Below are positions 1 to 49,019 of a stretch of DNA of 49,019 nt, in pieces. A program made the translations under genes and the position numbers. Origin of the DNA: Bacillota bacterium (lineage in GTDB: Bacteria > Bacillota > Sulfobacillia > Sulfobacillales > Sulfobacillaceae); NCBI GenBank assembly GCA_021841025.1, contig JAKBWA010000078.1, positions 1-49,019 on the forward strand, written 5' to 3'. Under the pieces are notes generated by a model. The model saw nothing but the letters and a program-made list of their open reading frames with translations, ran no database searches and was not told the DNA's origin. Each line of letters begins with the position of its first letter. Position 1 is the stretch's first letter.

Positions 1-144
1 ACCCCGGGAAATTGCTGGTGGGATAAACGGTGGCCAGTCGGGAGGATCACTCCCAGGGTCTCACGACCCGCGACGCAACCACGGCGGTTTCCCCAGAATC
101 TCCGCTCTTTAGGACGGGGAGATTCAATAGCAGTATTTGACTGA
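1..144 (+). mobile_element. Right end of an IS200/IS605-type element (tnpB tail / omega-RNA-like hairpins), cut by the window edge
   Basis: An open frame enters from the left edge in frame 1 and stops at TGA 142-144. Three consecutive hairpins lie in it: GGGAG 40-44 with CTCCC 50-54, GGGTC 56-60 with GACCC 65-69, and a terminal one pairing GAATCTCC 96-103 with GGAGATTC 118-125 around a loop containing CTTTAGGACGG. A terminal hairpin of this form, with a GAATC arm and a CTTTAGGAC-type loop, is typical of the 3' ends of IS200/IS605 elements, where the end of tnpB overlaps the guide (omega) RNA and the subterminal palindrome. No TnpB catalytic residues are visible because the gene body lies outside the window. 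The family call is therefore made from RNA structure only. Confidence 0.45.
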
Positions 145-489
145 GCGAGCCGTGTCGTTCCATGAATCGCTTGCAGGGAATCTTCTGCTGTCGATATTAA
201 CGTAATGAAAGTACAACAACATCTTTCTGCTGCAGGCGAATAAAGGACGTGCTTATCCGTCTCCAGCAAATCGACACCTGAATTCCGTGTAGCATCCGTC
301 GACATCTTCGTCCGCTAAAATTGACTCGGCATTCATCCCTGTCCCATTCCGGTGGTAATCACATCGTAAGTGACTTGACTTTGTTTTACCAAATGCTGTC
401 TGCCTTTTCGATGTCCATGCCACGTTGCTGTCGATATTCTCCTATGGGCTTCAACCGAGAGGGCTTTTTAAATTCACTCTTCGCTAATA
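145..489. other. Intergenic, no gene recognised
   Basis: The stretch between the element end and the next remnant holds only a 67-codon open frame (321-524) with no ribosome binding site and an implausible amino-acid composition. No tRNA, terminator or clear repeat was seen. Confidence 0.4.
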
Positions 490-750
490 ATGGGACAAGG
501 ACTATCGAAAGACATGGTTCGTGACAAACTCAGTACGATTATCCCTTCCTTTCGGAATGCAATCGCTAACCAAACGCTCACGTCAGTTCAAGAAAATTTG
601 GAGAAGATTGTCTGAGAACTTGGTTTCGCCCACGTAGGGAATGCGCAGGCGGCTCGTTACATTACAAATCAAAATCCAAATATATTGCCTCGCGATCTTC
701 CGGTTGAATATCAATGTGGGCAAATGTCGTGCCGGGATGGCGATGGTTGA
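490..750 (+). pseudogene. Remnant of a small protein gene interrupted by one in-frame TGA
   Basis: From ATG 490 a frame reads MGQGLSKDMVRDKLSTIIPS and continues through TGA 613-615. It then carries on in the same frame with a protein-like sequence (AQAARYITNQNPNILPRDLP near the middle) to TGA 748-750. Amphipathic, charged composition on both sides of the stop suggests one former gene of about 86 codons with a single nonsense mutation. No family is recognised and no strong ribosome binding site precedes it. The alternative is chance open frame in decayed DNA. Confidence 0.3.
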
Positions 751-1121
751 GCAGGTTAAAAATAGTGGATAGCTTGGACTGGGGTGTTCACACTCTATAT
801 TTGGCATGTCTCAGTGATGAATCTGGTTCGGATTAGCGGCGGTTGTAGGGGAAAGGGGGACTGAATCAGTTCTGTTCTTCCTTGACCCGTATTGGTTGCA
901 AAAGTTTTGCGTTAGGCAATTCGATTTTGATTCGGTTATGAGGCTAAGTTTTTGTCTAACCTATTTCCTATTTCTTTCGACTTTCTAATTCAATCCTACC
1001 GTATAATATAAGACAATTATGCTAGCCGTGTTTGGTGAGCGTTTGGTAGTCAGAAACGTTCGAAAGCGGTTAGTGAGCAGCAAAGGACGGGATCAGAACG
1101 AAAAAGTCATTAGAGCAATGG
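751..1121. other. AT-rich intergenic stretch
   Basis: No convincing coding sequence. The part around 905-1015 is AT-rich and could contain a promoter for the small frame that follows, but no well-spaced -35/-10 pair was identified. Confidence 0.35.
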
Positions 1122-1313
1122 GTGGGTATCAATCCCCCGTATGGTCCGGCGGCGTTATTCGAAGGAATTGCGGGTATTATTTTTCTGATTGCATTGTTCT
1201 GGCCGCATATGTCGGTAGCCAACCTTCTTAAAAGTCTTCTGATCGGTGGCTTCTGGGCTGTCTATGGTTTTATCAGCTACTTAAGGGTTCAAAGTGAATC
1301 ACCGCGACGCTAA
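1122..1313 (+). CDS. Possible small two-helix membrane protein (or remnant)
   Basis: A 63-codon frame with a GTG start encodes two hydrophobic segments, roughly residues 11-29 and 34-53, separated by a short polar turn, and ends in a basic tail (SPRR). This is the only local frame with membrane-protein composition. No ribosome binding site of normal strength is visible before the GTG. It is followed in the same frame by a second degraded membrane-like sequence, so it may be a fragment of a decayed gene rather than a working one. No family was recognised. Confidence 0.3.
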   Translation: MGINPPYGPAALFEGIAGIIFLIALFWPHMSVANLLKSLLIGGFWAVYGFISYLRVQSESPRR

Positions 1314-1334
1314 AACCGGGAGATTGCCGCGTGA

Positions 1335-1530
1335 TGGACCGAGGCGAAGGAATGGGATGACAAACGGAAAGAACAGCATCTCCATGTATTGCAACGGACC
1401 GCGTCTGTTAGTGTGGCGATCGTAGGTGTGTGCGCTTATGCTGTGGTTGGTCAATATGGATTTACAGGGATCCCACGTTGGGTTCTTTCTTGGTATGTTG
1501 GGCGTTTTGATCGGGGGTTGTGGTATTTAG
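1335..1530 (+). pseudogene. Degraded small membrane-protein frame
   Basis: Directly after a TGA (1332-1334) the frame encodes a charged segment (EAKEWDDKRKEQHLHVL) and a hydrophobic helix (VSVAIVGVCAYAVVGQYG). Near 1470 the hydrophobic character moves to the neighbouring frame (FFLGMLGVLIGGCGI, ending at TAG 1528-1530). A charged cytoplasmic part plus two helices split over two frames is best explained by a frameshifted small membrane protein. No start codon survives. Confidence 0.25.
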
Positions 1531-2102
1531 TCATGCACCGCCGCCAGACGAGGCATTGGAATGAGTGTTGCTCAACTGGTCGAAGAGTTTCTTTTCCCCA
1601 TTTCTGAACTCGCTACGTTATCTAGTTCCGTGACAGTTCCTCTCGAATTTTTGGTACCAATCTGGTGAAATATCTTTCAATTTTCCAGTCGAAATCGTGA
1701 GATTTTAGGGTTGTTCGCACGTACAGCCTGTATCATTTGTGTTTTCCGTCAGCGGGGTCTAATAATGGATCGGCCTTGCCGCCTCCATGTCGCCGCTAGG
1801 ATGCTTCTGCGGACTTCAGGCAGAGACTCCTGGGCAACTTATGCTTCGCCTGTAGGGGTGTTAAGGGCCATCGCTGTCGGTTAGTAGCGGGCGTATTCAG
1901 TAGTGACTCCATGAAATTTTCGGACATCGCGTCCGCCTTAACCAAAGAGCGCTGGAACCCAGTGCTCTTTGGGCCAACCTCTGTGCTTTTGAAGTCCACA
2001 TGGTTGCGACAAGGTCCCCCGTGTTACCGAGCCCACCGTCATAGCGCGAACCGTTAGGACATAGCATGAAGAGAAATAAGACTGGTGGACGAGGTGGCGT
2101 GA
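1531..2102. other. Non-coding stretch with a GC-rich, structure-prone block (about 1755-2062)
   Basis: No plus-strand gene is seen. From about 1755 the base composition changes abruptly to GC-rich with short inverted segments, for example AGAGC with GCTCT around 1945-1965. The minus strand is open for 67 codons (1796-1999), with a proline-, arginine- and lysine-rich C-terminal sequence of the kind found where a transposase tail overlaps a structured RNA. It could be a second decayed transposon end or a structured RNA. No family can be assigned by eye. Confidence 0.3.
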
Positions 2103-3347
2103 ATGGAGCAGGAACCGAAACAGGTAGCAACAGCCGTAACAGGATTCACCATGTTGCTCTTAACCATTGCGCTGATAGTGTTTTCGGAACAAGGATATCA
2201 TGCCACAGTGGATGCACTAAAGCTATTTTTTTCTGTCGTCTTTCCTTCTCTCCTTCCCTTTTTCATTTTGTCCGATGTTCTCCTGTCCACAGGGATGGTG
2301 CATTATTTGGGCGTATATTTGGAGCCGCTGATGCGTCCATTGTTTAATGTGCCCGGGGTGGGGTCCTTTGTGTTTTCCATGGGCCTCGCGGCCGGCTATC
2401 CTATGGATGCGGTACTCACGGCGAAATTTCGCCGTCAGGGACTGTGTACAAAAGTGGAAGGGGAAAGGTTATTGGCTTTTAGTAATAGTGCCGACCCCTT
2501 ATTTATCTTTGGCGCTGTTGCTGTCGGCCTATTTGGACAACCAGCTTTAGGAGCGGTTCTGGCCTTAGCCCACTATACATCGGTTCTCATGGTGGGTATA
2601 ACTTTCCGGTTTTATGGACGCCGTGAGGACCCAAGGATTCATGAAGACAACCTGGGAGTCAAAAGTCTAAACAAACGAGCAATGGACGCGATGATGCGAG
2701 GAAGGAAAGAAGATGGACGGCCTTATGGTCAGGTAATCAATGATGCCATAAAGGATTCCATGGGCACCCTCTTTATGATTATGAGCTTCATGGTCCTGTT
2801 TGCGGTTTTGCTGCGCGTTTTGTCGTACAGTGGACTTATAGCAGCTCTCGCTTTGCCATTTCGGGCACTCTTCCATGTATTGGAGTTGTCACCCCGTTTA
2901 GTGCCGGCGGCGGTTCAAGGATTATTTGAAATTGATTTGGGATCTGCGGCGGCAGCGCAGGCTCATGCGCCTCTGATACAGCAGCTGGTTGTGGTTTCGG
3001 CAATTATTGCCTGGTCAGGGTTGTCTGTTCATGGGCAGGTGGCCTCTGTTCTCGCGGACACCGACATTTCCATGAAACCATATCTTCTGGCACGATTTCT
3101 TCACGCGGTCTATGCGGGAGTGATGACCGTGGTGTTCTTCAAACCCGTGGAACTGACCCTAGGCCACACTCTGGTATTGCCGGTTGCGTCGTCGTGGGAC
3201 TTTGTCACTATGACGCCTATTGTGCCCACTATGGGTTATGCTTTGCGTGTGGCAGGGTTGCTGATGGCGTTCTCCCTCGTGTTATTATTGTTGGCTATGA
3301 TGATGGTGGTTATCTGGCGGTATTTTAGGGTTAAGATATCATCTTAA
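2103..3347 (+). CDS. ylbJ: Sporulation integral membrane protein YlbJ
   Basis: The 414-residue polytopic membrane protein matches YlbJ, a nucleoside-recognition/gate-type membrane protein required for spore cortex formation in Bacillus, in length and sequence. It begins with a transmembrane helix (residues 13-29) followed by SVVFPSLLPFFI. The family signatures GYPMDA (98-103) and SNSADPLFIFGAVAVG (127-142) lie in the first half. A second membrane half begins around residue 215, and the protein ends in a long helix (RVAGLLMAFSLVLLLLAMMM). The ATG is preceded by a GAGGTGG ribosome binding site. It stands alone, with decayed DNA on both sides. In the family it is expressed in the mother cell, but no sigma-E promoter could be pinned down here. 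Confidence 0.9.
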   Translation: MEQEPKQVATAVTGFTMLLLTIALIVFSEQGYHATVDALKLFFSVVFPSLLPFFILSDVLLSTGMVHYLGVYLEPLMRPLFNVPGVGSFVFSMGLAAGYPMDAVLTAKFRRQGLCTKVEGERLLAFSNSADPLFIFGAVAVGLFGQPALGAVLALAHYTSVLMVGITFRFYGRREDPRIHEDNLGVKSLNKRAMDAMMRGRKEDGRPYGQVINDAIKDSMGTLFMIMSFMVLFAVLLRVLSYSGLIAALALPFRALFHVLELSPRLVPAAVQGLFEIDLGSAAAAQAHAPLIQQLVVVSAIIAWSGLSVHGQVASVLADTDISMKPYLLARFLHAVYAGVMTVVFFKPVELTLGHTLVLPVASSWDFVTMTPIVPTMGYALRVAGLLMAFSLVLLLLAMMMVVIWRYFRVKISS

Positions 3348-3703
3348 CTTGGGCTGCCTGTCTTTCAATCTGCGTGGCCCTTGAATACAGTATGAACAAG
3401 AATAAGAGAACACTTGCATGGCCTTGCGGGTCGTATTGATCAGTCCTGCACGGTTATTTTGGATGGTTGAAGAGCTTCTTGGTTAAGAAGCCGCGTTAAG
3501 GCTATTCAAGAGGCTCTCAATACTGAGTGGTGGGCCGGAAACTCAAAGCGGTAGGGAAAATTTAACTGTTCGTGGGAAGGTGGTGTCTTTTTACCATGCG
3601 AGATTTGTTGGGCATTTCTCTCAAGTCCACGAAAATCAGTCTTTGTCTGGGCGCACCCCGTATGTTCCCGTCCTTTCTAGGCGAGGGTTCCAGCCGCCGA
3701 GCA
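3348..3703. other. Intergenic stretch after ylbJ
   Basis: No gene is recognised. No strong terminator hairpin with a T-run follows ylbJ. Open frames on both strands are short and lack ribosome binding sites. Confidence 0.35.
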
Positions 3704-3944
3704 TTAAGAGCAATTTGACTGAAGAGAGAATACTGCAGCCCCAACGACAAGCCCCAAACTAACCACCCACAGTATACTGCTGACAACTGATGACGATGCG
3801 ACAATACGTGACATGACGATTGTGAGAGAGGCCAGGAGCATTAATATCACTCACTGTCGTTTTGCGAGCGGCATTGAGATTCTGCTAGCTACCGTCGACC
3901 GATGGCCAATCATTTCTCTTCTTGAAAACCTTTCGCTCTTTCAT
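3704..3944 (-). pseudogene. Broken small membrane-protein gene
   Basis: On the minus strand an ATG (3942-3944) preceded by GGAGAGG encodes a basic N-terminus (MKERKVFKKRNDWPSVDGS) that stops at TAG 3885-3887. In a neighbouring frame a strongly hydrophobic stretch follows, first VILMLLASLTIVMSRIVASS and then VSLGLVVGAAVFSL, ending at TAA 3704-3706. A good ribosome binding site, a basic leader and two helices in two frames point to a small membrane protein inactivated by a nonsense codon and a frameshift. The family is unknown. Confidence 0.3.
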
Positions 3945-4433
3945 AACGTTGTATCCTCTCCGAATTGATTAGAAAGCAATTATACACGCATTCTAAGAGC
4001 TCATAATGCTTCAAAATCCGAGTGGGTATTATCCGTTGCAGCAAGGCCATAAACACAAATCATCACTCTAATTAGTCACGGGAACTGTCGAGCGATCTTG
4101 CTTTCGGACGTAGTGTCCATGAAACCGTGTTATCGGGTATGGCCTATTGCTCCGTCATCTATATCTATGCCGGATCGATGACGGCGGTGTTCGTTAGACC
4201 CATAATATGGGCTTCGTTGCCAACGGGATCTTTTGCCTCTATGCCCTCAACGGTTTTCTGGTTGACTGCTGATGGTCTTGTTGATGACGGCTATTAGTGT
4301 GAGCTTATGATGGCGTCTGTTTTGTGGCGTATGCAATTTGGGGATAGCCCCTGGAATCGCGGGCGGTTTTCCATATCACCTCTTTTAGAGCCCGGAATAC
4401 TGTATGACCAGGGCAAAGGGGGGGCACACTCGC
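3945..4433. other. Intergenic stretch, possible coding debris
   Basis: A plus-strand frame of about 65 codons ending at TAG near 4295 lacks a start and has mixed hydrophobic composition (AYCSVIYIYAGSM). It may be debris of a membrane protein. Nothing else is supported. Confidence 0.3.
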
Positions 4434-4727
4434 ATGATCCGAGAAATTGGCTTAACTCTATCAGCAATAGCAATGTTGGCTGTCAGCGTGGAATTTCTAG
4501 AACAACCTGTACGTTCTGGACCGGTGTTCCGTATTTTGGCGCTGGCGGGAGAAACGTTGTATTTTACCAATTTAATGCCAAGGATAGGAGCATTTTTGTT
4601 TCTTGCCTCAGCCGCCATTACGGTATTTTTATGGTTTCGTGCCCCTGATAGCCAATCTCATCAAAAATCTCTTATTGAAATCATTGAACTCGTAGCCTGG
4701 CTGTGGATGGCGTTGGCCTTACACTGA
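4434..4727 (+). CDS. Small membrane protein of unknown function
   Basis: The 97-residue protein begins MIREIGLTLSAIAMLAVSVEF and has three predicted hydrophobic segments (about 5-20, 48-69 and 83-96), the last reaching the C-terminus. The start at 4434 is chosen over the ATG at 4404 because an AAAGGGGGGG purine tract at 4415-4424 sits at normal spacing before it. It ends 57 bases before the phosphoglucose isomerase start on the same strand, so the two may be co-transcribed. No family was recognised. Confidence 0.5.
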   Translation: MIREIGLTLSAIAMLAVSVEFLEQPVRSGPVFRILALAGETLYFTNLMPRIGAFLFLASAAITVFLWFRAPDSQSHQKSLIEIIELVAWLWMALALH

Positions 4728-4784
4728 AACGGCACGCAATTTTTGCTATGATAATGCCAGAAGAAACGAATGGTGAGGACACAA

Positions 4785-5540
4785 ATGGTAGATCTAACGG
4801 CGCATTTGGGCATTCCCTTTTCGTGGACGGGACATCAAGATGATCCGCTTCATCCTTTAATCGATGCCGGGTATGAACAGCATGTGGCACGGAGCCTGGA
4901 AGAATTGCGCCCATTTCTCGAAGATCCCGATGCCAATGGCCCTATGTATGTTTACCATGTTTATGAAGGCGTTCATCTGAAGAGCGAAAAGGACCGTATT
5001 CGGCAATCGGGTCTTGGCATCGATCTGACTATGTTGTGGCCGGGTCAATTGACCCGGGAATGGTTTAAGACAGCGGGACATAATCATAGTGGGGCCAGAC
5101 GGTCAACAGCTTTGGGTGAATTGGTGGAAGTGGTTAATGGGCAAGGAATATTTCTCTTGCAATCTGTTAGAAACGACAGAATTTCAGAAACGTTGCTCGT
5201 GTCCGCACAAGCCGGGGAGTGGGTCTTGATCCCCCCCGGCTTCGAACACGTCACTTTAAATACCGGTCAAGATGTATTGGCTTTGACTTTTTTGCACGCG
5301 CAAGACATTTATTTGGACTACGAAAGCATGGCCCGTCACCGCGGAGCGGGTCTATGGATTGGACCGGACGGATACCGGGTCAATTCCAGCTATCAGGATG
5401 TCGGAGTAATCCGTCGGCTCAAAGCCCACGAGCTGGTTAAAAATCCGGCGCCGAACGTGCCCTTGTATGAACTGGTGGTAAAATATCCCGAGCGTTTTCA
5501 ATTTCTGTTTGATCCTTCGAAGCCATTCCCGTGGGCTTGA
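4785..5540 (+). CDS. Cupin-type (archaeal-type) glucose-6-phosphate isomerase
   Basis: This enzyme should interconvert glucose 6-phosphate and fructose 6-phosphate in the cytoplasm. The 251-residue sequence matches the metal-dependent cupin phosphoglucose isomerase family known best from Thermococcales and some bacteria, not the common two-domain PGI. The metal-binding cupin motif is seen as TAGHNH (His99 and His101), GELVEV (Glu112) and PPGFEH (His155), the same H-x-H, E, H set used in that family. The C-terminal extension after residue 165 is longer than in the approximately 190-residue archaeal enzymes. ATG 4785 is preferred over 4770 because GTGAGGA lies at proper spacing. The last 104 bases overlap a convergent gene on the other strand. 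Confidence 0.78.
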   Translation: MVDLTAHLGIPFSWTGHQDDPLHPLIDAGYEQHVARSLEELRPFLEDPDANGPMYVYHVYEGVHLKSEKDRIRQSGLGIDLTMLWPGQLTREWFKTAGHNHSGARRSTALGELVEVVNGQGIFLLQSVRNDRISETLLVSAQAGEWVLIPPGFEHVTLNTGQDVLALTFLHAQDIYLDYESMARHRGAGLWIGPDGYRVNSSYQDVGVIRRLKAHELVKNPAPNVPLYELVVKYPERFQFLFDPSKPFPWA

Positions 5541-5880
5541 CGTTTCCCGGAGCCGGTACCATCTTAGGATCGCGAAAGTCATGCGGTTTAAGTACATCCA
5601 GGGGGGATGATTCCGGCATATCGATACAGATGACAATGCCTCCTTGTTCAAGCACATGCGCATACTTTTCTGCCCACGGGCGAGAAAGACCCAGAAGGCG
5701 GATTTGGCGGGACAAGTCCAGAAAAGCATAGGGACTGAGATCGTGAGACAAAGGTCCCACAACCACCACACTGTCCCTGGATTTTCGCAATAGCAAAGAC
5801 AAGATTCCCATGTTCTGGATTTTGTCCTGACATGACAACAAAGATGCGGAGTTATTGAACCATCCAAATATCCTTGGCAT
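5437..5880 (-). CDS. Small soluble protein, general-stress-protein-17M-like fold suspected
   Basis: The 147-residue product starts at an ATG preceded by GGAGAGGTG, a better start than the GTG at 5889 that would sit on the ribosome binding site. Its N-terminal 90 residues (RIFGWFNN, then VVVVGPLSHDL, then WAEKYAHVLEQGGIVICID) resemble the pattern of the YflT/GSP17M-type small domain, in which a beta-strand start, a GPL turn and an A-x-x-Y-x-x-x-L-x-x-GG-I-V-I end recur. The last 35 residues are low in structure and are encoded opposite the 3' end of the phosphoglucose isomerase gene. The family assignment is tentative and the gene call is moderate. Confidence 0.5.
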   Translation of the reverse strand: MPRIFGWFNNSASLLSCQDKIQNMGILSLLLRKSRDSVVVVGPLSHDLSPYAFLDLSRQIRLLGLSRPWAEKYAHVLEQGGIVICIDMPESSPLDVLKPHDFRDPKMVPAPGNVKPTGMASKDQTEIENARDILPPVHTRARSAPDF

Positions 5881-5976
5881 TTCAATCACCTCTCCACCCT
5901 TAGTATCCCAGCTCTGGATGAATTCATGATGGTAATTGAGTCCATTTTGTGAATGGTACCGGGAACATCCTAGAGT

Positions 5977-7167
5977 CTAGGTATGGGTTCTAAGCCAGAG
6001 GACTGCTCCATGGATTTGCGTCTCTACCCATTCCTTGAGATTGATCCAGAATTGTGCCCAAAACCCTAACGGCACACCATGCGTTTTAGATGAGACCGAC
6101 CGGGGATCTAAAATCGGACGCACCTTGGTTTTTGCAGGGTGTTCTTTCACCTCGTGCGGTTTAAGGGGAGAAATGGGGACGTTCTTTTGAAAATGATAGT
6201 GGTATTGAATACGAACTTGGGTTGATGCCTGTGAAGCCGATAATGTGCCCGGATTATAATTCCAATTGATCGTAATATCCTTGCGGATACCGTCATAAAG
6301 ACCAATGTGCCAATGGTCCTGGAGATCGGCAAAGTATCCATGGCCCCAAGTGGGATCACTGACAATCCAGCCAGCCTTGGGTAAGTAAAATTCCACCCAT
6401 TGGTGAAAGCCTCCTTGTCCGCTGCCGTTGCTTGTGACATACCCGCCGACAAACCTGGCCGGGATTTTGGCGGTGCGTAAGAGCCCAATGTACAAATCGG
6501 CGAAATCACTGCAAATACCCAAATGAGAGGTGGCTGTAGCCACCGCGCTTCCCGATGCTTGGAGGGAGTAATTATAGTGGATATTGCGGACAATCCACTG
6601 AAAAATCGCATGAGCTTTTTGCTCGGGATTTTCTGTGGATTTTAGTATAGACTGGTCAATGTGTTTCAAAGTGGGCGAATTTGTGTCCACTTGCTCCGAC
6701 TCCAGCCGGGGATTGGTGTAAAACTTATACACTTGCGAATGGACATTATAAGGCGGATACGACGCAGGCAAATGGTAACTGACATCGGAAGACACCGCCT
6801 CATAATCCAGCGTCAAGGAGACAGAGTGGTGAGGGCGAATTTCCGGCCAGCTGAATGTGCCGATTAAATTTCCGTATTGGTCATGATGCAAGCTGTTCGG
6901 GGGCGTGCTTTCGTGCACCAATTTCACCTGGGAATAGCTGGTTTCTGGTGCCAACAGAGCGACGGATGCGGTGACATCATAGGCTGGGGCACCCGTGGTG
7001 TTTGATAAGGTGATGACTTGGGTAAAGCTATATTGTGCAGGTAAAGTGGGATCGGCAACGGGTGAAGCGATGCTAAAATTGGTGACAGCCGCCCAAGCCT
7101 GACCACCTGCCATACAAACCGCCAAACTGAAGGTGACAGCGGCACTCGCCAAGAGTTTCTTTGGCAT
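5977..7167 (-). CDS. Secreted transglutaminase-like protein
   Basis: The 396-residue exported protein has a signal peptide (residues 1-26, cleavage likely after AWA). The N-terminal beta-rich domain (about 27-160) precedes a transglutaminase-like core (about 180-275). The catalytic triad is visible: Cys219 in GICSDFADLY, His255 in FHQWVEF and Asp271 in SDPTWG. In bacteria these proteins act as cysteine proteases or amide-crosslinking enzymes on extracellular proteins or wall components. The C-terminal 100 residues carry no known domain and end in an aromatic amphipathic helix (FWINLKEWVETQIHGAVLWL) that could contact the membrane. The start at 7167 follows AAGGGGGA. The upstream in-frame start (7197) would precede this strong site. 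Confidence 0.85.
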   Translation of the reverse strand: MPKKLLASAAVTFSLAVCMAGGQAWAAVTNFSIASPVADPTLPAQYSFTQVITLSNTTGAPAYDVTASVALLAPETSYSQVKLVHESTPPNSLHHDQYGNLIGTFSWPEIRPHHSVSLTLDYEAVSSDVSYHLPASYPPYNVHSQVYKFYTNPRLESEQVDTNSPTLKHIDQSILKSTENPEQKAHAIFQWIVRNIHYNYSLQASGSAVATATSHLGICSDFADLYIGLLRTAKIPARFVGGYVTSNGSGQGGFHQWVEFYLPKAGWIVSDPTWGHGYFADLQDHWHIGLYDGIRKDITINWNYNPGTLSASQASTQVRIQYHYHFQKNVPISPLKPHEVKEHPAKTKVRPILDPRSVSSKTHGVPLGFWAQFWINLKEWVETQIHGAVLWLRTHT

Positions 7168-8046
7168 GCTTTTCCCCCTTACTTTCTCCCCATTCATTAT
7201 AGCCGCTGCCCAACTTGTTGGGTAAGGATTGGTCAGGCAAAAATATCATCCACAACCATTGCCGGCTATTTCGATCATAGACGCAATGTGGCTTGATGAA
7301 TCGGCTCGACTTGAGACGTGCCCCACTTTTTTGCCGATGTCGATGCCCGTGACAGAAGTAAAAATCCCATTGCCGGTCCCGATGTAGACAGGGCATTGAC
7401 GCGCCATCCCTTGCTCCTTATTCCTTATGGCGTCTTGGGCAGCGTCTCTTCTCTCATCACCCCTAGGGCTTACCGAAGAACGTCTTGCTGGCACCAAGGA
7501 ACTGAGCTGATTTGAGAGTCTCAGAATCCTCGGGCCATCACCCGCCCAGGGAGGGCAAAGTCATGTTCTGTAGTTTTCCCGGTGGGATGAATCCTGCTGA
7601 AGTATTTTACCGGATTCATGAAGGCTTAGGAAAGACTTGACACGCGAGGTAAATAGCCTCATTGCCTCAGGCCCCAATCATGATGCCATGTTCTGCCAAG
7701 GTATTGCCATAGTGCGCTAAAGAGTCCATGGCCTGCGTTATTGACTGGATCAGAGTCATAGCGAAAATCCTCGTCACAAGACTCATGGCGAGTTGGCTGT
7801 AATTTGCGTGTTTAGGCCAAAAATTTTTGATGGACCAAGCCTAAGAGCAGCTCGTCTTCATGGCTATGATAAAGAAAATTTAGGCGGGCTATAACCCTAT
7901 GGGTTCTTCACACATAGCCTGCCATGTCTTTGTCCAGGTAGGGGGAATTGGTTCATGTGCTGTCTTGAGGTGCCGCATCCGCGACAATCTTCTCGCCATA
8001 GGGTGATCGGTTGACAATTCGGAATGGAGACCGGGATACAATACAA
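7168..8046. other. Long intergenic stretch with a GC-rich hairpin motif, no gene supported
   Basis: Nearly 900 bases lack a credible gene. Minus-strand frames at 7246-7497 and 7889-8080 have no ribosome binding sites and unlike-protein composition. At 7544-7557 the plus strand carries the hairpin GCCCAGGGAGGGCA, of which CCCAGGGAGGGCA recurs at 42005-42017. A longer inverted pair, TGAATCC with GGATTCA, lies around 7588-7618. The region may be decayed accessory DNA. Confidence 0.4.
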
Positions 8047-8077
8047 AAAGTCCCAGGTCACTGTGAACTGGGACTTT
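8047..8077 (-). terminator. Rho-independent terminator of the NYN-domain gene
   Basis: A perfect 10-bp stem, AAAGTCCCAG 8047-8056 with CTGGGACTTT 8068-8077, lies 14 bases after the stop of the minus-strand NYN gene. Read on the minus strand it is followed by a T-run. Confidence 0.85.
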
Positions 8078-8090
8078 CATTTATACAAAA

Positions 8091-8606
8091 TTAACGAACT
8101 TTTTCTACCTCGGAGCGGATGTCCTCTAATTTCACATAGCGGTCGCAGGCATTTTCGAGTTCAGACGAAATCATTCCTCTCGTGCCCACTCCGACAATTT
8201 CCTTGCCTCGGGACCGAATCAATTCTACGGCACGTTCAAAATCACCGTCGCCGGACATTAGTACAGCAACGTCGTAGCGATTTACCGTACTAAACATATC
8301 GATGACAATCTCGATGTCAAGGTTGGCCCGTCGAATGATTGAACTGGAACTTTGATCTAATGTTTCTTTTATGGATTTTTCCCGTATGGTAAAACCGAGA
8401 TGGCGCAATGCGGTAAGAAAATCCCGCTGGCTGTTATCGGGAGGCACCTGTACACCGGTATAATAGAAAGCATTGTAAATTTCCCGCCCGCGTGTAAAAT
8501 ATTCGATTACGCGCGCAAAATCTAAATGCCATCCTAACACCCGTTGCGCATAAAACATGTTGGCGCCGTCAACAAATATTGCCACCCGTTCATTACTATA
8601 ATCCAC
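8091..8606 (-). CDS. NYN-domain (LabA/DUF88-type) protein, putative RNase
   Basis: The 171-residue protein is a stand-alone NYN domain, a PIN-like nuclease fold. Conserved acidic residues are visible: Asp13 in FVDGAN, Asp97 in ANLDIEIVIDM, and Asp120 and Asp122 in SGDGDF, which would bind the catalytic metal. Members of this family are proposed or shown to cleave RNA, and some act in small-RNA or antisense control, but the substrate of this protein is unknown. The GTG start at 8606 is preceded by AAGGAGG at ideal spacing, so the upstream in-frame ATG at 8633 is rejected. It is followed by its own terminator and appears monocistronic. Confidence 0.85.
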   Translation of the reverse strand: MDYSNERVAIFVDGANMFYAQRVLGWHLDFARVIEYFTRGREIYNAFYYTGVQVPPDNSQRDFLTALRHLGFTIREKSIKETLDQSSSSIIRRANLDIEIVIDMFSTVNRYDVAVLMSGDGDFERAVELIRSRGKEIVGVGTRGMISSELENACDRYVKLEDIRSEVEKVR

Positions 8607-8921
8607 GTTTTCCTCCTTAATAACGCTTGCCATTTTCTATTACTTCTACATAATTCGAATTCAAGTGCCCGGTTTGGGGCATGAGACAATAATCCACTTT
8701 TATCATACTTAATCCTGCGCTGAACATAACTGTTTTATCGCAAATGGACCAAGAAATTTGTCCCAAGAAGGTCCTAGGATAGAGTATGATCGTGATGACA
8801 GAAATTTGTATAAGTCCTGACGATAATAGGGGACACAGCATGAGCAGAATAGCATAAGGAACAGAGTAAAAGCAGAAGCGGAAGCCAGAGGCAGGGCGGA
8901 AGGAAGGAAGGAAGATCGCGC
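8607..8921. promoter_or_regulatory. Divergent intergenic region between the NYN gene and the GH4 operon
   Basis: This 315-base region must hold promoters for both directions. It contains the inverted pair GGACC...GGTCC in the 8740-8775 area and several TATGAT-like hexamers, but no unambiguous -35/-10 pair. It ends in a tetranucleotide tract at the ribosome binding site of the GH4 gene. Confidence 0.35.
8898..8913 (+). repeat. (GGAA)4 tetranucleotide tract forming the ribosome binding site of the GH4 gene
   Basis: Four perfect GGAA copies run directly into the Shine-Dalgarno position, with ATG 8922 eight bases after the tract. Slippage would change the number of binding registers or the spacing to the start codon. 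Confidence 0.7.
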
Positions 8922-10244
8922 ATGAAATCCGGAATCAATATCACGGTAATCGGCGGAGGCAGTTCGTATACGCCAGAACTTATTGCCGGGCTTATTGGGG
9001 TCGAGGATTTGCCTATGGAGCGGGTTGTTTTGATAGATATCCCAGAAGCTCGGAAGAAAATGGAGAGCGTAAGGTCTTTTTGCCAACGCTTGCTGGATCA
9101 CAATGATCCGGCCCGGAAATTTAGTCTGGAAACCAGTTTCGATTTGCCGCAGGCTTTGTCTGGAGCCGACTTCGTCTTGAGTCAAATTCGAGTCGGCGGG
9201 ATGGAGAAAAGGGCTTTGGATGAACAAATTCCCCTCAAATACGGGGCTATCGGGCAAGAAACCGTGGGAGCAGGGGGATTTGCCAATGCCTTAAGAACCA
9301 TCCCTGTGGCTTTGGATATTGCAAAAGAAGTGGAAAGGATCCGTCCTCATGCCCGCCTTATCAACTTCACCAACCCTTCGGGAATGGTGACCGAAGCATT
9401 GTTGCGCTACACATTCATTGATACCATTGGTCTTTGCAACGTGCCGATAACCATTGAAAGAACCATTGCCCAAGCTCTTCAGGTGCCGCCCGATGACATC
9501 AGACTGGACATTTTTGGCTTGAATCACTTATCGTTTGTCCGCCATGTCTATCTTAACGGCCGTGACATTATCTCTGAAGTTTTGGCGTATTTGAAAGGAG
9601 CCCATGCCGACCAAAGTTTGATGGCCAACATTCCCGAACAGAAATGGGAGCCTTACATGTTGGAAGCCTTCCCCATGATTCCGAACCCCTATCTGCAGTA
9701 CTACTGGAATTCCGAGAGCGCTTTGAAACAACAATTAGACGACTGGCACCAGGGCATGGGAACTCGAGCGACTCAGGTGATGAAGATTGAACAAGATTTG
9801 TTTGAACTGTATGATGATCCCTCCCAACAACAGTTGCCCGATCTTCTAATGAGGCGAGGGGGAGCCTATTACAGTTCAGTGGCCGTTATGCTCATCGAAT
9901 CTCTGGCGTTAAACCGGACCCGGGAGCTGGTCGTTAATGTCAGAAACCAAGGATCACTGCCTGAGTTGCCGTGGGATAGCGTGGTCGAGATACCGGCTGT
10001 GGTTGACGGTCGAGGAGCTAGGGGTGTGAGCGGGGGATCTATCCCTTTGGCAGTGAAAGGACTGATTCAACAAGTGAAGGCCTATGAAGAGCTGACGATC
10101 GAGGCGGCGGTGCAAGGCGATAGAAATAAAGCCTTAGCCGCACTTATTACGAATCCTTTGGTACCTTCCAGCGATGTGGCCAAGAAAATTCTGGATGATA
10201 TTTTGCATGAGAATAGAGTTTACTTGGGGAGATTTAGCCAATGA
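8922..10244 (+). CDS. Glycoside hydrolase family 4 enzyme (6-phospho-beta-glucosidase type)
   Basis: GH4 enzymes use NAD+ and a divalent metal to cleave glycosides, usually 6-phosphorylated, by an oxidation-elimination mechanism in the cytoplasm. The 440-residue sequence has the N-terminal nucleotide-binding motif VIGGGSSYTPEL (9-20), the NPSG motif (151-154) and the metal-site residues Cys172 in GLCNVP and His202 in GLNHLSF. GAIGQETVGAGGF (108-120) is typical of the phospho-beta-glucosidase branch. It overlaps the kinase gene by 4 bases (ATGA), so both are translationally coupled. No PTS transporter lies in the window, so the source of a 6-phospho-glycoside is not evident. The coupled kinase hints at GlcNAc-containing substrates such as wall or chitin fragments. 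Confidence 0.88.
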   Translation: MKSGINITVIGGGSSYTPELIAGLIGVEDLPMERVVLIDIPEARKKMESVRSFCQRLLDHNDPARKFSLETSFDLPQALSGADFVLSQIRVGGMEKRALDEQIPLKYGAIGQETVGAGGFANALRTIPVALDIAKEVERIRPHARLINFTNPSGMVTEALLRYTFIDTIGLCNVPITIERTIAQALQVPPDDIRLDIFGLNHLSFVRHVYLNGRDIISEVLAYLKGAHADQSLMANIPEQKWEPYMLEAFPMIPNPYLQYYWNSESALKQQLDDWHQGMGTRATQVMKIEQDLFELYDDPSQQQLPDLLMRRGGAYYSSVAVMLIESLALNRTRELVVNVRNQGSLPELPWDSVVEIPAVVDGRGARGVSGGSIPLAVKGLIQQVKAYEELTIEAAVQGDRNKALAALITNPLVPSSDVAKKILDDILHENRVYLGRFSQ

Positions 10245-11215
10245 AACACAAACTTTATATGGGAGTGGATGGTGGAGCAAGCAAAACCGATGTCATTTTG
10301 GCCCAAGATGGAAAAATATTGAAGGTTGTGCGAGGGGGACCTTCGAATCCGCAAGGTCCTATGGGGCTGGAAGGGGCCATGGATCAACTGGCCCAGGCTA
10401 TTTCCGAAGCCACTCAAGGCTATGATCGCCATAATTTGTATCCGGCAGTACTGGGGTTGGCGGGGGCTGATTTTCCCGAAGATGTGGAAATGATATCTGA
10501 ACAACTGAATAAGCGCGTGCCCTGGCTTCGTTATTCGATTGTTAATGACACAGAAATTGCGCTGTTGGGAGGATCTCGGCAAGGATACGGTATCGTCGCG
10601 ATTTGTGGTACTGCCACGAACGTGCTGGGGATTCATCCAGACGGTCGGCGATGTCAAATTGGCGGCTTGGGTTATGAATTTGGTGATTTTGGGGGAGGCG
10701 CTGATTTAGCCCGAGAAGTTCTTCATGTGGCCTTTTGCAGTTACGAAAGACGGGGTCCTAAGACCTCTTTAGAGGCCGGAGTGCTCGAACGAATGAATCA
10801 AAAGGATTATGAGACATTAAAGCGGGGCATGTATTTTCATACTATACATCCCTTGGCGTTTTTGGCGCTGGTGCCTTTGTGCTTTGAAAAGGCTCTTGAA
10901 GGAGATGATGTGGCGGCGGGACTTTTAAAAAGAATGGCGCAATCTTTGGCCGAAACCGTTATCGCGACGGCTAAGCAGTTGCGGTGGGAAGAAGGAACGT
11001 TTGAAGTGATTTTGGCAGGTTCTTTATGGGAGGGGGCATCACCTGTGCTGCACGATCATTTTCGTCACCTGCTCCATCAAGTCTATCCTTTGTGTGATAT
11101 TCACCTGCCGGAACTGTCGCCGGGGATGGGAGCCATACTAAAAGCCGTGCAAAATGATTCGCAGTCTGTGGCCCTATGGCGCCAGCAGCTGCGGGAGCAA
11201 AAGGATTTAGCGTAA
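10241..11215 (+). CDS. N-acetylglucosamine kinase-like (BadF/BadG/BcrA/BcrD ATPase family)
   Basis: The 324-residue ASKHA-fold protein has the phosphate-1 motif GVDGGASKTDVIL (8-20) and later elements VNDTEIALLG, AICGTATNV and GGLGYEFGDFGGGADLA, typical of the N-acetylglucosamine kinase branch of the BadF family. It would phosphorylate GlcNAc or a related amino sugar at O6 in the cytoplasm. The ATG overlaps the stop of the GH4 gene by 4 bases, so the pair forms an operon that could release and phosphorylate an amino sugar. The sugar specificity is inferred and could also be glucosamine or N-acetylmuramic acid. The gene ends 16 bases before a convergent pseudogene with no clear terminator between. 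Confidence 0.82.
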   Translation: MKHKLYMGVDGGASKTDVILAQDGKILKVVRGGPSNPQGPMGLEGAMDQLAQAISEATQGYDRHNLYPAVLGLAGADFPEDVEMISEQLNKRVPWLRYSIVNDTEIALLGGSRQGYGIVAICGTATNVLGIHPDGRRCQIGGLGYEFGDFGGGADLAREVLHVAFCSYERRGPKTSLEAGVLERMNQKDYETLKRGMYFHTIHPLAFLALVPLCFEKALEGDDVAAGLLKRMAQSLAETVIATAKQLRWEEGTFEVILAGSLWEGASPVLHDHFRHLLHQVYPLCDIHLPELSPGMGAILKAVQNDSQSVALWRQQLREQKDLA

Positions 11216-11231
11216 CCAGACCAAAATTTTG

Positions 11232-12992
11232 CTAAGGGCGTTCGAATAATTGGCGCAGCTCCCGCCGCCTAGGAATCGGGCAGACCACAGTAATCATATC
11301 GCCTCGGCGCAAGATCGTCGATCCACGCGGAATAAGGTGTTCGCGGCGGCGGGAGATACCGATAATTAATGTGTCTTCCGGCAGCTTTAAGTCCTTCAAC
11401 CGAACATTTACCGCCTCTTGACTGAGAACCTCCAGTTCCATCATGGATGACCACATGTCTTGACCGCTCAGATTTGACGCCCGAGAGCGGATCAACATCT
11501 CTAACAACTGCATGGAGGCAATAGGGGCTGCGAAAGGAATGAAGTCTTGACGTTCCGCTTCGTCCCGCGCTTCAGTCGGAACATCTATGATGACATAATC
11601 CGGATTTATGACGTTCCGCAATTGTTGGGCCCATTCGATGTGCTTTTTCCATTCACTTGATCCTAAAAGGGCCACCACTCTGATGACTTGGGCATGAATG
11701 GCGGCATTAGCCAGTGCCTGTTCTCCATCATCATAGCTGAGAACCACGTAATCCTGGGAAGCCAGGTGGATGGCAATAGGCTTAACCCAGTGGCTCGGAC
11801 CTAGCAGCATAATTTGTTGCTTGGGGCTCGGATTGGCTGGGCTGAAGCGGTGAAAAACAGGGGGAAACACTAACGCTGAAATGACGGAGGTGAGGATCAT
11901 GGCGAGATAGATGGACTCGGAAATGATATGAGCCTCGAACAAGATCAAAGAACCGTCCACAGTCACTGACAAGCGGGTGGCTAAGAAGGCATTCATGGCA
12001 ATGGTTTCCCGCCTTGGGGACAACTGCCGCAAGATCAGGGAAGTACCGACGCTGATAAGGACGACAGCGATGAGAAACGACATCGTTAAAATCCATATGT
12101 GGTCAGATTTAAAGGCCGGACGCAGGTTTAAATTGCTGTCGACCGTGACAAAAAGAAGGGGATAAAATATCCAAAGCCAGGGCATCCAATTTATCCTGCA
12201 AGATCTCCCGGTCGCGGCCGACCACCATCGAAACGACGACTCCAGCCAAAAATGCCCCCAGAACGGTAATGGTGCCTAAAGTCTCAGCCAGAGCGATGAA
12301 AAGGATATGATCATCACAATCCCACGGACCCTGATTTGACTCGTTACCGTGTCTTGACCATTGCCAAACCATGCCCGGTGCAAGAAACGCGAGGTGGTTT
12401 TCGCAATGACTAAGGGCACAAACATGAGGATGACAAGGAATATGCGCAAAACTGCGCCTTGGTGGTTTCAAGCTGCCAAGGCGGTTACGCCCATGAGGGT
12501 GATAAAATCGACCAATAGCCCGATGCTCAGGATCCATTGTCCGAAGTTGGTGTCAACCAAGCCTCGTTCTTTTAAGGTCGGCAAGAGAACGGTTGGCGCG
12601 CTGGAGGCAAGTAACAAAGAAATAGGAATCCTCATGGGAATAATGTGAAGTGTTAAGACCACAAAGCCTTCGATAAATCCGAGGCCCATCCATAGGACAA
12701 GGACAGGCCCGAGCCGCCGTCCATGTTGGAGTCCCGGGTGGTCGTGGTTGACCCAAGCATCCAAATTGGTTTCGAGCCCGTAGAGAAACATAATATAAGA
12801 TAGGCCGAACAGCGAGAGAAAACTGATAGGGCCAGAGATCCGAATCCATGTCAGACCACTCTTGCCGAAGATAATCCCGAGCAATATTTCCACGGCAGCA
12901 ATGGGAATTTTCGTTTTGGTGCGCAATAAGATCCATGGAGCCATTAATGCTACAATGGATACGACTAATATGGATAGGATGACGTTCAACAT
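11232..12992 (-). pseudogene. CPA2-family cation/proton antiporter with C-terminal TrkA-type domains, disrupted
   Basis: The parts together spell a KefB/GerN-type antiporter. The N-terminal half (174 codons from 12992) has about six helices with PIAAVEILLGIIFGKSGL. It hits TGA at 12468-12470, where a Trp codon is likely in the intact gene (TALAA-stop-NHQGAVL). The same frame then continues in homologous sequence to about 12325, moves to another frame (ILFIALAETLGTITVLGAFLAGVVVS) for about 135 bases, and returns near 12185 to the original frame (FYPLLFVTVDSNLNL). It then runs through an RCK/TrkA-N-like region and a TrkA-C domain (LPEDTLIIGISRRREHLIPR) to the stop. One nonsense change and two compensating frameshifts would abolish the membrane domain. 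Sequencing error is the alternative. Confidence 0.8.
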
Positions 12993-13152
12993 AGGCCTCC
13001 ACTGTGGTGAAGAGATTCTTCGGACAAATCGACCGAACTGGTGTATCAGAATGCTTTTCGTGATACACGACTGTTGCAGTTGGCATGCATGTTTTAGCGT
13101 ACAAAATGGATCTAAGATTGCTCACAAAGTCCAAAGAGGGTACCATAAAGAT

Positions 13153-14274
13153 ATGAAACACTATGGGTACGCGCTTATGGTAACGGGAGGGGCCCTCGTG
13201 ATCGCGGGATGCGGTTTTAGTCGCCCCTCTGCCATCACTCACAATTCAAAGCCCCAAGCGGTTGCCAAAGAAATTCTGGCACGCATGTCATCCTGGAAGC
13301 GTGTGAGAACTACTGTCCAGCAAACTCAGGGGCCCAAAAATTCGCCTGGCCACACTGTGAATTATGAGATTACTAGTAATCTCAGCAATGGTCAATATGT
13401 GATTAATCTCAAGGGGAGCCATCCCGTGTCGGTGTATGTCAATACCCACGAAACGATCTGGTACCCCCAGCACGCAACCCATTATTCGGTTCTGGCCAAA
13501 TTGCCAACCGATGATATGCCCTGGACTGTGGCCGGAGAATTGCCTCAATTGCTTAAGAAGGCTCAGATTCAGTCGATGCGGGTGAAAGGAAATGTGGTGA
13601 CCCTCAATATGAGTGTACCCCTGTCTTCTTCCCAAACCAAAACTCCCGCGACTTTTGTCTTTAACACGGCCACCGATAGGCCCGAATCGTTTAGCCTCCA
13701 ACTGGGAAGGAACCATGTTGTGAAGGAGGACTTCACGCATTTTCAGGTGAATCCTTCGTTGGCCTCCGGAACATTCACCTTTACCCCGCCTCATGGGGTG
13801 ACTCCGGCCATCTCTGTGACCAAGACGGGAACAGCCTTAAACCTCGCCAAGAGTCAGTTGAATTTTCCTATTGTCCTCCCGCCTCAGGGGGCAGGGTTGA
13901 CACTGGATGCTATAAATACCGGAACAAATTCGAAGAACCAGCGTTTCGTAATTCTTACCTTCACGGCCAAGAATTCTAGCTCTGTTTTGGTCACAGAAAG
14001 CCTCAAGCAGGGATCCACCGTGAAATTGCCCTCAGGTGTCAGTTCGACCACGGAAACCGTAGGCTCCCTTGCAGTGGCATTGGCTAATATGCCTAATCAT
14101 ATGGTTGAAGCGGGTTTTTTGGATCACAAAACGCAGGTGATTATTGAAGGCAATGCCGCCACGGTGGATAGTCTCTTAAATGACTGGGGGAATATTTCGT
14201 CTCTCAATGCGACTTCGTCTTCCGCCCCGTCATCTACTTCGCCATCGTCTTCTTCCTCTTCCCCGTCTGCGTGA
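13153..14274 (+). CDS. Secreted lipoprotein with LolA/sporulation-lipoprotein-like domain
   Basis: The 373-residue protein starts MKHYGYALMVTGGALVIAGC, a lipoprotein signal with the lipobox Cys at residue 20. It should be anchored outside the membrane. The region from residue 45 to about 210 looks like the open beta-sheet fold of outer-membrane-lipoprotein carrier-like/DUF4367-type proteins, with strands such as YEITSNLSNGQYVINLKG and TPATFVFNTATDRPESFSLQ. A second domain (about 230-350) precedes a Ser/Pro-rich tail (SSAPSSTSPSSSSSSPSA). The open frame extends upstream to 12862, but only the ATG at 13153 gives a signal peptide. The upstream part is antisense to the antiporter and is not counted. 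Fold assignment is by pattern only. Confidence 0.7.
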   Translation: MKHYGYALMVTGGALVIAGCGFSRPSAITHNSKPQAVAKEILARMSSWKRVRTTVQQTQGPKNSPGHTVNYEITSNLSNGQYVINLKGSHPVSVYVNTHETIWYPQHATHYSVLAKLPTDDMPWTVAGELPQLLKKAQIQSMRVKGNVVTLNMSVPLSSSQTKTPATFVFNTATDRPESFSLQLGRNHVVKEDFTHFQVNPSLASGTFTFTPPHGVTPAISVTKTGTALNLAKSQLNFPIVLPPQGAGLTLDAINTGTNSKNQRFVILTFTAKNSSSVLVTESLKQGSTVKLPSGVSSTTETVGSLAVALANMPNHMVEAGFLDHKTQVIIEGNAATVDSLLNDWGNISSLNATSSSAPSSTSPSSSSSSPSA

Positions 14275-14322
14275 TAGGGATGAAGGTGGTACAATAAGAC
14301 CAAGTGTCAAGGAGGGGGCCCT

Positions 14323-15246
14323 ATGAAGCACGGGGGATGGGGATTCTCTTCCGGAACATTTGGCGAACTTGTTCAAGGAGTAATCAACGAAACTCCGTTT
14401 CTAGTGACAATCCCAATAAGGTGGGGGACCAGGGCCAAATTTATTCCCGGGGAGAATCAGGATGTGGTGGTATATCCCACACATCGTAAGAAGGCGCAAT
14501 TGGCCGCAACCCTGGCATGCCGCACACTGAAAAAACCAGGAGGAACCTTAAGCATCTCATCGGTTATTCCCATCGGCAAGGGTCTGGCATCGAGTTCGGC
14601 TGATATTGTGGCATCAATTCGTGCAGTCGCTGCTGCATATGATCGGACCTTGCCGGCTGCTGTGATTGCTCGTTTGGCGGCAGAAGTCGAGCCATCCGAT
14701 GGAGTGATGTACGGTCACATGGTGGTCTTTGAGCCGGTTAAGGGAATTCTTTTGGAGAAGTGGCCCAAGGCTCCTCATGCTGTTATTGTTGGTCTAGTCG
14801 GTCACGGTCGGGTCAATACCGCTTTGCATCATGAGTCCCGGGAGCCCTATGCTCCTCATCACCAAGATCGGTTGCGAGAAGCCTTAAAGATTGCACGGGA
14901 TGCGGCATATGCCCATGATGTCAAAGGACTCGGGGAAGCGGGGTTAATTTCGTCGGAGGTGGAATGGGAGAGAAATCGTGAAGACCGTATTCTAAGGCAG
15001 ATCATTGATGAAGCATACGCGCATCATTGGGGCGTCATCACGGCTCATAGTGGGACAGCTCGCGGATACATATTTTCGCCCCGGGATTTCTCCAACAGGG
15101 AAATTGCGCAGGCTGAACGATTTCTGCGTTCTCTTCACCGCGGGCCCGTTTTTCGGTTATGGACGATGACGCGCACAGGCCAAATGCAAGGGCAATTTGA
15201 GGTCGATCTCGCGAACACCCAGATTAGAGACCGTCACGAAGCCTAG
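14323..15246 (+). CDS. GHMP-family kinase, PduX-like (L-threonine kinase type)
   Basis: The 307-residue protein resembles PduX, the GHMP kinase that makes L-threonine O-3-phosphate for the nucleotide loop side chain of cobalamin. It opens with SSGTFGELVQG (9-19), equivalent to the family's GTCGE-x-x-QG start, and has the GHMP glycine-serine loop PIGKGLASSSAD (83-94). The third motif region near VITAHSGTARGYIF (about 233-246) is also present. An AAGGAGGGGG site precedes the ATG. No other cobalamin gene lies in the window, so the threonine substrate is inferred from the family only. Other small hydroxylated substrates cannot be excluded. It is convergent with the next gene, 24 bases apart. Confidence 0.72.
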   Translation: MKHGGWGFSSGTFGELVQGVINETPFLVTIPIRWGTRAKFIPGENQDVVVYPTHRKKAQLAATLACRTLKKPGGTLSISSVIPIGKGLASSSADIVASIRAVAAAYDRTLPAAVIARLAAEVEPSDGVMYGHMVVFEPVKGILLEKWPKAPHAVIVGLVGHGRVNTALHHESREPYAPHHQDRLREALKIARDAAYAHDVKGLGEAGLISSEVEWERNREDRILRQIIDEAYAHHWGVITAHSGTARGYIFSPRDFSNREIAQAERFLRSLHRGPVFRLWTMTRTGQMQGQFEVDLANTQIRDRHEA

Positions 15247-15270
15247 TCCATCACGAAGAGCGGCAAGGTT

Positions 15271-15756
15271 TTACACCGAAGTTTTTGCCCAACGGTGTTC
15301 AAGATAGCTAACGGGCAAACTGAATCCCCATAAGGCCGCTAAAAAAATCAGGGCAGTGGAGCGGCCGAAGTGCCTGGCAAACAGCCCGGGTGCCAACATT
15401 AAGCCGTTATTGACTAAGGGGTTGATATGGCCGAATATGGGAAGGCCCAAGACCATTACTGCCCCCCACAACACAACGCCAAAAAACAAACCTTTTTGCC
15501 AGTATGGAGCCCGGAAATATCGGGAAATCCAGTGGTGGTAAAGGTAGACCAAAATGCCGCCAATGACGATTTCGAGAATGAATCCACTGATTATGGCTAT
15601 TTTGAGATTAAGCGTGAGAAAACTTCCATCCCATAAGGCCACGTTAAGAACCGGGGCGCCGAACATAGGTGCGGTGGCCAATAATAGATCAAAAACGACA
15701 GTGCTGACGAGACTTAAAACCAGAGGGCGGATACAAGACACGGGAACTTTCGGCAT
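15271..15756 (-). CDS. Four-helix membrane protein of unknown function
   Basis: The 161-residue protein has hydrophobic segments around 10-28, 50-74, 87-106 and 118-150. Conserved-looking polar residues (HINPLVNNGLMLAPG) sit between the third and fourth. AGGAGG precedes the ATG at ideal spacing. No family was recognised. It faces the PduX-like kinase and diverges from the oxidoreductase that follows. Confidence 0.65.
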   Translation of the reverse strand: MPKVPVSCIRPLVLSLVSTVVFDLLLATAPMFGAPVLNVALWDGSFLTLNLKIAIISGFILEIVIGGILVYLYHHWISRYFRAPYWQKGLFFGVVLWGAVMVLGLPIFGHINPLVNNGLMLAPGLFARHFGRSTALIFLAALWGFSLPVSYLEHRWAKTSV

Positions 15757-15977
15757 AATTTTCCTCCTGATACGACGTAGGTCAGGGACTTAGACAAGGA
15801 CCGTTTGCCAGGAATGTACGCGGGCAGTTCCCTCGTCATGATGGTAATATTCGTTAAGATAAGAAGAGCCTGGGAAAAAGGATGACACCCACTTTAGACA
15901 GCAGCTAAAGTTTGAAGTCAGCTTTTTAAGTGAGGTGTGTTCTTCTGTAGCCGGGGATGACGAGGAGGATAATTTTT

Positions 15978-16955
15978 ATGGATAAGATTCGTTGGGGAAT
16001 TCTTGGCACGGCTGGAATTGTTCGTGGAGCATTTTTGCCGGCATTGCAGGAGGCACAGGGAGGGATTGCCTGGCGTATTGGCAGCCGTAATGCGGAAAGT
16101 GCCAAATTATTCGCCCAAACCCATGGTGTCATTCATGCCAGCGGAAGTTATCAAGAGGTATTAGAAGATGATCAGGTTGATGCTTTCTATATACCTTTGC
16201 CCAATCATCTCCACTACGAATGGACAAAGGCATTATTGAACACCAAGAAGCCCATCTTGTGTGAGAAACCGTTAACGGGCTCTTTAGCCCTCACAAAAGA
16301 TCTGGTGGAGCGGGCGAAAGAGCAACATGCTCTCTTGTGGGAAGCTTATGCGTTTCAGTTTCAACCTCAATGGCATAGGATCAAGCAACTGATTTTAGAT
16401 CGCGCTATTGGTGAACTGCAGGAAATCCATGGAACGTTTAATACGAAACTGGAGCGAAAAGACGATGTGAGATGGGTGAAAGCTTATGACGGCGGGGCTT
16501 TCAATGATTTGGGATGCTACCCGGTTCATGTTACAGAGCTTCTCATGAAATCTCTTCCCCATAAGGTTTTAGCGCAAGCTGAATTCTCTGGCGAGGTCGA
16601 TGGATTGGTGTGGGGGGCATTAACTTATTCCGGCAATCCCATGATGCAGTTATTCATGAATGTGTCCTTTTTTCGCCCCTATGACACTTTTACTCGTTTT
16701 GTGGGGACTAAGGGAGAGATTCGGGTAGATAAAATGTATCATCCCGGAGCTGGCGATGGCATCGAGTTGCGTCAGGAGAACCGGGTGGTCAGAGAATATC
16801 CGATGAAAGGACAGCTTCCTTTCACCGATATGATTTCCCATATTCACCAAGTCATAAGAGGCGAAAAGGAACCCATGCAGCTAGTAACCGAGACCGCTCT
16901 GCCTACTGCCGAGGCTATGGACTTAATGCGCCGCCAATGGCTCAAAGACAACTGA
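15978..16955 (+). CDS. Gfo/Idh/MocA-family NAD(P)-dependent oxidoreductase
   Basis: The 325-residue protein has the N-terminal Rossmann fold (RWGILGTAGIVRGAFLPAL, residues 4-22) and the family's EKP motif (CEKPLTG, near residue 102), where the Lys is the usual catalytic residue. It also carries the C-terminal alpha/beta domain with GGAFNDLGCYPVHV. Members oxidise or reduce sugars, sugar acids or cyclitols, and the substrate here is unknown. The start at 15978 is chosen because CGAGGAGGA lies 8 bases before it, while the open frame from 15957 would include that site. It appears monocistronic. A weak hairpin, GGCA with TGCC at 16986-16997, follows the stop. Confidence 0.85.
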   Translation: MDKIRWGILGTAGIVRGAFLPALQEAQGGIAWRIGSRNAESAKLFAQTHGVIHASGSYQEVLEDDQVDAFYIPLPNHLHYEWTKALLNTKKPILCEKPLTGSLALTKDLVERAKEQHALLWEAYAFQFQPQWHRIKQLILDRAIGELQEIHGTFNTKLERKDDVRWVKAYDGGAFNDLGCYPVHVTELLMKSLPHKVLAQAEFSGEVDGLVWGALTYSGNPMMQLFMNVSFFRPYDTFTRFVGTKGEIRVDKMYHPGAGDGIELRQENRVVREYPMKGQLPFTDMISHIHQVIRGEKEPMQLVTETALPTAEAMDLMRRQWLKDN

Positions 16956-17097
16956 CGCGAAACCTGGACAGGCATCTGACATGATGGCAGAAATGCCCTT
17001 TTGGTTATAGGGGAAAATGCGCAATTCATCTCATAAATACTCAAGCGCCCTATCTGGTCTTGCGGCCAGGCTCACCGTATCCGGGGAGATTTTCCGT

Positions 17098-18021
17098 TCA
17101 GGATAAAAAGCGGGATGGGGGAGTGTTGGCGTGTTCATGCTTGGCTTTCATGTAACCTTGCCAAAATCCCTGGTGGCGTTCTAAGAAACGGCCTTGCTGA
17201 CATCCGGCCTTGATAACCCGTGAAGCGTACAGACGAAGAAGCCAAAGGCCACGGTGAATTCCTTTAAGGTTAAAGAGCGCAAAGCGCGCGTCATTGAGCA
17301 TTAAGTCAATATCGACGGGAATGCTTTCATCACGAGTGCCTCCTTGGGCTGCCGACAGATGATAGAGAGAGGCTTTGTGATTGAACCAGATGCCGTAGCC
17401 AGCGCGTTTTATGCGCCAGGAGACGTCTGTATCTTCGCGAAAGGCGGAATGGGTATAGCGCTCGTCAAATCCTCCAATGCTGATGAGTGCCGTCCGGCGA
17501 AACGCCATATTGCACCCTCTCACACTGTAGGCCGTGGTGGAAAAATCTGACCCAAAGCCGGGTTCCCGTGATCCCGAATATCCCATCCACCCGACTCGGC
17601 GACGAACCTGCAAGGGCTTTTGGCCTGGCTCGAGAATTCTTCCTGCTGATGCGCCTAGAGAGGGGCTGGCGAGAAAGGGGTCGACATGTTCAGCAAGGAA
17701 CAGGGAATTGGGGATATGGACGTCGTCGTCCACAAATACCATAATTTCTCCGCGAGCGTTTTTGATGCCGATATTGCGTGCATGGGTTAGGCTCGGATGA
17801 GGGGTTTTGATCCACCGGATTTTGCCCTGTTCTTGCCAGCCGTGCAGCCGATTTTGGGTGGCTATGTTGTGAGATGGATCTTGATCTACCACGAGAATCT
17901 CGTAGTCTGAATAGTCTTGGCTGAGAAGATCACGCACTGTGTTGGTCAGGCTTTCGTCCCGGTGATAGGTAGCGACAATTACGGATATTGGCGGTAAGGA
18001 TTTTTCCAATGAATGTCTCAC
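17098..18021 (-). CDS. Family 2 glycosyltransferase
   Basis: The 307-residue GT-A enzyme transfers a sugar from a nucleotide donor. It has the N-terminal PPISVIVATYHRDESL, the acidic VDQDPS strand end, and the metal-binding VFVDDDVHIPN (DxD-type) motif near residue 95. GGFDERY and EDTDVSWRIKRAGY are the usual acceptor-side motifs. The start is uncertain: GTG 18021 has a poor site, and a TTG 12 bases further in has AAGGTGTGAG upstream. It follows another GT2 gene on the same strand after a 186-base gap and is probably the last gene of a three-gene glycosyltransferase unit. Confidence 0.85.
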   Translation of the reverse strand: MRHSLEKSLPPISVIVATYHRDESLTNTVRDLLSQDYSDYEILVVDQDPSHNIATQNRLHGWQEQGKIRWIKTPHPSLTHARNIGIKNARGEIMVFVDDDVHIPNSLFLAEHVDPFLASPSLGASAGRILEPGQKPLQVRRRVGWMGYSGSREPGFGSDFSTTAYSVRGCNMAFRRTALISIGGFDERYTHSAFREDTDVSWRIKRAGYGIWFNHKASLYHLSAAQGGTRDESIPVDIDLMLNDARFALFNLKGIHRGLWLLRLYASRVIKAGCQQGRFLERHQGFWQGYMKAKHEHANTPPSRFLS

Positions 18022-18207
18022 ACCTTGCTGTCTGATCTAGGACGCATTGAGAATGATAACGGATCCGCAACAGAGAAGCCAGAGAAATGCCGATGGGCAT
18101 AAATCCTGAACAAATCCTTGACTCCCATTTTAGCGCCCGGCACAAGTCTTGGCGCTTAAAGACTTTAGGTTTGTGGTTTTCCCTTGGCGTTTGGGACAGA
18201 TCTTAAT

Positions 18208-19110
18208 TTAAATGATGCCCTGGCGTTTGTGGCGGAGGCGATACAACCGGGCTTGATAAAGGGCCTGCGGATCTTTTAAAAGGATACGCAAGCCTTCCCA
18301 CAACTTGCCGAGATTCTTGGTTCGCACCCCTTCTGCAATGTGATCCCAACCGATTCGTCCTCTGTACAGGCGTTGATCCCATTGGCTGAAATGGAGCAAG
18401 GGAAAATAATGCACGACAATATAGGCTTCGCTTTGGGCCATGGTAGCCACATCGTTATGAGCTCCTTTCTCATGGTCGTAGTAGTCTACCAGTATGCTCT
18501 TAGTGTAGGAAGCTTGATACCCTTGAGACAATATGCTTAACCACAGAAGCCAGTCGTCGGCTCCGGGATAAGGAAGATGAAGATTGTCTTGGCCAAAGTG
18601 CAGATCATTTAGGGCTTGGCGCCGCATTAACACTTGACTGGGGGAGATGAGTTGATTGGCAACCTTGAGGTCTTCCAGCACCAGATTTGGATGCCGCTTA
18701 TCATAAAGGGGATGTTGTGCGCCCAGGCCTTTGTCGCTTTCAATCACATTGACATTACACGCGACAAATCCGAGTTCCGGACGTTCTTCCAACATGGAAG
18801 TCAAAGTGGTTAGAAATTTAGGACGCCAGGCATCGTCTTGGTCCAAAAATGCACAATATTTGACGTCCTGGGGCAATTTGTCCAGACCCCAAAGCCGCGT
18901 CTTAAAGACTCCTTCATTTGTCTCGCGATAATAGTATTGGACCGGATAGTCGCTAATGAGATTCTCCACGCTTTCGTGGCGCGGTGGGCCGTCGTCAATG
19001 ACAATAACCGAAAGAGGCTCTGTAATTTCTTCCTGGTTAAAGATACTGTCGAGGCAACGCCTTATGAAGGCGCGCCCATAATACGCTGGAACCACTACGC
19101 CATAACTCAT
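18208..19110 (-). CDS. Family 2 glycosyltransferase
   Basis: The 300-residue enzyme starts MSYGVVVPAYYGRAFIRRCL, a GT-A fold, and has VIDDGPPRHES and the metal-binding AFLDQDDAWRP near residue 90. A probable acceptor-site segment, PYPGADDWLLWLSI, follows. The ATG overlaps the stop of the upstream GT4 gene by 4 bases, indicating translational coupling and a shared pathway. Neither donor nor acceptor can be read from sequence. It lacks membrane helices and is probably cytoplasmic or membrane-associated. Confidence 0.85.
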   Translation of the reverse strand: MSYGVVVPAYYGRAFIRRCLDSIFNQEEITEPLSVIVIDDGPPRHESVENLISDYPVQYYYRETNEGVFKTRLWGLDKLPQDVKYCAFLDQDDAWRPKFLTTLTSMLEERPELGFVACNVNVIESDKGLGAQHPLYDKRHPNLVLEDLKVANQLISPSQVLMRRQALNDLHFGQDNLHLPYPGADDWLLWLSILSQGYQASYTKSILVDYYDHEKGAHNDVATMAQSEAYIVVHYFPLLHFSQWDQRLYRGRIGWDHIAEGVRTKNLGKLWEGLRILLKDPQALYQARLYRLRHKRQGII

Positions 19111-20270
19111 GTATCGATCACCTGGCTCATGACTCTATCCATTTTGGACGCTACTATGGACCACTGATAACTTTGAGCATGCCGAAAGGCTCGTTGGCTC
19201 ATCACCCACGTTTTGTCTTTTTCGCTCAAAAGACGAATCATGGCCTCAGCTAATTCTTCCGTGTTGTACGGGGAGACCAAATAGCCCGTTCCCGGCACAA
19301 TAAATTCCGGCATGGCCATATGATTCGTGCCGATTACGGGCAGCCCCAAGGACATTGCCTCTAAAAAGGTGATGCCGTAAGGTTCCCACAGTGAAGGGAT
19401 GACTAACCCTGTGCTGGATCCTACTTCTTGGATCATGTCTTTGGCGCCAAGAGGGCCTAGAACTCGGACAGAGGGCAAATCAGTGTGTACGGTTGAAGGA
19501 GAGGGACCAATAATCTTGAGCTCTGCATTAGGCACACTTTGCAGAACTTGCGGCCAGGCTCTTAACAAAATCTCCCCTCCCTTGCGGTGAAAATCCCGTC
19601 CGGCAAAAACCAGGCTTTGAGCCTCCAGGTTTCTCGGAGAATAGGGGTTGGTGTCAAAATGGACGGCGATGTTAGGGGCGGCATTCACGGTGTACACTTT
19701 GGATTCGGCGATGGCTTGGGTTCTGACAATACTGCGCCGGACCCACTCGCTCATAGTAAAGACGGCTTGGGCATGCTCATATTCCTTAAGTTGCCGGTCA
19801 TACATTTTTTGCAACAGAGACAAAGGCACATCATCGTACATATAGGTTGGTTTATCGTCCAAACGATCTCGAATAACGCTGTTTACATCTAAATCTTGGT
19901 AAAAGAAGTGGCACCCTTGTCCTAGGATATGACTGCCCATAATAATCATCACTGGCCAATTGTCCACCGTAGATGGTAAATGCACCTGACTTTTGGTCCA
20001 GGGATGAATGGAAGAAAATGCCCTCAGTTTTCCGTTGATCATGTGCAATGACGATATCATGGCGGGAAGGCGGCGAAGACGAGAAAGTTCCATCGAAAAC
20101 GGGAAAAGATCGTAGTGAAATTCCTGGGTCATAACGATTCCCAAGTTTTCTGTCGTGTGGTTTAAATGGCGGCCAAAGGCCCATACCAAATGCTTGCGGG
20201 AAGTTTCCTTATTTTTCTCGGCCAAGAGAAGGGGTGTTGGGTTTTTTAGTGAAGACAAGTTTGTATTCAA
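19107..20270 (-). CDS. Family 1/4-type (GT-B) glycosyltransferase
   Basis: The 387-residue protein has the GT-B C-terminal signature: VFAGRDFHRKGGEILLRAWP (nucleotide-sugar domain start), and EPYGITFLEAMSLGLPVIG with the two glutamates of the E-x7-E motif that binds the donor. The N-terminal acceptor domain is less conserved. The start is TTG, preceded by GGAGG at a 6-base spacing (AACAGGAGGCG). It is the first gene of a unit with the two GT2 genes downstream and is transcribed away from the transglycosylase region. The donor and product are unknown. Confidence 0.85.
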   Translation of the reverse strand: MNTNLSSLKNPTPLLLAEKNKETSRKHLVWAFGRHLNHTTENLGIVMTQEFHYDLFPFSMELSRLRRLPAMISSLHMINGKLRAFSSIHPWTKSQVHLPSTVDNWPVMIIMGSHILGQGCHFFYQDLDVNSVIRDRLDDKPTYMYDDVPLSLLQKMYDRQLKEYEHAQAVFTMSEWVRRSIVRTQAIAESKVYTVNAAPNIAVHFDTNPYSPRNLEAQSLVFAGRDFHRKGGEILLRAWPQVLQSVPNAELKIIGPSPSTVHTDLPSVRVLGPLGAKDMIQEVGSSTGLVIPSLWEPYGITFLEAMSLGLPVIGTNHMAMPEFIVPGTGYLVSPYNTEELAEAMIRLLSEKDKTWVMSQRAFRHAQSYQWSIVASKMDRVMSQVIDT

Positions 20271-20708
20271 AATACGCCTCCTGTTGGCAGTGGATGCAAG
20301 GACTTGCGGTACCGCTCTTGCATACCCACATTATCGTGAAAACCATTATTCCTCACGTTTCAATAGCTCGTCAATGTTCTACGCATCGATGCTCAAGCCA
20401 CATGCTGAATGGCTGTTAGACCTTACCAACGGGGGATCGCATAAGAATCCCCTAACGTTTTCGCAATGACTATCTGATTCAAGACTATATCACGAAAATG
20501 CGCGCGGTTTGTCTTTATTAAGGAAACTCACAGCTCTGAAAATAGTACCGGGCAAATTTTCTGCTTAGCCACTCGCCAGGGGGCGTGTGGTACATCCCCT
20601 TTCTAATTCCTCTATGACAACCGATGCCTCTTAATTCCTTATTGCATTCAATAGGGTAATTATTCAACGTAAAGTGACACATTTCCTAAATAAAGGTCAC
20701 GAAAAAGC
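20271..20708. promoter_or_regulatory. Divergent intergenic region with a stable hairpin
   Basis: The region separates the minus-strand glycosyltransferase unit from the plus-strand transglycosylase. It holds the hairpin GGGGAT...ATCCCC in the 20430-20455 area, without a following T-run, and AT-rich sequence from 20620 to 20700 suitable for a promoter. No unambiguous promoter pair or further gene was found. Confidence 0.35.
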
Positions 20709-20852
20709 ATGGAAAAAATACTAATTGAGGCAATTCAGCAGGAAAAACCCAATTCACCGCGAATATATTGTACAGTGCAGAGTGTTTTCGTCATGGAAAT
20801 CCAAAACGTTGCAGAATGTCAGCGAAATGCAATTCAAAATTTATGTATTTGA
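20709..20852 (+). CDS. Possible 47-residue small protein or leader peptide
   Basis: An ATG at 20709, preceded by AAAGGTCAC, opens a 47-codon frame. It begins MEKILIEAIQQEKPNS, contains three Cys, and stops at TGA 20850-20852. The stop is embedded in TGAGGAGGG, the ribosome binding site of the transglycosylase gene, so translation of this frame would end exactly where ribosomes are needed downstream. Composition is plausible but no family is known. It may be chance. Confidence 0.3.
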   Translation: MEKILIEAIQQEKPNSPRIYCTVQSVFVMEIQNVAECQRNAIQNLCI

Positions 20853-20870
20853 GGAGGGATTCTTGGACGC

Positions 20871-22190
20871 ATGCGAGGCAAAATTGCCTTAACTTTAGCC
20901 GCATCAGGTCTTCTAGTTTTAGCTGGCCCTGCGGCTATGGTATACGGGATGTCGTTGCAACAATTGCAACAGGAAGAATCGCAGGCCCAGGCACAACTAG
21001 CGGCGGAGAAAAGTCAGTATCAGCAAACACAGAGCGCTATTAACCAAGCGCAGCAACAGGTTCAGAGTCTTAATCAGGCGTTTGCCAAAGACCAGGCTTT
21101 GGTGGGGTCGGCCAATCAAAAGATTGTCACGACTCAACAACAAATGCAAAAGACGCAAGCTTTATTGGCAAGCACACAATCACAACTCACAGCAACCCAA
21201 AATGAATTGAATGTGACTCAGGCCAACTATCAAAAGACCAAGGCCTTGCTTCAAAAAACGCATAATAGTTTGATTCAGGAGACGAAGCTGCTCAAAGGTC
21301 AACTGCAGTTGATCGAAGAACGGGGATCCATTGGGTATTTGGACGTCCTGTTGGGAGCACATTCGTTCGGAGACTTCATGAGCCGTCTGTCCATGCTCGG
21401 CCGGATTGCCGGCCAGGCAGCATCGGAAGTGAATATTATTAAGCAAGAACAATTGCAACAAGCGAAGGAAAAGGCGAGTTTGAAGGCCGAAGCAGCGTTG
21501 CTGACCCAAACCCGCGCCTCTTTGGCGGCCCATCAGCAATTGCTGCAACGTGAACACAATATGCTGTCCCAAGAAGAAAGCCATGCTATGGCGCTCAAAA
21601 ACCAGGCGGTGATGGCGGCACAAAATGCGCAAGCGACCATGGCCCAAAAGAAACAGGCTATCCTTAGCTTGCAAAACCAAAAATCGCAAATCTCACAGAA
21701 TATGAGTCAGTTGGGAGCGAAAATCAGTCAAATTGCATCACAAATTCAGTCTTTGCTTTCTCAATTTAGTCAAGGAAGTTTATCTCGCCATCAGCTATAT
21801 AATGCGATGTTGCCTTTGGTCACACCTATCGCTCAACAAGATAATTTGCCGCCCGCTTTGGTTATTGCGGTGATTACCGAAGAATCAGGCGGCAATTCTA
21901 GCGCTGTCAGCCCAACCGGAGCCATTGGCCTGATGCAGTTAGAACCTGGCACCGCCCAGGTTTTGGGCATTCCCGCCAGCCAATTGTCGAATCCTAGAGA
22001 AAATCTTATTGCGGGCTGCTTATACTTGCGGGATATGCTCAATATGTTCGGAGGCAATCTGTCTCTGGCGCTATCTGCCTATAACGCGGGTCCCGGAGCC
22101 GTTCAGGCTAGTGGCAACCAGGTCGCTCCCGCAACTCAAGGCTATGTCAATAACGTGGAGTCGCTTTATGCACTCTACAGCCAGTGGTAA
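20871..22190 (+). CDS. Secreted coiled-coil lytic transglycosylase (SLT domain)
   Basis: The 439-residue protein is an exported murein hydrolase that cleaves the MurNAc-GlcNAc bond. A signal peptide (1-26) is followed by a very Gln-rich coiled coil (about 28-300) containing a PcsB/EnvC-like segment (LDVLLGAHSFGDFMSRLSML, 157-176). A C-terminal SLT domain (about 308-435) follows. Catalytic Glu338 sits in TEESGG, with GLMQ (353-356) and AYNAGPGAV (403-411) as the other SLT motifs. Coiled coils of this kind regulate cell-division hydrolases through FtsEX-like partners, but no such gene is in the window. GAGGAGGG precedes the ATG at a somewhat long 12-base spacing. Confidence 0.9.
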   Translation: MRGKIALTLAASGLLVLAGPAAMVYGMSLQQLQQEESQAQAQLAAEKSQYQQTQSAINQAQQQVQSLNQAFAKDQALVGSANQKIVTTQQQMQKTQALLASTQSQLTATQNELNVTQANYQKTKALLQKTHNSLIQETKLLKGQLQLIEERGSIGYLDVLLGAHSFGDFMSRLSMLGRIAGQAASEVNIIKQEQLQQAKEKASLKAEAALLTQTRASLAAHQQLLQREHNMLSQEESHAMALKNQAVMAAQNAQATMAQKKQAILSLQNQKSQISQNMSQLGAKISQIASQIQSLLSQFSQGSLSRHQLYNAMLPLVTPIAQQDNLPPALVIAVITEESGGNSSAVSPTGAIGLMQLEPGTAQVLGIPASQLSNPRENLIAGCLYLRDMLNMFGGNLSLALSAYNAGPGAVQASGNQVAPATQGYVNNVESLYALYSQW

Positions 22191-22206
22191 GATGCAACTC
22201 CCTGGA

Positions 22207-22231
22207 AAATCCCTGCTTAGGAGCGGGATTT
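22207..22231. terminator. Bidirectional rho-independent terminator
   Basis: AAATCCC 22207-22213 pairs with GGGATTT 22225-22231, flanked by T-runs on both strands. It ends the transglycosylase transcript on plus and the membrane-protein gene on minus. The minus-strand stop codon (22217-22219) lies inside the loop. Confidence 0.75.
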
Positions 22232-22747
22232 TTCATTTTGCGGGGGCATTTTGGGCAATTGCTGTCTATGCCAAATTATGCCGGCAAGAATTATCGCCAT
22301 GGTCAGAGCCCACAAAGGACTGCCCCAAAAGACACTCGCCATTCCGATTGCTGCGACAATGGAAACCCAGGAACCGAAACGTGTTTGCTTTTGTATCCGG
22401 GCGATGATAAAAAGGCTTAGTATCAGGATGGACGTGGGAATACGCAACCATAAAGTTTCTGCATGCGGTTTTAAATGAGTGGAAAAGATAACAATGTCCG
22501 CTAGAATATAAATTGAGGACAGTGTTGTTAACACCCAGGGGAGCCAAGATTTTTTGGCAAAAATCTTGGCGAGCATCATATAAAGGAAAACCACGACCAA
22601 TGGCGGTATCCAAACGCTCCATGCGGCAGATACGGTAATGAAGACAGGGAATAATGGAAGGATGGAGGACAAATAAGGGCGAAAAAGGGCAGACTCAAGC
22701 CAAAGGGTCGCAAGAAGAAGCCAAGGCAGTCGATCTTTCCAAGACAT
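22217..22747 (-). CDS. Membrane protein of unknown function
   Basis: The 176-residue protein MSWKDRLPWLLLATLW... has about five or six hydrophobic segments covering most of its length and a short basic C-terminus (PPQNEKSRS). The start at 22747 follows AAAGGAAG. The longer frame beginning at 22792 would bury that site. It is convergent with the transglycosylase gene and shares a bidirectional terminator with it. No family was recognised. Confidence 0.65.
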   Translation of the reverse strand: MSWKDRLPWLLLATLWLESALFRPYLSSILPLFPVFITVSAAWSVWIPPLVVVFLYMMLAKIFAKKSWLPWVLTTLSSIYILADIVIFSTHLKPHAETLWLRIPTSILILSLFIIARIQKQTRFGSWVSIVAAIGMASVFWGSPLWALTMAIILAGIIWHRQQLPKMPPQNEKSRS

Positions 22748-22990
22748 TGGAATCTTCCTTTCTAATCTCATGATTGTGCAAATGGTTCTCATTGGTTTCC
22801 TGCTTTTTTTGCAGTACCCTGTGTCGTGTGATCATTATGCCCGTTTAAAGGAACGGCTAGACCCCATGAGAGAGTGCAGTGAACCTATAGCGCAGTCTTG
22901 ACGAAAAGTGCTATTGTATTGTATCAGGCAAAATTTTTCCTTTTCAGTGTTACTTAACGGGAGCATTAGCTTCAGGCGGAGGGGATCCGA

Positions 22991-24793
22991 TTGCAAAACC
23001 GGTGGTTTCGAGGCGTTATCACAATAGTTCTGGTGGTGTTGTTTATCTCGACGTTGATGGACATTCTCAACGCCCGGACAACACATGTTCAGTCACTCCC
23101 TTACAGTTCATTGACGATGGTGAGTGGCAAGCATCAGGTTAAAAGCGCCACTGTGAATCCGTCTCAACATGTCGTCAGCTGGACCAACAGCAAAGGCCAA
23201 CACTTTCAGACGGTATACGCACCTGGGGAAACCAATACACTCAGTGCCCAACTGAATAAGAATGGAGCTAATGTCACAGTCCAGAAACCGTCCAATTCCT
23301 ATGTGTGGATTGGTCTGATTGGCGATTTCCTGCCTGTCTTGCTGGTTATTGGGTTTGTGTTCTTCTTCTTCAGGCAAAGCCAGGGCGGCAATCGTATGAT
23401 GTCCTTTGGTAAGAGCCAGGCGCATTTACAGGCCGACAACTTGCCCAAGGTGACATTTGCGGATGTGGCTGGCGTCGATGAAGAAAAACAAGAGCTTGAG
23501 GAGATTGTCGATTTCTTGAAAAATCCCAAGCGCTATATAGATATGGGCGCACGCATCCCTAAAGGGGTGCTCTTGTTTGGAAGCCCTGGGACCGGTAAAA
23601 CTCTTTTGGCACGCGCTGTGGCGGGAGAAGCCGGAGTACCGTTCTTCTCGGAAAGCGGTTCGGGATTTGTGGAAATGTTTGTCGGTGTCGGCGCATCCAG
23701 AGTGCGCGACCTCTTCGAACAAGCCAAAAAGAATGCGCCATGTATTTTGTTCATTGATGAATTGGATGCCGTGGGCAGAATGCGCGGTGCTGGTTATGGC
23801 GGAGGCAATGACGAAAGGGAACAAACCTTGAATCAGCTATTAGTGGAAATGGACGGGTTTGGGGTTAACGAAGGGGTTATCGTGATGGCGGCGACCAACC
23901 GTCCTGACGTTCTGGATCCAGCCATATTGCGTCCGGGCCGGTTCGATCGACAAATTATGGTGCCCCGACCGGACCAAGTAGGCCGCAAGCAGATTTTAGA
24001 GGTGCACGTGGTTAATAAACCTCTGGATCCAGACGTTGATCTCAACGTTGTTGCCCGCCGAACGCCAGGATTTACCGGAGCCGATTTGGCCAACTTGGCC
24101 AATGAAGCCGCGCTTTTGGCAGCGCGGGAACGCCGCAAGACGATTTCTATGAAAAATTTCGAAGAAGCTGCCGAAAGAGTTATGGCGGGTCCGCAAAAGA
24201 AGACACGGGTGCTGTCGGCATTTGAAAAGCGCGTTGTCGCCTATCATGAGGGGGGGCACACGTTAGTGGGATTGTTGGTGGCTCACGGCGATCCGGTTAA
24301 CAAGGTGACCATTATTCCCCGCGGAATGGCCATGGGTTATACCATGCCCCTGCCGGAAGAGGATCGTTATTTAATCACCAAAGAGCAAATTCTGGACAAA
24401 GTCGCGATGTCTTTGGGAGGACGGGCTGCGGAGCAAATCGTCTTCGGGGAAATTTCCACAGGGGCGTCAGACGATCTCGAAAAATCGACCAAGATGGTCA
24501 AACAAATGATTACGGAATACGGGATGTCAGAGGAATTGGGTCCTATGACATATGGAACCCGGCAAGACCAGGTGTTCTTAGGCCGGGATTTGGTGAGGCA
24601 GCGCAATTACTCGGAAGAGGTCGCATCAAAAATAGATCAAGCAGTGCGCCACATTATCCTGCAGCAATATGAGCGTGCCAAGAATATTTTGCTGCAACAC
24701 CGTGCGGGCTTAAATCGTATTGCCCTGGAACTCATAGAACGTGAAACTTTGGATAGCAAGGAACTGCAAGAAATTCTGCGAGCGACAACTTAA
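22991..24793 (+). CDS. ftsH: ATP-dependent zinc metalloprotease FtsH
   Basis: FtsH is a membrane-anchored hexameric AAA+ protease that degrades membrane and short-lived cytoplasmic proteins. The 600-residue sequence has two helices (about 9-26 and 105-127) flanking a small external domain. It also has Walker A GSPGTGKT (197-204), Walker B ILFIDE (252-257) and the second-region-of-homology RPGRFDRQ (314-321). The zinc site HEGGH (419-423) and the distal Asp region SDDLEKST (about 494-501) complete the set. The start is TTG with GGAGGGG at 6 bases. The C-terminus lacks the long acidic tail seen in some species. It is transcribed alone. The usual neighbours tilS and hpt are absent. Confidence 0.95.
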
Positions 24794-24802
24794 GTGTGCA
24801 CT

Positions 24803-24833
24803 GACGGGACGCGAGTATTGATGGCGTCCCGTC
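24803..24833 (+). terminator. Hairpin after ftsH
   Basis: A perfect 10-bp stem, GACGGGACGC 24803-24812 with GCGTCCCGTC 24824-24833, begins ten bases after the ftsH stop. The T-run is weak, so it may also serve as an RNA 3' end stabiliser. Confidence 0.65.
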
Positions 24834-24850
24834 GGGCTTCATGGTGCTAT

Positions 24851-25186
24851 TTATTTTGGCCACACTAATTCGAGGTTGTGAGGGGTAATAACACGATCTC
24901 CCTCGTCCCCGTTGGGTACAGGCATACGCTTTACGGCGCGCCGGGCTATAAGGTCTAAAAGAAGCTCTGGGGGACGGGGATCCTCCTCCATTATGGAATT
25001 TAGCACGTCACGGTCAATCTGCACACGATGTTGTTTAGAAGGTGCTCTGTCGTCATGTACGGGCACACTAAGCCATTTAGGCCCGTGAGGACCATCAGAG
25101 CCGTTAACTCTCAATGCCACACCAATCCCCCATCCGGATAATCGTTGCCGATCCGTCAACTGGATTCGGCAACAAACCCAAATCAT
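24851..25186 (-). CDS. Small protein of unknown function
   Basis: The 111-residue soluble protein (MIWVCCRIQLTDRQRLSGWG...) has a Pro- and charge-rich composition and no membrane segment. Its C-terminal part, RVITPHNLELVWPK, looks like a conserved beta-strand ending. AAGGGAAC precedes the ATG at normal spacing. It is convergent with ftsH. The two cysteines at positions 5-6 are adjacent. No family was recognised. Confidence 0.55.
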   Translation of the reverse strand: MIWVCCRIQLTDRQRLSGWGIGVALRVNGSDGPHGPKWLSVPVHDDRAPSKQHRVQIDRDVLNSIMEEDPRPPELLLDLIARRAVKRMPVPNGDEGDRVITPHNLELVWPK

Positions 25187-25358
25187 TTTTTTGTTCCCTT
25201 CTATAATATTAAACGCTAAAGACCTTGCCTGCGATACTATAGAGAACGAAAATGAATTTGTCTAGTAAATTTCGTCGAATAGTAGATTAGTGTATTTGAA
25301 ACATTTTACACAAAAAGTGAGGTTGACCTTGATGTCGTCGGACGATCGGGAAAAATGG

Positions 25359-25364
25359 TATAAT
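25359..25364 (+). promoter_or_regulatory. Extended -10 promoter of the glycan biosynthesis operon
   Basis: A perfect TATAAT is preceded by TGG, giving the TGnTATAAT extended -10 form, about 60 bases before the first gene of the cluster. No good -35 hexamer lies at 16-18 bases, which fits an extended -10 promoter. Confidence 0.6.
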
Positions 25365-25424
25365 GCTGGCGCTTGAAGGTTTCATCCCCAATGATGGATC
25401 AAGGAAATGAAAGAGGGGAATGGA

Positions 25425-27329
25425 TTGAAAAGACGGTTACGTCTTTATTTGAAAATTATATTTGCCATGTTGGTTGATGCGGTGATGATCAATGCGTCGG
25501 TTTACATGGCTTTGTACCTTCGTTTTGACGTGCCTTATATTCCTCTAGAATATTTGCGTCCTTATCAGCACATTGCTGTTCTTTTTACCCTGACTACACT
25601 ATTGCTCATGTGGTTTACTAGGGTCTATCACCGGATGTGGCAGTATGCGGGACCAAAAGATGCGCAAGTTCTAATTGGGTCTATTTTAGGCAGTGCGGTG
25701 TTTTTGGATGGTTACTTGCTTTTGGGCGGAGCGGCGCATTATCCGCGCGGAGTGTATTTGCTATATGTGCTATTTGCTATGGCTTTGGTGGGGGGATGGC
25801 GATTTCTCATCCGATCCTATTATGATTTCAACTGGATCCCTCGCAGCAAAATGGCTCCCCGGGTATTAGTTGTAGGAGCTGGCAAAGCCGGCCAGCTTGT
25901 GGCCCAGGAACTGGGACGGCATCCGGAAGTCGGGGTTGCGGTCGGATTTCTTGATGATGATCTGGCCAAACATGGTATGCAAATCGGATCGTTGCGTGTG
26001 CTTGGGGTGACCAAGGCTTTGCCCAGGGTTGTTCACGATTATCATGTGGATCAAGTGCTGTTTGCCATCCCGTCGGCGTCTGGGAAAATTTTGCGGCCAT
26101 TGGTCGATCAGTGTCGCGAGCTTAATGTTAAAACACGCATGCTTCCTGCGTTGAATCAAATGATTGGTGGACAAGTTCTCGTCAACCAAATTCGTGATGT
26201 GCAGATTGAGGATTTGCTGCAACGAGAGCCCGCGATTGTGGATTTGGGGGAAATTGCGGGATACCTGACAAACCGCAGTGTCATGGTCACCGGGGCAGGC
26301 GGAACCATCGGTTCCGAGTTGTGCCGGCAGGTCGCGCAATTTACACCGCGTTCTATGATTTTGTTGGGATTGGATGAAACGTCTATTTTTGAAATTGAAC
26401 AGGAAATGCGTAGCAAGTTCCCCAGTCTGCAGGTAGTTCCTGTAGTGGCGGATTTGCGGGACCGGGACCGGATGCAGCAAGTCATGGAAAAAACCAGACC
26501 GGAAGTAGTCTTTCACGCCGCAGCGCATAAGCATGTCCCACTTATGGAAGTTCAGCCGCCGGAAGCCATTCGCAATAACGTTGAAGGATTGTGGGTTTTT
26601 TTGGAAATCGCGCAACGAATGCGCGTGGAGCGCTTTGTGTTTATTTCCACGGATAAAGCGGTCAACCCTACAAGTGTCTATGGCACCACCAAGCGCATTG
26701 GCGAGATTCTTGGCAGCTATTATGCTCAACGTTACGGCATGCGTTTTGTTACAGTGCGTTTTGGCAATGTGCTAGGGTCAAGGGGCAGTGTGTTGCCCAC
26801 ATTTCAAAAGCAAATCGCGCAAGGAGGCCCTTTAACCATTACCCATCCGGACATGGTCCGGTATTTCATGACCGTGGCGGAGGCTTGCCAACTGGTTATT
26901 CAAGCCGGAGCCATGGGAAATGGAGGCGACACCTTTGTGCTCGACATGGGAGAACCCTTGCGCATTATGGATCTCGCCACGAATTTGATCCGGTTGTCGG
27001 GATTAAGACCAGGGGTTGATATTGATATTGTATTCACGGGCTTAAGGCCGGGAGAAAAACTCTACGAAGAACTCTTAACCCCTCAGGATCAGACTAAAGC
27101 TACCAAGAATTCAAGAATTTTCATTCATGTCGGTAACATGCAGGATGTTAACCAAACCCTGCCTTTGCTGGAAGACTTGGTGGAAGCCGGTAGAATGGCG
27201 GATGACGCTCGCATTAGAACATTGCTCAAAGTGATTGTTCCGGAATATCAACCTCAGCAACCGGACAATGTTTATGCGTTATCGAGTCCAGAAGGGATCA
27301 CCGTAGGAGGGAAGGCACATGCTCACTAA
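25425..27329 (+). CDS. Membrane-bound nucleotide-sugar 4,6-dehydratase (WbpM/PglF/CapD-type)
   Basis: The protein of about 634 residues should convert UDP-GlcNAc to its 4-keto-6-deoxy form. Four N-terminal helices (to about residue 115) anchor it to the membrane. A first Rossmann-like domain starts at VLVVGAGKAGQLVAQEL. The catalytic SDR domain has VMVTGAGGTIGSELCRQ and STDKAVNPTSVYGTTKRIGE. Most large PglF/WbpM enzymes have Met where this one has Tyr in the YxxxK position, so the classical SDR tyrosine is retained. TTG 25425 is chosen because AGAGGGG precedes it at 6 bases. ATG 25407 has a ribosome binding site only one base away. It heads the cluster. Confidence 0.88.
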   Translation: MKRRLRLYLKIIFAMLVDAVMINASVYMALYLRFDVPYIPLEYLRPYQHIAVLFTLTTLLLMWFTRVYHRMWQYAGPKDAQVLIGSILGSAVFLDGYLLLGGAAHYPRGVYLLYVLFAMALVGGWRFLIRSYYDFNWIPRSKMAPRVLVVGAGKAGQLVAQELGRHPEVGVAVGFLDDDLAKHGMQIGSLRVLGVTKALPRVVHDYHVDQVLFAIPSASGKILRPLVDQCRELNVKTRMLPALNQMIGGQVLVNQIRDVQIEDLLQREPAIVDLGEIAGYLTNRSVMVTGAGGTIGSELCRQVAQFTPRSMILLGLDETSIFEIEQEMRSKFPSLQVVPVVADLRDRDRMQQVMEKTRPEVVFHAAAHKHVPLMEVQPPEAIRNNVEGLWVFLEIAQRMRVERFVFISTDKAVNPTSVYGTTKRIGEILGSYYAQRYGMRFVTVRFGNVLGSRGSVLPTFQKQIAQGGPLTITHPDMVRYFMTVAEACQLVIQAGAMGNGGDTFVLDMGEPLRIMDLATNLIRLSGLRPGVDIDIVFTGLRPGEKLYEELLTPQDQTKATKNSRIFIHVGNMQDVNQTLPLLEDLVEAGRMADDARIRTLLKVIVPEYQPQQPDNVYALSSPEGITVGGKAHAH

Positions 27330-28659
27330 CCAGACTGCAACAACCTACTTTGACGGTTTAATGAAACGCCTCTCTAGCCGTACGGCATTGATTGGGGTGG
27401 TCGGATTGGGTTATGTGGGGTTGCCTTTAGCGGTAGAACATGCGTCGGCAGGATTTAGCGTCATGGGATTAGATGATAATCAGAGCAAGGTAGACAAAGT
27501 CAATCGTGGAGAGAATTACATTCCTGACGTCGATAGCGATCTGCTTAAAGAACTCACTCACGAAGGTCGTCTCGTGGGTGTCCGTCACTACCAAGCTTTG
27601 ACCCAGGCTGATGTTATCATCATTTGTGTGCCCACGCCCCTGACCGCTAACAAAGAACCAGATTTGTCCTATATTTTAGCGGTGGCCGACAAAGTGAGAA
27701 AAATTATGCGCCCCGGACAGCTTATTGCCCTGGAAAGCACAACTTATCCCGGAACCACCGAGGAAGTGCTTCAACCCATTTTGGAAACCAGCGGGCTGAA
27801 AATAGGGGAGGAGTTTTTCCTGGCTTTTTCCCCGGAGCGAGTCAATCCCGGGGATTCAAAATATAAGACGCGCAATACCCCCAAATTGGTGGGGGGAGTG
27901 ACCGATAAGTGCCGACAAGCTGCGGAAGTTCTCTATCAGCAGTCTATTACCCAGGTGATTCCTGTAACCTCTCCCAGGGTTGCAGAATTATCCAAGGTTT
28001 TTGAAAATACGTATCGTGCGGTGAACATAGCTCTGGTCAACGAACTGGCCTTATTGTGTGACCGGATGCAAATCGATGTGTGGGAAGTCTTGGAGGCGGC
28101 AGGCACTAAACCTTTTGGCATTCAAATTTTTCAGCCGGGGCCTGGGGTGGGGGGGCACTGCATCCCTTTGGATCCGTTTTACTTAAGTTGGAAAGCCCGG
28201 GAATATGACTTTCCCACCCGGTTCATTGAACTGGCTGGTGAAATTAACTTGCGGATGCCCTATTTTGTGGTGGATAAAATAACGCGTGCTATGAATACAC
28301 GTCAGAGAGCAATAAATGGTGCCCGCATTTTGTTATTGGGCATTGCATATAAAAAAGATATCGATGATGAAAGGGAGTCCCCGGCCTTAAAGGTTTTTGA
28401 GCTTTTGGAACAACAAGGCGCACACGTTCAGTTTCATGATCCTTACGTGCCGGTTGTCAAACCCCACACGTTTTTCTCCCGACAAATCCGATCAGTGGCT
28501 TTGGATGAAGACCTCCTAGAATCTCAAGACTGCGTGGTGATTACCACCGACCATTCCTGTATTGATTATGAGTGGGTGGTGAATCACAGTGATTTGGTTG
28601 TGGATTCCCGCAATGCCACTAAGAATTTGTTCAAGACAACGAATGTCATTCGTCTGTAA
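27319..28659 (+). CDS. wbpA: UDP-N-acetyl-D-glucosamine 6-dehydrogenase (WbpA-type)
   Basis: This enzyme oxidises C6 of UDP-GlcNAc to the uronic acid using two NAD+. The 446-residue sequence has the Rossmann motif VVGLGYVGLP (27-36), SPERVNPGD in the central region and the catalytic Cys281 in GVGGHCIPLDP. The C-terminal domain includes GIAYKKDIDDERESPAL. These motifs fit the UDP-GlcNAc/ManNAc dehydrogenase branch (WbpA, TviB) better than UDP-glucose dehydrogenase. The start overlaps the dehydratase gene by 11 bases, and GTAGGAGGG precedes it. With the four following wbp-like genes it forms a complete route to UDP-ManNAc3NAcA. Confidence 0.88.
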   Translation: MLTNQTATTYFDGLMKRLSSRTALIGVVGLGYVGLPLAVEHASAGFSVMGLDDNQSKVDKVNRGENYIPDVDSDLLKELTHEGRLVGVRHYQALTQADVIIICVPTPLTANKEPDLSYILAVADKVRKIMRPGQLIALESTTYPGTTEEVLQPILETSGLKIGEEFFLAFSPERVNPGDSKYKTRNTPKLVGGVTDKCRQAAEVLYQQSITQVIPVTSPRVAELSKVFENTYRAVNIALVNELALLCDRMQIDVWEVLEAAGTKPFGIQIFQPGPGVGGHCIPLDPFYLSWKAREYDFPTRFIELAGEINLRMPYFVVDKITRAMNTRQRAINGARILLLGIAYKKDIDDERESPALKVFELLEQQGAHVQFHDPYVPVVKPHTFFSRQIRSVALDEDLLESQDCVVITTDHSCIDYEWVVNHSDLVVDSRNATKNLFKTTNVIRL

Positions 28660-28740
28660 TGTTTACAGATCAGGTTCGGGAGGCCGAGTATTTTTAAATA
28701 GGATTTCAATACGGTTAATAGGGAAGGATGACAATCATCT

Positions 28741-29775
28741 ATGGCAATACGGACCGCCTTGATAGGGTGCGGCAAAATAGGGCAGCGCCATCTTCAAGCT
28801 TTGGTGCATCAGAATGCGATCGATTTGGTGGCTACAGTGGACATCAATCAAGAGCAAGCTGAAGCTGCAGCGGTGGCGTTTGATGCTGCGGCATTTACGG
28901 ACACCCTAGAGATGCTGGATCACGCCGATATTGATGCCGCCATTATTGCGACTCCTTCGGGCCTACACCGGGACTTGGCGCTCCAAGTGATCGAGCGAGG
29001 CAAACATGTGATGGTGGAAAAACCCCTGGCTCTCGCCTATCATGATGCCAAGGCTATCGTGGATGCGGCCCAAGCCCATAAGGTGATTGCGGTAGTCACC
29101 CAGTTTAACCGGCTGTTGCCGACCATTGAAAAACTCTTGCAAGCACACCAAGACGGGCGCCTGGGGCGTATTGTCGACGCGGGCGTGGCCGTCAGGTGGT
29201 CACGTCCGCAATCGTATTATGATGAGGCGCCCTGGCGAGGCACATTTCAGATGGATGGCGGGGTATTATTTAATCAAGCCATTCACGCGATTGATGTGGT
29301 GTTGCAAATTATGGGTCCCGTTGCTGAGGTGTTTGCGTATACCGCAACCTTAACCCATCAAATTGAGGCGGAAGACAGTGTAGCCGGCACCATCCGCTTT
29401 AAATCGGGGGTATTGGCCACCGTGGCTGCCACAACCTGCGTTCCCAAAACAAATCTGGAGGAACGCCTAACTATCGTGGGGGAAAATGGTGTGGTGGTGA
29501 TAGGCCCCACCGTCAACAAGGTTGACACCTGGCGCGTCGGTGATGACGACGAAGAAGACGTGCGTCAAAAGTTATTGGACTTGCCTTCTCGGCCCAGCTG
29601 GCAAAGTCACCATGACGCGTTGGAAGACTTTGCTGATGCGATTTTGCAAGGAAACAAGCCGCGTTTGGATGCGGCAAGCGCATTGAACGGGATTGCGGTT
29701 GTGGAAGGATTGATGCGCTCAGGCCGAGAAGGCCGAGTGGTTAAGATGTCGGAAATAACGGGAGAAGGTATATGA
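28741..29775 (+). CDS. Gfo/Idh/MocA oxidoreductase, WbpB/WlbA-like UDP-GlcNAcA 3-dehydrogenase
   Basis: The 344-residue protein has the N-terminal Rossmann motif TALIGCGKIGQRHLQAL (5-21), the catalytic EKP motif (MVEKPLALAY near residue 94) and the C-terminal domain with GGVLFNQAIHAIDVV. In the wbp/wlb pathway this enzyme oxidises C3 of UDP-GlcNAcA so that an aminotransferase can act. Placement between the 6-dehydrogenase and the acyltransferase supports that role, though the family alone would allow many sugar substrates. The stop overlaps the next start by 4 bases (ATGA). Confidence 0.82.
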   Translation: MAIRTALIGCGKIGQRHLQALVHQNAIDLVATVDINQEQAEAAAVAFDAAAFTDTLEMLDHADIDAAIIATPSGLHRDLALQVIERGKHVMVEKPLALAYHDAKAIVDAAQAHKVIAVVTQFNRLLPTIEKLLQAHQDGRLGRIVDAGVAVRWSRPQSYYDEAPWRGTFQMDGGVLFNQAIHAIDVVLQIMGPVAEVFAYTATLTHQIEAEDSVAGTIRFKSGVLATVAATTCVPKTNLEERLTIVGENGVVVIGPTVNKVDTWRVGDDDEEDVRQKLLDLPSRPSWQSHHDALEDFADAILQGNKPRLDAASALNGIAVVEGLMRSGREGRVVKMSEITGEGI

Positions 29776-30497
29776 GCCCAACAGTCCAGGGCGTTAATTG
29801 TGTGATTGCTGACGATGCGCAAATTGGCAGCAATGTGGTGATTGGCCATCATGTTATTATCCACTCCCAAGTCATTATTGAAGATGATGTGGTGATTGGA
29901 GACGGAGCAGTTTTGGGCAAAAGTCCCTCTAAAAGCAAGACAAGCCGGTTGCTCACAACCGACTTATCTCCTCTGCGCATTGGTCAGGGTAGCATTGTGG
30001 GCGCCCAAGCGATTTTGTATCAGGGGTCTTCGATTGGGCGCGAGTGTTACATTGCTGATCAAGCTGTAATCAGGGAACGCTGTCAACTTGGCACTGGAGT
30101 CGTAATTGGCCTGAGGTCCACGGTGGAAAATGACTGTCAAATCGGAGATTACACCAAATTGCAGACGGCAGTTTATTTAACAGCGACCTCTAAAGTCGAG
30201 GACAACGTCTTTATTGCGCCAATGGTGACCACCACTAATGATCCTTATGTGGCCAGAACAAAATCCCGTCATGACGCTATGCAAGGGCCTGTCATTCATA
30301 AGGCGGCACGTATAGGCGGAGGAGCCGTACTGCTTCCTGGGATTCATATTGGACAAGAAGCTTTGGTTGCAGCAGGCGCGGTGGTAACGCGCGATGTCCC
30401 CCCTTACCGTTTGGTCATGGGGGTTCCAGCGCGAGTCGTGCGGCAAGTTCCAGAAGAACAGTGGATGTTTCTTCCAGATGGGATGAGAAGGGAATAG
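29772..30497 (+). CDS. Left-handed beta-helix acyltransferase, WbpD/WlbB-like
   Basis: The 241-residue protein is made of hexapeptide repeats (CVIADDAQIGSNVVIGHHVII and similar) forming a left-handed beta helix with a loop containing FIAPMVTTTNDPY, typical of WbpD-type N-acetyltransferases. These acetylate the 3-amino group of UDP-GlcNAc3NA using acetyl-CoA. The end PPYRLVMGVPARVVRQVPEE is the usual C-terminal cap. The insert SKSKTSRLLTTDLSPL (about 57-72) makes it longer than Pseudomonas WbpD. It could also supply the N-acetylation of the 4-amino sugar made by the second branch of the cluster. It is coupled to the upstream gene by ATGA overlap. Confidence 0.82.
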   Translation: MSPTVQGVNCVIADDAQIGSNVVIGHHVIIHSQVIIEDDVVIGDGAVLGKSPSKSKTSRLLTTDLSPLRIGQGSIVGAQAILYQGSSIGRECYIADQAVIRERCQLGTGVVIGLRSTVENDCQIGDYTKLQTAVYLTATSKVEDNVFIAPMVTTTNDPYVARTKSRHDAMQGPVIHKAARIGGGAVLLPGIHIGQEALVAAGAVVTRDVPPYRLVMGVPARVVRQVPEEQWMFLPDGMRRE

Positions 30498-30712
30498 CAC
30501 GGGTTAGACGAGCTCGCGTCTTGTGCCCTAGTCGGGCAAGAGTTTTAGGACGGTCCTCACTCACATGATCACCCACGTCATGAATTGAAGGCATGAAGTT
30601 CAAAACCTGTGAAGTGGTCCCAAAGGATCTGAGAAGTGTCAAAGAGAAAAGGGGGGAAAAGGCCTTTAGACTTTAGCGCACAACCGCGCCAGTCCAAAGC
30701 CGTCTATTGCGG

Positions 30713-31828
30713 ATGATGGAAGTTCCCAGCTTTACGTTAACTCGGCAAATGGCCAATATTGGTCCAGAATTATTAGAAACTATGGAAACGGTATTAAATA
30801 CGGGGCAGTTCATCCTCGGATCTTTCGTAAAAGAGTTTGAAGAGAAAATAGCCCGGTTTACGGGCACGCCCTATGCGGTGGGGGTGGGAAATGGATCGGA
30901 TGCGTTATATCTTGCTTTGCGATCTTTGCATATCGGCCCGGGAGATGAAGTGTTGACCACGCCGTTTACATTTTTTGCTACAGCTGGAAGTATTTTGCGA
31001 ACCGGGGCTAAACCGGTCTTTACTGATATTGAAGTGGATACTTTTAATATGGACCCGGAGCAAGTACGGACCCGGATAACCCCCCGGACCCGGGCCGTGC
31101 TCCCGGTCCACCTCTTTGGCCTGATGGCCGACGTCGAAAGGATACGGCGGAATTCGAATCTTTTCGTTATTGAAGATGCTGCTCAGGCTATCGGGGCCGA
31201 AGCACGGGGGAAAGTCGCCGGAAACACCGGAGATCTCGCAGCTTTCAGCTTCTTTCCGACAAAAAACTTGGGTGCTTTAGGCGACGGAGGAATGGTGGTG
31301 ACACATTCCGAAGAGCTGGTCCAATTGCTCCGGGAGCTAAGGGCACATGGATCGCGAAAGAAATACTATCACGAAGTGCTAGGAATTAACTCGCGTCTCG
31401 ACGGGTTGCAAGCCGCTGTGCTGTCTGTGAAATTGGTCTATTTGCCCACCTGGACGGCAAAACGGCAGTACATCGCCCAGAGATACCAGGAAGGTTTGAA
31501 TGCCTTGTCTGTGGACGACGTGGCACTTCCTGTCGTGCCCTTGGGTTTCACGCACGTCTTCCATCAATATACTATTCGCGCGGCACGCCGGGACGAGCTG
31601 CAAGCGTATTTGAAAAGTCACGGGATAGGGTCGACCGTTTATTATCCCCTGTCATTGCATCTGCAGCCAGTACTGCGGGATCTCGGATACAAAGCCGGAG
31701 ATTTTCCCGTGAGTGAAAAGGCTCAAGCGGAAGTCTTGTCTTTGCCCATGTTTCCGGAGTTAACCGAACAAGAAATCGACTATGTGATCGAAACCATCGC
31801 GCAGTTTTATGGCAGAAAGGCTGGTTAA
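30713..31828 (+). CDS. DegT/DnrJ/EryC1 aminotransferase, WbpE/WlbC-like
   Basis: The 371-residue PLP enzyme has the nucleotide-sugar aminotransferase signatures: GNGSDALYLALR (phosphate pocket), EDAAQAIGAE with the PLP-binding Asp, and SFFPTKNLGALGDGG with Lys at about residue 184 forming the internal aldimine. ALRAHGSRKKYYHEV-type sequence and GINSRLDGLQAAVL follow, as in WbpE-type 3-aminotransferases. It would aminate the 3-keto sugar made by the WbpB-like enzyme. A 215-base gap separates it from the acyltransferase gene. The start is uncertain (ATG 30713 or 30716, TTG 30707) because no strong ribosome binding site is present. Confidence 0.85.
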   Translation: MMEVPSFTLTRQMANIGPELLETMETVLNTGQFILGSFVKEFEEKIARFTGTPYAVGVGNGSDALYLALRSLHIGPGDEVLTTPFTFFATAGSILRTGAKPVFTDIEVDTFNMDPEQVRTRITPRTRAVLPVHLFGLMADVERIRRNSNLFVIEDAAQAIGAEARGKVAGNTGDLAAFSFFPTKNLGALGDGGMVVTHSEELVQLLRELRAHGSRKKYYHEVLGINSRLDGLQAAVLSVKLVYLPTWTAKRQYIAQRYQEGLNALSVDDVALPVVPLGFTHVFHQYTIRAARRDELQAYLKSHGIGSTVYYPLSLHLQPVLRDLGYKAGDFPVSEKAQAEVLSLPMFPELTEQEIDYVIETIAQFYGRKAG

Positions 31829-31831
31829 GGC

Positions 31832-32881
31832 ATGAAGATTGCCACGGTGATTGGAGGGCGCCCTCAATATATTAAAGCAGCCGTTCTGTCACCCCGTCTT
31901 CGCACGTGCGCAAGAGAAGTTCTTATTGATACCGGGCAACATTATGACGAGTTTTTATCCCGTGTTTTTTATGAAGGATTACAGATTCCTTTGCCAGACT
32001 ACCATTTGCAGGTGGGTTCTGCCACGCACGGAGTGCAGACGGGACATATGCTGGCGGCACTCGATCCCATATTGCAACAAGAACATCCCGACTGGGTGAT
32101 CGTGTATGGAGATACCAATTCGACTCTGGCCGGGGCTATTGCGGCGAGCAAATTGAATATTCCAGTAGCTCACATTGAAGCGGGGTTGAGGAGTTTCAAC
32201 CGGAAAATGCCAGAGGAGATCAACCGGGTTGTCACTGATCATGTGTCCTCTAAACTCTATTGTCCTAACCAAGAGGCAGTAAACAACCTGACCCGGGAAG
32301 GCATAACTCAAGGTGTCAAACTCGTGGGTGATTTAATGGATGTCTTGATTGATCAGACCCCCGATGACAGGGAATTTTTGGACCGCTTGAGTCTATGGGG
32401 GAAATCGTATGCTTTGGCGACAGTTCACCGGGCTGAGACAACCGACGATAAGGAGCTTTTGCAAGGGGTATTGCAAGCTTTTGCGGAATTGCCTTGGCCC
32501 GTGGTGATTCCTCTTCACCCCCGCACTCGAAGCCGTATTGAGGAATTTTCTCTGGAATCCTGGCTCAGCCGTGAGGGTATCTACGTTATAGAGCCCGTGG
32601 GTTACCGGGAGATGATTACCTTGGAAAGACATGCCCAAGCGGTCTTAACGGATTCGGGCGGCGTGCAGCGGGAAGCCTGCCATTTGGGTGTGCCCACCTA
32701 TATCCTGCGCAATGAGACAGAATGGACGGAACTAGTAGTCAGAGGACAGGCTGTGTTGACGGGTGTGCGTTATGAGGACATTATAGCGGCCATTGGACAA
32801 GGTCACTGGGATCCCGGGCCACGCCCTGAGGACCTTGACCCGGTGAACTGTATCATTAAGGATCTGCAAAGGGGAAACTAG
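31832..32881 (+). CDS. Non-hydrolysing UDP-sugar 2-epimerase (WecB/WbpI family)
   Basis: The 349-residue GT-B-like enzyme inverts C2 of a UDP-N-acetyl amino sugar. Family motifs are GGRPQYIKAA (8-17), VYGDTNSTLAGA, HIEAGLRSFNRKMPEEINR, TVHRAET and DSGGVQREA. GRPQYIKAA instead of the GTRPEAIKMAP of UDP-GlcNAc 2-epimerases is the pattern of the WbpI branch, which acts on UDP-GlcNAc3NAcA. That supports UDP-ManNAc3NAcA as the end product. It starts 3 bases after the aminotransferase and ends one base before the next gene, so it is part of a tight operon. Confidence 0.85.
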   Translation: MKIATVIGGRPQYIKAAVLSPRLRTCAREVLIDTGQHYDEFLSRVFYEGLQIPLPDYHLQVGSATHGVQTGHMLAALDPILQQEHPDWVIVYGDTNSTLAGAIAASKLNIPVAHIEAGLRSFNRKMPEEINRVVTDHVSSKLYCPNQEAVNNLTREGITQGVKLVGDLMDVLIDQTPDDREFLDRLSLWGKSYALATVHRAETTDDKELLQGVLQAFAELPWPVVIPLHPRTRSRIEEFSLESWLSREGIYVIEPVGYREMITLERHAQAVLTDSGGVQREACHLGVPTYILRNETEWTELVVRGQAVLTGVRYEDIIAAIGQGHWDPGPRPEDLDPVNCIIKDLQRGN

Positions 32882-32882
32882 G

Positions 32883-34040
32883 ATGCGCAAAGAATTTCTG
32901 CCCTATAATTTACCGGATTTGGACTGGGAAGAAGAGGAGGCTCTCGTTCAAACTTTAAGGAGCCATTGGATCAGTCGAGGGCCCCTCACCGAGCAATTTG
33001 AAACGGCTTTGTCCCAGGAACTGGGTGTCCCTCAGGTTTTAGCCCTGTCCTCTTGTACGGCTGGTATGCATTTGGCCTTATTGGCCCGGGGCATTGGTCC
33101 GGGTGATGAAGTTATTACCACGCCCATGACATTTGCCGCGTCGGTCAATGTCATCATCCATGCCGGTGCCACTCCGGTTTTAGTGGATGTCGAGGAGGAT
33201 ACCGGCAATATTGATTTAACCCAAGTTGAAGAGGCCATTACCGACAAAACGAAAGCGATTCTGCCCGTTCACTATGCTGGCCATAGTGTCGATATGGAGC
33301 ATCTCAACCGTCTTCGTGACCGTTATCGGCTCATCATTGTGGAAGATGCGGCTCATGCTATTGCCTCCTCGTACCAGGGGCGAAGGGTCGGAAGCTTCGG
33401 CAATATTACTTCGTTTTCCTTTTATGCCAACAAAAATCTCACGACCGGCGAGGGCGGGGCTATGGTTGTGCCGGATCCGGACTTGGCTGAGAGAATTCGC
33501 ATCTTGTCCCTTCACGGCATGTCCCGCCACGCGTGGAACCGCTACAGCGAAAAGGGATCGTGGGCCTATAGCATCGAGGCTCCAGGGTTTAAATACAATA
33601 TGACGGATTTGCAGGCTGCTTTGGGTTTAGTGCAATTGCAAAAGCTTGGGCGCATGCAAGCCCGGCGAGAGCAGATTGCGCGCCGTTATACCCAGGAATT
33701 GAGTGATTTACCGGTAATTGTACCCACAACACGTGAATATGCCAAGCATGCTTGGCATCTCTACCCCGTGAGACTTCAGAGTGAATTCTTAACGATAAGC
33801 CGTGATGATTTCATTCAGCGGTTGAAAGAGCATAATATCGGAACGTCAGTGCATTTCATCCCCATCCATTTTCATCCTTATTATCAGGAGCATTATGGTT
33901 TTAGACCAGGGCAATTTCCCCACGCGGAGCAGTTTTTCCACCAAGAAGTGTCATTGCCGCTCTATCCGTCTATGACTGATGCGGATATTCACGACGTCAT
34001 CCAGAGTGTGCGTGCGATTATCCTTTCCCATTTGGTGTGA
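32883..34040 (+). CDS. Second DegT/DnrJ/EryC1 aminotransferase (PglE/PseC-type)
   Basis: The 385-residue PLP enzyme opens with LPYNLPDLDWEEEEALVQTL, typical of 4-aminotransferases acting on 4-keto-6-deoxy sugars (PglE, PseC, ArnB). It has LSSCTAGMHLALLARGIGPGDEVIT, EDAAHAIASSY, and Lys184 in SFYANKNLTTGEGG. Paired with the 4,6-dehydratase at the head of the cluster it would give a UDP-4-amino-4,6-dideoxy-GlcNAc, the bacillosamine precursor. It lies one base from the epimerase and one base from the sugar transferase, so the three are certainly co-transcribed. The exact sugar is inferred. Confidence 0.85.
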   Translation: MRKEFLPYNLPDLDWEEEEALVQTLRSHWISRGPLTEQFETALSQELGVPQVLALSSCTAGMHLALLARGIGPGDEVITTPMTFAASVNVIIHAGATPVLVDVEEDTGNIDLTQVEEAITDKTKAILPVHYAGHSVDMEHLNRLRDRYRLIIVEDAAHAIASSYQGRRVGSFGNITSFSFYANKNLTTGEGGAMVVPDPDLAERIRILSLHGMSRHAWNRYSEKGSWAYSIEAPGFKYNMTDLQAALGLVQLQKLGRMQARREQIARRYTQELSDLPVIVPTTREYAKHAWHLYPVRLQSEFLTISRDDFIQRLKEHNIGTSVHFIPIHFHPYYQEHYGFRPGQFPHAEQFFHQEVSLPLYPSMTDADIHDVIQSVRAIILSHLV

Positions 34041-34041
34041 G

Positions 34042-34635
34042 ATGTTAGTCCTCAAGCGTCTTTTTGACATCGGTGTGTCTTTATTGTTACTGGTATTATG
34101 CAGCTGGCTCTTTATTCTTGTGGCGGTCATTATTCGTTTAGACTCTAAAGGTCCTGCATTTTTTGTGCAAGTTCGCGTAGGCCAACAGGGAAGGACTTTT
34201 CCTATGTTGAAGTTCCGAACCATGTATAACGGCGCGGAACACAAATGGCAGCCACCCTCCAAAGAGGAAGCCCTGGCGTACAAATTCCAGGAACAAGGTG
34301 ATGTTCGTGTCACCCGAGTAGGGCGAATTCTGCGCCGCACTTCGCTGGATGAACTGCCGCAGCTTTGGAACGTCCTCCGCGGACAAATGTCTTTGGTGGG
34401 ACCCCGTCCGGAAATTCCTGCCATGGTGGCCATCTACCCCGATTACGGTCATAGCCGCCACCGGATGCGCCCAGGCATTACGGGATTGGCTCAAGTCATG
34501 GGCCGGGGTGATTTGACTCTGGCTCAAAGTTTAGAGTGGGATTTAAAATACTGTGAAACATGGACCATTGGTCTTGACTTCAAGATTATTTGGCAGACGT
34601 TAAAGGGAGTGTGGCTTCGCCGGGGTGCTTACTAA
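34042..34635 (+). CDS. Undecaprenyl-phosphate phospho-sugar transferase (PglC-type initiating transferase)
   Basis: The 197-residue monotopic phosphoglycosyl transferase starts glycan assembly by moving a phospho-sugar from a UDP donor to undecaprenyl phosphate at the inner leaflet. It has the N-terminal KRLFDIGVSLLLLVLCSW re-entrant helix, KFRTM (around 53) and the catalytic RRTSLDELPQLWNVLRGQMS with the Asp-Glu pair, followed by LVGPRP. Its short length matches PglC rather than the long WbaP type, which agrees with the upstream dehydratase/aminotransferase pair as donor suppliers. ATG 34042 begins one base after the previous stop. The in-frame upstream extension overlaps that gene. Confidence 0.88.
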   Translation: MLVLKRLFDIGVSLLLLVLCSWLFILVAVIIRLDSKGPAFFVQVRVGQQGRTFPMLKFRTMYNGAEHKWQPPSKEEALAYKFQEQGDVRVTRVGRILRRTSLDELPQLWNVLRGQMSLVGPRPEIPAMVAIYPDYGHSRHRMRPGITGLAQVMGRGDLTLAQSLEWDLKYCETWTIGLDFKIIWQTLKGVWLRRGAY

Positions 34636-34699
34636 TAGACCTGATGTGTTCTGGGTGGGAGAAGAAGGCAGTGGTTAAGCAGGACTTTTAGGGTTTTTT

Positions 34700-34733
34700 A
34701 TCGAATACCGTCATGAAAATCAAAATATTCGAT
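34700..34733. promoter_or_regulatory. Inverted repeat upstream of the PHAX/ParB-like gene, candidate operator
   Basis: ATCGAATA 34700-34707 and TATTCGAT 34726-34733 form a perfect 8-bp inverted repeat with an 18-base centre, ending 35 bases before the gene whose product starts with an HTH-like segment. It is AT-rich without a following T-run, so an operator is more likely than a terminator. Confidence 0.45.
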
Positions 34734-34768
34734 TCGACAGGCGATGCAACCGGTCGATCACAGAAAGG

Positions 34769-35905
34769 ATGAATGATGTGGGACGTCCGAGGACCAACTC
34801 CGTGCCTTCGTGGTCGGTTATGACCCTTTCTCAAGTTACGGGATTGCCCGTTTCGATTATTTGGTCGGACTTGAAGACTGGCGTACTTACCGGCGTGAGT
34901 GTACAGGGTAAAACCATCATACGTCTGGAAGATCTCTCCTCGGCGAAGCGGGAACAGTATCGCAATGTTGCTGGTAATTTAGGCTATGTGTCCCGTGAGC
35001 GTGAACAAGGCGAAAGCACACGAATAGACTGGGGAATCCGACCGTCTTTTGCGACGTCCTGGAGAAGCCGGCATGCTCAAGTCTACCGCGGAGAACCCGT
35101 CAAAGTATTAGGTTGTGAGTTAATCGCCTCAGAGCGGCTGACATCTCGCATCAATGCTCCCTCTTTGTCTCCGGGGATTATTGCTCTGAGCGGATTCGCG
35201 GGGCCAAGAGGAGCCCGGCCGGTATTTGTGATAGGACCGGAAGCGGACTTGGATCAGGACCTTATCGCTATTCGTTTGCTTCCCCAAATTGTGTTTGCCT
35301 ATCCTGTCGCCTTACAAGCAGCCAAACGAATACTTCTGGCTGTTCACGAGAGTCCCAACTACTTGAGTAATAGCGTGGCGCAATTAATATTAGATTACGG
35401 GACCAAGGCCATCGTGGGGCTAGCCGAAGAAGCCTGGGGCCTAAACGATCAGGACACGCGTGCCAAGACGCCCCAGCTCTTTTGCCAAGATGGAAGGCGG
35501 CGAACGATTGGGGGAATCTTCTTTAACCTGGTTAAGGCCAAAGGTTACTGGGATGCTCAAGTGGGCAGCGGATCCTCAGAAGCCGTCATAAAAGGAGAGG
35601 TGCGGCCAATTTCCTCAGAAATGATCGCATGGGCTGAAAATTGTTCGGAAGTGAATGACTCGCCCGGACATGACATTGAGATGGAAGTTCCTTTGGATCA
35701 GATTCTCGTGCCCGTGGCCTTTGAAATGCATCCGCCTCACCCCAAGAAAATTGAGAAGTTCTTAGCCCGCCGATCAGAGTGTCCTCTTTTAGTCAAACAC
35801 GTCGAGGGCGAGGGCAAGAGACCTTACCTCCTTTTGGATGGGTACGCCAGGTACCTGGCAGCTAGGCAAAATAGCCGGGACAGGGTGTGGGTGCATGTGA
35901 TTTAA
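34769..35905 (+). CDS. Multidomain protein: HTH-like start, PHAX-type RNA-binding domain, ParB-like C-terminus
   Basis: The 378-residue soluble protein has at least three parts. Residues 16-58 resemble a MerR/excisionase-type DNA-binding segment (MTLSQVTGLPVSIIWSDLKTG, then IIRLEDLSS). Residues 76-185 match nothing recognised. Residues 195-257 fit the RNA-binding domain of the eukaryotic snRNA/snoRNA export adaptor PHAX, best seen in RRRTIGGIFFNLVK (243-256), the counterpart of the family's RRRTPGG-V-F core. Residues 305-378 look like a ParB/sulfiredoxin-type domain (VPLDQILVPV, then LLLDGYARYLAARQ). A role in RNA-dependent regulation or nucleic-acid defence is possible but unproven. The start may be GTG 34778, better placed after AAAGGA. 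It follows the glycan operon after 133 bases. Confidence 0.6.
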   Translation: MNDVGRPRTNSVPSWSVMTLSQVTGLPVSIIWSDLKTGVLTGVSVQGKTIIRLEDLSSAKREQYRNVAGNLGYVSREREQGESTRIDWGIRPSFATSWRSRHAQVYRGEPVKVLGCELIASERLTSRINAPSLSPGIIALSGFAGPRGARPVFVIGPEADLDQDLIAIRLLPQIVFAYPVALQAAKRILLAVHESPNYLSNSVAQLILDYGTKAIVGLAEEAWGLNDQDTRAKTPQLFCQDGRRRTIGGIFFNLVKAKGYWDAQVGSGSSEAVIKGEVRPISSEMIAWAENCSEVNDSPGHDIEMEVPLDQILVPVAFEMHPPHPKKIEKFLARRSECPLLVKHVEGEGKRPYLLLDGYARYLAARQNSRDRVWVHVI

Positions 35906-35944
35906 TGTTGGTGTTATTGACCGCTATGATGAGGAGGGCAGAGA

Positions 35945-36478
35945 TTGGTTAAATGGCTAAACCTGTTTTGGGGATTTTTTAAGGTTGGCATTTTAGGTTA
36001 CGGGGGAGGGCCCGGATCCATCTCGTTGATCCAATCAATTGCGGTGAATAGCTACCACTGGATGGACAACACCAAATTTGCGGAAATGTTGGCCATAGGA
36101 AATGCTCTTCCCGGACCCATCGCGACCAAGCTGGCAGCCGCCATCGGGTGGCGGGTGGGAGGAGTGATAGGCGCTTTGAGTGCTCTTGTAGGGATTGTCC
36201 TTCCCTCTGTCGTGTTGATGCTGAGCTTATATCAACTTCTCTTGGCACACCAGTCGAATCCTTATGTCCAGGGTCTGATTCGCGGGGTGAAACCGATTGT
36301 GGTGCTCTTGCTGGTTCTGATTGTTATCGACTTCATTCCGGGCGCTTTTCCTCAGAATCGTTATGTAATCCCTCTCATTATTTTCGTTTTAGGCTTGATA
36401 GCCATAAAGGGCTTTAAAATTTCTCCCGTATGGGTAATTATGGGTTCCATGATCTCTGGTGCTCTATTTCTGCGTTGA
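35945..36478 (+). CDS. chrA: Half-size chromate transporter (CHR family, single domain)
   Basis: The 177-residue membrane protein is one CHR domain with about five or six helices. It begins LFWGFFKVGILGYGGGPGSISLIQ, the FGGG-type motif of N-terminal CHR halves, and includes NALPGPIATKLAAAIGWRVGG. Short CHR proteins normally occur as two adjacent genes forming a heterodimer, but no second half is found on either side. The TTG start is preceded by GAGGAGGG at 7 bases. In the family it exports chromate or takes up related oxyanions by proton coupling. Activity of a lone half, perhaps as a homodimer, is uncertain. It begins 39 bases after the PHAX-like gene, suggesting co-transcription. Confidence 0.82.
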   Translation: MVKWLNLFWGFFKVGILGYGGGPGSISLIQSIAVNSYHWMDNTKFAEMLAIGNALPGPIATKLAAAIGWRVGGVIGALSALVGIVLPSVVLMLSLYQLLLAHQSNPYVQGLIRGVKPIVVLLLVLIVIDFIPGAFPQNRYVIPLIIFVLGLIAIKGFKISPVWVIMGSMISGALFLR

Positions 36479-37213
36479 ACTGGCCCAGCCATGGAGCGAG
36501 GCTTTGCTAAGCTCAAGAGACCCAGGCAGAAAACCGGGAGGTTTCTTATCATCGCAAAGCCCATAGGAATTTCGCGAGTAAGAATTTCACCCTGCAGGAC
36601 AAGATATTTTTGATCGAGGGAATTTTATTAAAACACACAGCCTTTGTTGTGCATATACATATAGCGTAAGTGGCAGCCGAAGAAAGACCCAAAGAGAATG
36701 AGAGGGCGTGCCTCAGCAATTCCTATCCAAGAACCCTGGGGCCTGGGGTTTCTTCTCATATGGGAGTTGGATCTTGCTGGAATATGGAATCTTATGCAGT
36801 TCCACGAATATCAGTCTTAATGGATAGGAGATATTCCGCAACGCTAGTATCTTCAGCGGGTGAACTCATCGAAACCGGTGTCACTACCATAACTTTACAT
36901 GTTCACGTGAAAGAATTTCCGGTATAGTCAATGGACTCAAGGACTTTGATTGACATAACCAGAACATGGGCTGAGTGCCAAAATATTCGAGAGCCCAAGA
37001 GTAGCGATCGTGAAATGATGAGATTTTGCACGATTTTGGTGCAGACATTGGTCAAACATTTGGTGCAAACATAATATCAGATTATTGCGGCTGTCAGAAC
37101 AGTCGAGAGTATGATATAATAACTTTAACGCGACAGCACCTTTCCTTCGAAATTCTTCTCTCCACTTATCTCTGCCGGTCTCAGTTTTCGTTCTCGTGAA
37201 CGGAGGGATGACC
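36479..37213. promoter_or_regulatory. 735-base intergenic region with an inverted repeat, two direct repeats and a -10 box before yhbH
   Basis: GGCTTTGC 36500-36507 and GCAAAGCC 36554-36561 form an inverted repeat just after chrA. At 37035-37048 and 37059-37072 lie two near-identical 14-mers (TTTGGTGCAGACAT and TTTGGTGCAAACAT), 24 bases apart, about two helical turns. They are followed by the palindrome CTGT-CAGA-ACAG around 37091-37102 and a TATAAT near 37113-37118. This looks like an operator array and promoter of the yhbH-spoVR-prkA operon. An 85-codon frame at 36670-36927 has no credible start site. Confidence 0.5.
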
Positions 37214-38254
37214 ATGGATCTCTATGACCACAAAGGCGAGCTGGACCGTCGGTGGTACTTAAAGAAGCTCAGTCAAGCCATCAAAGCCAGGTTGCCGGAG
37301 TTGATTACACAAGAAGCGGTAATGGGAAGCGCACCGGACAAACGGATTCGGATAGCGGTCCGAAAGTTGGAGGAACCTGATTTTCGGTATCAGCCGCGCA
37401 ACGCACAAGGACAGGGTAGCGGGTATGGGTCTGGGCAAGACGGCGATGATGATGTTGTCTGGATCGAAATGACGACAGAGGAAATCATGGATTTACTGCT
37501 CGAAGATCTGAAGTTGCCCAGATTGGATGATAAGCCCCGGGGCGTGTTGCATGGAGAAGAGGACCGTTACGACGATGTCGCCAATAAAGGGCCCTGGGCG
37601 AATATCGACAAAAGGCGCAGCTTGTACCAGGCGGCTAAAGAAGGCCGGGACTACTTGAAAGAGGATGATTTGCGTTACCGGACGTGGCGCACGTACCCCA
37701 AACCTGTCACGGCCGCGGTGATTACGTTGGTGAGAGATGCCTCCGGCTCCATGGACGAGTCGAAACGCTACTTGTCTAAGTCAGCCGCGTGGTGGCTGGT
37801 GCAGTGGATTCGCCGCCAGTACCGTTATGCCGAAATTCGGTATTTCCTGCACACGACTGTACCCGTCGAAGTCGATGAAAAAGACTTCTTTAACCGGGAA
37901 ATTACGGGCGGGACGGCCATTTTGTCAACCTATCAAACGATTTTGCAATTATGGGATCATGATTTTCCTCATGACGAGTGGAACCGTTACCTCTTGCATT
38001 TTTCCGACGGGGACATCTGGTCTGACTATGGGCGGGAGTTGATCGAACTGATTCGAACGCTCTTATCGACCTCATCTTTGTTGGGATATTTTGAAGTGGA
38101 GGGTCATAAGGGAGTGTCGCCGCTTTGGTCGCTATTCCGTAAAAGCGCAGAAGTGAATGGGCGGTTTCATGCCGCGATGCGCATGGCAAAAATTGACAGT
38201 AGAGAGCATATTCTTCCGGCTATTCGCACGGTAATCGACGGTCACGATACGTAA
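37214..38254 (+). CDS. yhbH: YhbH/YeaH family protein (DUF444, VWA-like)
   Basis: The 346-residue protein belongs to the DUF444 family (YhbH in Bacillus, YeaH in Escherichia coli), which works with the PrkA kinase and SpoVR in sporulation and starvation responses. It has the Gly/Asp-rich segment GQGSGYGSGQDGDDDVVW and a von Willebrand factor A-like metal site, VRDASGSM (about 170-177), in its C-terminal half. HFSDGDIWSDYG provides a further acidic motif. ATG 37214 is chosen because GGAGGG lies 6 bases upstream; two earlier in-frame starts overlap that site. It is the first gene of a three-gene operon. Confidence 0.9.
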   Translation: MDLYDHKGELDRRWYLKKLSQAIKARLPELITQEAVMGSAPDKRIRIAVRKLEEPDFRYQPRNAQGQGSGYGSGQDGDDDVVWIEMTTEEIMDLLLEDLKLPRLDDKPRGVLHGEEDRYDDVANKGPWANIDKRRSLYQAAKEGRDYLKEDDLRYRTWRTYPKPVTAAVITLVRDASGSMDESKRYLSKSAAWWLVQWIRRQYRYAEIRYFLHTTVPVEVDEKDFFNREITGGTAILSTYQTILQLWDHDFPHDEWNRYLLHFSDGDIWSDYGRELIELIRTLLSTSSLLGYFEVEGHKGVSPLWSLFRKSAEVNGRFHAAMRMAKIDSREHILPAIRTVIDGHDT

Positions 38255-38291
38255 ATTTATGTGTTATGGCCAGGACCTGGAGGTGATATCA

Positions 38292-39641
38292 ATGGTCCAC
38301 GGAACGTTAGACAGTTGGGTTCAAGAGATGGATCAGCTAGTGCGTGCTCACGGGTTGACTCCTCTGCCCACCGAGTTCCATCTAGTGTCGGATGAAGATA
38401 TTTACACACTATCTTCGTATTTTGTTCCCGGACGCTATCGCCACTGGACGCATGGAGAACGATACTGGATGGCCAAGCAACGAGATGAACAAGGGATGGG
38501 GCGGATTTATGAGCTTGTCGTCAATGGTGATCCGGCCTTAGCTTATCTCCTGGATAAGAACGCGGATGCATACAACGTTCTGGTGATAGGCCACGTGCTC
38601 GGTCATACGGATTTTTTTGCTCGTAACCAGTATCTTAGTCAGGTGCGCCGGCCTAATATTGGCATGTGGTTTCGGGAGCACGCCGAATGGCTTGAAGATC
38701 TGCATCGCCAACGCAGTTTTTCCCGCGTGGAAAAATTGATTGATGCCGCTCATACTTTGGCGCAGCTGATTGACCCTTATTACCGGGCTCCTGAGTTTTT
38801 GCGGGTACCGGAAAAAGAGAACAACCCGCGACAACAAAAGTCATTTGACTGGGTACGGGAGTTGTATGAGTCCAAATCTCTGGATTCTGGTGATGATGCA
38901 AGCTATGTGCCGACGTTCAAGATTTGGCCCTATACCCAGGATGTTCTGGCCCTCGTTGCCGATTATGGCCATCTCGCCGATGAAGAGCGTGCAGCCTTAA
39001 GAATGTTGCGAGAAGAAATGTTATATTTCCAGCCCCAGGCTCGGACAAAATTTATGAATGAAGGATGGGCGACATTCTGGCACGTTCGTCTCATCCGCGA
39101 ATTTTCTCAGTGGGATGATCAAGATCATATTGAAGCCATGCGGATGCATGCTTTGGTCACACAGAGCCGCAATTTCTTCAATCCGTACTACTTCGGGTGG
39201 ACCTTGTGGGAGTTGCTTTACGAAATGCACGGTCTTGAAACCTGTTTTCAAATTGTTGCTGATCAAACGGATGTGCAATGGATTAACCAGTGGATCACTC
39301 CCGAGCTGGTGAGGATTGCTCAAAACAAGAATGTGTGGCCTTTAGAGCGGCCGATTGATCCTGAGGATTCGAGTAAAGGCACCGAATATTATCCGGCTGA
39401 GGATCTTATGCACGATGTCCAGCAGGTGTTTCAACCGGATACACCGGAAATATTTGTCGAGCAGATTGATGCCCAAAGCCACAGACTGGATTTGATTTAT
39501 CATGGCGACAGACCCCTGCACAAGGAGTACACCCAAGATGTGTTAAATGCAATTGCCTATTTGTGGGGTGGGGACGTGATGCTGACTAGCGCACACAAAA
39601 TCTGGTATGGGAACGAAGCCGACTGGAGAAGGAGGGCTTAA
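38292..39641 (+). CDS. spoVR: SpoVR family protein
   Basis: The 449-residue cytoplasmic protein matches SpoVR, needed for normal spore cortex formation in Bacillus and found beside PrkA and YhbH in many bacteria. Recognisable segments are FVPGRYRHWTHGERYW near the start, the His-rich VIGHVLGHTDFFARN, NEGWATFWH in the middle and SRNFFNPYYFGWTLWE. The biochemical function is not known. The several conserved His residues suggest metal binding, which is an inference. ATG 38292 is selected because TGGAGGTGA lies just upstream. The frame opens earlier, at 38259. It ends one base before prkA. Confidence 0.92.
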   Translation: MVHGTLDSWVQEMDQLVRAHGLTPLPTEFHLVSDEDIYTLSSYFVPGRYRHWTHGERYWMAKQRDEQGMGRIYELVVNGDPALAYLLDKNADAYNVLVIGHVLGHTDFFARNQYLSQVRRPNIGMWFREHAEWLEDLHRQRSFSRVEKLIDAAHTLAQLIDPYYRAPEFLRVPEKENNPRQQKSFDWVRELYESKSLDSGDDASYVPTFKIWPYTQDVLALVADYGHLADEERAALRMLREEMLYFQPQARTKFMNEGWATFWHVRLIREFSQWDDQDHIEAMRMHALVTQSRNFFNPYYFGWTLWELLYEMHGLETCFQIVADQTDVQWINQWITPELVRIAQNKNVWPLERPIDPEDSSKGTEYYPAEDLMHDVQQVFQPDTPEIFVEQIDAQSHRLDLIYHGDRPLHKEYTQDVLNAIAYLWGGDVMLTSAHKIWYGNEADWRRRA

Positions 39642-39642
39642 C

Positions 39643-41544
39643 ATGGCACGATTCGATACAGATTGGTTGAGCAAGCATCAACCTCCTCAAGGGGCGTGGA
39701 ATTGGGAAGGTACGCTTGCCGATTACTTGACAAAAGTCCAAGAAATCCCATCTATTGCCGACTTAGCCCATGCCCGTATCTACCGCATGATTATGTCGCA
39801 CGGGGTTGAACACTTGGATACACAGGATGTTCCAAGGTATAACTTCTTCAGACAAGATCTCTTTGGGATCGATGAGACCATTAATGAGATTGTGGAGTAT
39901 TTTGCGGCTGCGGCTCGGGGGATGGATATTAGGCGCCGAATCCTGTTGATGATGGGCAGCCCCGGCACCGGAAAATCGACGATTACCTCGATTTTGAAAA
40001 AGGGGTTAGAGGAGTATTCACGGACTGATGAAGGGGCTCTGTACGCGATCGGCTTTTGTCCTCAGCAAGAAGAACCGCTTCACCTGCTCCCGGAAGCGGC
40101 TCGCCGTGAATTTATTCAAGAAACCGGAGTCAGCATTGAAGGAGACTTATGTCCTTATTGTCAGTGGATGATCGATAACGAATACCAGGGACGGCTGCAA
40201 GAAGTGCCGGTGAAGCGGATTTTGGTATCCGAATCCCGCCGAATTGGCATAGGGACTTTCGCTCCGTCAGACAGCAAGGTCCAGGATATTAGCGAACTCG
40301 TGGGATCGATGGACTTGTCGACGATTTCCCGTTATGGTTCCGAGTCGGACCCCAGAGCCTACCGCTTTGACGGCGCGTTTAACGCAGCTAATCGGGGCAT
40401 TATGGAATTCATTGAGATGTTAAAGGCTCAGCCTGACTTCTTACACGGCTTGTTAACCCTGGCCCAGGAAAGAAAGATTAAAGTGGGCCGCTTCGGACTA
40501 TTTGACGCCGATGAAGCTATTATTGCGCATACTAATGAAAATGAATTTGAGCGGTTCGTCAGCAACAAAGCTTACGAAGCCTTGCACAATCGGGTGTTGT
40601 TGATTAAAGTCCCCTATAACCTGACCGTAACTCAAGAAATACGAACCTATGAAAAGATGATGAATCTGGGTGGTCAGACGTTAGGGAAGCACATTGCCCC
40701 CAACACGCTAAAAGTGGCGGCCATGTTTGGGGTTGGAACGAGGCTGATACGTGATGCTAAATTCTCCATTAAGGAGAAACTGACGCTCTACGACGGCAAA
40801 GAATTGCCCGATGTCCAGCAGCGGGAAATCAACCGAGTCCGTGAATTAGCCCGCAAACAAGGGGAGGGATTTCAAGGAATTTCTCCGCGTCACATTCTTG
40901 ACGCGCTGTCTTATGCCATGGCCAGCGATAAAGAACCTTGTGTGACACCCACGGCCATGTTGCGTTCTATTCGGGAGAGCTTCGAACAGCATATTACTCA
41001 GGTCAAAAATCAAGACTTGTTGGAAGCCTTGAAAGCGACGCATGAGCTGTATGATGAGGCAGCCAAGAATGAAATTCAAAGGGCATTCGTTGATTCATTC
41101 CAAGATGCCGCACAACTTTTGTATGACAATTATCTGGAACACGCCGAAGCCCGGATTATGCATTCGACGGTGAAAGACCCGGTTACGGGAGAAGAAGTGG
41201 AACCCAACGAAAAAATTTTGCAAGACCTCGAAAAGGCATTAGGAATCAGTGATGCCGCCGCGACGGCATTCCGCCAGGAGATGGTCAACAAATCCGGTGC
41301 CATGGCTAGGCGCGGACAGAGCTTGAGTTGGGATGCCCATCCCAAAATGAAGGAGGCGATTGAGAAGAAGCTGTTTGCGGACGTGGCAAATTTGGTCAAG
41401 GTTACCACATCAACCAAAGTCTTAAATGATCAGCAAAAAAACCGGGTGATGGAAGTGAAAAGGCGCTTGATTGACGATATGGGGTATTGCGATCATTGTG
41501 CTCAGGAACTTTTGGACTATGTTGGATATTTGTTAACGAAATAA
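39643..41544 (+). CDS. prkA: PrkA family serine protein kinase / AAA+ ATPase
   Basis: The 633-residue protein is PrkA (YeaG in enteric bacteria), a AAA+ ATPase-like kinase or protease linked to sporulation and nutrient stress. Walker A is GSPGTGKST (105-113), and LFGIDETINEIVEYF precedes it, as usual. A CPYC pair follows in GDLCPYCQWMI, and a second C-x-x-C occurs near the end in GYCDHCAQELLDYVGYLL. The C-terminal part is the kinase-like region of the family. AAGGAGGG precedes ATG 39643, one base after the spoVR stop. In Bacillus PrkA influences the sigma-K regulon. The exact role here is inferred from synteny. Confidence 0.93.
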   Translation: MARFDTDWLSKHQPPQGAWNWEGTLADYLTKVQEIPSIADLAHARIYRMIMSHGVEHLDTQDVPRYNFFRQDLFGIDETINEIVEYFAAAARGMDIRRRILLMMGSPGTGKSTITSILKKGLEEYSRTDEGALYAIGFCPQQEEPLHLLPEAARREFIQETGVSIEGDLCPYCQWMIDNEYQGRLQEVPVKRILVSESRRIGIGTFAPSDSKVQDISELVGSMDLSTISRYGSESDPRAYRFDGAFNAANRGIMEFIEMLKAQPDFLHGLLTLAQERKIKVGRFGLFDADEAIIAHTNENEFERFVSNKAYEALHNRVLLIKVPYNLTVTQEIRTYEKMMNLGGQTLGKHIAPNTLKVAAMFGVGTRLIRDAKFSIKEKLTLYDGKELPDVQQREINRVRELARKQGEGFQGISPRHILDALSYAMASDKEPCVTPTAMLRSIRESFEQHITQVKNQDLLEALKATHELYDEAAKNEIQRAFVDSFQDAAQLLYDNYLEHAEARIMHSTVKDPVTGEEVEPNEKILQDLEKALGISDAAATAFRQEMVNKSGAMARRGQSLSWDAHPKMKEAIEKKLFADVANLVKVTTSTKVLNDQQKNRVMEVKRRLIDDMGYCDHCAQELLDYVGYLLTK

Positions 41545-41639
41545 CTGAGCGACAGGATTCCTTAATAAGGATGCATTTTTTCTCTCCTAGAGAATTGAGA
41601 GCGTTTTGAAAATGGATGGCATGGCCTTAAAAGAACGGG

Positions 41640-41680
41640 ACAGGCGGCAAAAGCACCGGTATGCCGCCTGTTTAGTTTTT
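41640..41680 (+). terminator. Rho-independent terminator of the yhbH-spoVR-prkA operon
   Basis: A perfect 10-bp stem, ACAGGCGGCA 41640-41649 with TGCCGCCTGT 41662-41671, is followed by TTAGTTTTT. A weaker hairpin with a T-run (41557-41580) lies between the prkA stop and this one. Confidence 0.85.
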
Positions 41681-41756
41681 CATCATGTTTAGCCTGAAGG
41701 ATTCTCCAAGCCCTGTCTATTCATGGTAACATAAAACGTAGTGTCCGCTTTTTATA

Positions 41757-41785
41757 TTGACAAATGGCTCAAGTGCCGTTATTTA
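41757..41785 (+). promoter_or_regulatory. Putative promoter of the downstream glycosyltransferase pair
   Basis: A perfect TTGACA (41757-41762) is followed after 17 bases by TATTTA (41780-41785). The -10 overlaps the left arm of an inverted repeat, CCGTTAT 41776-41782 with ATAACGG 41814-41820, which could be an operator. Confidence 0.45.
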
Positions 41786-42144
41786 CCATACAATTTGAAA
41801 TGTTATGCAATATATAACGGTGGAGTTTCATTTTGGGAAATTATTGCGTAAAAAGCAGTCCTTCGGTTTTTGACAAACATCAGACGAAAAGCATGAGACA
41901 CAGGAGAATGATCAATAAATGATCAATAGCAGATAAGGCAGGGAATCTGTTCAGAAGTATCCTGTGCTAGAAGAATCCTGCAGCATCTCTTGCGGCCTCG
42001 TTGCCCCAGGGAGGGCAGGGTAGCCTTGGGGATTTTCTTGGGGAGCGAGGATCTAGTCTGTTTAGGCGAGGGACTCTTCGTGGCGAGGTCTGGGCCACTT
42101 CATCATGCGTCATAAATGGTAAGCTAATGCGATTTTAAGGGAGA
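41786..42144 (+). other. Long untranslated leader with GC-rich hairpins before the glycosyltransferase pair
   Basis: About 340 bases lie between the putative promoter and the first start codon and contain no gene. The part from about 41960 to 42090 is GC-rich and structure-prone. It includes TGCCCCAGGGAGGGCA (42002-42017), whose last 13 bases repeat the motif at 7545-7557. A cis-acting RNA is possible. Confidence 0.4.
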
Positions 42145-43398
42145 ATGCTAATTGCTATGCCGTCAAAGTCCTTTCATTTCATATTTCTAACTCAATATTA
42201 CCCGCCGGAACCAGGAGCGGCGTCACTGCGCTTGGAAGCGATGGCTCAAGAACTTACGAAGAGGGGACACCAGGTGACAGTGGTCACGGCCTTGCCCCAT
42301 CACTTAGGAGCGGGCAACAAACGACAATTCCGCTGGATGGTTAAAGAGCAAATTCGGGGTATAAACGTAATCAGAACCTGGATTTGGAGGGTTTCGCCCC
42401 AGAAAAGGTTCTGGTGGCGCCTTTTGAATTATTTTTCTTTCGTTCTCAGCAGTGCGGTGGCTCTTAGAGCGTTCAAGCGCCCCGATTATCTTCTTATAGA
42501 GTCGCCTCCGTTATTTTTAGGGATAACGGGACGATGGTACGCGAAAAAATATCATGTCCCTTATATTCTGTCCGTATCGGATTTATGGCCGGAATCGGCC
42601 ATTGCACTGGGATTGGTGAAAAATCGTCTGCTCATCGCCTTGACGAAACGCTTGGAGCTGTCCTTGTATCGAGACGCTTCTTATGTCTCCACCGTGACTG
42701 AGGGAATTCGCCAAGCGGTGATTGCGAGTGGCACCATTGATCCCCTTCGCGTCCTCTTCTTCCCTAACGGTGTTGATCTGGACAAGTTTCCCCAAGTGAG
42801 TCCCCAAGAGACCTTGATCCAAAAATTTGGGGGGCCGGGCAAGAAAATATTTCTCTATCCCGGTACCATGGGATATGCTCAAGGCCTGGAAGTTATCATT
42901 CAGGCAGCAAAGGAACTCGCGGATAATGAGAAGATCAGTTTTTTGCTTGTGGGAGATGGCCCGGTTAAACAATCTCTGATAAACCAGGTTCGGGATGAGG
43001 GCTTGACCAATGTGTTCTTTGAAGAGTTGCAGCCGGTGGAAAATATGCCCCAATACTTTGCCATTTCGTGTGCTGTCGTGGTTCCATTGCGCAAGCATCC
43101 GCTCTTTCATGGGGCCAGACCATCCAAGGTCTTTCCGGCATGGTCGGCCAAAGTGCCTATTATCTATGTTGGTGAGGGGGAAATGGCGGATTTGGTGCTC
43201 AACTCAGGAGGGGGACTGGTCGTGTCTCCTGAGGACGGTAAAGCCTTGGCCCTGGCTGTGACACGTTTGGCCAACATGACAGAGAGTGAGTGGCTGCAAA
43301 TGGGGTACAGAGGATGGGCATTTACCCGCGATCACTATACTTGGCAACATATTGCCGATGAGTGGCTCAAAGCAATCGGCCCAGGGGTGGGCCTTTGA
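42145..43398 (+). CDS. Family 4 glycosyltransferase (WbuB/WcaI-like)
   Basis: The 417-residue GT-B enzyme opens with IFLTQYYPPEPGAASLRLEAMA, typical of WbuB-like transferases. It has LSVSDLWPESAIALG in the acceptor domain, and FLYPGTMGYAQGLEVIIQAA and GARPSKVFPAWSAKVPIIYV in the donor domain. Members add amino sugars such as FucNAc or similar to lipid-linked oligosaccharides on the cytoplasmic face. A hydrophobic patch around residues 95-108 may bind the membrane. The start is unclear: ATG 42145 has GGGAG only one base away, while ATG 42157 is 13 bases from it. The stop overlaps the next start. Confidence 0.85.
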   Translation: MLIAMPSKSFHFIFLTQYYPPEPGAASLRLEAMAQELTKRGHQVTVVTALPHHLGAGNKRQFRWMVKEQIRGINVIRTWIWRVSPQKRFWWRLLNYFSFVLSSAVALRAFKRPDYLLIESPPLFLGITGRWYAKKYHVPYILSVSDLWPESAIALGLVKNRLLIALTKRLELSLYRDASYVSTVTEGIRQAVIASGTIDPLRVLFFPNGVDLDKFPQVSPQETLIQKFGGPGKKIFLYPGTMGYAQGLEVIIQAAKELADNEKISFLLVGDGPVKQSLINQVRDEGLTNVFFEELQPVENMPQYFAISCAVVVPLRKHPLFHGARPSKVFPAWSAKVPIIYVGEGEMADLVLNSGGGLVVSPEDGKALALAVTRLANMTESEWLQMGYRGWAFTRDHYTWQHIADEWLKAIGPGVGL

Positions 43399-44495
43399 AA
43401 TATCCACGCCTTCTGCTCATAGGCTTTTATCCGCTGGATCGCTTAGACCGGGCGCCCAAAGTTCGCATTATGCGGATGGCCGAATCCTTAAGCCGGATTA
43501 CCTCTCTTTGCGTCATTACCGGAACTCGCCGGCAGAGGGCTAAGAGAATCCACGAAGCCAAGGCGCGCAATCTTTTGGCAGATATTGACGCGGTTTATGT
43601 GGAGAGTGCGAGTTCCTTCGCAACTCCAGCCGATATTTACTTTCTTTGGCAGATCAAAAGACGGAAAATCCCTTTGGCGATCTTTGTCCGCGATTACTAT
43701 CAGCACTTTCCCGATCTCTATCCTCCTCACAACGCGCGAGAATATGTGATGAAGTGGTTATATGTGCTGACTCTCTTTTTTTATCGCCATCTGGCGACGA
43801 TCATTTATGTTCCATCCCAGGGACTGGGTGAGTTAGTGGGAGGGAAAGATGTGCGCGTGCTTGCTCCAGGAGGACAAAAAGGACTCGCGACAACTCTGGG
43901 AAAGACAGCCGAGGATGGAGAGAAGTGGATCTTGTATGTAGGAGCCCAAGGGCCTTACGACGGGGTGAATTTGTTGATTGAGGCTGTTCAACGTCTGCAT
44001 CGTCGTAGGCCCCAGGTCAAGCTGGCGTTGGTGATGAGACGAAAAGAATGGCCTCGAATACCGGACGTGTCGTATGTGAGAATGGTGGAAGCTCAAGGAC
44101 CTGAACTCGACGTTTGGTATGATAGGGCCTCTTTGGCGGTTATTCCCCGTCTTAACACAGCCTATACCCAAATCGCCTGGCCGGTGAAGCTGATGGAGTA
44201 TTTGTCTCATGGCCTGGGAGTGGTCGTGACCGATGATTCTGAAGCGGCCCGTTTTATTGAGCGCTATCAGGTTGGACAGCGCTGCCAACCTGATAGGGAG
44301 TCTTTAGCCCAAACCTTGGAAAACTGCCTTCAATCACCACAGCTTTTAGCTCAGTGGCGAGATAACGCATTGCGCGTGATTCAAGAAGAGCATAGTTGGG
44401 ACCACCGAGCAGCTACGGTGGTACGTGATCTGTTATTGCCAAGACAAAGGGACTCGTTAACGCTTAAAAGTGGCTTTCGAACTGGTGGGTGTTGA
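43395..44495 (+). CDS. Glycosyltransferase (GT-B type)
   Basis: The protein of about 366 residues has the GT-B C-terminal half with ILYVGAQGPYDGVNLLIEAVQRL and PVKLMEYLSHGLGVVVTDDSEAARFI, where the Glu of KLMEYLSHG is the usual donor-binding residue. The N-terminal half, RLLLIGFYPLDRLDRAPKVRI, is less conserved. The start is TTG 43395, overlapping the previous stop (TTGA) after a GGGGTGG sequence. The longer frame from 43362 would lie inside the previous gene. Coupling to the WbuB-like gene suggests consecutive transfers in one glycan. The 3' end overlaps the convergent lipoprotein gene by 39 bases. Confidence 0.82.
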   Translation: MKYPRLLLIGFYPLDRLDRAPKVRIMRMAESLSRITSLCVITGTRRQRAKRIHEAKARNLLADIDAVYVESASSFATPADIYFLWQIKRRKIPLAIFVRDYYQHFPDLYPPHNAREYVMKWLYVLTLFFYRHLATIIYVPSQGLGELVGGKDVRVLAPGGQKGLATTLGKTAEDGEKWILYVGAQGPYDGVNLLIEAVQRLHRRRPQVKLALVMRRKEWPRIPDVSYVRMVEAQGPELDVWYDRASLAVIPRLNTAYTQIAWPVKLMEYLSHGLGVVVTDDSEAARFIERYQVGQRCQPDRESLAQTLENCLQSPQLLAQWRDNALRVIQEEHSWDHRAATVVRDLLLPRQRDSLTLKSGFRTGGC

Positions 44496-45125
44496 AGTCC
44501 CGTTGAACAGTAATTGGTACTGGGAGGAATTTGGCACTTGGACGGTCATATCCCCCGTTAAAGGTCGGCCTGGCAATATTTGAACCACGTCCCCATCGGC
44601 ATCTTTCGGTGTGGGGGGATACCCAAACAACGAATTGGTTTTGGTGAGTCCGGCATTGGAAAAGTCGTTCCAACTATACGTCCGGTTATTGGCTCGCACG
44701 CTGAGGTCATTGAGGGTCAAGCCAATCATGCCGGATGTGGGGTTTTCAACCTTCAAGGTGAGCAAAAACACGTTGAGGCGTTGCCCATTGACTGTACTAG
44801 TCCCCTCAAACTTGGCATTTTGGACGAAGATGCGCAGTTCCCGGTAAGATCCGGCACCAGGAGGGGGAGGAGGGCTCTGGGACGGCGACGAAGGCGCCGA
44901 GGTCTTCGAGTGGGATGGAGACGCGGAAGTCGGCTGAGTGCTCGGAGAAGGCGAGGGTGTTTGGCTTGGCGAAGGAGAAGGCGTTGTAGACGGCGATGGA
45001 GAAGACGAGGAACGCAAGTGATGGGGATGGTGATGAGCCGGGGATGCGCTGTGGAAGCCGCATCCCGCCAATACTGCCACTAAAGGTAAAGCCATAAACC
45101 GATACGCTTTCGAAACGGATTTCAT
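44457..45125 (-). CDS. Secreted lipoprotein with Ser/Pro-rich linker and C-terminal beta domain
   Basis: The 222-residue protein has a lipoprotein signal (MALPLVAVLAGC, lipobox Cys22). A His/Ser patch (SASPAHHHPHHLRSSSS) comes next, then a long Ser-Pro-Thr linker (about 40-92), which suggests wall spanning. The C-terminal domain (about 95-222) looks like a DUF4352-type immunoglobulin-like fold, with LLTLKVENPTSGMIGLTLNDL and DGDVVQILPGRPLTG, typical of surface lipoproteins of unknown function. AGGTG precedes the ATG. The extreme linker is encoded by a repetitive TCC/CCG-rich stretch that could vary in length. Confidence 0.7.
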   Translation of the reverse strand: MKSVSKAYRFMALPLVAVLAGCGFHSASPAHHHPHHLRSSSSPSPSTTPSPSPSQTPSPSPSTQPTSASPSHSKTSAPSSPSQSPPPPPGAGSYRELRIFVQNAKFEGTSTVNGQRLNVFLLTLKVENPTSGMIGLTLNDLSVRANNRTYSWNDFSNAGLTKTNSLFGYPPTPKDADGDVVQILPGRPLTGDMTVQVPNSSQYQLLFNGTSTPTSSKATFKR

Positions 45126-45205
45126 ATCATAGCACCTTTCTCTTATGATCCTGTCTAAGCAATGGAAAGATTGTTGTCATAATCGATCATACCATGGATG
45201 TCGAA

Positions 45206-48200
45206 TCATGACTGGCCATTGTGATAAATTGACGTTTGTTGGGAGATATCCGTCCAATAGTTGCTCGATTCAAAAGGCAGACGCCAAGCAGCAATGCCGC
45301 CTAAGTGACTCTTCAAAGCCAACTGGACCCGGTCTTGAATCGATCTCGCGGTTTCAGTCCAATAAATGTTCTGGCCGACATTCCACTGATTGATGACCTG
45401 TTGCAAGGCTTTTGCCGTGTTTGGACCATACACTCCCGGGGTGGTGGGATTCACCGAGAAATCCTGTTGAAAGGCTTCAAGTGCATTTTGGGTGGCGCTG
45501 TTAAAGTGCCCGTTTGCCCATAACCAGGGTCTGGGGCTCTGGTTGTTTTTTATGGCATATTCCAACAGGACGAGATTCAATATATTTTGCAGATTAGCGA
45601 CTCGGTTGGAATGTGAAGTATTTTGAGTCGACAATGTGCCGGAGGGAGCTTGAGCTTGCGATCCGGTCGTAAAAACCATTTCCTTTTCCGCCGAGTCCCA
45701 CATGGGTTGAATGTTGTTCTTTTGAATCATACCTTGAATCTTGCGGTAGCTGACCGCCCCTTGTCCGGTAATACCGCTGTTGGTAACGGTCCATTCGTGG
45801 CCATAAGGTGCCACTCCTAAAATAATCTGATTGGGATTGACTCCTTGGGCCAAGGCTTGCTTGACCAGATTGCTGACCCAGGGGTAGCCGGCAGTGGGAC
45901 CAGGCCAAGTGCTGGAATTATGCTCAGGATAGGCCATCATGTTGATAAAGTTTGCGTAGTGCGCCAGGGCCGCATAATTGTAAATGGTATTGGGATAACT
46001 CGACGGATAGACCGCTACCATTAACAATTTATTCTCTTGGTGCAGGGCCGTTCCCAACTTCTGAATGAAGTTTGTGTATTGCTGTGAGGCCTTCGTGAAC
46101 CCTATTCCCGAACTGCCATTGTTTTCAAAATCAATTGTGATGCCGTCAAAGTTATAGTGATTGACCAAAGTGACTATCTGATTGACCATCGATGTAACGT
46201 CTTGGGATGTCGTAATGGGGCCATTAGCGGGCGAATAGTAATTGCCAATGGACGGAAGCACCAAGACGCCTTGTTGATGAGCCTGCTGGGTAACGTATTG
46301 TACATTGTTCAGCCCATTTATATCTGGAGCCTTGTACGATCCTTGTGTGGACCAGCTGGTGATGGTCCAATTGCTGTTTGATCCTTTTGAGAGATTGAAC
46401 CAAGCTGGATTAATCGCGGATAATTGGTTGCCGTGCTGTAACAAATCTTCGTAGGAGGAGTTGTTGACGCCATTGGGGAAATTGTCCACAAAAAATCCGT
46501 AGCCCATAGACAAAAAGCCGTTGATTTGCTGGGTGGGTGTCGATGGCGACGTGGTGCCAGAAGTGGACATGGGTGAATCCACAACACTAATAGCGCCTGA
46601 TGGAACACTCAATGAAGGAGCGTCGCCGAATTTGTAGGCTTGTCCTTGGGCGGTAATTACGTCGTATCCGTGTTGATCGACACTGGGCACAAGTTCTGTG
46701 GCCTGTGAGACATTAGACGGCTGCCCATAATTTTTGGCATCGCCAAATGCGGTGACAGTGCCATTGGACTGCAGAATCCAATACCCTTGAGCGTTTAGCG
46801 TAGGAACGAGATCAACCGCAGGGGAAGCGGAATGCGTGGATGAACTTGACGGATCTGTCGACGACGTGCTTTGCCCGGGCACATTTGTGCTTCCTAGGGC
46901 GCTCCCGGTCTGCAACCCGGAGATGACTTGCGATGAAGGCACTTGGATAACATTGCTAAAGTGATATCCGAGATCATGTAAAACTTGGGGGCTGGTAATA
47001 TGGCGTAAAACGCCATTTTGAACGAGATACACAGCCCTATGTCCCTGCACTTGGACTAAGGATCCAGTGGGAAACGCACGCTCGGGGTTAGTTAAGGGCG
47101 AACCTACAGACATATTGGGCAGTCCGTGGATGCTCTTTAACTGGTTCCATTGATACCCCATTTGTGAAAAGACGCTACCGGATACGATGTGGTGCAGCAC
47201 CCCTTGATTCACCATGTAAATCTTGGAAGATCCCGAAGGATGCAACAACGTGCCGGAGGGGTAATAGGCGCTAGCGGAATTCAAGGTGGGACCCATGGGC
47301 CAGTTGGAACCGAGTTGGCTAATCTTCACGATAGGCTGGCTGCCCAGCCCCATGTTGACCAGAGTTGACCAACTGCCAATATGATGGACAACGCCTTGCA
47401 TCACTACATAAATGGCAGGCTGACCTGCAACTTGGAGCAAAGTACCGGAGGGATAAGGAGTCACCAACGGCAGCCCTAGAGATAAGGAGGAGAGAGAGGA
47501 TACCCGCTGAATTTGACTCCATTGAAAGCCCATCGATAGGAACATGGCGGCCGAGGGTATATGGTGCAGTGTGCCATTTTCGACTACCCAGACCGGCGAT
47601 GTGCCTTTTTGTTGAAGCAAAGTGCCGTTGGAATAAGAGACACTGCCTGCAGCATTACTTGTAGCGGAAGTTGACGAAGACGAGCTGTTTAAGGATCCGT
47701 AATTTTTTGCATCGCCGAAAGCCAAGACGTCACCGGACTTAGTGACTATCCAGTATCCTTTTCCATCTGCAGTCGAAGCGATGCTGACCACTTGATGACC
47801 CGATGCGTTTCCGTAGTTGCTGGCCTGTCCCACGGTATGAACTGTCCCACTGGCGGTCAGAACAAAGGCTCCCTGCCCAGAGGGCGTGACGGCCATCGAA
47901 ACTGCCGAGTGGCTTCCTTGCGGCAAGGAGGGCAGAGAACTTGCGTCACCGAAGGAGTAGATATGGCCATTTTGCGTTAAAATCCAATACCCCTGGTAAT
48001 CCGGTGTCGGTACGAGTTGAATGGCGGGTGCAGAACTGGAGGCTTGGCTAGACGATAAGTCTCCATAAAAGGGGACCTGGCCATGAGCTGTAACCGTGCC
48101 GTCAGAGGACAAAGTATAATATCCGCGGCTGACGCCAAGAAACGTGATGCTGTTTGACTTGAGGCCCTGGGCATTTGTGACGGTGATACTTCCCGGGCTT

Positions 48201-48505
48201 GTCTGGGCCGAAAGACTGACAGTGACCGCAGAAGGTGACCAGGACACAACCGTGGCAGGTTGTCCGTCAATGGTCACGGTAGCCGATGTGCTGCCAAATC
48301 CTTGACCCTTCACGGTTAATTCCGTGTTGTTTTGGGAAAGGGTGTAGCCCGTGACGACTACGGAGCTTTGGGCGAACGCTCCGGTTGTTGCTAGTTGGCT
48401 TAGGATCAAAACCGAGGAAAAAAGGGCTATTTTCGTACCGGTTTTTCCCGAACCATGTTTTCGAAACCAGGAATGATGATAGCGCCTAACCCGAGTCTGT
48501 CTCAT
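45206..48505 (-). CDS. Large secreted GH18 wall-active protein with IPT/TIG domain and two repeat families
   Basis: The 1099-residue protein has a signal peptide (about 25-46), then an IPT/TIG immunoglobulin-like domain (47-124). GYWIL...G-x-x-x-x-FGDA propeller-like repeats follow (about 128-275 and again 565-635). Four repeats of about 60 residues, built on YPSGTLLQ, IYVV-x-x-GVLHHI and MGYQW, occupy 288-535. A Ser/Thr linker leads to a GH18 barrel (about 660-1090) with the catalytic strand FDGITIDFE (786-794). Glu794 is the probable acid and Asp792 its helper. A peptidoglycan-binding-like domain (about 968-1042) sits inside the barrel before the last strand. It probably hydrolyses wall or spore-cortex glycan. 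AGGAGG precedes the ATG at 11 bases. Confidence 0.85.
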   Translation of the reverse strand: MRQTRVRRYHHSWFRKHGSGKTGTKIALFSSVLILSQLATTGAFAQSSVVVTGYTLSQNNTELTVKGQGFGSTSATVTIDGQPATVVSWSPSAVTVSLSAQTSPGSITVTNAQGLKSNSITFLGVSRGYYTLSSDGTVTAHGQVPFYGDLSSSQASSSAPAIQLVPTPDYQGYWILTQNGHIYSFGDASSLPSLPQGSHSAVSMAVTPSGQGAFVLTASGTVHTVGQASNYGNASGHQVVSIASTADGKGYWIVTKSGDVLAFGDAKNYGSLNSSSSSTSATSNAAGSVSYSNGTLLQQKGTSPVWVVENGTLHHIPSAAMFLSMGFQWSQIQRVSSLSSLSLGLPLVTPYPSGTLLQVAGQPAIYVVMQGVVHHIGSWSTLVNMGLGSQPIVKISQLGSNWPMGPTLNSASAYYPSGTLLHPSGSSKIYMVNQGVLHHIVSGSVFSQMGYQWNQLKSIHGLPNMSVGSPLTNPERAFPTGSLVQVQGHRAVYLVQNGVLRHITSPQVLHDLGYHFSNVIQVPSSQVISGLQTGSALGSTNVPGQSTSSTDPSSSSTHSASPAVDLVPTLNAQGYWILQSNGTVTAFGDAKNYGQPSNVSQATELVPSVDQHGYDVITAQGQAYKFGDAPSLSVPSGAISVVDSPMSTSGTTSPSTPTQQINGFLSMGYGFFVDNFPNGVNNSSYEDLLQHGNQLSAINPAWFNLSKGSNSNWTITSWSTQGSYKAPDINGLNNVQYVTQQAHQQGVLVLPSIGNYYSPANGPITTSQDVTSMVNQIVTLVNHYNFDGITIDFENNGSSGIGFTKASQQYTNFIQKLGTALHQENKLLMVAVYPSSYPNTIYNYAALAHYANFINMMAYPEHNSSTWPGPTAGYPWVSNLVKQALAQGVNPNQIILGVAPYGHEWTVTNSGITGQGAVSYRKIQGMIQKNNIQPMWDSAEKEMVFTTGSQAQAPSGTLSTQNTSHSNRVANLQNILNLVLLEYAIKNNQSPRPWLWANGHFNSATQNALEAFQQDFSVNPTTPGVYGPNTAKALQQVINQWNVGQNIYWTETARSIQDRVQLALKSHLGGIAAWRLPFESSNYWTDISQQTSIYHNGQS

Positions 48506-49019
48506 ATGTTGGAAATCCTCCTACGTAATCAGCAAGAACTATGCCTAATACCGACAACATTTCACAATCCTACCAAGATAAACAATTACGGGATCGCGGA
48601 CCAAAAATCCTCTTTTTGCGACACGATTTTTTATGAAACTCGAGCAAAATCAATGCCACCGCCCACTGCGGAAGGTCACTAAGAGCAAATCCCAGTTCCC
48701 GTCCGACGATGCGCTCGTCAAAATAGTCATTTTTTAGGGGCGGTAGAACTGTCGGCGTATGTTCCTTTGACCGTTTCGCATCCGTTGTGGCCCTTACCGG
48801 CAAGTGCCAAGGAATCTGTCCATTCGTATCACGCAACATTTTGGCAAAGTGAGAATCCGTTGCCGATCAACAGTCCACGGATTCCCGCTCCCGCCATGTA
48901 TGGATTGCCACCATTCAAACCTTCCATTATGGTTCGGCGATTGAGGCAGATAAGGTTTTGCAAACGAAGGCCGAACCCACGTGGATCTCGTTAACGAAAC
49001 TCCGTGCTCGCTCGGTACC
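48506..49019. other. End-of-window stretch, possible degraded coding frame
   Basis: No intact gene is seen. A plus-strand frame from about 48766 reads protein-like sequence on both sides of a TGA at 48850-48852 (VALTGKCQGICPFVSRNI before, ATIQTFHYGSAIEADKVL after) and is open to the window edge. This may be a broken gene that continues outside. The 89-codon minus-strand frame at 48570-48839 has no ribosome binding site. Confidence 0.3.

Follow-up and report, generated by a model that had tools for sequence, protein, structure and literature searches.

The window, i.e., the whole stretch of 49,019 nucleotides analyzed here, carries an exopolysaccharide-type gene cluster that starts at 25407 and has a bacterial sugar transferase gene as its last member. 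The next gene in the window codes for a protein that very probably joins a PHAX fold to a ParB fold, and is separated by 39 bases from a single-domain chromate transporter gene (Table 1). PHAX is familiar chiefly as the RNA-binding fold of eukaryotic RNA-export proteins, and ParB is the fold of bacterial DNA-partition proteins. The 378-codon frame of the original prediction is confirmed by the list of open reading frames, and residues are numbered from its first base, 34769, rather than from the GTG at 34778. The latter is probably the true start, since AGAAAGGA lies eight bases 5' of it and the five orthologous genes are identical in GAAAGGATG and in the in-frame GTG. The first 9 bases of the frame would then probably be untranslated, and the N-terminus of the protein would read MGRPR; by eye only, the GRPR at the protein start looks like an AT-hook core. 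An inverted pair, ATCGAATA / TATTCGAT, lies 5' of the gene (window 34700–34745), and its first arm, as TATCGAATA or AGCGAATA, is kept upstream of the gene in all five carriers, whereas the second arm is not kept. A search for intrinsic-terminator-like sites gave none between 33900 and 37300, and co-transcription with the neighboring genes is therefore possible. Farther downstream, a 717-base gap without a clear gene (window 36479–37195) separates the chromate transporter gene from a DUF444 gene; a MerR-like regulator and a transporter-like gene occupy the place of this gap in the genomes G025 and G026.

Table 1 Features of the PHAX-ParB locus, with positions in the window
Feature	Position	Strand	Description
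Upstream neighbor, bacterial sugar transferase (PF02397)	33979..34635	+	Pfam E 5e-66
Shine-Dalgarno-like AGAAAGGA	34762..34769	+	8 bases 5' of in-frame GTG 34778
PHAX-ParB gene	34769..35905	+	378 codons, from the ORF list; 4 syntenic orthologs, 55–75% identical
N-terminal segment	34805..34984	+	Residues 13–72; candidate winged helix-turn-helix by predicted element order
Middle part	34985..35260	+	Residues 73–164, conserved across the ortholog alignment; no match
Predicted PHAX-type RNA-binding fold	35288..35545	+	Residues ~174–259; AlphaFold, structure comparison, PF10258
PHAX core signature RRRTIGGIFFNLVK	35495..35536	+	Residues 243–256; within the PF10258 match
Linker	35546..35668	+	Residues 260–300; invariant GYW and GSGSS; low model confidence
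Predicted ParB/sulfiredoxin-type domain	35672..35902	+	Residues 302–378; Box II P motif GYAR at 358–361
Downstream neighbor, single-domain chromate transporter (PF02417)	35945..36478	+	Pfam E 1.5e-41

PF10258 (PHAX_RNA-bd) is the sole Pfam family matched by the protein in hmmscan (library-corrected E 2.1e-4), and the remaining parts have no Pfam match. A match to this family had been predicted for residues 195–257; it was found, but it covers residues 239–258 only (profile positions 48–67) and its 21.6 bits lie below the curated cut-off of 25 bits. The predicted core signature RRRTIGGIFFNLVK does fall inside the matched stretch, aligns to SRRRTPGGVFLNLLK of 2xc7 and SRRKTIGGVFCYLLK of 2w4s, and shows the pattern RRRT.GG.F..L.K, of which RT.GG.F..L.K is present in all five orthologs with R245, T246, G248, G249, F251, F252, L254 and K256 invariant. 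All five orthologs match the family, and the one from G023 (genome search, neighbors in frame) exceeds the cut-off with 26.4 bits. When a 78-residue piece around the motif was compared with the PDB sequences, human PHAX 2xc7 was the only match (E 0.46), and a profile of residues 165–290 placed 2w4s first (E 0.67) and 2xc7 second (E 1.1) among 177,635 PDB sequences. Singly, these E-values are weak, and their weight lies in the top rank of a family that had been named beforehand; because both solved PHAX domains lead this ranking and five of five orthologs match PF10258, the resemblance goes beyond chance. The basic triad before T246 reads RRR, RRR, RPR, SLR and TLR across the orthologs, i.e., RRR is kept in two of five. 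With RR, RR, RP, SL and TL at the two positions before R245, the presumed RNA-contacting charge is not conserved, and the PHAX part as a whole carries no more than +3 to +6 net charges. Across 398 genomes of the phylum, PF10258 had one other match (E 5.8e-4); its reading frame is interrupted by a stop, and the match is probably due to chance.

The structure prediction extends the resemblance from the signature to a whole domain. AlphaFold modeling of residues 165–290 alone, which rests on five sequences, gives block-mean pLDDT values of 72–90 over residues 175–264, and the fact that only one of the five models is good (70.4 versus ≤59.8 for the rest) calls for caution. In Foldseek searches against the PDB, this model retrieves 2xc7 first with a probability of 0.92 and an E-value of 0.24, all others having a probability of 0.06 or less, and VIA-align places 2w4s (Z 7.8, 82 residues, rmsd 3.1) and 2xc7 (Z 5.7, 81 residues, rmsd 3.4) ahead of the next entry at Z 2.6. 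The alignment to 2w4s spans 82 of its 86 residues at 23% identity. The expected all-helical PHAX fold is thus recovered in the model, with 2w4s and 2xc7 as its closest structures, but its predicted extent, residues ~174–259, begins near residue 174 and not at residue 195 as had been proposed. A viral structure library returned nothing above a probability of 0.15 for the same model. The full-length AlphaFold model, likewise from five sequences, has a mean pLDDT of 41.9 and is poor outside the C-terminus; PHAX is not among its structure matches and appears only with the isolated region.

The C-terminal 77 residues are predicted to have the ParB/sulfiredoxin fold, in agreement with the original assignment of a ParB-type part. 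The model of residues 302–378 superimposes on sulfiredoxin 6ky4 with Z 10.8 (72 residues, rmsd 1.7) and on the nucleotide-bound ParB 7bnr with Z 9.9 (72 residues, rmsd 2.7); nucleotide-bound ParB structures overall give Z values of ~9–10, and Foldseek also finds the ParB/sulfiredoxin fold. The protein has no direct Pfam match to ParB_N, and hhalign relates it with 98.9% probability and 41% identity to a set of small ParB_N proteins from its own bacterial family. Four of these were compared with the ParB_N cut-off and three exceed it, and their match to phrog_36163 extends along most of the sequence. Going by the ParB box definitions of an earlier survey (PMC12704722), all five orthologs retain the GxxR P motif of Box II (GYAR, GYTR, GYTR, GYVR and GYIR), and the base-contacting Box I, made up of a helix and a loop, lacks about five residues by comparison with the closest ParB_N relatives. 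There is no Box III, since the last strand is followed by the end of the protein, only 22 residues separating the DGY motif from the C-terminal end. The ParA-binding motif [LFI]G[KR]G[LFI] occurs in none of the five orthologs, and the helix-turn-helix and C-terminal dimerization domain that follow the N domain in canonical ParB are not present. Furthermore, a second protein with a strong ParB match is encoded elsewhere in each genome of the genus, so that the PHAX-ParB protein is not the partition protein.

The small relatives form a family of proteins of ~220 residues, in which a conserved N-terminal part precedes the ParB_N domain at the C-terminus (L022:6555-7220, L023:6767-7441, L024:6806-7468 and L025:7128-7778); phrog_36163, which the family matches, is of unknown function. 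A tyrosine recombinase gene lies directly upstream of the ParB_N gene, on the same strand, in L024 and L025. Pairs of HTH_17 and ParB_N genes ~1.2–1.4 kb apart were also seen at three sites in related genomes (G025:C2:243434-245131, G026:C1:413743-415440 and G024:C92:37916-39378), and are possibly parts of mobile elements.

Residues 4–72 are the most conserved stretch of the protein (dN/dS 0.02–0.10). A low-confidence model of the N-terminus gives the element order H20–24, H28–36, E43–45, E48–52 and H58–70, which resembles a winged helix-turn-helix. The helix-turn-helix that had been postulated here was nonetheless not confirmed, as there is neither a Pfam match nor a PDB profile match for it and the hhalign score of residues 13–72 against the MerR/excisionase-type HTH_17 (PF12728), 15.9, falls within the range of the best of 200 column shuffles (15.8–17.4). 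No Pfam match was obtained for residues 65–174.

Of 154 genomes examined from the class, five have an ortholog of the whole protein, and a sample of 398 genomes from the phylum gave no others. Searches of plasmids, phages and viral contigs yielded no relatives of the whole protein or of the PHAX part. The sugar transferase and chromate transporter genes flank the gene in all five carrier species, and the gene is absent from this locus in two further species of the same genus (G024 and G027), where ~110–165 bases separate the flanking genes. In a PrkA tree a moderately supported branch (77/89) has all five carriers on one side, as would fit a single gain or a single loss in the sister pair. For the whole gene, pairwise dN/dS is ~0.09–0.12, pointing to strong purifying selection on the coding sequence, and the protein looks functional. 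The position shared with the exopolysaccharide genes may be a matter of mere location.

Full PHAX export adaptors have CBC-, ARS2- and CRM1-binding regions, which are not expected in a bacterium. With the PHAX domain as defined by PF10258 and its solved members from human (2XC7) and Cryptosporidium parvum (2W4S), the present protein shares a predicted helical fold of ~82 residues and the signature RRRT.GG.F..L.K; it differs in being bacterial, in scoring below the curated cut-off and in that the basic triad is not found in all orthologs. Unlike eukaryotic PHAX, it shows no sign of the export-adaptor regions and is fused to a ParB fold. Compared with the ParB-CTPase/sulfiredoxin group (PF02195 ParB_N; ParB, Noc, VirB, SerK, SbnI and Srx), the predicted fold agrees with Z ~8–11, the GxxR P motif is shared and there is clear profile similarity to proteins above the ParB_N cut-off, whereas a direct Pfam match, a full-length Box I, Box III and a ParA-binding motif are lacking, and the domain is C-terminal and minimal at 77 residues. 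The position aligned with the catalytic glutamate of SbnI is V, R or K in the PHAX-ParB proteins. The small ParB_N relatives from this bacterial family have a C-terminus 41% identical to that of the PHAX-ParB protein (DGYRRY), but an unrelated N-terminal part of ~110 residues and an intact Box I, and tyrosine recombinases adjoin two of their loci.

According to a survey of ParB-CTPase folds, these bind CTP, ATP or GTP and occur in many orphan fusions, some with RNA-related domains such as ASCH and the PUA-like DUF3850 (PMC12704722). The fusions in that survey (ASCH, PUA-like DUF3850 and MT-A70) are alike in that an orphan ParB fold, located away from parAB operons, is combined with a domain presumed to be RNA-related, and differ in the partner domain, which is PHAX here and is absent from the main text of that paper (PMC12704722). 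Literature searches for bacterial PHAX, or for PHAX joined to ParB, found no paper, and the combination appears to be undescribed. Since the survey has RNA-related ParB fusions without PHAX and no PHAX-ParB paper was found, we regard the kind of protein as known and the partner domain as new.

The reading that we favor is that of a nucleic-acid-binding regulator that is chromosomal and lineage-specific and combines a PHAX fold with a ParB fold. In this protein the PHAX fold would bind single-stranded RNA (or DNA), as its eukaryotic relatives bind RNA, and the ParB fold would bind a nucleotide or act as a dimer or clamp module, thereby making the grip on nucleic acid switchable. The conserved N-terminus may serve as an anchor on DNA or on a partner, and the most likely target would be a transcript or the promoter region of the protein's own locus. 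The RNA-binding step is weakened by the erosion of the basic triad in three of five orthologs, and the CTP step by the shortened Box I. For these reasons we give the regulator about an even chance and put RNA as its ligand somewhat below that; action on its own locus is rather doubtful. The proposal that the protein touches both DNA and RNA is plausible, although its DNA-binding segment is unconfirmed and the triad is kept in two of five orthologs only. A more specific version, in which the binding of single-stranded RNA to the PHAX fold determines the nucleotide state that the ParB fold adopts, and thereby whether its clamp on DNA or RNA is open or closed, strikes us as improbable; if true, it would make the protein a bacterial regulator whose ParB-type switch is directly controlled by a transcript.

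An alternative that we consider unlikely, yet foremost among the others, is a ParB-like DNA-binding transcription factor that serves the exopolysaccharide locus in the manner of VirB or Noc, with a PHAX fold that has lost RNA binding and now makes protein–protein or DNA contacts. The erosion of the RRR triad in three orthologs, the retention of the GxxR P motif in all five and the N-terminus as the most conserved part would suit such a factor, and VirB is a known ParB-derived transcription regulator (PMC10770331). Against it stand the missing ParB-type helix-turn-helix after the N domain, the missing Box III and the lack of a confirmed DNA-binding domain. The protein could also stem from a mobile element, either domesticated or as a relic, with a ParB part derived from integrase-associated, phage-type ParB_N proteins, a single insertion of the fusion in the ancestor of the five species and an anti-element or accessory role. 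This is in agreement with the nearest relatives of the C-terminus, i.e., ParB_N proteins that match phrog_36163, two of them beside tyrosine recombinases, and with two sister species in which the locus cleanly lacks the gene; we hold it to be quite improbable, however, given that the whole protein has no phage, plasmid or viral-contig homolog and no PADLOC match, keeps a fixed position in five species and is under strong purifying selection.

The PHAX resemblance itself might be convergent, a short RT.GG.F..L.K motif having arisen on an unrelated helical bundle. The window protein does lie under the Pfam cut-off with a sequence match of 20 residues only, the fold model comes from five sequences with one of five models clearly better, and the Foldseek E-value of 0.24 and the Z score of 7.8 are moderate. 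Convergence would, however, have to account for both solved PHAX domains ranking top by sequence profile and by structure, for the alignment of 2w4s over 82 of 86 residues at 23% identity, for the viral structure library giving nothing above 0.15 and for one ortholog above the curated cut-off, and we judge there to be little chance of it. Least probable by a wide measure, and hardly credible, is an RNA-guided regulator or defense effector, as had been suggested originally. An RNA-binding fold next to a ParB-like fold is all that speaks for it, whereas Rfam gives no match in the window, PADLOC gives none either, defense genes are not linked to the gene, the gene has a conserved place in a biosynthetic locus, and searches of phages, plasmids and viral contigs gave no homolog; both parts of the suggestion, the RNA guide and the defense role, are left unsupported.

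For the regulator with a PHAX and a ParB fold, the presence or absence of the gene at one locus in sister species offers a simple, genetically isolated case for asking whether ParB-type switches can act on RNA. A bacterial PHAX fold that is under selection and fused to a ParB-type fold would also bear on the origin of the PHAX domain, which one comparative study took to be an animal innovation (PMC3032688); the solved PHAX relative 2W4S is apicomplexan.
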